32,614 nt of DNA from Bacillota bacterium (GTDB lineage: Bacteria; Bacillota; UBA4882; UBA8346), in NCBI GenBank assembly GCA_012728785.1, contig JAAYEK010000185.1, forward strand, positions 1 to 32,614. Reading direction: 5' to 3'. A model generated the notes under the pieces. The model made no database searches, had not been told where the DNA came from, and saw nothing but the letters and a program-made list of their open reading frames with translations. This document shows, in pieces, positions 1-32,614 of the stretch (position 1 is its first letter; each line of letters starts with the position of its first letter). The translations under genes were made by a program, and so were the position numbers.

Positions 1-3
1 TCA

Positions 4-180
4 GCTAACGTCCGCGGGTTCCCGACGCCGATGAGCCTTAGCGCGACGCGCTTGGCGAATCGGTGTGGCGCGCCAACATCATGATTCAACTTCTTCGAAC
101 CAACTTCATGGATCAGCTTTCTTCCTCGAATACCCTTCTTTGAATCACCGCGCCCGAAGCGAGAACCCTTGCTGTTAGTC
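4..180. other. GC-rich hairpin segment with CTAAC/GTTAG ends (attC-like, uncertain)
   Basis: A GC-rich block in an otherwise AT-rich neighbourhood. It starts with AGCTAAC and ends with GTTAGTC. GGGTTC at 17-22 is mirrored by GAACCC at 163-168. The middle contains a strong stem-loop at 28-63: CCGAT pairs with ATCGG, GCC with GGC, and AGCGCG with CGCGCT. CTAAC at the left end, GTTAG at the right end, inner complementary boxes and an imperfect central hairpin recall the R''-L''-L'-R' layout of integron attC sites. However, 177 bp is long and the boxes do not match the RYYYAAC/GTTRRRY consensus exactly. It could equally be part of another mobile element or a dispersed repeat. No coding potential is seen. 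Confidence 0.3.
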
Positions 181-193
181 GCTGTGTTGAGCC
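174..193 (+). repeat. Left arm of imperfect 20-bp inverted repeat
   Basis: Reads GTTAGTCGCTGTGTTGAGCC. Its inverted partner lies at 1044-1063, with 18 of 20 positions identical, and the two arms face each other around the orphan gene at 279-932. Just inside this arm is a stem-loop at 217-246 (CAGCC, one bulged G, AACCAT, then ATGGTTGGCTG). The arms may be terminal repeats of an 890-bp element. No target-site duplication is obvious outside them. Confidence 0.5.
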
Positions 194-278
194 GGGCAGC
201 AGTTATTCGCTTACACGACAGCCGAACCATGGATGGTTGGCTGGTCGACTTCTTTGACATCTACCTCATTTGCAACTT

Positions 279-932
279 TTATCTATTTGATAATATATAG
301 TCCTTGTATGGCTGATAATATTTTTCATATTCTTGTACGTTTAATATACTTCTTAATGTTCTAAATTCTTGAAAGTAATAAAAATATTCTTCCTTCCAGT
401 CGATATTAGCTATTTTATAAGCTTTAGTAGCGTAATTATCAATAGCTTGATAATAAGCATTACCTCTCTCGTCACCAGTTTTTTTGTTTACTTCATTACG
501 TAGCTCCTGTCTATAACTTCGCATTTCTTTAAAATTATTACCGAAAATATCATCGATTCTATATGGTTCTATCCCGTATGAATGTTCTTTCATAAATTGA
601 ACGTACAATTCACGAGCCTTGCTTTCATAAAAAGGATTTCCTTGGTTCGCAATCTTGTAGTATTCCCTTATTTTTAGTATTTTTGAATGCGGCAAAAACC
701 TACCTATATTTGCCTGGTAAAGTACCTGATATTGTTTAAACTCCTCCGGTGTTCTTGTATTAAAAAATAGCATATGATAAATGAATATCTGAAATGCAGA
801 AACAATCATGTCTTTATTGAACTTAAATGGAAGTTTGTCAATGCTGAGAAAAAAATCATATTCATACTCACATCCATTCCCAACAACATCTGCAAAATCA
901 TGTACTATTTTATGAGCTTCCAAAAAATTCAT
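279..932 (-). CDS. Hypothetical protein, orphan gene in a hairpin-flanked element
   Basis: A 217-residue protein I do not recognise. It is soluble-looking, with no signal peptide or membrane segment. It is rich in Tyr, Phe, Lys, Glu and Asn, with long charged helical stretches; the C-terminal half, from about residue 100, is especially charged and Tyr-rich. It may be an all-helical protein. The start ATG has only a weak AGGTAGG-type Shine-Dalgarno upstream. The gene is markedly AT-rich while both flanks are GC-rich and hairpin-forming, the usual look of a cassette-type or otherwise transferred gene. No neighbouring gene suggests a role, and no function is proposed. Confidence 0.6.
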   Translation of the reverse strand: MNFLEAHKIVHDFADVVGNGCEYEYDFFLSIDKLPFKFNKDMIVSAFQIFIYHMLFFNTRTPEEFKQYQVLYQANIGRFLPHSKILKIREYYKIANQGNPFYESKARELYVQFMKEHSYGIEPYRIDDIFGNNFKEMRSYRQELRNEVNKKTGDERGNAYYQAIDNYATKAYKIANIDWKEEYFYYFQEFRTLRSILNVQEYEKYYQPYKDYILSNR

Positions 933-1043
933 GATTATACCTACCTAATTTTGTTGTTAGACCCGTGATTCCCAATTTCACAAATAATACACTTCTTCGA
1001 ATGAGCTTCCAAACTGGCCGTGCCCACGACGGGCCGGCCACGA

Positions 1044-1063
1044 GGCTCAACATGGCGACTAAC
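1044..1063 (-). repeat. Right arm of imperfect 20-bp inverted repeat
   Basis: On the minus strand this reads GTTAGTCGCCATGTTGAGCC, matching the arm at 174-193 at 18 of 20 positions. Just inside it, 1016-1039 forms a GC-rich stem-loop: GGCCG pairs with CGGCC, one T is bulged, and GCCC pairs with GGGC around the loop ACGAC. The single bulged base in a GC stem resembles the hairpin on the left side. Confidence 0.5.
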
Positions 1064-1082
1064 TATCAATATCCGATCATAT

Positions 1083-1119
1083 ATTCGTAATAAACGTTAC
1101 TCTAACGCTTATTACGAAT
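1083..1119. repeat. Long AT-rich palindrome
   Basis: ATTCGTAATAA at 1083-1093 is the exact reverse complement of TTATTACGAAT at 1109-1119. Inside it, GTTA at 1096-1099 pairs with TAAC at 1103-1106, leaving a CTC loop. That gives 15 Watson-Crick pairs with only one 2-nt internal mismatch on each side. There is no T-run on either side, so it is not a classical terminator. It could be a cruciform, a dyad operator or part of the adjacent element. Confidence 0.65.
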
Positions 1120-1272
1120 TATATACGTAGTAAAAATAACCCTAATTTTTCCCAATAGCGAACCTTCCCCTCGTTCTCCCTCCGGCTCAACAATAACATT
1201 TTACCATACAAAACATGAATTAACAATTTTCGTAACCGAGGTTGAATAATGTAAATCTCCAATTACAGAAAA

Positions 1273-1515
1273 ATTCCATCAAATTAATAATTCATTCCGG
1301 AAAAATATCTATTCCATCGGGAATATAAAATATTCCTTCAAGAAAATGAAATATTCCACCAAGAAAATTAGATATTCATTTAAGAACGTAAAGATTCTTG
1401 ATGGAATAATGCATATTCCACCTGGAATGATAGATATTCCATCATGAAAATGGAATCTTCCATCCGGATATTGCAGATTCTTGATGGAAGCTACAATATT
1501 TTGGAAAGCAAATGA
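1273..1515. repeat. Degenerate 21-bp tandem repeat array, about 11-12 units
   Basis: ATTC-type unit starts recur at 1273, 1290/1294, 1311, 1332, 1353, 1374, 1394, 1415, 1436, 1457, 1477 and 1498, a period of 21 bp (twice 20). The core is ATTCC, four bases, then GGAAT or a GAAAA-type block, so many units are short inverted repeats, for example ATTCCACCTGGAAT at 1415-1428. The two 20-bp steps break any 7-codon reading frame, and no convincing ORF spans the array, so it appears non-coding. About two helical turns per unit would place each dyad on the same DNA face. 1516-1660 is AT-rich with nothing I can identify. Confidence 0.75.
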
Positions 1516-1660
1516 AGATAGCCATCAAAACATTGACAAAATCCCGGTGAATATAATTGATTCCAATTACCCAATCCAATATTAAAATAATAACAAAAAA
1601 TGTTAAATAATTATTACAATCCAATTAATGCTATGATATATTTATTACGGCAAAGTTGAA

Positions 1661-3004
1661 CTAATCCCCCTGCCTTCCCCTACTCAACCGATAAGTCCAA
1701 TATAGCATCCCCACAACCGCCGGAGCCAGCAACCAGGCCCACCACGCTCCCGAAAAAGTTTTGAAAATCCAGAAACGCAGTATGTTTCCGCCATCTAGAA
1801 AACTAGTAATAACCCCCTGATACTCTCCGAATCCAAAATTAAACTTCCGCGCCAAATCAGTATAAATGATCGCCATATGTGAAGCCACATATAGGTTTCC
1901 GATGATAATGGGAATCCCAATAATCACCGAGCGGATGATATTGCCCCTGGTTGCTACCACCACAATCACTACCGTTCCCACAATATTTGCCAAGTCCCCC
2001 AAAGGGATAAATTTAATACCGGGTAAGATCAGAGCTAAAATCAAGGCCAACGGCATCAATAACAAAGAGGTTACTACCACCGAAGTATGGCCGATGATAA
2101 CCGCATGATCCAACCCAATATACATCTCTCCGGCTTGGGAAAACTTTTTTCCCAGATAACCTTTCATCTGTTCGGATAAGGGCATTAATCCCCGGCCCAA
2201 AATACCGCCCATCATCGGTAGGATATAAATTACCGCAGCGATTGAAAACCCTAATTCCAATAATAGCTTGAGATCATAACCTGCTCCCCAACCCAACAAC
2301 AGACCCATCAGCAATCCAATTACCATTGGTTCGCCAAAAACACCCAGCTTGGCTCGGATTTTTTCCGGATTGGCATCCCAGCGATTCAATCCGGGAACCC
2401 TAGCCAACAGCCAATCTCCGATCATCCCCAGCGGATAATAAGTTATTGACGATAAGGTACTGATACTGATCCCCGGTAATCCCGAAAACCTTTGGACTGC
2501 CCCTGCCGCCCAGTCGGCCAGTTTTAAAATGATAACCGCCGTGAGTAACGCCGCCGCAACACCCAACATCTCATTCCCGGTGATCTCCGCTACCACCGCC
2601 CCGGCAAAAATGAAATGCCAAAAATTCCAGATATCGATATTCACAGTTTTGGTTACTTTCAAAAACAACATTGCAACATTTAATAACATAATCAACCCAA
2701 TTAGTAACGGAGTCAATTGATACGACCAAGTAATGGCGGCTAGCGGCGGCAAACCCACATCAAGGACGTTAAAACCAAGGCCGGTGTTTTTGACCAGACT
2801 CTCCACCGCCGGACCGATCTGAGCTACGAAAAAATCAAAGATCGTAAAAATGCCGATGAACCCAATCCCAATTGTTAATGCCGATTTTAGAGCATCACTG
2901 ATCTTCATCCGGAAAATTAACGCCAAGACGAATAAAATCATCGGTAACAACACAAAGGGTTTAAAACTCAATAAGTAAGTAATGATTTGACTTAGGCTCT
3001 CCAT
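1661..3004 (-). CDS. gatC: PTS system galactitol-type EIIC permease (orphan)
   Basis: A 447-residue polytopic membrane protein of the galactitol/sugar PTS IIC (GatC) family. It would form the membrane channel that takes up and phosphorylates a sugar or polyol together with IIA and IIB partners. The sequence is hydrophobic throughout, with roughly 10-12 membrane segments, and shows the family's N-terminal helix pair, the conserved loop VLDVGLPPLAAITWS, and the GLDHAVIIGHTSVV region near residue 295. Length fits the family (about 430-460). The Shine-Dalgarno AAAAGGAG precedes the ATG. No gatA or gatB is adjacent: the upstream same-strand gene is a GH30 enzyme with a terminator between. Substrate is inferred only from family; related IIC proteins also take other pentitols or sugars. 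Confidence 0.88.
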   Translation of the reverse strand: MESLSQIITYLLSFKPFVLLPMILFVLALIFRMKISDALKSALTIGIGFIGIFTIFDFFVAQIGPAVESLVKNTGLGFNVLDVGLPPLAAITWSYQLTPLLIGLIMLLNVAMLFLKVTKTVNIDIWNFWHFIFAGAVVAEITGNEMLGVAAALLTAVIILKLADWAAGAVQRFSGLPGISISTLSSITYYPLGMIGDWLLARVPGLNRWDANPEKIRAKLGVFGEPMVIGLLMGLLLGWGAGYDLKLLLELGFSIAAVIYILPMMGGILGRGLMPLSEQMKGYLGKKFSQAGEMYIGLDHAVIIGHTSVVVTSLLLMPLALILALILPGIKFIPLGDLANIVGTVVIVVVATRGNIIRSVIIGIPIIIGNLYVASHMAIIYTDLARKFNFGFGEYQGVITSFLDGGNILRFWIFKTFSGAWWAWLLAPAVVGMLYWTYRLSRGRQGD

Positions 3005-3110
3005 GGTTGCTCCTTTTAATTATGTAAGTTATCTGCTTAATCGAATTACATTCTTATACTATACCTGTTACAGCTGGTTTTTTAAATAGGAAATTAAAGC
3101 AATCCAATAT

Positions 3111-3146
3111 AAAAAGACCGCCCTCTCCGGTCTGGAAAGGACGGCC
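3111..3146 (-). terminator. Rho-independent terminator after the GH30 gene
   Basis: On the minus strand, GGCCGTCCT pairs with AGGGCGGTC (nine pairs, two G-U), with an inner TCC/GGA, followed directly by TTTTT. It lies about 25 bp past the GH30 stop and separates that gene from gatC. Confidence 0.85.
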
Positions 3147-3169
3147 CGACCAAGTTGCAATATCAATTC

Positions 3170-4597
3170 TTACGGCAGTACCAACGTACTCCAGGATTGG
3201 GGCGGTAGGGTTATCGTAACGGCTTGTTTTTCCAGTTTAATCTTAACCTCTTTCTCACTTTCGGTTGCATTCTGCATCACCAGCGCGATCCCGCCGTCCG
3301 GATTTTGAAAAGCGATAGCGTCGCTCCAGGCCCCGTACGGTTTGACACTGATTAAGCGCGCGCCCGGTTTGACAAAAAAGCTGAAATGTTTGAAAGCATA
3401 ATACATCGGAGTGTAAATCAACGACTTGGTCTTCCTGTCCACTACCAAAGGAGCATTTTGGGGCCAAGGTCTTCTTGAGTCGATACTCTTGCCTTCCTCA
3501 TCCAACACCATATTCCAGAGCATATAAGAGTTTACGCCCTGTTCGAAATAGTCTTTAACCTTCTTCCAGGTATATACCCCGTAATTCCAATCGTTTTGCG
3601 GTTTATTCGGGTCAAACCTGGCTTTCCAATACCAATTACCGCATTCCGTCTCAGTCTGCATAAGCTTTTTCTCGGGATAGTTTTTGCGGGTCCAAGCTAC
3701 CGAATGCAATCCGTCCCATTGAAATCCCACGGTGGTAATATATTTGTTAGCCTCGGCATCACTCAAGACAGTCTTCGGGTATTTGGTATAGTCCGCATCC
3801 TGCATTGTCCCTAACCAAATCTCCCCCTTTACCCCCCGTTCTTGGAATAAGGGGCCGATATGGTCCTTGATGAAAGCTAGGAACTGGTATTCTGTCCACA
3901 AACAACTGGGATAGTTGGTTTCAATGGTCGGTTCGTTCTGAACGGCCACGGCGTAGGCGTCGATTCCTTCCTTTTGATAAGCTTCGAGAAAACGGGCCAG
4001 GTACAAAGCGAAGGCCTGATAGATCTGGGGATCGCCTTTCATGTAACCGCCGTCATATTCTCCATTAGTCTTCATCCAAGTCGGAGGCGTCCAGACTGAA
4101 CCCCAGATCTTCAGATCCGGTCTATATTGCATCGCCGCTTTTATGTAAGGGATTAAACAACCTTGATCCCGCTGAATGGAAAAATCCTTCATCTCAAAAT
4201 CGTCTTTGGTCTCATTTAAGGTATAGCGGTCAATGGCGTAGTCGCTGGCGCCGATGGGAACCCGGCAAATATTAAGTTTAGCGCCTTCTTGGGGATCAAA
4301 AAGGGCCTTTAAAGCCTCTTCCCTTTGTTCCGGGGTCAAGATGGAAAGGGCCTCCCAGCCTTTTTCGTTGAAAGCTCCTCCAAAACCATCAATCTCTTGG
4401 TAGACGGTTTTCTTATCGATTTCGATGGTAAAATCCTTCCCCTTGGCCTTGATAATAGGTAACGAGCCCCCGCTTCGCCAGGGTTCGGCCTCGGTTGTCA
4501 CGGTCCAAATTACTTCCGAAGCTGCAAATCCGACAGGTAAAAAGCATTGCCAGAGAAGCAAGCAGAGAAAAGTCAGTATTACCGGAGATTTTCGCAT
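3170..4597 (-). CDS. Secreted GH30 family glycoside hydrolase
   Basis: A 475-residue glycosidase of the GH30 clan (glucosylceramidase, beta-1,6-glucanase and xylanase relatives), acting on beta-linked glycans outside the cytoplasm. Residues 1-25 form a Sec signal peptide ending near GFAA. The (beta/alpha)8 barrel begins near residue 60 with the family's IDGFGGAFNEKG. WGSVWTPPTWMK is at about 174-186. The acid/base Glu lies in VQNEP (about Glu222). QTETECG at about 314-320 should hold the nucleophile (probably Glu316). A short beta-sandwich follows to the C-terminus. I chose the ATG at 4597 because AAGGAGG sits 8 nt upstream and the signal peptide starts there; an in-frame start 21 codons earlier lacks this. 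Exact substrate cannot be told from the sequence. Confidence 0.9.
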   Translation of the reverse strand: MRKSPVILTFLCLLLWQCFLPVGFAASEVIWTVTTEAEPWRSGGSLPIIKAKGKDFTIEIDKKTVYQEIDGFGGAFNEKGWEALSILTPEQREEALKALFDPQEGAKLNICRVPIGASDYAIDRYTLNETKDDFEMKDFSIQRDQGCLIPYIKAAMQYRPDLKIWGSVWTPPTWMKTNGEYDGGYMKGDPQIYQAFALYLARFLEAYQKEGIDAYAVAVQNEPTIETNYPSCLWTEYQFLAFIKDHIGPLFQERGVKGEIWLGTMQDADYTKYPKTVLSDAEANKYITTVGFQWDGLHSVAWTRKNYPEKKLMQTETECGNWYWKARFDPNKPQNDWNYGVYTWKKVKDYFEQGVNSYMLWNMVLDEEGKSIDSRRPWPQNAPLVVDRKTKSLIYTPMYYAFKHFSFFVKPGARLISVKPYGAWSDAIAFQNPDGGIALVMQNATESEKEVKIKLEKQAVTITLPPQSWSTLVLP

Positions 4598-4735
4598 AAA
4601 TAGACCTCCTTCGAAATATAAATTTCTACGGATATTAATTCTGTTAAAATCGGTAAACACCTTTATGACATAATAAATAACAAGATAAGTTTATTTATGC
4701 GGGTTTTAAATTTACTATCACCTATATTCCTTACA

Positions 4736-4765
4736 TTGACAAAAAACTGTTTCTAACTCTATAAT
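4736..4765 (+). promoter_or_regulatory. Consensus sigma-A promoter
   Basis: TTGACA at 4736-4741 and TATAAT at 4760-4765 with an 18-bp spacer, both hexamers perfect. It drives the small gene at 4845, leaving a leader of about 75 nt. Confidence 0.85.
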
Positions 4766-4794
4766 TATTAAAACTTCAATAGTAATGGTAGCAA

Positions 4795-4822
4795 GCCTCG
4801 TCTCTTAAATAAGGGACGAGGC
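4795..4822 (+). promoter_or_regulatory. Stem-loop in 5' UTR of the 4845 gene
   Basis: GCCTCGTC pairs exactly with GACGAGGC, extended by one U-G and one C-G pair, with an 8-nt AT loop. It ends about ten bases before the AAAAGGAG ribosome binding site. No U-run follows directly, so it is more likely a 5' stabiliser or a translation element than a terminator. Confidence 0.6.
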
Positions 4823-4844
4823 CTATTTAAAAGGAGCGATTGCG

Positions 4845-5153
4845 ATGAATTTCCATAACCACAATCGAGTCTTCATTTCCCTATCCAATACTGAAAACGG
4901 TGAGGTATCGTTTTTGACCAAATTTTATTACCGCCAAAACGGGAACAAAGTATGGGCCGAGTATCACTGGGGTAAGATCAAAAAGGGGTTTTTGGTTGGT
5001 TGCAGCGATGAAGTAGGCAATTTGAATTTTACATACCAGCATCTCAACAGCCAAGGAGTTCTAAGGACAGGAAAATGCCGGTCCACTCCCGAACTCCTGA
5101 CCAACGGCAAAATTTGTTTGTCCAAAAAATGGCAATTGCAGATAATCAATTGA
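4845..5153 (+). CDS. Small conserved beta-rich protein (often labelled N-acetylglutamate synthase)
   Basis: A 102-residue soluble protein with the pattern RVFISLSNTENGEVS near the N-terminus, then KVWAEYHWGKIKKGFLVG, and STPELLTNGKICLSKKWQ near the C-terminus. From memory this matches a small Firmicute family that databases often call N-acetylglutamate synthase. Nothing in the sequence shows an acyltransferase fold, so I would not trust that name. Alternating polar and hydrophobic residues suggest a small beta-barrel or lipocalin-like fold. AAAAGGAG lies 8 nt before the ATG, and a perfect sigma-A promoter is upstream. It is transcribed alone; its role is unknown. Confidence 0.75.
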   Translation: MNFHNHNRVFISLSNTENGEVSFLTKFYYRQNGNKVWAEYHWGKIKKGFLVGCSDEVGNLNFTYQHLNSQGVLRTGKCRSTPELLTNGKICLSKKWQLQIIN

Positions 5154-5187
5154 AAACTTTACTAATAAGAATAAATTTCTGGAATGA

Positions 5188-5216
5188 TTGAAAAAATATT
5201 GTGAATATAATAAAAT
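5188..5216 (+). promoter_or_regulatory. Promoter of the first toxin-antitoxin pair
   Basis: TTGAAA at 5188-5193 and TAAAAT at 5211-5216 with a 17-bp spacer, about 60 bp upstream of the antitoxin start. Confidence 0.55.
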
Positions 5217-5277
5217 AATATTAAACCTCTACAATAAATAGATTGATAGATAATTCTTTCGTTTAGGATGTGGAAAG

Positions 5278-5520
5278 ATGAATACTCTAAAAATAAAGGC
5301 TCACGAATTAATTGACGCTTTACCTGATGATAAAATGGTGAAAGTTTTAACTATACTTGAAAACGTTAAGGATATTATAAATGATGATCTCCCGGATGAA
5401 TGGGATATTCAATTAGCTAATGAAGCCAAAGTGGCTGAGGAACAAGGTGAATTTATAACCTTAGACGACGTAGCAAAGGAGTTAGGGTTTGATACCGATA
5501 AATTACGAAATAATCATTGA
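5278..5520 (+). CDS. Putative antitoxin of a RelE-type pair
   Basis: An 80-residue acidic protein directly upstream of, and overlapping, a RelE-like toxin gene. The N-terminal part (AHELIDALPDDKMVKVLTILENVKDI) looks helical and resembles small DUF2281-like antitoxins. The C-terminal half (residues 38-80) is acidic, a usual toxin-neutralising tail, and includes DDVAKELGFD. I see no clear ribbon-helix-helix or helix-turn-helix, so the fold is uncertain. The assignment rests mainly on position: the toxin starts inside its 3' end with a 32-bp overlap, so the two are translationally coupled. Confidence 0.7.
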   Translation: MNTLKIKAHELIDALPDDKMVKVLTILENVKDIINDDLPDEWDIQLANEAKVAEEQGEFITLDDVAKELGFDTDKLRNNH

Positions 5521-5758
5521 AAAAAACGCTGTCAAATTCCTCAAAGAGCAATCAAAGCAGCAGCAAGAAAGACTACTTAAAGCCATCTATGGGATTCCAA
5601 AAGGTAATATTAAACCACTCCAAGGTTTTAAAGAAATTTATCGTTTGAGAGTAGGCAGCTACCGAGTCATTTACCGGCTGAAAAAGGAGGAGCTACTTAT
5701 ACTTGTATTGAAAATTGGAAACCGTGGCGATATTTATAAGAGTTTAGAAAGCAGATAG
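5489..5758 (+). CDS. RelE/ParE family toxin
   Basis: An 89-residue basic protein of the RelE/ParE superfamily, whose RelE members cut mRNA on the ribosome. Hallmarks: the N-terminal strand YEIIIEKNAVKFLKEQ, a helical pair to about residue 45, then GFKEIYRLRVGSYRVIYRLK, and the final strand LLILVLKIGNRGDIYKSL. The Arg residues in YRLRVGSYRVIY and the GNRGDIY end are typical. The start is TTG at 5489 with AAGGAG 7 nt upstream, inside the antitoxin gene; no better ATG exists. The stop codon lies inside the following hairpin. The gene appears complete and likely active. Confidence 0.87.
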   Translation: MIPINYEIIIEKNAVKFLKEQSKQQQERLLKAIYGIPKGNIKPLQGFKEIYRLRVGSYRVIYRLKKEELLILVLKIGNRGDIYKSLESR

Positions 5759-5772
5759 CATTTATCTGCTTT
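5748..5772. terminator. Bidirectional terminator-like hairpin between relE and hydE
   Basis: AAAGCAGATA and TATCTGCTTT form a perfect 10-bp stem with a 5-nt loop and overlap the toxin stop codon. The flanking bases are AT-rich with short T-runs on both strands. It separates the convergent toxin and hydE transcripts. Confidence 0.65.
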
Positions 5773-5793
5773 AATTCATTTTATTGTTAATTG

Positions 5794-6858
5794 TCAGCTG
5801 CCGCTCCTCCGTCCTAGCCAAATCGAATTATGCCCCGGATCACAAGCCACGGTCCGGCCTAGGGACTCAATCCTTCGGGTGATACAACCCCGGCATTCGG
5901 CCGCTTCTTCCCCCAGGCAGATTTTGTTGGGATAAATCTCATATTCCGGTCGATACTTTTTAGGGGTCAGATTGGGCATTACCACATTGGCCCCGGCCCG
6001 GAGCGCCGCCTCCCGTCCCAAGGGATTGATGCTTCCCAAGGCAGTGGTAGCCGGAATCAAGGCCTGGGGTAATATAAGTCTGGTTAAAGCCACCATCAAA
6101 CAAGCCTGCTCCAGTGTACCACCGGGTTCTTGCCCCAACGGAGTCTCCGGATGGGGAATAAACGGACCAATCCCGACCATCTCCGCCTGAAGCTCACCGG
6201 CTAGTTTCAAATCATACCATAAAGTCTCCGCGGTTTGTCCGGGCAGGCCCACCATGAACCCGGTTCCCACTTGATAGTCGAGTTCTTTCAAAATTTTAAG
6301 CAAAGCTACTCTTTTCACCAAAGACTGTCCGGGATGGAGCCGTTCATAGAGCAAAGGATCAGCGGTTTCATGCCGCATCAGATATCTTTCGGCGCCAGCG
6401 GAGCGCCATAATTCATAATCCTGGGGTATCCGCTGGCCAACGCTCAAAGTGACCACCAAACCAAGCTTTTTGATCTCCCGGACAATCTCGGCGATAGTAT
6501 CCCCGCTGTAAGCCGGATCTTCACCGGATTGTAGAACCACCGTTTTATAACCTAGCTCAGCCCCGTTCTCGGCTGCAGCAATGATCTCCGCCGGAGTCAT
6601 CCGGTAACGGGACACTTTCCCGTTCTCCCGCCGCAAACCGCAATATAAACAATTATTCCGGCAGTAGTTGGAGAACTCGATTAATCCCCGCAGATGAATG
6701 GAGTCCCCCACCGTCTCCGACCGCAATCCATCGGCGGCCTCCACTACTTGTCGCGCTTCGGCGCTTGTTGGATCAGCGATCAGTCTCAGAGCGAACTCCC
6801 GGTCATTAATAATTCTTTGCCCGGCATTGGTTTCGTTAACATTGACATTACCGCCCAT
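5794..6858 (-). CDS. hydE: [FeFe]-hydrogenase maturase HydE, radical SAM
   Basis: A 354-residue radical SAM enzyme that helps build the dithiomethylamine-bridged 2Fe subcluster of the [FeFe]-hydrogenase H-cluster; recent work on the family has it acting on the HydG product. The cluster motif CRNNCLYC supplies Cys66, Cys70 and Cys73 (CX3CX2C). The SAM-binding region includes LQSGEDPAY. The C-terminal CLGEEAAECRGC has CX7CX2C spacing, matching the second, non-essential cluster site of Thermotoga HydE. Length is typical (about 350). AAAGGAG lies 7 nt before the ATG. It is the last gene of the hydG-hydF-TM1266-hydE run, 11 bp after the TM1266-type gene. The hydrogenase itself is not in the window. 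Confidence 0.96.
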   Translation of the reverse strand: MGGNVNVNETNAGQRIINDREFALRLIADPTSAEARQVVEAADGLRSETVGDSIHLRGLIEFSNYCRNNCLYCGLRRENGKVSRYRMTPAEIIAAAENGAELGYKTVVLQSGEDPAYSGDTIAEIVREIKKLGLVVTLSVGQRIPQDYELWRSAGAERYLMRHETADPLLYERLHPGQSLVKRVALLKILKELDYQVGTGFMVGLPGQTAETLWYDLKLAGELQAEMVGIGPFIPHPETPLGQEPGGTLEQACLMVALTRLILPQALIPATTALGSINPLGREAALRAGANVVMPNLTPKKYRPEYEIYPNKICLGEEAAECRGCITRRIESLGRTVACDPGHNSIWLGRRSGS

Positions 6859-6869
6859 CGTCTACTCCT

Positions 6870-7127
6870 TTAACTCTTCTTGGCCATGGTAGCTTTGGCG
6901 TTGACCCCTTTGATATTTCCCAACCTTCCGGTAAGCGTATTGATCTCATCCTCCCCACCATCAACGATTAACGAAAGCACCCCTACATTCCTCTCCCGGT
7001 GCGGAATCCCCATCCTCCCCACAACAATCCGCCCAAACTCGCTAATCACAGCGTTTACTTTCTCCTGTACCTCCTGAGGCCGCTCCAAAATAACGGCAAT
7101 GACACCCAACCTTTTTTCAGTATTCAT
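6870..7127 (-). CDS. TM1266-type iron-only hydrogenase system regulator
   Basis: An 85-residue small protein of the TM1266/iron-only hydrogenase system regulator family, which is almost always found beside hyd maturation genes and has an ACT/NikR C-terminal-like ferredoxin fold. The features are RLGVIAVILERP at the N-terminus, FGRIVVGRMGIPHRERNVGVLSLIVDG in the centre and GRLGNIKGVNAKATMAKKS at the end. There is no separate DNA-binding domain, so regulator is a database name rather than something the sequence shows. GAGGAGG is 5 nt upstream of the ATG. It sits between hydF and hydE, preceded by an unusual 387-bp gap. Confidence 0.93.
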   Translation of the reverse strand: MNTEKRLGVIAVILERPQEVQEKVNAVISEFGRIVVGRMGIPHRERNVGVLSLIVDGGEDEINTLTGRLGNIKGVNAKATMAKKS

Positions 7128-7514
7128 AAAAACCTCCTCGTCAGTGACTAACCATTCTCAGATTTTTATTCAATTTTATCTTCAAACTAAAATTTATTAC
7201 CAACACGCCTTCATGGATGAAGGCGGCGACGCTTCTTTTCATGGATGAAAAACAGCGGTCGCCATCGGAAGACTATACTTTATTGCCAGTCAGAAGGACA
7301 GGGATGTCGAAGACCCTCTAAAAACTTGGATGAATTGCAGGAGGTCCGGAACCACGCGGGTCCGGCGCATTTTGGTGACTTTTGTGCGGTCAAAAGTCAC
7401 TCGCCGCCGAAACAGTGGACCGACATAATCGACTTTCATCGTTTTTATTAATTCACATATTTTTGCTATGTTTAACTAGTAATTTTAGTAATAATGTAAG
7501 CCAGTTGTAATGTC
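7128..7514. other. Hairpin-rich non-coding gap between hydF and the TM1266-type gene
   Basis: This stretch has no credible gene. Its middle (about 7205-7430) is more GC-rich than its edges and packed with inverted repeats. GCCTTCAT/ATGAAGGC is at 7207-7224; TTTTCAT/ATGAAAA is at 7236-7251 and shares the core TTCATGGATGAA with the first. GTGACTTTTG/CAAAAGTCAC at 7375-7400 is a perfect 10-bp stem with a 6-nt loop. GGTCCGG at 7343-7349 recurs as GGGTCCGG at 7358-7365. It may be a dispersed repeat insertion, a processed intercistronic RNA or a degraded gene. A 68-codon plus-strand frame across it (7245-7451) has no family-like features. Confidence 0.6.
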
Positions 7515-8753
7515 TCACCCAAATTCCTCCAACAACGCTTTCAACTCCGGAAAGGGCCTTAACGCCCGAGGAAAAGCCCCTTGCGCATAAGCGATGAACA
7601 CCCCATAATTTACTATCGACACATTCCGCTCCATAGCTAAACCTATCCGGTACTTCATCTCCCGCCGGTTAAGCATACACCCGCCGCAATGAATCACCAT
7701 CCGATACTTGGATAGATCTTTCGGTAAACTTAAACCGCTGGCCCATTCGAAATTGATTTCGCCCCCAACCAACTGGTTTAACCACCGGGGGATCTTCACT
7801 GTTCCAATATCATCACACTGCCGGTGATGGGTACAGCCTTCGGCGATCAAAACACTGTCTCCGGGCTTGAGCTGTTCAACCGCCTTAACTCCTCTGACCA
7901 ATTCCGGCAGATCTCCTTTATAGCGGGCAAAAAGAATCGAAAATGAAGTTAACGGGATTTCCTCCGGTGTATCCTCGGCCACTCTCTTAAACGCCTGAGA
8001 ATCAGTGATCACCAAAGCCGGTTTCTTCCCTAAATGCTCCAAGGTTTCCTTTAATCGATCCTCCTTAGTGGTTATCGCCACACCGCCCCGATCCAATAGC
8101 TCCCGGATCACCTGTTGTTGAGGGAGGATTAACCGGCCTTTAGGCGCCGCCGCATCAATCGGGATCACCAACACCACAAAATCTCCCGGTTTGATTAAAT
8201 CACCGACTAAAGATCCTTCTCTGTCTTCATTGGGAGCGGTTCGGATCAGCGCCGTTTTTAGTCCGGCAATACCTGCTCCGGTCGTCGCCGATACCTCCAC
8301 CAAGTCCAATTGAAGTTGCTTTTGCCATTCTAAACGTTTTGCCCTGTCATATCCAGCCAAATCAACTTTGTTAACGACTCCAACCACCGGAATGTTTTTG
8401 GCCCGGATGGTTTGGAGCAGTTCCCTCTCAAAATCGGTAACCCCCGTCAAACTGTCCAAGACCAATAACGCTAAGTCGGTTTTATTCAGTACCTTATAGG
8501 TCCGTTCAACCCTCAGTTTACCCAATGGCCCGCTATCATCAAGACCCGCGGTGTCAATCAACGTCACTGGACCCAAAGGCAACAATTCCATAGCCTTGGT
8601 CACCGGATCAGTGGTAGTTCCCGGCTCCGCCGAAACCAAAGCCACGGTTTGATTGGTCAAAGCATTGATCAAACTCGACTTTCCCGCATTTCGCCGCCCG
8701 AAGATGGCAATCTGGAGCCGGGAACTATTAGGAGTTTCATTTAAGTTACCCAT
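7515..8753 (-). CDS. hydF: [FeFe]-hydrogenase maturation GTPase HydF
   Basis: A 412-residue GTPase and scaffold that receives the 2Fe subcluster made by HydE and HydG and delivers it to apo-hydrogenase. The N-terminal GTPase has Walker A GRRNAGKSSLINAL, switch region PGTTTDPV, G3 DTAG and G4 NKVD. A dimerisation domain follows from about residue 180. The C-terminal cluster domain has GCTHHRQC and then HCGGCMLNRREM, the family's CxH...HCxxC ligand set. I place the start at the ATG at 8753, with GGAGG 5 nt upstream; a TTG four codons earlier is in frame but would include the Shine-Dalgarno. The hydG stop is about 20 bp upstream, so the two are co-transcribed. Confidence 0.96.
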   Translation of the reverse strand: MGNLNETPNSSRLQIAIFGRRNAGKSSLINALTNQTVALVSAEPGTTTDPVTKAMELLPLGPVTLIDTAGLDDSGPLGKLRVERTYKVLNKTDLALLVLDSLTGVTDFERELLQTIRAKNIPVVGVVNKVDLAGYDRAKRLEWQKQLQLDLVEVSATTGAGIAGLKTALIRTAPNEDREGSLVGDLIKPGDFVVLVIPIDAAAPKGRLILPQQQVIRELLDRGGVAITTKEDRLKETLEHLGKKPALVITDSQAFKRVAEDTPEEIPLTSFSILFARYKGDLPELVRGVKAVEQLKPGDSVLIAEGCTHHRQCDDIGTVKIPRWLNQLVGGEINFEWASGLSLPKDLSKYRMVIHCGGCMLNRREMKYRIGLAMERNVSIVNYGVFIAYAQGAFPRALRPFPELKALLEEFG

Positions 8754-8773
8754 GAAAACCTCCAAAACTTGGA

Positions 8774-10222
8774 TTATACATACTGATCCCGTTCGCCTTT
8801 TTCCAACTTCTTTAATGCCTGATCCACGAACTCCCTGGTTTTTTCGTCTTCAATCTCCAATAAATGCTTGGCGATGACCGCCTCGCCCGCTTGCTTCGTC
8901 TCCGGGCTGGCATAATCCAATAAATACTCCTTCAAAGTACAGATAGCGTTGGGCATACAAAAATTATGGACAAACTTAGATTTGGCCAATCCCATGAAAT
9001 GCTCCCCGGTCCGGCCCTTCCGGTAACAACCGGTGCAAAAGGAAGGAATATTCCCCGCCAAGCACGTTTCCCGGATCACATCATCCAGGGAGCGGACATC
9101 CCCCAGTTGAAACTGTTCCTTATCCGGCATGGCATTGGCCACCGCTTCCTGGTATCCCCCAACCCCGATCCGGCTTCCGGCGTCAATCTGCGAAATCCCC
9201 AGCGGAATAACCTCCTTTCGCGCCGCCGCGCTTTCACGGGCAGTCAGAATCATCCCCGTATAAGGAATCGCCAACCGGATCACCGCCACCAGCTTCTTAA
9301 AATCAGCGTCACTCACCACATATTCCGGATTGGAGGCCAAAGGCGTATTGACGGCCGGTTGAATCCTAGGAAAAGAGATGGTATGCGGACCAACCCCGTT
9401 ATACTTACTCTCCAGATGAATTGTATGATATAACAATCCCATGGCCTCAAACCGCCAGTCATAGAGGCCGAACAAGACTCCGATTCCCACATCGTCCACC
9501 CCGGCGTCCAAAGCCCGGTCATGGCAGTATAAACGCCAGCGGTAATGCCCCTTAATGGTATTAGCCGGATGATATTTCCGGTAGGTCTCGTGATGATAGG
9601 TCTCCTGGAATACTTGAAAAGTCCCGATGCCTACCTCTTTGAGTTGGCGCAATTCCTCCCTGGTTAAAGGGGCGCAATTAATATTGGCCCGTCGGATCTC
9701 ACCATGCTTACTCTTGACGCTATATACCTGACGGACCGATTCACAGATATAATCGATATTGGTCTCCGGCGACTCCCCGTATACCAATACCGTCCGTTTC
9801 TGCCCCTCACCGATCATGATTTCTATCTCGCGCCGGAGTTCCTCCATGGTTAAGGTCTTGCGGTTAATGGCATGGTTGGAACTGCGGTAACCACAATAAC
9901 CGCAATTATTGGCGCACTTATCGCTGATATAAAGCGGCGCAAAAAAGACTATCCGGTCACCATATACCTCCCGTTTCAACTTATTGGCCAAGGCATACAT
10001 CTCGGCGATGGTTTCCGGGTCACGGTTCTGTAGTAAAATCGCCATCTCTTCCGGTTCCAGCCGGACCTGGGAGGCTGCTTTCTCCAAAACTCTCCGAACA
10101 TCAGTGGGCTTGGGATTTTCCCATTTGTTTAATAGGCTCCAAATCAACTCGTCATCGATAAAATCCCGCTCCATAGCGTCATATTCCGCAAAATCATCCC
10201 GGTATTTCTCTAAAAAGCTCAT
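8774..10222 (-). CDS. hydG: [FeFe]-hydrogenase maturase HydG, tyrosine lyase
   Basis: A 482-residue radical SAM enzyme that cleaves tyrosine to p-cresol and dehydroglycine and yields the CO and CN ligands of the H-cluster. The radical SAM cluster is CANNCGYC (Cys103, Cys107, Cys110). The C-terminal second cluster is CTGC, 22 residues, then C (CX2CX22C), the signature that separates HydG from ThiH. YGESPETNIDY and the TIM barrel between fit, and length is typical (about 470). It is first in the maturation operon. AAAGGGGG precedes the ATG and lies in a predicted RNA pairing with the upstream leader, so translation may be controlled. Confidence 0.97.
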   Translation of the reverse strand: MSFLEKYRDDFAEYDAMERDFIDDELIWSLLNKWENPKPTDVRRVLEKAASQVRLEPEEMAILLQNRDPETIAEMYALANKLKREVYGDRIVFFAPLYISDKCANNCGYCGYRSSNHAINRKTLTMEELRREIEIMIGEGQKRTVLVYGESPETNIDYICESVRQVYSVKSKHGEIRRANINCAPLTREELRQLKEVGIGTFQVFQETYHHETYRKYHPANTIKGHYRWRLYCHDRALDAGVDDVGIGVLFGLYDWRFEAMGLLYHTIHLESKYNGVGPHTISFPRIQPAVNTPLASNPEYVVSDADFKKLVAVIRLAIPYTGMILTARESAAARKEVIPLGISQIDAGSRIGVGGYQEAVANAMPDKEQFQLGDVRSLDDVIRETCLAGNIPSFCTGCYRKGRTGEHFMGLAKSKFVHNFCMPNAICTLKEYLLDYASPETKQAGEAVIAKHLLEIEDEKTREFVDQALKKLEKGERDQYV

Positions 10223-10414
10223 CTTGTGTTCCCCCTTTATATATTAAAAACCCTTCTTCGAGGACGGGGAACACCTCAAAAAGGGTCGGTTTGACACTAA
10301 TGACACCTTTTATTCGAATGCTCTCCAGCCTCAGACTGCTCTTTGGCTTCAGAACTACTCTACTTTTTCCGAGTTCACTGCCGATGACTGTCCAAATCAC
10401 GGGCGGCAAACCTT
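10223..10414 (-). promoter_or_regulatory. Structured leader RNA of hydG, riboswitch-like, class unknown
   Basis: About 190 nt between a strong promoter and hydG. Read on the minus strand, GGTTTG (10412-10407) near the 5' end is complementary to CAAACC (10293-10288), closing a domain of about 125 nt that holds TGCCG/CGGCA and AGCC/GGCT helices. Next, CCCTTTTTGAGG and CCTCGAAGAAGGG (10285-10251) form a hairpin followed by TTTTT (10250-10246), like an intrinsic terminator. Its loop GTGTTCCCC (10274-10266) is exactly complementary to GGGGAACAC (10234-10226), which contains the hydG Shine-Dalgarno. I find no T-box UGGN sequence, no cobalamin box and no other riboswitch consensus I know. Confidence 0.55.
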
Positions 10415-10421
10415 TTGATTT

Positions 10422-10450
10422 ATTTTACCATATTGTGATAAAAAGTACAA
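10422..10450 (-). promoter_or_regulatory. Sigma-A promoter of the hyd maturation operon
   Basis: On the minus strand TTGTAC (10450-10445) and TAAAAT (10427-10422) with a 17-bp spacer. Transcription should start near 10415, just before the GGTTTG that opens the structured leader. Confidence 0.7.
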
Positions 10451-10497
10451 TCTTTAATATGAAATTTCTCGAAACGGAAACCAACAATGATAAATCA

Positions 10498-10527
10498 TTG
10501 ACAATTTACAAACCATCATGATACGAT
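10498..10527 (+). promoter_or_regulatory. Candidate promoter of the SGNH esterase gene
   Basis: TTGACA at 10498-10503 and TACGAT at 10522-10527 with an 18-bp spacer, facing away from the hyd promoter. The -35 is perfect, the -10 weak. A perfect CCCGGC/GCCGGG hairpin follows at 10547-10560 in the leader. Confidence 0.45.
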
Positions 10528-10619
10528 TTTTTAAGTAGTCGTCCTCCCCGGCTTGCCGGGATACGTTAAAGGATGAAAATTTGGTTATATCTCAATACTT
10601 CTTCCAAGGAGCGGTTCGG

Positions 10620-11657
10620 ATGTTAAACAAAAAAGATTTTATAACGGATAATATTAAAGAAAGGGACTGGCAGATCATACCCGCCGATTCTCCCGATCTT
10701 TACTATATCGGCAGAATCGATGACCTGGACCCGAAAGCGCCGGTACTTGTTTGGCAAGGGACCGAGGTACGCGCCCGTTTCACTGGAAAAAACATCGGTT
10801 TACGGTTTTCCGAGGTTTTGGGTCAAAACTTTTATAATGTAATCATCGATGGCCAAATCAAACTGCTTAAACTAAAGGAAGCAAAGGAAATCAACGATTA
10901 TCTCCTTGCCGATACTTTGCCTGACGGAACACACGATTTGATTCTTTTTAAAAGAAGCGAGGCAATGTCCGGACACGCTGTTTTTCAGGGCTTGTTCCTG
11001 GAAAAATCGGCTCAACTCGGTCCCAAACCGGAGCCCCTTCCGTTGCGTATTGAGTTTTACGGCGATTCCATAACCGCCGGGGCTTGTAATGAAGATCCTT
11101 GGGACGACCAATACGAAGATTGTTCAACTCATAATAATTACCTGTCTTATGCTGCTATTACTGCCAGAAATTTCAATGCAGAATATTTCAATATTGCAGT
11201 AAGTGGGACCGGCTTATGTCATAGCTGGAACCCGATTATGATGCCGGAAATCTATGATAAAATTTATCCGGACAGCACTAGCCCTAAGTATGGGTTTTCG
11301 GGAAAAAAACCGGAGATTGTTCTTATTAATCTCGGGCAAAATGATCAAAGCTACCCAGTATCGATTAACAAACCCTTCCCAAGAAATTATGCGGAAAAAT
11401 ACGTGGAATTTGTCAGTAAGATCCGTAGTTTATACCCTGAGAGCCATATTGTTTGCGCAATCGGAGGAATGGATTGTTATCATGCATCGGCGGAGTTTCG
11501 GGCTGCTTTCCAACAAGCGGTTCAAAAACTTAAAAATACTGATCCAAAAATCCATTCGTTTGTCTTTGAAGCGTATACCTTAACTCATCCCCGAGTGGAT
11601 ACACATCTGAAGTTAGCTTCGGAATTGACTGCCTTTCTAAAAACGATTTTGGTTTAA
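10620..11657 (+). CDS. SGNH/GDSL carbohydrate esterase, CE2-like
   Basis: A 345-residue two-domain esterase that should remove acetyl groups from plant polysaccharides or oligosaccharides. Residues 1 to about 120 form the jelly-roll domain of CE2 enzymes (YYIGRIDDL, VLVWQGTEVRARFTGKNIGLRF). The SGNH domain follows: GDSITAG carries the nucleophile Ser, NIAVSGTG the oxyanion Gly, NLGQNDQS the Asn, and VDTHLK near the C-terminus the Asp-His pair. No signal peptide is visible, so it probably acts in the cytoplasm on imported oligosaccharides. The ATG at 10620 has AAGGAG 8 nt upstream; the in-frame start 13 codons earlier lacks one. It is monocistronic. Assignment as CE2-type is firm, substrate is not. 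Confidence 0.88.
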   Translation: MLNKKDFITDNIKERDWQIIPADSPDLYYIGRIDDLDPKAPVLVWQGTEVRARFTGKNIGLRFSEVLGQNFYNVIIDGQIKLLKLKEAKEINDYLLADTLPDGTHDLILFKRSEAMSGHAVFQGLFLEKSAQLGPKPEPLPLRIEFYGDSITAGACNEDPWDDQYEDCSTHNNYLSYAAITARNFNAEYFNIAVSGTGLCHSWNPIMMPEIYDKIYPDSTSPKYGFSGKKPEIVLINLGQNDQSYPVSINKPFPRNYAEKYVEFVSKIRSLYPESHIVCAIGGMDCYHASAEFRAAFQQAVQKLKNTDPKIHSFVFEAYTLTHPRVDTHLKLASELTAFLKTILV

Positions 11658-11702
11658 TCAGTTACTTTAGGGTATTCTAATCTAATGAAATACGGGATCA
11701 AT

Positions 11703-11731
11703 TTGACCTCTTGGTATTTATAAAATATAAT
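11703..11731 (+). promoter_or_regulatory. Sigma-A promoter of the small membrane protein gene
   Basis: TTGACC at 11703-11708 and TATAAT at 11726-11731 with a 17-bp spacer, about 32 bp upstream of the start codon. Confidence 0.75.
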
Positions 11732-11762
11732 TAGGTTAACTTTAACACTGGGAGAAATTTGG

Positions 11763-12134
11763 ATGTCCAACCATCATGGCCATGATCCGAAAACTGACGA
11801 TTCTAATTCGTATCGCTCCGGAACCAATCAAGAACAGGAACAAGTAAAAGTACTGCCCCCTGATGAGCGAGACGACTTTAAAGGAATCACCCTTAATGCC
11901 GGTGACTCAAGCGATCAAGAAAACCGGGGTTATTACGAATATGAGTACCGGGACCCGCGAAGCAGGGTATATGTCCGTCGAGTCAAGCTAAATCCCTTAA
12001 CAGGCTTTTTGTATTTGTTGGCTGGGGGTTTATTAGTGGTAGCCTTAATATTTATTTTCTTCCCGTTCTTTCTTTATCTAGCAATTCCGCTTTTGATCAT
12101 TGCTCTTTTAAATAACTTACTTCGCAGGCGTTAG
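11763..12134 (+). CDS. Small membrane protein of unknown function
   Basis: A 123-residue protein I do not recognise. Residues 1 to about 70 are highly polar and probably disordered, rich in Asp, Gln, Arg and Tyr, with [19 protein letters not shown] just before the membrane part. Residues 78-118 are strongly hydrophobic and make one or two helices, ending in RRR. No signal peptide. The basic cluster before the membrane part and the trailing RRR give no clear topology. GGGAG lies 8 nt before the ATG and a good promoter is upstream. Its stop codon overlaps the stop of the convergent yyaL gene by 4 bp, so no terminator separates them. Confidence 0.7.
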
Positions 12135-14191
12135 TCGGACAAAACTCTCGGATAAAAACATACTTTTTCTAATTCTTCCCCCTTTGTCAGCGGCGGCAAA
12201 CAACTTTGATTAATACAAACATAACATGTTGGTTCTCCGTTGACCGGCTCCCGGCCTTCAAACAGTACCCCGGCGGGATGCTTTTTTAATTCTTCCCCTG
12301 CTCCCTTCCAACCTATTATACGATAAGGCAAAAACTTTCGGCGCAGTCCCACTAAAATTTCGGGGGGATTGCTTTCATCACTGACGAAGACAAATTCCTT
12401 GATCCCTTGCAGATACATATCCAAGGCGCTAATCAGCGCCGCATAACCCCAGCTGTTATGGGACATCTCCTTAGAATAAGCTTTAAAAATCCCTCCGGCT
12501 TCTTCCCGAAACTCTTTTTTTCCAGTATAAGCAGCTAACTTTAGCAGATTCTCGGTATGGATCGCCACTCCGCTCGGAATTGCCTGGTCCACACCGGAAA
12601 AGGGCCTACTTATCAATTCGCTCCCATTTTCCGAAGTTAGATAATACAAGCCGTTCCTATTTCGAAACCGGTCGATAGCCTCTTCGGTGAGCTCCATGCT
12701 CCGAGTCAGCCAATTACTATCGAAATCAGCTTCATACAAATCCAGTAATCCTCTAGCCAAAAAGGCATAGTCATCTAGAAAAGCCTCTCCGTAAGCTTTT
12801 CCATCCTTATAAACCCGCGCCAAATCTCCATTAGTAAGGCGGCTAGATTTGAGGATGAAATTCGCTCCTCGTCGGGCAGTCTCATAATCGGCTCGATCTT
12901 CAAATACCTGAAAACTAATGGCCAATCCGCTGATCATCAGCCCGTTCCAACTGGTGATCACTTTTTCATCCCGGAAGGGCTTTACTCTTTCTTCCCTTAT
13001 CCTTAAGAGTTTCTCCCGGGCTGTTTTCAACTTTGCCAAGTCTTCAGCATTGATTTTCCAGTCATCAGACTCAGGTAACCGGTTTAAAATATTCTTGCCT
13101 TCGAAATTACCCTCTTGAGAAATCCCATAGTATTCTATAATTAACCGGGCTTGGTCCTCATCGAGAGCTTCTTGGATCTGTTGCGGAGTCCAAAGAAAAT
13201 ACTTACCCTCATCTCCCTCGCTGTCCGCGTCTTGGGTAGCATAAAAACCGCCTTCCGGGGCAGTCATTTCGCGGCGCGTGTATTCGGTGGTTTCCTTAAC
13301 TATCCGGCGGTATTCTTGATCACCGGTCAATTGATAACCAACGCTATATAATTTAAGTAATTGGGCGTTATCATAAAGCATCTTCTCAAAATGAGGTATT
13401 AGCCAGATACTATCAGTTGAATAGCGGTGAAAACCTCCTCCCAGTTGATCGTAAATACCCCCACGGGCCATCCGATCCAAAGTAAATAAACAATGCTCCA
13501 ATTCTCGGGATGCTCCGCGCCGGCTCCCGACATTAATTAATAATTGCAAGAGGTTGGGATTGGGAAACTTGGGCGCATTATTGAAACCACCGTTATTGGT
13601 ATCAGCGTAACGGTATAATTCGGAGACCGCTTTTTCCGGAAGATCTTCCGGTATTCCAGCCTGATGAGTCTTTCCTGCTTCGGTTTGGAGATACTCAGTT
13701 AATTTCTCTCCGGCCTCATGGATTTGATCTCTTTCCTTAATCCATTTCCGATGGATCGCTTCCAAAATATCCGGCAAACCCGGTCTACCATACATGGATA
13801 CCGGCGGATAATAGGTCCCCCCATAAAAGGGACGCTTGTTATGGTCCAAAAAAGCAGTTAGTGGCCAACCACCATGCCCGGTAATCATCTGAACCGCCTG
13901 CTGATAGATTTGGTCCAAATCCGGCCGTTCCTCCCGGTCGACCTTGATATTGACGAAATATTGGTTCATCAGTCCAGCTATCTCCGGGTCTTCGAAAGAC
14001 TCCCGCTCCATTACGTGGCACCAGTGACAAGCGGAATAACCGCAGGAAAGGAGGATTGGTTTGTCTTCAGCTTTAGCTTTTTGGAAAGCTTCATCACCCC
14101 AGGGATACCAGTCAACCGGATTGTAGGCGTGTTGGAGAAGGTAGGGAGAGGCTTCGTGGATCAGACGGTTGGCTACTTTAGTTTCGGGCAT
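12131..14191 (-). CDS. yyaL: Thioredoxin-domain protein YyaL (DUF255, SPATA20-like)
   Basis: A 686-residue protein of the YyaL/SSP411 family. The N-terminal 170 residues are a thioredoxin-like DUF255 domain with [19 protein letters not shown] and the redox-type motif [13 protein letters not shown], then [10 protein letters not shown] and [11 protein letters not shown]. The rest is an (alpha/alpha)6-barrel like cellobiose or N-acylglucosamine 2-epimerases, with [28 protein letters not shown] and TSWNGLMI. Full length for the family. The reaction is not established; it is probably cytoplasmic. AGGAT about 9 nt upstream is a weak Shine-Dalgarno. It is transcribed alone. Confidence 0.93.
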
Positions 14192-14326
14192 TTGACAATC
14201 ATCCTTTATGGGTGTACTTTTGTTGCTTTAAATTAAAGTATGCCCTAAATAGTAATTATCCCGATTAAATAGTACCTAAAAGCGTTTAAAAAAAGCTTCC
14301 ATTATTCTGACAACACTTTAGTGCTG

Positions 14327-14617
14327 TTAATTCAATCTTTTTTTCAGTTCCTCGTAGAAATTTTCACGTGTTCCAATCTGCAATACTATAACCACAATTT
14401 CTTGCTCTTTTATTTGATAAGCAATCCGATAATCAACCCCCGCCACTTTTAAATGATAAGAATAGATCGCTGTCAAATCCCCTTTTAGCCGTTCACCGCT
14501 AAACGGATTTTTAGCTAACTGTTCAAGCGCTTCAATGACTCTGTCTTTAACCGGTTTATCCAGATTCCTTAATTGCTTTCCGGCAGAATTCAGGATAACT
14601 ACTTCAAACATTTTCAT
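14327..14617 (-). CDS. RelE/ParE family toxin (second pair)
   Basis: A 96-residue RelE-like toxin. FEVVILNSAGKQLRNLDKPVKDRVIEAL gives the N-terminal strand and helices, RLKGDLTAIYSYHLKVAGVDYRIAYQIK the central sheet with its Arg, and IVVIVLQIGTRENFYEEL the last strand. It overlaps the upstream antitoxin by 14 bp, so translation is coupled. Two in-frame ATGs exist; the second, at 14611, gives the commoner N-terminus MFEVVIL and better spacing from AAGAG. It is about the same size as the toxin at 5489-5758 but clearly divergent, so the two pairs are unlikely to be recent copies. Confidence 0.88.
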   Translation of the reverse strand: MKMFEVVILNSAGKQLRNLDKPVKDRVIEALEQLAKNPFSGERLKGDLTAIYSYHLKVAGVDYRIAYQIKEQEIVVIVLQIGTRENFYEELKKRLN

Positions 14618-14942
14618 TCTCTTGTTTCAATTCCGCCAAGGACACATATTCTTGCCGATTATATTCCCCCTCAGCTTCAGCAACCATCGCATCAAATGCC
14701 TGATTGAGTTTGATCTGGTACATCCGGATCGTTTCCTCAGTTACAGTCTTACCGTCTTTTTCAATATCATCCCGAATTAGGTCGCAAAGTTCGTCAGCTA
14801 CGGTACGAGGTTTAAGGATAATGTTTTCTCCCTCAACAACAATTTTAACTTTGCTTCCTGTAGCTAATTTGAATTGATCTCGTATCTCTTTCGGCAAAAT
14901 AAACTGCCCTTTACTGCTAATTGTTACGTTATACTCCGCCAT
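14604..14942 (-). CDS. AbrB/SpoVT-type antitoxin
   Basis: A 112-residue protein. Its N-terminal 45 residues are a SpoVT/AbrB swapped-hairpin DNA-binding domain (VTISSKGQFILPKEIRDQFKLATGSKVKIVVEGENIILKP). The C-terminal acidic helical part, from about residue 50, should wrap the toxin. GGAGG sits 5 nt upstream of the ATG. It is first in the pair and should repress its own promoter through the palindrome at 14960-14973. Confidence 0.88.
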   Translation of the reverse strand: MAEYNVTISSKGQFILPKEIRDQFKLATGSKVKIVVEGENIILKPRTVADELCDLIRDDIEKDGKTVTEETIRMYQIKLNQAFDAMVAEAEGEYNRQEYVSLAELKQENENV

Positions 14943-14959
14943 TATTACCTCCGTAAGAA

Positions 14960-15006
14960 GTAAGAATTCTTACATTTATTATATTATTAATTCCTCAATT
15001 TGTAAA
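14960..15006 (-). promoter_or_regulatory. Promoter and palindromic operator of the AbrB-RelE pair
   Basis: On the minus strand TTTACA (15006-15001) and TATAAT (14983-14978) with a 17-bp spacer. The perfect 14-bp palindrome GTAAGAATTCTTAC at 14960-14973 covers the expected start site, and a further direct GTAAGAA copy is next to it at 14953-14959. This fits autorepression by the antitoxin. Confidence 0.7.
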
Positions 15007-15017
15007 TCCTCTTTTAG

Positions 15018-15161
15018 CTGATTTATCAAAGCCGTGGTTTGGGCGCCACTCCCGTTCTGGCAAATGAAGATTCGGAAGGCGCGGCGAATTACGAAATCTG
15101 GGAGATCGAATCCTTAGTCCCGATGTATTTCTATGATGGCTATCACGCTGCCGTCGCCTAG
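15018..15161 (+). pseudogene. Possible remnant of a gene 3' end, unidentified
   Basis: A 47-codon open stretch without a usable start, ending in TAG. It encodes TPVLANEDSEGAANYEIWEI and then ESLVPMYFYDGYHAAVA, protein-like in composition and richer in G+C than the flanks. An in-frame stop lies directly upstream. I cannot place it in a family. It may be chance. Confidence 0.2.
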
Positions 15162-15202
15162 ATGCTTGGTTAACTTAGTATAGACGTTTGTTTAAAAATA
15201 TG

Positions 15203-15231
15203 TTAACATACTAGTATACAAGTACATGATA
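15203..15231 (+). promoter_or_regulatory. Candidate promoter with palindromic operator, dct-uxu operon
   Basis: TTAACA at 15203-15208 and ATGATA at 15226-15231 are possible -35 and -10 hexamers with 17 bp between. The perfect palindrome ATACTAGTAT at 15208-15217 lies in the spacer, and TTGTATAC is readable on the other strand, similar to operators of GntR/FCD regulators. The operon encodes such a regulator at its end. Confidence 0.45.
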
Positions 15232-15268
15232 GATCCATCACACAAATTTCATTTAGGAGGGTTTGCTT

Positions 15269-16246
15269 ATGAAGAAATTGGTCCTGGTTTGTTTAGCTTT
15301 AATTTTAGCCTTATCTCTCAGCACGGGGTGTAACAGGCAATCAGAAACTTTCTCATTAAAACTTTCTACTGTCCTTGCCGACAATGATCCGATCACTATT
15401 GGTTTGACAGCCATGGCAAAAGAAATTGAAGAAAAAACCGATGGAAAAGTTACTGTGGAAGTTTACCCCTCCTCACAGCTGGGCGATACCGGAGATGTTT
15501 TAGAACAGGCCAAGAGCGGCTCCAATGTTGGTGTTGTTATTGATACCGGTATGTTGGCGGATTATGTGCCGGATATGGCTATTTACACCGCCCCTTATGT
15601 TTTTGATAATGTCAAGGAAGCCCGGGCTTTTATCGAAACAGACATTTTTAAAGCTTGGGATAAAGAACTGGCCACTCACGGTCTGCGTGATTTAAGCTGT
15701 AACTGGTATCAAGGAGCCCGCCATTTCCTAGCCAATAAACCCATCAATACTCCTGCAGATCTAAAAGGAGTCCGTGTTCGAACCATGGGTTCCAAGGTAG
15801 CCCAGGAATCCATGAAAGCTATGGGCGCCATACCTACCTCCTTAGCTTGGAGCGAAGTATATTCGGGACTTCAACAAAAGGTTATTGATTCCGCCGAAGC
15901 TCAGTTACCAGCTGTTTATGGCGCTTCTTTACATGAAGTAATTAAATATGTAGCGGAAACCGGCCACTTCTTGCTTTACACCGGTCTTGTTATTTCCGAA
16001 GAATGGTTCCAATCACTACCAAAGAACTATCAAGAGATTGTCATTCAGGCTTCCATATCAGGCGGGGACTATGCCACCGAGCTTACTTTGGAAAAAGAAG
16101 TTGAATACAAAAAAAACATGGAGAAATTTGGGGTTACCTTTATGTCAGTTGATTTAACTCCGTTCAAAGAAGCTTCTTCATCAGTCTATGAAACAATGGG
16201 TTGGTCCCAATTAAAAACTGAAATCGATACCGCTTTAGGCAAATGA
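15269..16246 (+). CDS. dctP: TRAP transporter substrate-binding lipoprotein DctP
   Basis: A 325-residue extracytoplasmic binding protein of the TRAP family that captures an organic acid and hands it to DctQM. Residues 1-22 are a lipoprotein signal with lipobox LSTGC. Family hallmarks are LSTVLADNDPITIGL, the VEVYPSSQLGD region, and GVRVRTMGS, whose Arg normally pairs with the substrate carboxylate; AWSEVYSGLQQKVIDSAE follows. The ATG at 15269 has AGGAGG 8 nt upstream; a TTG two codons earlier is less likely. A hairpin terminator follows, so this gene is probably expressed above dctQM. Context with uxuA and uxuB suggests a hexuronate or aldonate ligand. Confidence 0.94.
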   Translation: MKKLVLVCLALILALSLSTGCNRQSETFSLKLSTVLADNDPITIGLTAMAKEIEEKTDGKVTVEVYPSSQLGDTGDVLEQAKSGSNVGVVIDTGMLADYVPDMAIYTAPYVFDNVKEARAFIETDIFKAWDKELATHGLRDLSCNWYQGARHFLANKPINTPADLKGVRVRTMGSKVAQESMKAMGAIPTSLAWSEVYSGLQQKVIDSAEAQLPAVYGASLHEVIKYVAETGHFLLYTGLVISEEWFQSLPKNYQEIVIQASISGGDYATELTLEKEVEYKKNMEKFGVTFMSVDLTPFKEASSSVYETMGWSQLKTEIDTALGK

Positions 16247-16280
16247 CTTCAGACTTGACATTTTAATAATAACTTTCTAA

Positions 16281-16317
16281 AAGAGGCAGGAGTACAATAA
16301 ACTATTGCCTCTTTTTT
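16281..16317 (+). terminator. Intercistronic terminator after dctP
   Basis: AAGAGGCA at 16281-16288 pairs with TGCCTCTT at 16306-16313, followed by more T residues. It probably gives partial termination so that the binding protein outnumbers its permease. Confidence 0.8.
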
Positions 16318-16414
16318 AAAACTCAATCCCACAAGTCTGTGAATCTCTTTAATAAAATACTTGCCGTTCATAAGCCAAAGATAACTTATAGAAAGTAAAA
16401 AAATGGAGGTTTCC

Positions 16415-16939
16415 ATGAAAGAGTTTAACAAAAAAGTTGAAACCATCGAAACTTGGGTCGGCGTAGTTATGCTCACGTCAATTATTCTATTGGTCTTTTT
16501 ATCCGCTATGTTGAGAACAATTAGATATCCTATCGTTTGGAGTGTGGATCTGGCCCAACTGTTATTTGTCTGGATCTGTATGCTAGGCGCGGACATTGCT
16601 TTGAAAAGAAAAGCTCATGTTGGCGTCGATTTGATTACCAAAAGGTTTTCCATTCGGTTGCAAAACATTATCACTCTAGCAACCTATATAATTAGTATTT
16701 TCTTTTTAGCTTATATTACTTATTATGGAATATTTCTTTGTGTCACCAATTATCTGAGAAAGTATCAAACCTTGCAAATCAGCTATTCATATGGAACTGC
16801 TGCGGTCCCGATTGGGAGTATTTTAATGATTTTGACCATTATTGAACAGATGGTTCAGCTAATTACCGATTGGAAAAAACCAAGCAACGCTGATAATTCA
16901 GCAAATTTAGAACTAAGTAATACTAACATCCCGGGTTAA
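16415..16939 (+). CDS. dctQ: TRAP transporter small permease DctQ
   Basis: A 174-residue protein with four membrane helices, the small membrane subunit that pairs with DctM. Helices lie near residues 17-38, 48-68, 85-107 and 127-148. The family's VDLAQLLFVWICMLGADIALKRKAHVGVDL spans helix 2 and the following loop. GGAGG is 5 nt before the ATG at 16415. An in-frame ATG at 16403 overlaps that Shine-Dalgarno and is rejected. It is followed 38 bp later by dctM. Confidence 0.92.
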   Translation: MKEFNKKVETIETWVGVVMLTSIILLVFLSAMLRTIRYPIVWSVDLAQLLFVWICMLGADIALKRKAHVGVDLITKRFSIRLQNIITLATYIISIFFLAYITYYGIFLCVTNYLRKYQTLQISYSYGTAAVPIGSILMILTIIEQMVQLITDWKKPSNADNSANLELSNTNIPG

Positions 16940-16977
16940 TAAAATTTATATCTTTAAGTTTGGAAAGGAGCAAACCT

Positions 16978-18258
16978 ATGGAAGCCGTAGCAATAGTATT
17001 TTTTGTTTTATTATTACTAAATGTCCCTCTTGCTTTTACAATCGGTATTTCAAGCCTATTTTTCTTCTTTACAACACCGGATTTATCCTTGACCATTCCA
17101 GTACAGAAAATGATGGCCAGTACCCAAAGCTTCCCCTTACTGGCAGTGCCATTTTTTGTGTTGGCCGGCAACTTAATGAACGCCACTGGTATCACTTCAC
17201 GTCTGATTAAATTTTCCACTGTGCTAACCGGTCATATGCGCGGCGGGCTTGCCCATGTATCCTGTGTGCTATCTACCTTGATGGGGGGGATCTCCGGTTC
17301 AGCTTGCGCCGATGCAGCTATGGAATCCCGTATTCTCGGACCCGCCATGGATCAAAAAGGTTATTCCAAGGGATACTCCGCTTCGGTAATCGCCATGACT
17401 AGCTTGATCACAGCCACCATTCCTCCGGGAGTCGGCTTGATCTTATATGGTGTCACCGGTGAAGTTTCTATCGGCAAACTTTTCATCGCCGGTATCATCC
17501 CCGGTATTATCATGATGTTCTTCTTAATGTTTACTTCCGGGATTATTGCTAAAAAACGTAATTATCCCGTGGAGAGAACGACCCGACCGACTTTTAAGGA
17601 AGTTTGGACCAGTTTTCTCGAATCCATCTGGGCCTTAATCTTTCCCATCATCTTAATCGTCGGGATTCGTTTCGGAATTTTTACCGCCTCCGAAGCTGGT
17701 GCTTTCGCAGTTGTTTACGCCTTTATCATTGGAAAATTTGTTTATAAGGAACTTACTTTCAAAGGGTTTATCGAAGTATTGAAAACCACCCTCTCCGATA
17801 ATGGAGTGATCCTCTTCATTATCATGGCTTCGGGTATCTTTGGTTACAATATTATCTATGATAAGGTGCCGCAAAGCATGGCTATGTTCATTACCGAACT
17901 CTCCGGTAATAAATGGATGGTTTTAACCATAATTCTCAGTTTCGTTTTTGTGGCCGGGATGTTTATGGAAGCGACTGTCAATACTCTTTTATTGACGCCT
18001 ATTTTCTTGCCCATCATAAGGAGTTTCGGTTTTGATCCGGTCTATTTCGGAATCTTATTTATGACTATTATTACCATGGGAGGAATGACTCCCCCGGTTG
18101 GCGTTACTATGTACACCACCTGTTCGATTTTGAAATGTCCCATCGAAGACTACGTTAAAGAATCATGGCCTTTTATGTTGGCAGTCGTTATCGAAGTCGC
18201 AATTTTAGCGGCCTTACCGGATTTTGTATTATTCTTACCAAATTTAGTATTCGGTTAA
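16978..18258 (+). CDS. dctM: TRAP transporter large permease DctM
   Basis: A 426-residue polytopic protein with about 12 membrane segments, the ion-coupled transport subunit of the TRAP system. Signatures include LLLLNVPLAFTIGISSLFFF, PFFVLAGNLMNATGIT, MGGISGSACADAAMESRILGPAM, ITATIPPGVGLILYG and, near the end, MGGMTPPVGVTMYTTCSI. Length matches the family (about 425). AAAGGAG lies 7 nt upstream of the ATG at 16978. uxuA follows after 15 bp, which ties transport to uronate catabolism. Confidence 0.95.
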   Translation: MEAVAIVFFVLLLLNVPLAFTIGISSLFFFFTTPDLSLTIPVQKMMASTQSFPLLAVPFFVLAGNLMNATGITSRLIKFSTVLTGHMRGGLAHVSCVLSTLMGGISGSACADAAMESRILGPAMDQKGYSKGYSASVIAMTSLITATIPPGVGLILYGVTGEVSIGKLFIAGIIPGIIMMFFLMFTSGIIAKKRNYPVERTTRPTFKEVWTSFLESIWALIFPIILIVGIRFGIFTASEAGAFAVVYAFIIGKFVYKELTFKGFIEVLKTTLSDNGVILFIIMASGIFGYNIIYDKVPQSMAMFITELSGNKWMVLTIILSFVFVAGMFMEATVNTLLLTPIFLPIIRSFGFDPVYFGILFMTIITMGGMTPPVGVTMYTTCSILKCPIEDYVKESWPFMLAVVIEVAILAALPDFVLFLPNLVFG

Positions 18259-18273
18259 AGTGAGGAATTTTCC

Positions 18274-19356
18274 ATGAAAATGATCTTACGATGGTTCCCT
18301 GGAGGCGATGACAGCGTAACTTTAGAGCAGATCAACCAAACTCCCGGCATCAGTGGTGTGGCTACTTGTCTACCGGATATTCCAGTCGGTGAGATCTGGC
18401 CTCTCCAGCGCTTAATCACCTTAAAAGAGATGATTAACGCCGCTGGTTTAGAAATTGAAGTGATCGAGAGTGTAAACATCCATGAGGATATCAAAAAAGG
18501 GTTGCCTTCGCGGGATAAATATATTGAAAATTACATCGTAACCATTAATAATCTATCTAAAATCGATATCAAATGTTTATGTTACAATTTTATGCCCGTC
18601 ATCGATTGGGCCAGAAGCGATTTGGCATTTTCCTTAGCGGATGGCAGCACTGCCATGTCTTATCGGCACGAGCAAGTACTACAAATGGATCCCTCTAAAA
18701 TGGCCGATGTTATGATGAATAAAGCGCAAGGTTATTCTTTACCCGGTTGGGAACCGGAGCGACTTAAGTCCATGGCCATGGATATCGAGTTTTACCAGTC
18801 CATGACTACCGATGATTATTGGGCTAATATGAAGTATTTTTTGGATGCCGTGATTCCTCATGCCGAAAAATGCGATCTCAAAATGGCGATTCATCCGGAC
18901 GATCCGCCATGGCCACTCTATGGTCTTCCGAAAGTCATCATCAACTCAGAGAAGATCAGAACCTTTTTATCCTTAAACGATAGTTCTTACAACGGCCTTA
19001 CCTTATGTACCGGTTCTTTAGGCGCTAACCAGGACAATGACCTTCCTGCCATGATCAGGGAATTTTCCTCTCAAGGGAAAGTACCATTTGCCCATATTAG
19101 AAATATTAAACATCTTTCATCTCTTGATTTTGACGAATCAGCCCATATCAGCGAATATGGCGATTTGGATATCTTTGAAATCGTAAGGGCCTTTCATGAT
19201 AGCGGCTTCAATGGCTATATCCGTCCTGATCACGGACGGATGATCTGGGGTGAAAAAGCCCGACCCGGTTACGGCCTTTATGACCGAGCCTTAGGCGCTA
19301 ACTACATATACGGCTTGTGGGAAGCAATTTCAAAAATGAAACAGTCGTCAGTCTAA
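18274..19356 (+). CDS. uxuA: Mannonate dehydratase UxuA
   Basis: A 360-residue TIM-barrel enzyme that dehydrates D-mannonate to 2-keto-3-deoxygluconate (EC 4.2.1.8) in glucuronate breakdown. Motifs: RWFPGGDDSVTLEQINQTPG at the start, CYNFMPVIDWARSDL near residue 110, the metal-site segment MAIHPDDPPW near 205, LCTGSLGA near 247, FAHIRNI near 272 and YIRPDHGRMIWGE followed by RPGYGLYDRALGANY near the end. Length fits the family (350-390). A GTGAGGA-type Shine-Dalgarno lies upstream. It is the first enzyme gene after the transporter. Confidence 0.96.
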   Translation: MKMILRWFPGGDDSVTLEQINQTPGISGVATCLPDIPVGEIWPLQRLITLKEMINAAGLEIEVIESVNIHEDIKKGLPSRDKYIENYIVTINNLSKIDIKCLCYNFMPVIDWARSDLAFSLADGSTAMSYRHEQVLQMDPSKMADVMMNKAQGYSLPGWEPERLKSMAMDIEFYQSMTTDDYWANMKYFLDAVIPHAEKCDLKMAIHPDDPPWPLYGLPKVIINSEKIRTFLSLNDSSYNGLTLCTGSLGANQDNDLPAMIREFSSQGKVPFAHIRNIKHLSSLDFDESAHISEYGDLDIFEIVRAFHDSGFNGYIRPDHGRMIWGEKARPGYGLYDRALGANYIYGLWEAISKMKQSSV

Positions 19357-19370
19357 TTAATTCAACCTGC

Positions 19371-19417
19371 ATCCGGCAAGCACCCTGTGAAAAATGTAAA
19401 TAACAGACTTGCCGGAT
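19371..19417 (+). promoter_or_regulatory. Intercistronic hairpin between uxuA and uxuB
   Basis: ATCCGGCAAG at 19371-19380 and CTTGCCGGAT at 19408-19417 are exact reverse complements with a 27-nt loop. There is no strong T-run, so mRNA stability or processing is more likely than termination. Confidence 0.6.
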
Positions 19418-19455
19418 CAAAATTTATCTTCTAAAATAGGAGGACTGGTTCAAAG

Positions 19456-21072
19456 ATGATCCTTATGAATGCAACTAATTTAGCCTGCAAGAACCAATGG
19501 ATGAGCATTGGTGTAGCGACGCCTTCCTTTAATTATCCCCCCATGGTCGGCAGAACAGTTACGGAGCCAACTTGGATTCATTTTGGAGCCGGAAATATTT
19601 TTAGAGGCTTTATAGCGGAACTTCAGCAAAAACTGTTGGATGCCGGGAACACCAACACCGGTATTATCGCCGCCGAAAGTTTTGATTACGATATTATTGA
19701 CAAAATTTATATACCATATGATAATTTAACTATGTTGGTTTCCTTGAGACCTGACGGAACTTCCGACAAAAAAATCATCGCCAGCATCGCTGAAAGCATT
19801 AAGGCGAATACTTCCGATTTTACGGCAACCCGACGTTTAAAGGAAATTTTCTCTAATCCCAGTCTTCAAATGGTGACTTTTACAATTACCGAAAAAGGCT
19901 ATGCGCTTACTGATCTAAAGGGCCAATTCTTACCGATTATTCAAAGCGATCTAGCGTTGGGTCCGGAAAAAGCCAAACATGTCATGAGTCTAATCACCGC
20001 TTTGGTTTATGAGCGTTACTTAGCTGGACAACTGCCAATTGCCTTAGTCAGTTTGGATAACTGTTCGCATAACGGCGCGAAATTGAAATCTTCCCTATCG
20101 ACAATTGCTCAAGCATGGTTTGATAATGGTTTTATCAAGAATGACTTTCTTGAATATTTAAACGATGACAGAGTGGTTTCATTTCCGTGGAGTATGATTG
20201 ATAAAATCACCCCGCGTCCCTCGGAGCAAATAGCCGAACAACTCACCGAACTCGGTATTACAGCGATGTCCCCGATTATTACCGAAAAAAATACTTTCAT
20301 TGCTCCCTTTGTCAATGCTGAGGTTCCCCAATATCTGGTCATAGAAGATGTCTTCCCCAATAGTCGCCCCCCATTGGAACTGGCGGGAGTCTTTTTTACG
20401 GATCGCGCAACCGTGAATAAAGCGGAAAGAATGAAGGTTACCACTTGTTTGAATCCTCTTCACACCGCCCTTGCCATTTACGGATGTCTACTGGGTTACA
20501 ATTCGATTGCCTCAGAGATGAAAGATCCACAGCTAAAAACTTTAGTGGAAAAAATTGGTTACCAAGAAGGGTTGCCTGTGGTAGTAGATCCGAAAATCAT
20601 AAATCCGCTCACTTTTATTAACGAAGTTATCAATGAACGTTTACCGAATCCTAATATTCCGGATACACCCCAACGTATTGCCACCGATACTTCCCAAAAA
20701 ATACCGGTTCGTTTTGGAGAAACCATTAAATCATATATTCTTAGAGAAGATTTAGACATAACAAAGCTACTTTTCATTCCTTTGGTAATTGCCGGCTGGT
20801 GTCGCTATCTTTTAGGTGTAGACGATAAACTCGCCCCTATGAAAATCAGTAGTGACCCTATGTTACCTGAGCTGACGGAAACCCTCTCCGGGATTAAGGT
20901 AGGCGAACCCCGGACCTATAACGGTCAACTTAAAACTATCCTCTCCAATCAGGTTATCTTTGGAATTAATCTTTACGAAGCGGGTTTAGGCGAAAAAATT
21001 GAGGATTTGTTTATTGAACTAATTACCGGAACGGATGCCGTCCGTAATACCTTAATTAAATATCTGCAATAA
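19456..21072 (+). CDS. uxuB: Fructuronate reductase, mannitol dehydrogenase family
   Basis: A 538-residue NAD-dependent polyol/hexuronate dehydrogenase of the mannitol dehydrogenase family, expected to interconvert D-fructuronate and D-mannonate. The Rossmann part starts with WIHFGAGNIFRGF; SLDNCSHNGAKL follows near residue 198. FPWSMIDKITPRPS near 240 is the family segment before the catalytic domain. The C-terminal helical domain has MKVTTCLNPLHTALAIYG with the active-site Lys, Asn and His. It is somewhat longer than E. coli UxuB. AGGAGG lies 12 nt before this ATG, a loose spacing; no better start is seen. Tagaturonate reductase is an alternative, but the uxuA neighbour favours fructuronate. 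Confidence 0.88.
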   Translation: MILMNATNLACKNQWMSIGVATPSFNYPPMVGRTVTEPTWIHFGAGNIFRGFIAELQQKLLDAGNTNTGIIAAESFDYDIIDKIYIPYDNLTMLVSLRPDGTSDKKIIASIAESIKANTSDFTATRRLKEIFSNPSLQMVTFTITEKGYALTDLKGQFLPIIQSDLALGPEKAKHVMSLITALVYERYLAGQLPIALVSLDNCSHNGAKLKSSLSTIAQAWFDNGFIKNDFLEYLNDDRVVSFPWSMIDKITPRPSEQIAEQLTELGITAMSPIITEKNTFIAPFVNAEVPQYLVIEDVFPNSRPPLELAGVFFTDRATVNKAERMKVTTCLNPLHTALAIYGCLLGYNSIASEMKDPQLKTLVEKIGYQEGLPVVVDPKIINPLTFINEVINERLPNPNIPDTPQRIATDTSQKIPVRFGETIKSYILREDLDITKLLFIPLVIAGWCRYLLGVDDKLAPMKISSDPMLPELTETLSGIKVGEPRTYNGQLKTILSNQVIFGINLYEAGLGEKIEDLFIELITGTDAVRNTLIKYLQ

Positions 21073-21113
21073 ACACCATCAAATTAACAACACAGATAAA
21101 AGGAGTACCTAAG

Positions 21114-21794
21114 ATGGATATTACTAACCGACGACTCAAAGAATCAGCCCGTGAATATGCTTTTCGGATCATTAAAAAAAATATTATTTCATTAAATTTA
21201 AAACCCGGTAGTTTGGTAAGCGAAAATGAACTATCCATAAAACTGGGTTTAAGTAGAACTCCCGTTAGAGAAGCCTTGATTGAATTAAGTAAATCTAAAG
21301 TGGTGGAGATTTATCCCCAAAAAGGTATCTATATCACGCTGATCGATGCGAAATTGGTTGAAGAAGATTGGTTTTTACGTTTGGTTTTGGAAACAGCTAT
21401 CGTAAAAATCGCTTGTGAGGTGGCGACTGAAGAAGATCTAGTTTCCCTGGAAGCCAATCTCCAATTACAAGATTTTTATCTTAAAAATGCTTCACCTAAC
21501 AATTTACTTAAACTGGATGATGATTTTCACGGAATTCTATTTTCCATCAGTAATAAAGAGCGCATCCATTCAATGATGAATAGTATGACTATTCATTTTG
21601 ACCGATTACGTAGCTTAAGCCTTACTACGATAAAAGACATCAAGATCGTCAGCGATCACCAGTTGATCCTAGATGCCATTAAATCCAAGGATAAAGTAGC
21701 TGGAGAAGAGATAATGACCAAACACCTAACTCGCTATCGAATAGACAACGAACAACTTCGCGCTAAATATCCCGATTACTACAAATACAAGTAA
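21114..21794 (+). CDS. GntR family regulator, FCD type
   Basis: A 226-residue transcription factor. The N-terminal winged helix-turn-helix (residues 8-75) has LKPGSLVSENELSIKLGLSR, TPVREALIELSKSKVVEIYP and the wing QKGIYITLID. The C-terminal FCD domain has the metal and ligand residues in DDDFHGILFSISN and SDHQLILDAIKSKD. Such proteins commonly sense uronates or related acids and repress their own catabolic operon (UxuR, ExuR). AAAAGGAG precedes the ATG. It is the last gene of the dct-uxu operon and the probable binder of the palindrome near 15208. Confidence 0.93.
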   Translation: MDITNRRLKESAREYAFRIIKKNIISLNLKPGSLVSENELSIKLGLSRTPVREALIELSKSKVVEIYPQKGIYITLIDAKLVEEDWFLRLVLETAIVKIACEVATEEDLVSLEANLQLQDFYLKNASPNNLLKLDDDFHGILFSISNKERIHSMMNSMTIHFDRLRSLSLTTIKDIKIVSDHQLILDAIKSKDKVAGEEIMTKHLTRYRIDNEQLRAKYPDYYKYK

Positions 21795-21817
21795 GAAACC
21801 ATCATAAATTTGTTAGG

Positions 21818-21991
21818 TTATTTTTTGGTATAAGTAATCTGTTGATATTGATTGATTAAATGATCCAATTGGATACTTACCGCTAATACTTCCGAATCGG
21901 TATAACCCCGCTGGTTCCAAATTTCATTCATTTTAGCCCGGGTGGCAGTTATCTGATTTTTAAGACTTTCTAAATTTTTAAAACGGCGCAT
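21818..21991 (-). CDS. Spo0E-like sporulation aspartyl-phosphate phosphatase
   Basis: A 57-residue protein that fits the Spo0E family, which dephosphorylates Spo0A~P and restrains entry into sporulation. The family's two-helix hairpin is clear: NLESLKNQITATRAKMNEIW, a short turn with QRGYTDSEVL, then AVSIQLDHLINQYQQI. SIQLD is the version here of the SQELD catalytic motif (Gln for the family's usual Glu; the Asp is kept). GAGG lies 9 nt before the ATG. It is convergent with the GntR gene, 23 bp apart, and follows a terminator that isolates it from the nucleoside hydrolase gene. It is a good sign of a spore-forming host. Confidence 0.85.
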   Translation of the reverse strand: MRRFKNLESLKNQITATRAKMNEIWNQRGYTDSEVLAVSIQLDHLINQYQQITYTKK

Positions 21992-22162
21992 GGCATCTTA
22001 CCTCATCATTTGATTTGACGGTTTTATTCAAGTACTTTACTAATATGAAAATATCGATTATCTACTATATTTATTTTATACAAAAATTACAAAGAAAGGT
22101 AAAGGACTTTTGTCCCAAAAGAACTCTTATTTTATTATATAATAGGAAACAATCTAATTTAA

Positions 22163-22190
22163 AAAGACTTAGAAAATCATCTAAGTCTTT
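22163..22190 (-). terminator. Terminator after the nucleoside hydrolase gene
   Basis: AAAGACTTAGA and TCTAAGTCTTT form a perfect 11-bp stem around a 6-nt loop. On the minus strand a T-run follows at once, as expected for a terminator 40 bp past the gene's stop. Confidence 0.75.
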
Positions 22191-22228
22191 GTTAACAGGA
22201 ATATACCGGATTTAGGCGGTGACTAACT

Positions 22229-23176
22229 TTAACTATTCAGTTTTATTGTATCATGGACAATCTTCCAAAACTCGTCGGAGTCGAGGTCAATGACTACTTC
22301 AACATTGGGAGGTCGGTTAAGGCTGCCGTAATAGTCGCAATGAGTCCGGCCATAGGCTAATTCACTTTTTAGTTCGACTTCCACATACATCGGTTTTGTT
22401 TTGAAAATAGCCGGGTTTATCAGATATACTATTGCAGCGGGATCATATATTGGCGAAGCTTCATAGTTATATAATTTTTTAATTGATATAATATAAAAAT
22501 CGATAAAATTAAAGAACAGAGCAGCGTACTTGTTGCCAATCGAGGTTATTCGCTTCACTATTTCTTTTGTTGCTAAGACTTTCTCAGTGATGTTTAATCC
22601 AATCATTACAATTGGTCTACCGCAGGAAATAACAATCTGGGCCGCTTCAGGGTCGGCGTAGATATTAAACTCAGCCGCCGGGGTTATATTGCCAAGTTGG
22701 TACGAACCTCCGATCATCACAATACGCTTAATTTTTGCGATTATTTTTGGTTCTAATCTCATAGCCATGGCTAGGTTGGTTAACGGACCTAAAGCTACAA
22801 AAATAATGTCACCATTTGAATTCAATAAAGTTTTAATAATCAGATTAACGGCATGTCTCGAGTCAAGTGGGATTAGCGGGCCTCCAAAGTTGAAATTCCC
22901 CAGTCCTGTTTCCCCGTGAACATGCTCTGCGATTACTTGTTTTCTGACTATCGGCTGGGACATCCCTGCCGCCACCGGTACCTGAACAACACCAAGGGCA
23001 GAACATACTTTAAGCGCATTTTGGGTGGTCTTTTTCAAGGTGTGGTTTCCGGATACCGCTGTAATGGCTTTTAAATCAAATAAAGGATTTATAGCCGCCA
23101 GCATAATTGCTACCGCATCGTCACAACCGGGGTCGGTATCAAGAATAATCGGAATTTTATTATTAGTTTCTCCCAT
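22229..23176 (-). CDS. Nucleoside hydrolase, IUNH family
   Basis: A 315-residue enzyme that splits the N-glycosidic bond of ribonucleosides to base and ribose. The calcium and ribose site ILDTDPGCDD supplies Asp15, Asp19 and Asp20. VSGNHTLKKTTQNAL, FVALGPLTNLAMA, PAAEFNIYADPEAA (Asn171) and the C-terminal Asp245 are also present. At the position of the catalytic His (His241 of the Crithidia enzyme) it has Tyr244 in SPIYDPAAIV. It ends a minus-strand run with two BMP nucleoside-binding proteins, which fits nucleoside salvage. A 16-bp palindrome lies just upstream. Confidence 0.9.
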   Translation of the reverse strand: MGETNNKIPIILDTDPGCDDAVAIMLAAINPLFDLKAITAVSGNHTLKKTTQNALKVCSALGVVQVPVAAGMSQPIVRKQVIAEHVHGETGLGNFNFGGPLIPLDSRHAVNLIIKTLLNSNGDIIFVALGPLTNLAMAMRLEPKIIAKIKRIVMIGGSYQLGNITPAAEFNIYADPEAAQIVISCGRPIVMIGLNITEKVLATKEIVKRITSIGNKYAALFFNFIDFYIISIKKLYNYEASPIYDPAAIVYLINPAIFKTKPMYVEVELKSELAYGRTHCDYYGSLNRPPNVEVVIDLDSDEFWKIVHDTIKLNS

Positions 23177-23190
23177 GTTTCCCTCTTTTC

Positions 23191-23206
23191 TTAAAACGAG
23201 TTTTAA
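23191..23206. promoter_or_regulatory. Palindromic candidate operator upstream of the nucleoside hydrolase
   Basis: TTAAAACGAGTTTTAA: two perfect 7-bp arms with a GA centre, 15-30 bp upstream of the start codon. It is in position for a repressor site but also close to the ribosome binding site. Confidence 0.4.
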
Positions 23207-23328
23207 TAATTAATCGGTTCCTTTAGATGTAAACTAAAGAAATAATTTGTATTGACTAATAAAATGATTAGAAGAAGAGAATAATTATACCCCCTCCTTC
23301 CATTTTCAAGTTTCGAATTAAGTAATTA

Positions 23329-24387
23329 TTATTTAATCGAACTTCCTTGCTGATCGGAAACAATAATTTTACCTGATTGCAGTTCCGCTAAAACCTGAGC
23401 CACCTTGTTTTGGACTTCCTTACTGAGGTTGGGGTTGTTCTCAGGAATGCCAATCCCCTTTGATTTAGCGTCAAAAACAAGAGTCTGACCACCGGGGAAT
23501 TTACCTTCCTTTAGAGCTTTCACCATTGCATAAGCCCCTTGGTCGACACGTTTCACCGCTGAGGTTAAGACAACGGATTTTTCCCCTTCATAGATTCCGT
23601 CCCAGTACTGGTCGCGGTCAACTCCAACAATCCACACCTTTTGACCGACTTTTGCCCGTGCCCTGGCTTCATTAATACAACCGATTCCGACACCTCCGGC
23701 TGCGCAAAAGATTGCCTTTACACCCCGGTCAAACATTTGGGCTGCCAGTTGTTGCCCGGCGGCGACATCGGTATATGTGCCAATATATACCACATTATCC
23801 GGTTTAATTATGATCTTAGTTGTAAAGTTATCATTTGCATATATAATGCCTTGTTGAAAACCCCAATTAAACCTTTGTACTTCCGGAACAGCCATTCCAC
23901 CGATAAAGCCGACTTCTCCATCCTTCAATTGGATTGAGGCGGCTACCCCTGCCAGAAAACCAGCTTCATGTTCGGCGAAGATCACAGCTACCGTATTCTT
24001 AGTAATGAGTGGCTTAAAATCACCAGCATGTGGTTTTCCATCGATTTGAACGAATTTCGTACCCGGATATTTTTGTTGTGCCTGGTAAACCGCTGTCTGC
24101 ATTTTAAAACCAGGACAAAAGATCATCTTAAACCCGGCATCGTGAAGATTACTGATCTCTTTGAGATAGTCCGCTTCGGTATTACCGTTTGTTTTTATAT
24201 ATGTTACGTCCAACTTAAACTCTGCCCCAGCCTTCTGTATCCCTTCCCATGTCCCTTGATTAAATGACTTATCATCAATTGATCCGGCTCTTACCATGCC
24301 AACTTTTATAATACCAGCATCACTCCAACAAATTGTTATACAAAACAATAATAGAATTAAGCCGATAAAAAATCTCTTTTTAAACAT
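23329..24387 (-). CDS. BMP family nucleoside-binding protein (copy 1)
   Basis: A 352-residue extracytoplasmic binding protein of the BMP/PnrA (Med) family, which binds purine nucleosides for ABC transporters. A Sec signal covers residues 1 to about 24, then KVGMVRAGSIDDKSFNQGTWEG, FCPGFKMQTAVYQAQQKYPGTKFVQIDG, FAEHEAGFLAGVAA, EVGFIGGMAVPEVQRFNWGFQQG, FCAAGGVGIG and VGVDRDQYW. There is a Cys near the cleavage site but no proper lipobox, unlike most Firmicute members. The ATG at 24387 has AAGGGGG upstream; an in-frame start 14 codons earlier lacks support. It is a close paralogue of the gene at 25221-26285. No permease or ATPase genes lie nearby. Confidence 0.92.
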   Translation of the reverse strand: MFKKRFFIGLILLLFCITICWSDAGIIKVGMVRAGSIDDKSFNQGTWEGIQKAGAEFKLDVTYIKTNGNTEADYLKEISNLHDAGFKMIFCPGFKMQTAVYQAQQKYPGTKFVQIDGKPHAGDFKPLITKNTVAVIFAEHEAGFLAGVAASIQLKDGEVGFIGGMAVPEVQRFNWGFQQGIIYANDNFTTKIIIKPDNVVYIGTYTDVAAGQQLAAQMFDRGVKAIFCAAGGVGIGCINEARARAKVGQKVWIVGVDRDQYWDGIYEGEKSVVLTSAVKRVDQGAYAMVKALKEGKFPGGQTLVFDAKSKGIGIPENNPNLSKEVQNKVAQVLAELQSGKIIVSDQQGSSIK

Positions 24388-24464
24388 GGCAATACCCCCT
24401 TCTTTAGTTTTAACCAGTATTCCGCTCAAAATGTGCTACCGGTTGATTATCCTTCCACTAAAGA

Positions 24465-25160
24465 CTATAGAAACCGGCTTTTCTCCACTTCAATTGCTAA
24501 CTTTCTCAGGTCTTTGATAATAATCGAATCAGTATTTTCATCAATAATATTACTTTTTTTTAAATACTGTAAAATACGGTTGATACTTCTTATAGTTACA
24601 GCAAATCTTTCGCTCAGCTTTTCCTTGTTGAGTTTGATTTCAATACTATCGGCTTTATTTTCAATCTGTTTACAACAAGACAACAAATGGTCACACACCC
24701 TCATTTTTAAAGGGTATAAAGAGTTTTCCAGAGTTTTCTGCGCACAGTAACAAGACCTGTTATTCGAATATTTTATAATGTATAAACTGATATCCCTATC
24801 TAATTCCAGCCATTTCATAAAGTAGTCCCGCTTTATTTGTAGTAATTTGATTTTGGTTATGGATTCCACAAAGTTGAGTAAGGGTTTTTCTTCAAAAAGC
24901 TCCATTTCCCCAATAAAGTCACCGCTCTCCAAAATCCTAGGTGAATATTTCTTGCCATTCTCAGCTATAGCATAAATGTCGACGCAACCTTCAACAATAA
25001 TGCTTAAAAGATCACATTTTTCACCTTGGTTATAGATGATGGCTCCTACTGGGTATTCTTTTAGTTCCCAGTGCTTTAGGATTTCAGCAGGACAATTTTT
25101 AAAAAGTTCATTAAGCTCTTGGCTTTGCTCAAAAATAATTCTTATGCTTTCCCTTTCCAT
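24465..25160 (-). CDS. Crp/Fnr family regulator (copy 1)
   Basis: A 231-residue regulator. Residues about 15-130 form a cyclic-nucleotide-binding-like beta-roll (AIIYNQGEKCDLLSIIVEGCVDIYAIAENGKKY, GDFIGEMELFEEKPLL). A long dimer helix and a winged helix domain follow (LNKEKLSERFAVTIRSINRILQYLKKSNIID). The phosphate-binding Arg of true cAMP binders is not evident after GEMELFEE, so the ligand is unknown. Several Cys occur (CPAE, CYC, CC) but not in the Fnr cluster pattern at the N-terminus. It lies between the two BMP genes, 60 bp after one and 77 bp before the other. It is a paralogue of the gene at 27178-27873. Confidence 0.88.
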   Translation of the reverse strand: MERESIRIIFEQSQELNELFKNCPAEILKHWELKEYPVGAIIYNQGEKCDLLSIIVEGCVDIYAIAENGKKYSPRILESGDFIGEMELFEEKPLLNFVESITKIKLLQIKRDYFMKWLELDRDISLYIIKYSNNRSCYCAQKTLENSLYPLKMRVCDHLLSCCKQIENKADSIEIKLNKEKLSERFAVTIRSINRILQYLKKSNIIDENTDSIIIKDLRKLAIEVEKSRFL

Positions 25161-25220
25161 AATTCTCCTCTATTAATTTACTAACATTCTCAAAGGTGTT
25201 TCGAACCCCTGAATAAATAA

Positions 25221-26285
25221 TTACTTTATCAAATCTCCTTGCTGATCGGAAACAACAATTTTTCCCGATTGTAATCCTGCCAAAACCTTAGCCAATTTGT
25301 CTTGAACTTCCTTACTAAGGTTTGGGTTGTTTTCGGGAATGCCTATCCCGTTAGTCTTTGCATCAAAAGTCATTGTTTGACCTCCAGGAAATTTTCCCTC
25401 CCTGGTAGCCTTGACCATTGCATAAGCCGCCTGATCGACCCGTTTCACAGCTGAGGTTAATATAACGGATTTATCCCCTTCATAGATTCCGTCCCAGTAT
25501 TGGTCGCGATCAACTCCTACAACCCACACCTTTTGACCGGTTTTTGCCCGTGTCCTGGCTTCATTAATGCTACCGATCCCAACACCTCCAGCTGCGCAAA
25601 AGATCGACTTTACGCCCCGGTCAAACATTTGTGCAGCCAGTTGCTGACCGGCGGCTACATTATCAAATGTGCCTTGATAAACAACATTATCAGATTTAAT
25701 TAAGACTTTTACGCCTAGATTTTCATTAGCGTATTTCACCCCTTGTTGAAAACCCCAATTGAATCTCTGTACGGACGGGACTGCCATCCCACCGATAAAG
25801 CCGACCTCTCCTTCTTTAATTTGTAACGCAGTGGCGACTCCGGCCATGAAACCGGATTCGTGTTCGGCAAAAATAACCGAAGCGGTGTTCTTACCCACTA
25901 CCGGTTTAAAATCCCCGGAATGAGGTGCGCCGTCGATTAATACAAATTTGGCTGCTGGATATTTCTTTTGAGCGTAAAAAACTGCGGTTTCAAATAAAAA
26001 TCCGGGGCAAAAAATCAATTTATAGTCGGCATCATATAGATTACCGATTTCTTTAAGGAAATCAGCTTCAGTGGAGCCTGCTGGCCTTATGTAAGTGGAT
26101 TCTAGTTTGTATTGCTTACACGCCCGTTGAATTCCTTCCCAAGTGCTTTGATTAAAGGATTTGTCATCAATAGAAGTCGCGTTGGTCACCAATCCGACTT
26201 TCAAGTTGGCTTCACCGCTTACTTGACATGTAATTATTGAGAAAATTACCCCCATCCAAAAACCCAACCTTAACAATTTACTCAT
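25221..26285 (-). CDS. BMP family nucleoside-binding protein (copy 2)
   Basis: A 354-residue BMP/PnrA-type binding protein with the same segments as the copy at 23329-24387: VGLVTNATSIDDKSFNQSTWEG, FCPGFLFETAVFYAQKKYPAAKFVLIDG, FAEHESGFMAGVATALQ and GVDRDQYWDGIYEGDKSV. Identity is high over the mature protein and the C-terminal SGKIVVSDQQG is nearly the same, so this is a tandem duplication. The signal peptide region has diverged more. A Cys near residue 20 is not in a standard lipobox. A 259-bp gap with an Fnr-like dyad separates it from the methyltransferase gene upstream. Confidence 0.92.
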   Translation of the reverse strand: MSKLLRLGFWMGVIFSIITCQVSGEANLKVGLVTNATSIDDKSFNQSTWEGIQRACKQYKLESTYIRPAGSTEADFLKEIGNLYDADYKLIFCPGFLFETAVFYAQKKYPAAKFVLIDGAPHSGDFKPVVGKNTASVIFAEHESGFMAGVATALQIKEGEVGFIGGMAVPSVQRFNWGFQQGVKYANENLGVKVLIKSDNVVYQGTFDNVAAGQQLAAQMFDRGVKSIFCAAGGVGIGSINEARTRAKTGQKVWVVGVDRDQYWDGIYEGDKSVILTSAVKRVDQAAYAMVKATREGKFPGGQTMTFDAKTNGIGIPENNPNLSKEVQDKLAKVLAGLQSGKIVVSDQQGDLIK

Positions 26286-26519
26286 CTACTATCCCTCACC
26301 TTCCATGTTTAATTTTAATAATCCGGTAATAGACTTTTCTGATTAATTTAATCTCTTCAAAAGCTTATCTAATCCTAAGACAACACACCCCCATTCACTC
26401 ACACCTACTAGTTTTCACCTCTTGAATTAATCTTCACAAATCTCAGATCGTTCAATAGTTCTGATGTGCAAACAAACGGGTTTTGATTAATAATTACTTC
26501 TAACGTTTTCCGCCTTAAC

Positions 26520-26533
26520 TTGATATTAATCAT
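26520..26533. promoter_or_regulatory. Fnr-like dyad upstream of BMP copy 2
   Basis: TTGATATTAATCAT matches the Fnr-type consensus TTGAT-N4-ATCAA at nine of ten arm positions. It is about 235 bp upstream of the BMP start and just past the methyltransferase stop; a half-site TTGATTAAT is near 26483. The neighbouring regulators are of the Crp/Fnr family. Confidence 0.35.
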
Positions 26534-26544
26534 AAGGTTATTTG

Positions 26545-27165
26545 TTATTTATTAACTATAATAATAACATCTTGAATAACTTGGCCCAATTTTCCCCGAT
26601 ATTCATGAAAATGTTTAGATATAATCGCATAGCCCAAATTTAACAATTCCTTTTCAATCTTCGCGGGAGAAAAATAATTAAAATACATCTCTTTATCAGA
26701 AAAACTAGCCTTATCAAACCCTGGGGTGCCACCGCTCATAAAACTTAAATATAAATACCCTTTAGCGTTGAGCAAATCATAGGTTTTTCCTAAAAGACCA
26801 ATGGCTTCATCATCATTTAAATGAATCATGCAAAATGAAACAATCACCGCGTCAAATTTCCGTTCCATTTGTAAATGTCTTATATCCCCAATAATAAATT
26901 GTTCCGTGGGAACATTTTGACGCGCTATTTTTAGCATTTTGGGTGATAAATCTACGCCTAGTATTTTGTAACCTTTGTCTTGATTTACTAAAAATTTTAC
27001 AATATTCCCCGGACCACATCCCAAGTCTAAAATAGTCGAACCTTCTTTTAAACAATTGGAAAACTCCCGGACAAATTGCTCGTATATTCCCAAATCCATA
27101 TGTTTTGCAACAAATTCTCCAGCGCAACGGTTATAACCTTCGATTGTTTTAACTGTTTTATCCAT
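26545..27165 (-). CDS. Class I SAM-dependent methyltransferase
   Basis: A 206-residue methyltransferase with a Rossmann-like fold. Motif I is ILDLGCGPGNIVKFL (about residues 42-56), the acidic residue after strand 2 is in ILGVDLSPKML, motif III region is FIIGDIRHL, and motif IV region is FDAVIVSFCMIHL. It resembles UbiE-like or methyltransferase-11/25 proteins of unknown substrate. It starts 12 bp after the Crp/Fnr gene at 27178-27873, so the pair is an operon. It is the only member of the region not duplicated and may have been inserted into one copy of the regulator/BMP unit. Confidence 0.85.
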   Translation of the reverse strand: MDKTVKTIEGYNRCAGEFVAKHMDLGIYEQFVREFSNCLKEGSTILDLGCGPGNIVKFLVNQDKGYKILGVDLSPKMLKIARQNVPTEQFIIGDIRHLQMERKFDAVIVSFCMIHLNDDEAIGLLGKTYDLLNAKGYLYLSFMSGGTPGFDKASFSDKEMYFNYFSPAKIEKELLNLGYAIISKHFHEYRGKLGQVIQDVIIIVNK

Positions 27166-27177
27166 TCATTACCTTTC

Positions 27178-27873
27178 TCAGTCATATCGGCTAGCTTCTT
27201 CTTCTAAGGTTAATAGTTTAAAATCTTTTATGATAATGGAATTTGTTTTAATATCGATTATGTTTTGTGATTTAAGTGATTGTAAAATGCGATTGACACT
27301 TCTAATTGTAACTGCAAATTTCTCGCTTAGTTTCTCCTTATCAAGTTTCAATTCGATATAGCCAGTATTCTTATTCACCAAATGACTCTGGGACAATAAA
27401 TAACTGCACAATCGAGCCTTCAACGAGTAAAGGGCGTCATTTCCTGCTTTCTCCGAAAATAAATAGAATTGATTACATAAATATTTAACCAAATAGGAAC
27501 TGATGTTGTTATCCAATTCCAGCCATTTAAAAAAGTGAGTTTGTTTCAATTGGAGTGTTTTTATATCTGTTAATGCCTCAACTGAACAAATCAAAGGTTT
27601 CTGATCAAAAATCTCAAACTCCCCAATCAATTCTCCTCTTTTAATGATAATCTGCGAATATTTCTTACCATTCTCAGCCATATAGTAAACATCTACATAT
27701 CCGCTGATAATAATATATAAACAGTCAATTACTTCCCCTTGGCGACAAATAATGGTATCGGCTTGATACTCTTTAATCTCCCAATGATTTAAAATCTCAT
27801 AAGGACATCCTCTAAATACCCTATACAACTCGGGATTAGCATCAATAATTTCTTTTAAGGCGTTAAGGTCCAT
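27178..27873 (-). CDS. Crp/Fnr family regulator (copy 2)
   Basis: A 231-residue regulator, the same length as the copy at 24465-25160 and colinear with it. The sensor domain has TIICRQGEVIDCLYIIISGYVDVYYMAENGKKY and GELIGEFEIFDQKPLI; the DNA-binding domain has LDKEKLSEKFAVTIRSVNRILQSLKSQNIID. The recognition helices of the two copies (FAVTIRS-NRILQ) are nearly identical, so both may bind the same site, while the sensor parts differ more. It is first in its transcript, followed by the methyltransferase. The dyad GTTATA-N6-TATAAC lies 30-47 bp upstream of the start. Confidence 0.88.
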   Translation of the reverse strand: MDLNALKEIIDANPELYRVFRGCPYEILNHWEIKEYQADTIICRQGEVIDCLYIIISGYVDVYYMAENGKKYSQIIIKRGELIGEFEIFDQKPLICSVEALTDIKTLQLKQTHFFKWLELDNNISSYLVKYLCNQFYLFSEKAGNDALYSLKARLCSYLLSQSHLVNKNTGYIELKLDKEKLSEKFAVTIRSVNRILQSLKSQNIIDIKTNSIIIKDFKLLTLEEEASRYD

Positions 27874-27902
27874 AGATACTCACCAACCTTAGAGGTTCAT
27901 TA

Positions 27903-27920
27903 GTTATATGATTTTATAAC
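27903..27920. promoter_or_regulatory. Candidate Crp-type operator upstream of the regulator gene
   Basis: GTTATATGATTTTATAAC, two perfect 6-bp arms with a 6-bp centre, the geometry of Crp-fold operators. It overlaps the probable -10 region of the 27873 gene, which suggests autorepression. Confidence 0.45.
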
Positions 27921-28028
27921 AATAACCCAATATGTATATTATATTATTTTCGAGCATTATTTTAATACTCCTCCTAAATATGGAAATAATTTTCGGAAAC
28001 TTTTCTACCCGAAAAACTAATGTCTCGG

Positions 28029-28100
28029 GTCTAAATGTCTAAAGTCTAAAGTTTCAAAACCCCAGATCCAAAAAATATTCAGACTTTCAGACTTTCGACT
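28029..28100. repeat. Inverted clusters of a 7-bp repeat
   Basis: The left part carries GTCTAAA-type heptads (GTCTAAATGTCTAAAGTCTAAAG) in tandem, split here by position: three copies between 28029 and 28051. The right part (28080-28099) carries AGACTTTC heptads, the reverse complement type, in tandem. The centre is AT-rich. Together with the terminator at 28120-28154 this fills the 317-bp gap at 27874-28190. Confidence 0.45.
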
Positions 28101-28119
28101 GCTATCTGAAATTCCAACC

Positions 28120-28154
28120 AAAAAAAGACTGAACAATTTCATTATGTCCAGTCT
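28120..28154 (-). terminator. Terminator after the GHL10 gene
   Basis: On the minus strand AGACTG and CAGTCT form the core stem, extended by partial pairs, followed by TTTTTTT. It lies about 40 bp past the stop of the 28191-29876 gene. Confidence 0.75.
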
Positions 28155-28190
28155 CTTTCGGTAAAAAATATGTGGTTAATTGATTGCGGC

Positions 28191-29876
28191 TTAATTTAAT
28201 TCGATAAAACCTGGGGTAATCTTTTCTAATGCTTGCTGTTCTCCAATAAATACTAATTCGGAAACCCGACCCGGCCGGATCAGCACTTTTTGCATCGTAG
28301 CTCCAATTGAATTATCTTTATCGATAGAAACCCAATACTCTCCAGGCGGTAGCTCAGCCAGACCAAACCAACCGCTGCCGTCGGTATAAACTTCACGAAA
28401 AATTCTTAGATTGCCATCAAGGTTGACTGATTCAACCTTCACCTTTAAATGGTCAACCTTCTCAAGAAGGCCGGTGATCGTACCCATCAAGTACCCTTTA
28501 GTTGGATTGGATTTCCAAGGAAGATCGGGAATCTCCACTGGAGTTGGGAAAATTGGTTGGGTAGCAACATCCGCTTTTAAAACCGGATCCGGATAACTGC
28601 CTTCCTTGGAAAGCAATTTAAATAACCAATTATTCGTGTCCGGTAAAAACGGATGGGGTTGACGCGGTAAGTCCTTGGCTTCTTTCCGATCCTCAAAATC
28701 TTTGTTACTATAAGCATGGCTAGCGCCATAAGAAAACAATGCCACACCAGCCCCATAATTGCCATTGGCTGATGGAGCTTTAGCCCGCCGAATCTGTTCC
28801 AATGACTGCTCAATATATTGGGTAAAAACTCCGGGGCCAATAACGATCTGGCGCCCATATTGGTGGTTTTTTTCCCATTCGATCCATTTATCGTACCAAT
28901 ATTGGTGTCTGGGGTTCCACTCCGAAAAATAATTCATCGGCATTACCTGATCAATAATACCTTCCTCCAACCAACTTCTCCAGTCTTGGAAAACATCGGT
29001 ATAGGCCCGGGATTTTTCCCAATCACAGGTAGTCATCGGCCCATCTCCCCAAGTAATAACGGCCGAAGAAACTTTCAAGCTCGGTTTAAGAGCAATAGCT
29101 TTCAAATAGACCTTCCTTACCAAACCGGCAGTTTGTTCCCGCCGCCAAGCCGCCCATTGCGGATCATCGGGCTCAGGCATGCCGATGGTTCCATACCGGG
29201 CATTATACCTGGCGAGGCTGGTCTGATTATAACCCCACCCCATTCCGGCATATCGGGAATAATCCAAATGGATTCCGTCAATATCGTAATTTTTCACCAC
29301 GTGCAAATGGACATCGATCGTATAGTCTAAAAGGTCCGGGTGACCGGGGTCAAGGTAAAAAGAAGGATTTAGCTGTTTCGACCAGCCTTTGCCTCTCTTG
29401 TTTAAAGTACGGTAATAAGAAACCCAATTATCTCTACCCTCAGCCTCTGGACCATGAAGATTCCAAACATGGTTCGGATCTTGAGGTAACTCGTCCTTTT
29501 TGCAAGCAACCAGAGTATTTAGCCAAGCATGAACTTCTATTTTATTGGCGTGGGCTTTATCAATTATATCTTGCAAAGCATCAAATCCAGGCAGTAAATC
29601 TGGGTCCTCAGTCCGGGGTTCAAGGCTATTGTTATAATAAGCATCGCCTCTCCGGCGCACCTGAACTATTAACGTATTAATATTTGCATCCAAAGAGTCT
29701 TGAATCAATTGATCGACTTGTTCCGGAGTCTTAATCCCGTCACGAAAAGCGTCCACCCATAATGCCCTTACTTCCGGTTTCCCCGTTTCATCAGCATTTA
29801 CTGGAAAAGTCCCTGACCAACAGAAAAATAATAATCCAATCAAAACAAGGTTAATAAATCGCTTCAAAACCCCCAT
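28191..29876 (-). CDS. Secreted GHL10 family glycoside hydrolase-like protein (YngK/DUF187)
   Basis: A 561-residue exported protein of the glycosyl hydrolase-like 10 family (PF02638 type). Residues 1-29 form a Sec signal peptide. The TIM barrel starts at EVRALWVDAFRDGIKTPEQV, with NTLIVQVRRRGDAYYNN, VHAWLNTLVACK, the motif YDIDGIHLDYSRYAG and the VMPMNYFSEWNPRHQYW region. A C-terminal beta-sandwich from about residue 455 (GYLMGTITGLLEKVDHLKVK) looks like a carboxypeptidase-regulatory or CNA-B-like domain. Family members are thought to act on peptidoglycan or related glycans. The ATG at 29876 has GGGGG 7 nt upstream; the TTG one codon earlier is less likely. Confidence 0.9.
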   Translation of the reverse strand: MGVLKRFINLVLIGLLFFCWSGTFPVNADETGKPEVRALWVDAFRDGIKTPEQVDQLIQDSLDANINTLIVQVRRRGDAYYNNSLEPRTEDPDLLPGFDALQDIIDKAHANKIEVHAWLNTLVACKKDELPQDPNHVWNLHGPEAEGRDNWVSYYRTLNKRGKGWSKQLNPSFYLDPGHPDLLDYTIDVHLHVVKNYDIDGIHLDYSRYAGMGWGYNQTSLARYNARYGTIGMPEPDDPQWAAWRREQTAGLVRKVYLKAIALKPSLKVSSAVITWGDGPMTTCDWEKSRAYTDVFQDWRSWLEEGIIDQVMPMNYFSEWNPRHQYWYDKWIEWEKNHQYGRQIVIGPGVFTQYIEQSLEQIRRAKAPSANGNYGAGVALFSYGASHAYSNKDFEDRKEAKDLPRQPHPFLPDTNNWLFKLLSKEGSYPDPVLKADVATQPIFPTPVEIPDLPWKSNPTKGYLMGTITGLLEKVDHLKVKVESVNLDGNLRIFREVYTDGSGWFGLAELPPGEYWVSIDKDNSIGATMQKVLIRPGRVSELVFIGEQQALEKITPGFIELN

Positions 29877-30038
29877 CAATTTTCCCCCATTATCTTGATC
29901 TCTTTTTACATTTATTATAACAAATTATCAAGGCAAATAGATAGCCGAATCAGCATTTCCAAGCATATCTTGAAAGACTACCCAAGATTATAACATTTGC
30001 TTATCAACATCAATCATGGCTTTTTATGATGAAATAAA

Positions 30039-30072
30039 GAAGCTGGCTTAGAAAAAGTTCCAAGTCAGCTTC
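30039..30072 (-). terminator. Terminator after tolC
   Basis: GAAGCTGGCTT pairs with AAGTCAGCTTC (ten pairs, one mismatch) around a 12-nt loop. On the minus strand TTTATTT follows. It lies about 20 bp past the tolC stop. Confidence 0.7.
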
Positions 30073-30093
30073 CTTGCAAAAAAGGCATTCCCT

Positions 30094-31416
30094 TTATTTT
30101 GATGAGTTATCCTTCCCCATCACTAGGTCCAGCTTGGCGTCGGCAGTTAGATAAGAAACTACTCCTTGATAATATCCGGTTAGCACCTGGTCCAAAGCCA
30201 ACTGAGCATCCATAATATCCATGGTGGTCGCCATGCCGTTATCAACCCTGATTTCCGTCATTCGGAGGGCCTCTTTAGCCAATTCGATACTGGCTTGATT
30301 GGCTCGGGTCGTCTCAATGCTTACTGCCAGATTTTGCAAAGACTGTTCGGCTTCTAGGCGAATCATGTCTCGTAGGTTGGCTTCCTGGATCTCGGTTAAT
30401 TCCTCTTCTTTCTTTGCTTGTTCAATTTTGGCGTGAATTTTCCGATCATATAGTTTTCCACCTACGGAAAAAGTGAGTGTCCAGGCGTCATACCAGTCTT
30501 CAAAGGTGACGTCTTCGTTTTTTCCGCCATAGCCGACACTCAATCCGGCATTAGGCTTATAACTGGCTTTCTCCATTGCCGTGATGATTTGATTAATCTT
30601 CGCCTTACCCTGAATTTGCCTGAATTCCGGACGGTCTTGGTCGGCCGCGTTTAAGATTTCCGCCAGAGAAATAGAGACCGAATCCGGCATTTTTAAGCTA
30701 GCTGCCTCATATTGAACCTGGTAAGTTTGGTCTTTGGGATAACCGATGATCGTCGCTAGCTGTAATTTAGCTAGGACCAATTGGTTCTGAGCGCTGATCA
30801 CCTTCGGCTTTAAGGTGTCCCGTTGGACTTTGGCCCGCATCAGATCTAACTTCGAGGCTGTCTCCGCGTTATAACGGATCTGGACCCGGTTAACATGTTG
30901 CTCCAAGTTATGATAAGAAGCCTCTTGGACTTGGACTACCTTTTCGGCCAGCCAAACTTGATAATAGACCTGTTTGACATCATAGATTAACTGCTGTTTC
31001 GCCTTGCGGAGATCTTCCCGGGCTATCTCCAATTGAGTCCGGGTCAATTTTAAATTATTCTGTAACATCCCGCCGGTATACAATGGCAAGGTAGCGTTTA
31101 CTCCGGCGACAAATTGATGGTCCTCATAAGCCATACCCACTTGATATTGGGTTACATCCGACTCATCCCAGGTCGCCTGATAATTTAAAGTCGGCCAAAA
31201 CCCTCCCTTAGCTTCCTTGACAGCTCCTTCAGCGATGGTTACTAGCTTTTCTTTTTCTTGAATCTGTTTATTATTCTGAAATGCCCAATCTAAACATTGC
31301 TCTAAAGTTAATATTGCAGGCTGTTTCGTCGATTGGGGACTATCCGCCGCCAAGGCCCCAACTGGCAAAATCAACATTACCAAAACCAAGAAACCAAGTG
31401 TTTTTTTACGCAACAT
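30094..31416 (-). CDS. tolC: TolC family outer-membrane efflux protein
   Basis: A 440-residue outer-membrane factor that links an inner-membrane pump to the outside through a trimeric beta-barrel and alpha-tunnel. The signal peptide ends near ALAADS. Two repeats of long coiled helices are visible: LTLEQCLDWAFQNNKQIQEKEKLVTIAEGAVKEAKGGFWPTLNYQA in the first, and DRPEFRQIQGKAKINQIITAMEKASYKPNAGLSVGYGG in the second. The closing ASIELAKEALRMTEIRVDNGMATTMDIMDAQLALDQ is typical. It follows the RND pump gene after 27 bp on the same strand, so both belong to one tripartite pump. In a Firmicute it suggests an outer membrane, although a few monoderms also carry homologues. Confidence 0.93.
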   Translation of the reverse strand: MLRKKTLGFLVLVMLILPVGALAADSPQSTKQPAILTLEQCLDWAFQNNKQIQEKEKLVTIAEGAVKEAKGGFWPTLNYQATWDESDVTQYQVGMAYEDHQFVAGVNATLPLYTGGMLQNNLKLTRTQLEIAREDLRKAKQQLIYDVKQVYYQVWLAEKVVQVQEASYHNLEQHVNRVQIRYNAETASKLDLMRAKVQRDTLKPKVISAQNQLVLAKLQLATIIGYPKDQTYQVQYEAASLKMPDSVSISLAEILNAADQDRPEFRQIQGKAKINQIITAMEKASYKPNAGLSVGYGGKNEDVTFEDWYDAWTLTFSVGGKLYDRKIHAKIEQAKKEEELTEIQEANLRDMIRLEAEQSLQNLAVSIETTRANQASIELAKEALRMTEIRVDNGMATTMDIMDAQLALDQVLTGYYQGVVSYLTADAKLDLVMGKDNSSK

Positions 31417-31443
31417 CCTTTAACCTCCAGCTACTCAAATGAC

Positions 31444-32614
31444 TTACCAAGCTTGCTCCACCTTGGCAGCGACCCCCTGTTTCTTTCCGGTACCCCGTTT
31501 ATGGCCGATCAGGTTTTCAACTGCAGGAATTACCACCAGAGTCAATAGGGTTGATGACAAAATACCTCCGATACTTACGATTCCCATCGGCTGGCGAATT
31601 TCCGCCGCCGAAACACCGATCCCCAAGGCCATCGGTAGCATCCCCAAAACGGCTGCTAAATTGGACATAATAATCGCCATTAATTTGGCGGGACAGGCCT
31701 CTAATAATGCTTCTCGCAGTTCCATACCTTCTGACCGCAATTGATTGGTATAGTCTAAAATTAAGATCGTATTATTGACTACCATTCCAACTAACATAAC
31801 AACCGATAACAAGGCAATAACCGATAAAGAAGCTCCGGTAAGGACCAAAGCGACCACCACGCCAATTAAGCAGAGAGGCACTGTAGCTAAGATTAACAAT
31901 GGTTGGCTGAAGTTTTCGACTGTTGCCGCTAATAACATAAAGGTCAAGACAATCGCCAATACAAAGGCAAACGCCATATTTCCCAACATTTCATACATCA
32001 TATCGGCGAATCCGGCCCATTTCAGTTGATACCCGGAGGGTAGTTTCAATTCTTTAACGGCTTCTTCCACTGCTTTGGTGATATCCCCCAGTGCGTATCC
32101 GGGCAAAGTATCCGCGGTAAACTCAATGGCAGTATATTTATCTGTATGCAGAATCTTATTATACCCACTGGTAAATTCCAGCTTGGCAAAGTGGGAGACT
32201 GGAAAAGTACCTTTCCTAGTGTAAACCGGTAAGTTCTGAAGTTCTTCGTAGCTCGGGATGGAGTCTTTATTCAAAACCACTCGGATATCATATTCATTAC
32301 CACCTTCTTTAAATTCGGTAACTACAATGCCTTCCAAGGAAGCCCTGATTAAGACCGCCAAGTCTTGCATGGTGATTCCGGCCTCCGACATCTTGACCCG
32401 ATTAGGAGTGATGGTAATCTCCGGTTTTCCCGGCCTGCTACTGGTGTCGATGTTCATCAAGCCTGGAATTTGTTTAAGTTTAGCCATTAGTAGATCGGTA
32501 TACTTCTCTAAAGTGGTAATATTTTGACCTCTCAGATGAAAGTTGACCGGAGCCGAACTTTTGCTGAATCCCGAAACTGCCGAGACGTGAATCTTAGCAT
32601 TGGGAATATCAGAA
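31444..32614 (-). CDS. RND efflux pump permease, C-terminal part (truncated by window edge)
   Basis: The reading frame is open to the window edge, so about 389 C-terminal residues of a roughly 1030-residue RND permease are seen. The visible part begins in the porter domain (PNAKIHVSAVSGFSKSSAPV, then IDTSSRPGKPEITITPNRVKM). It continues through SFLPGYALGDI-like porter sequence (written here TLPGYALGDI) into the second membrane half: FAFVLAIVLTFMLLAATVENF, LILATVPLCLIGVVVAL, LIGMVV-like MLVGMVVNNTILILDY and MALGIGVSAAEIRQPMGIVSIGG. Such pumps export drugs, metals or lipids using proton motive force. tolC follows after 27 bp; the adaptor gene would be expected beyond the edge. Substrate is unknown. 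Confidence 0.93.
   Translation of the reverse strand, partial: SDIPNAKIHVSAVSGFSKSSAPVNFHLRGQNITTLEKYTDLLMAKLKQIPGLMNIDTSSRPGKPEITITPNRVKMSEAGITMQDLAVLIRASLEGIVVTEFKEGGNEYDIRVVLNKDSIPSYEELQNLPVYTRKGTFPVSHFAKLEFTSGYNKILHTDKYTAIEFTADTLPGYALGDITKAVEEAVKELKLPSGYQLKWAGFADMMYEMLGNMAFAFVLAIVLTFMLLAATVENFSQPLLILATVPLCLIGVVVALVLTGASLSVIALLSVVMLVGMVVNNTILILDYTNQLRSEGMELREALLEACPAKLMAIIMSNLAAVLGMLPMALGIGVSAAEIRQPMGIVSIGGILSSTLLTLVVIPAVENLIGHKRGTGKKQGVAAKVEQAW

Follow-up and report, generated by a model that had tools for sequence, protein, structure and literature searches.

A leader RNA upstream of hydG belongs to an uncatalogued hairpin family that probably attenuates [FeFe]-hydrogenase maturation operons in Bacillota

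HydG uses tyrosine to make carbon monoxide and cyanide as ligands, so mistimed synthesis should be costly. How H-cluster assembly is matched to need in cells is, to our knowledge, poorly understood. The window studied here (the whole stretch of DNA analysed, 32,614 nucleotides from a Bacillota bacterium) raises this question through the long leader that precedes hydG. The initial annotation had read a promoter, TTGTAC-17-TAAAAT, in front of this gene, and we confirmed it on the minus strand, with ~190 nt of leader downstream. After the leader come hydG, then hydF, a TM1266-like gene and hydE, as follows.

TTGTAC 10445-10450 and TAAAAT 10422-10427, minus strand: promoter TTGTAC-17-TAAAAT, sigma-70-type, read from the sequence
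10433..10450, minus strand: predicted Rex-type operator (TTGTACTTTTTATCACAA, pattern TTGT-N10-ACAA) that overlaps both the -35 element and the spacer of the promoter
8774..10222, minus strand: hydG, with its ATG at 10222 (TIGR03955, 504.6 bits)
7515..8765, minus strand: hydF (TIGR03918)
6870..7127, minus strand: TM1266-like putative regulator of the iron-only hydrogenase system (TIGR03959, PF21699, PDB 2nzc)
5794..6858, minus strand: hydE (TIGR03956)

Between hydF and the TM1266-like gene of the window lie 387 bp (7128-7514) without a clear gene; in relatives it is hydG and hydF that are set apart, by about 1.4-1.8 kb of other sequence. On the plus strand, a good sigma-70-like promoter, TTGACA-18-TACGAT (10498-10527), faces away from hydG and is directed towards a divergent acetylxylan-esterase-like gene (10581-11657).

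Sixty related genomes were searched for hydG and the upstream regions were read. A window-type leader was present in eight of these relatives, seven from the same family and one (G013) from the same class, and the promoter, two hairpins that we term P1 and P2, and a terminator upstream of hydG were common to all nine genomes (the window and the eight relatives). The position of the promoter relative to the leader was also the same. The window-type leader occurs as a single copy per genome and is not directly upstream of the other hydG genes of the class. Its fold is better than those of dinucleotide shuffles (z -3.1).

10372-10412, minus strand: hairpin P1 of about 15 bp, in which the UUU/GAA and GUGA/UCAU segments are invariant, identified by covariation with hand-aligned arms
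10320-10355, minus strand: hairpin P2, the core motif, with two tandem purine (G.A type) internal loops 4 bp apart

The middle of P1 covaries freely between its invariant segments, and both sides change in 7 of its 15 pairs. Scored together, P1 and P2 gave a covariation of 0.352 vs 0.138 in shuffles (0/500), with the P1 arms aligned by hand, which favours structure. The initial annotation had proposed that GGTTTG and CAAACC close a multi-helix domain, and that a lack of conservation or covariation of its helices in relatives would refute the idea. The leader passed this test, but with helices other than the two named: the long-range pairing is not conserved, and GGTTTG pairs locally with AACC/AACT to close P1. 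The broader reading stood: the H-cluster maturation operon is preceded by a riboswitch-like leader that is structured and conserved and has a terminator. The proposed helices were wrong, and P2, the core of the element, had been overlooked.

Also missed was the Rex-type operator. The pattern TTGT-N10-ACAA lies over the promoter in eight of the nine leader genomes, with inner bases that are degenerate in most, and in G007 it is a perfect palindrome (TTGTGATTTTCATCACAA). We looked for an 18-bp operator of the TTGTGA-N6-TCACAA type at the promoter together with a rex gene in the genome, and both were found, a Rex protein being encoded by the window's genome (NF003995, 224 bits). In the window family the operator would add NADH/NAD+ control of initiation.

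Outside the class, a model of P1 plus P2 (R1) returned known genomes only, plus a coding-repeat artefact in G410, and a pattern scan of the genome contigs returned the same lineage and unrelated matches that were judged chance. Relatives of P2 were first exposed by a full-sensitivity scan of other hydG loci with the P1 plus P2 model; genus g8 has them in front of hydF and genus g12 in front of hydE, where those genes lead the operon. The general plan of P2 is a stem broken by two tandem G.A internal loops at a spacing of exactly 4 bp, and because each strand reads CUGA-N4-RAGG, the strand consensus, the hairpin is nearly two-fold symmetric. A strict descriptor of this plan had no match in 169 kb of shuffled sequence and 22 matches in the 1.5 Mb of 60 Bacillota hydG loci outside the window's family. 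Sixteen of the 22 were 54-235 nt upstream of a maturation gene in the sense orientation (binomial 4e-19, the expected share being the about 3.5% of the 1.5 Mb that falls in the 300 nt ahead of maturation genes). A covariance model of the hairpin, R2, which matches the window P2 with 31.3 bits at 10321-10354, found 18 held-out matches (E <= 0.5), every one of them in front of hydG or a TM1266-like gene. In whole genomes nearly all credible R2 matches were at maturation loci and the rest were in coding sequence, with two exceptions (G293 and G171). Matches in G203, G148, G399, G284, G142, G319:C1:2109868, G317:C60 and others were rejected as chance because they fall in coding sequence, several of them in GGCTGA-type repeats.

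At least one copy of the motif was present in 24 of the 60 sampled hydG loci, two of these at weak scores only, and the hairpin lies upstream of hydG, hydF, hydE or the TM1266-like gene in about 18 family labels of Bacillota, 14 of which have strong R2 matches. Tandem or double copies occur in G126, G171, G293, G188, G088, G212, G043, G159, G260 and G387. Across 58 distinct sequences 94.5% of cells pair and covariation was 0.731, against 0.261 when shuffled and at most 0.20 when slid, counts that lean to structure because the alignment was fitted to the model and its first members were picked by a pairing descriptor. The genomic association with maturation genes is independent of these counts. 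The internal loops are mostly GA or AA, and the unpaired purines are invariant while the stems vary freely. In the window-type leader P1 occupies the place of the first tandem-GA hairpin of other family members. One leader, at 2783-2990 of locus L103 (G299), is intermediate, with a tandem-GA first hairpin and a window-type CCCTTTTTGAGAATG terminator. What was found is the pattern expected of a riboswitch, a conserved, covarying, aptamer-like RNA before functionally related genes in varied arrangements. The hydG leader is a real RNA control element of a previously uncatalogued hairpin family.

The manner in which this element might control hydG was considered from the features that lie between P2 and the start codon.

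10250-10286, minus strand: intrinsic terminator hairpin with a U-run to 10246 (fold -17.5 kcal/mol)
10266-10274, minus strand: terminator loop GTGTTCCCC, exactly complementary to GGGGAACAC
10226-10234, minus strand: GGGGAACAC, covering the hydG ribosome binding site; only the window genome has this match to the terminator loop
10266..10275, minus strand: terminator 5' arm and loop GGTGTTCCCC, antiterminator partner of P2 by sequence complementarity
10317..10326, minus strand: GGAGAGCAUU, the 3' strand of P2, which also serves the antiterminator; in relatives it is complementary to the terminator 5' arm and loop

The hairpin with a T tail that had been noted before hydG was confirmed, and a terminator was found in all nine leader genomes. 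It is not the end of another gene, because the upstream gene in the window is divergent. As in an attenuation leader, the window and the eight relatives have an intrinsic terminator downstream of the promoter that serves the gene itself and ahead of the start codon. The complementarity between the loop and the Shine-Dalgarno region, which had been put forward as a pseudoknot, is exact in the window, where the 9-bp run exceeds chance for the window sequence (0/2000 mononucleotide shuffles), but the eight relatives that share the leader do not have it, their Watson-Crick runs being only 2-6 bp. A Shine-Dalgarno pseudoknot as a conserved or general expression platform was rejected on these grounds.

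The terminator loop of window-type leaders reads UGUUCUCC or similar, and its conserved partner is the P2 3' strand. The duplexes between the two, of -10 to -21 kcal/mol, were better than shuffles in eight of nine genomes (P 0.001-0.01). The window genome is the exception, its antiterminator being the weakest of the group (P 0.26), and its loop/Shine-Dalgarno match may be a local addition where the antiterminator has weakened. In G013 the antiterminator pairing is longer, about 15 bp, and is interrupted by a single 2-nt bulge. The antiterminator was dominant in 9/9 leaders before the terminator 3' arm exists (0.72-0.99), and in the full-length leader P2 and the terminator were dominant in 7/9.

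In a comparison of 34 leaders, with terminator arms chosen by hand, which favours the model, the pairing of each P2 strand with its own terminator beat pairing with those of other leaders (-12.7 vs -9.9 kcal/mol, 0/20000 permutations). The same test gave 3/20000 without the window family and 0/20000 with one leader per genus. Example pairs are GGGGUAAG/CUUACCC (G088), GGGGCACAA/UUGUGCC (G212) and GAGGAAUUAGG/CCUAACUUUCC (G180). Within the window family alone the partner swap was not significant (P 0.21) because the sequences are too similar; it is the wider family that gives significance. Among the leaders compared at least four, G103, G171, G193 and G368, had no good antiterminator partner. 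Computation thus yields a mutually exclusive antiterminator, although some members lack an evident one. Computation also shows the family of hairpins, the covariation within it, its association with maturation genes and the complementarity of terminator and antiterminator.

We propose that when P2 is folded, presumably stabilised by a sensed factor, its 3' strand would be held and the terminator would form, such that transcription would stop before hydG. When P2 is unstabilised, the 3' strand would pair with the terminator 5' arm and loop as an antiterminator and the polymerase would read through. Termination in the cell and a bound factor that stabilises P2, and hence the OFF sign of the switch, are what we infer. 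Comparison between genomes supports the proposed mechanism well. In some relatives the P2 3' strand may compete with a hairpin that would mask the ribosome binding site, and in G293, G337 and G070 the competing hairpin does cover this site. At 5949-5982 of locus L133 (G111) the motif lies directly against the hydG start codon and its 3' strand is followed immediately by the ribosome binding site, which suggests that translation is controlled directly in this lineage. Some members thus seem to use a transcriptional platform and others a translational one.

It is likely that the leader represents a new family of RNAs that attenuate [FeFe]-hydrogenase maturation operons in cis, in which P2 is the sensing part of a terminator switch. 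The hairpin family probably switches maturation genes off by an early transcription stop in many Bacillota. An attenuator that needs no factor, with a fixed read-through or a response to transcription speed or temperature, would account for both alternative folds being predicted from sequence alone. However, conserved unpaired GA and exact spacing over 18 families would be superfluous in a fixed attenuator, and the tandem duplication also speaks against a device of this kind, which we regard as unlikely.

In Rfam 15 the window leader had no match at gathering thresholds and one irrelevant match up to E = 10, and the other family members likewise had no match at gathering scores and only chance-level matches below them. 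The initial annotation could match the leader to no known class, and the Rfam check bore this out. The open literature, to which the search was confined, held no description of the element, and an earlier description in subscription papers or preprints is possible. A T-box had seemed attractive to the initial annotation, and the consumption of tyrosine by HydG does favour a T-box or a tyrosine leader-peptide attenuator; T-box leaders are also alike in placing a terminator/antiterminator leader before an amino-acid-related gene. Unlike them, the hydG leader has no specifier loop, no UGGN bulge and no T-box model match at E <= 10. Nor does it contain a conserved leader ORF with a ribosome binding site; the long open frame that runs through it in the window is broken in some relatives and shifted in G007. 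We consider either form of tyrosine-linked attenuation highly improbable.

The two complete leaders that sit away from maturation genes bear on the nature of the factor. In locus L226 (G293 C1:1038600-1045000), two tandem-GA hairpins and a terminator (649-837) stand before a lone ECF transporter S component (PF12822). This ECF-S gene is located just after parB. In locus L220 (G171 C32:32100-35577), from a genome flagged for 7% contamination, positions 550-3285 comprise a tandem leader and, after it, an SsuABC-like operon of permease, ATPase and SsuA-family binding protein. No further transporter contexts were found in four genomes of the order of G171. A pathway together with transporters is the typical spread of metabolite riboswitches, and the G293 ECF-S leader is a possible pointer to the ligand.

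That the same complete leader stands before ECF-S, the SsuABC-like operon and the maturation genes argues for a direct small-molecule riboswitch, in which the tandem-GA hairpin would bind a metabolite or ion and give feedback on both H-cluster maturation and the uptake of the ligand or a precursor. The invariance of the unpaired purines in stems that are free to vary fits this reading, as does the presence of one or two tandem copies, which some riboswitches also have. However, there are just two transporter cases, and binding pockets usually sit at a multi-helix junction, of which the leader has no conserved example. An aptamer made only of helices and small internal loops would, moreover, be a modest one, a point against the attenuator model as such. 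We put direct binding of a small molecule at about an even chance.

The near-dyad of the hairpin, with CUGA-N4-RAGG on each strand, would suit a protein-dependent attenuator, in which a regulator, most simply the TM1266-like protein, binds and stabilises the hairpin and often autoregulates. The TM1266-like gene is first after the leader in about 16 genomes, and its product is annotated as a putative regulator and has a small ACT/ferredoxin-like fold (PDB 2nzc). The fold is, however, the sole source of the RNA-binding idea, and we know of no RNA-binding protein for this leader. Eleven motif loci have no TM1266-like gene within reach, a count made at the scope of the locus such that the gene may lie elsewhere in the genome, and TM1266 adjacency is alike with and without the motif (22/33 vs 26/37 loci), with no correlation. 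Recognition by a protein is a tentative alternative. The effector may be a protein, TM1266 for instance, or a small molecule, and we slightly prefer the latter.

We lean towards the view that this near-dyad hairpin with two tandem G.A loops is a new, widespread riboswitch class that senses an H-cluster-linked metabolite or ion, or else that TM1266 reads the RNA, with control of maturation and two transporters across Bacillota. An RNA shared by hydG, hydE, hydF and the TM1266 gene is a direct handle on the control of H-cluster assembly, and it suggests what the uncharacterised TM1266 family might do. The orphan RNA is defined by a searchable model and a strict consensus that can be used for ligand hunting, and the leader could act as a control part in hydrogen-producing bacteria.

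Rex binding has been documented in Caldicellulosiruptor bescii upstream of the CopG/hydG unit, such that a Rex operator is found there, as here, at a hydG unit, in that case one led by a CopG-annotated gene (PMC6391272). In the available part of that paper repression is described at the DNA level only and a leader RNA is unmentioned (PMC6391272). The f88 genomes, which are probably Caldicellulosiruptor, have the CopG-led hydG gene order of C. bescii and carry the RNA motif. The LicT/BglG RAT, ANTAR, PyrR and TRAP leaders are alike in having small recognition hairpins, sometimes in tandem, that overlap a terminator switch. They differ in having no sequence or Rfam match to this leader, and, unlike in protein-binding antiterminator leaders, the P2 3' strand is here shared with the antiterminator. 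Compared with the transcription-attenuating riboswitches of Bacillota, recognition here falls to a simple hairpin that carries two tandem-GA loops and lacks both a conserved multi-helix junction and an Rfam match. The layout is otherwise alike, with a promoter, a conserved hairpin domain, an exclusive antiterminator and terminator, and then the gene, and those riboswitches likewise serve a biosynthetic pathway and transporters through a platform that varies between transcription and translation.
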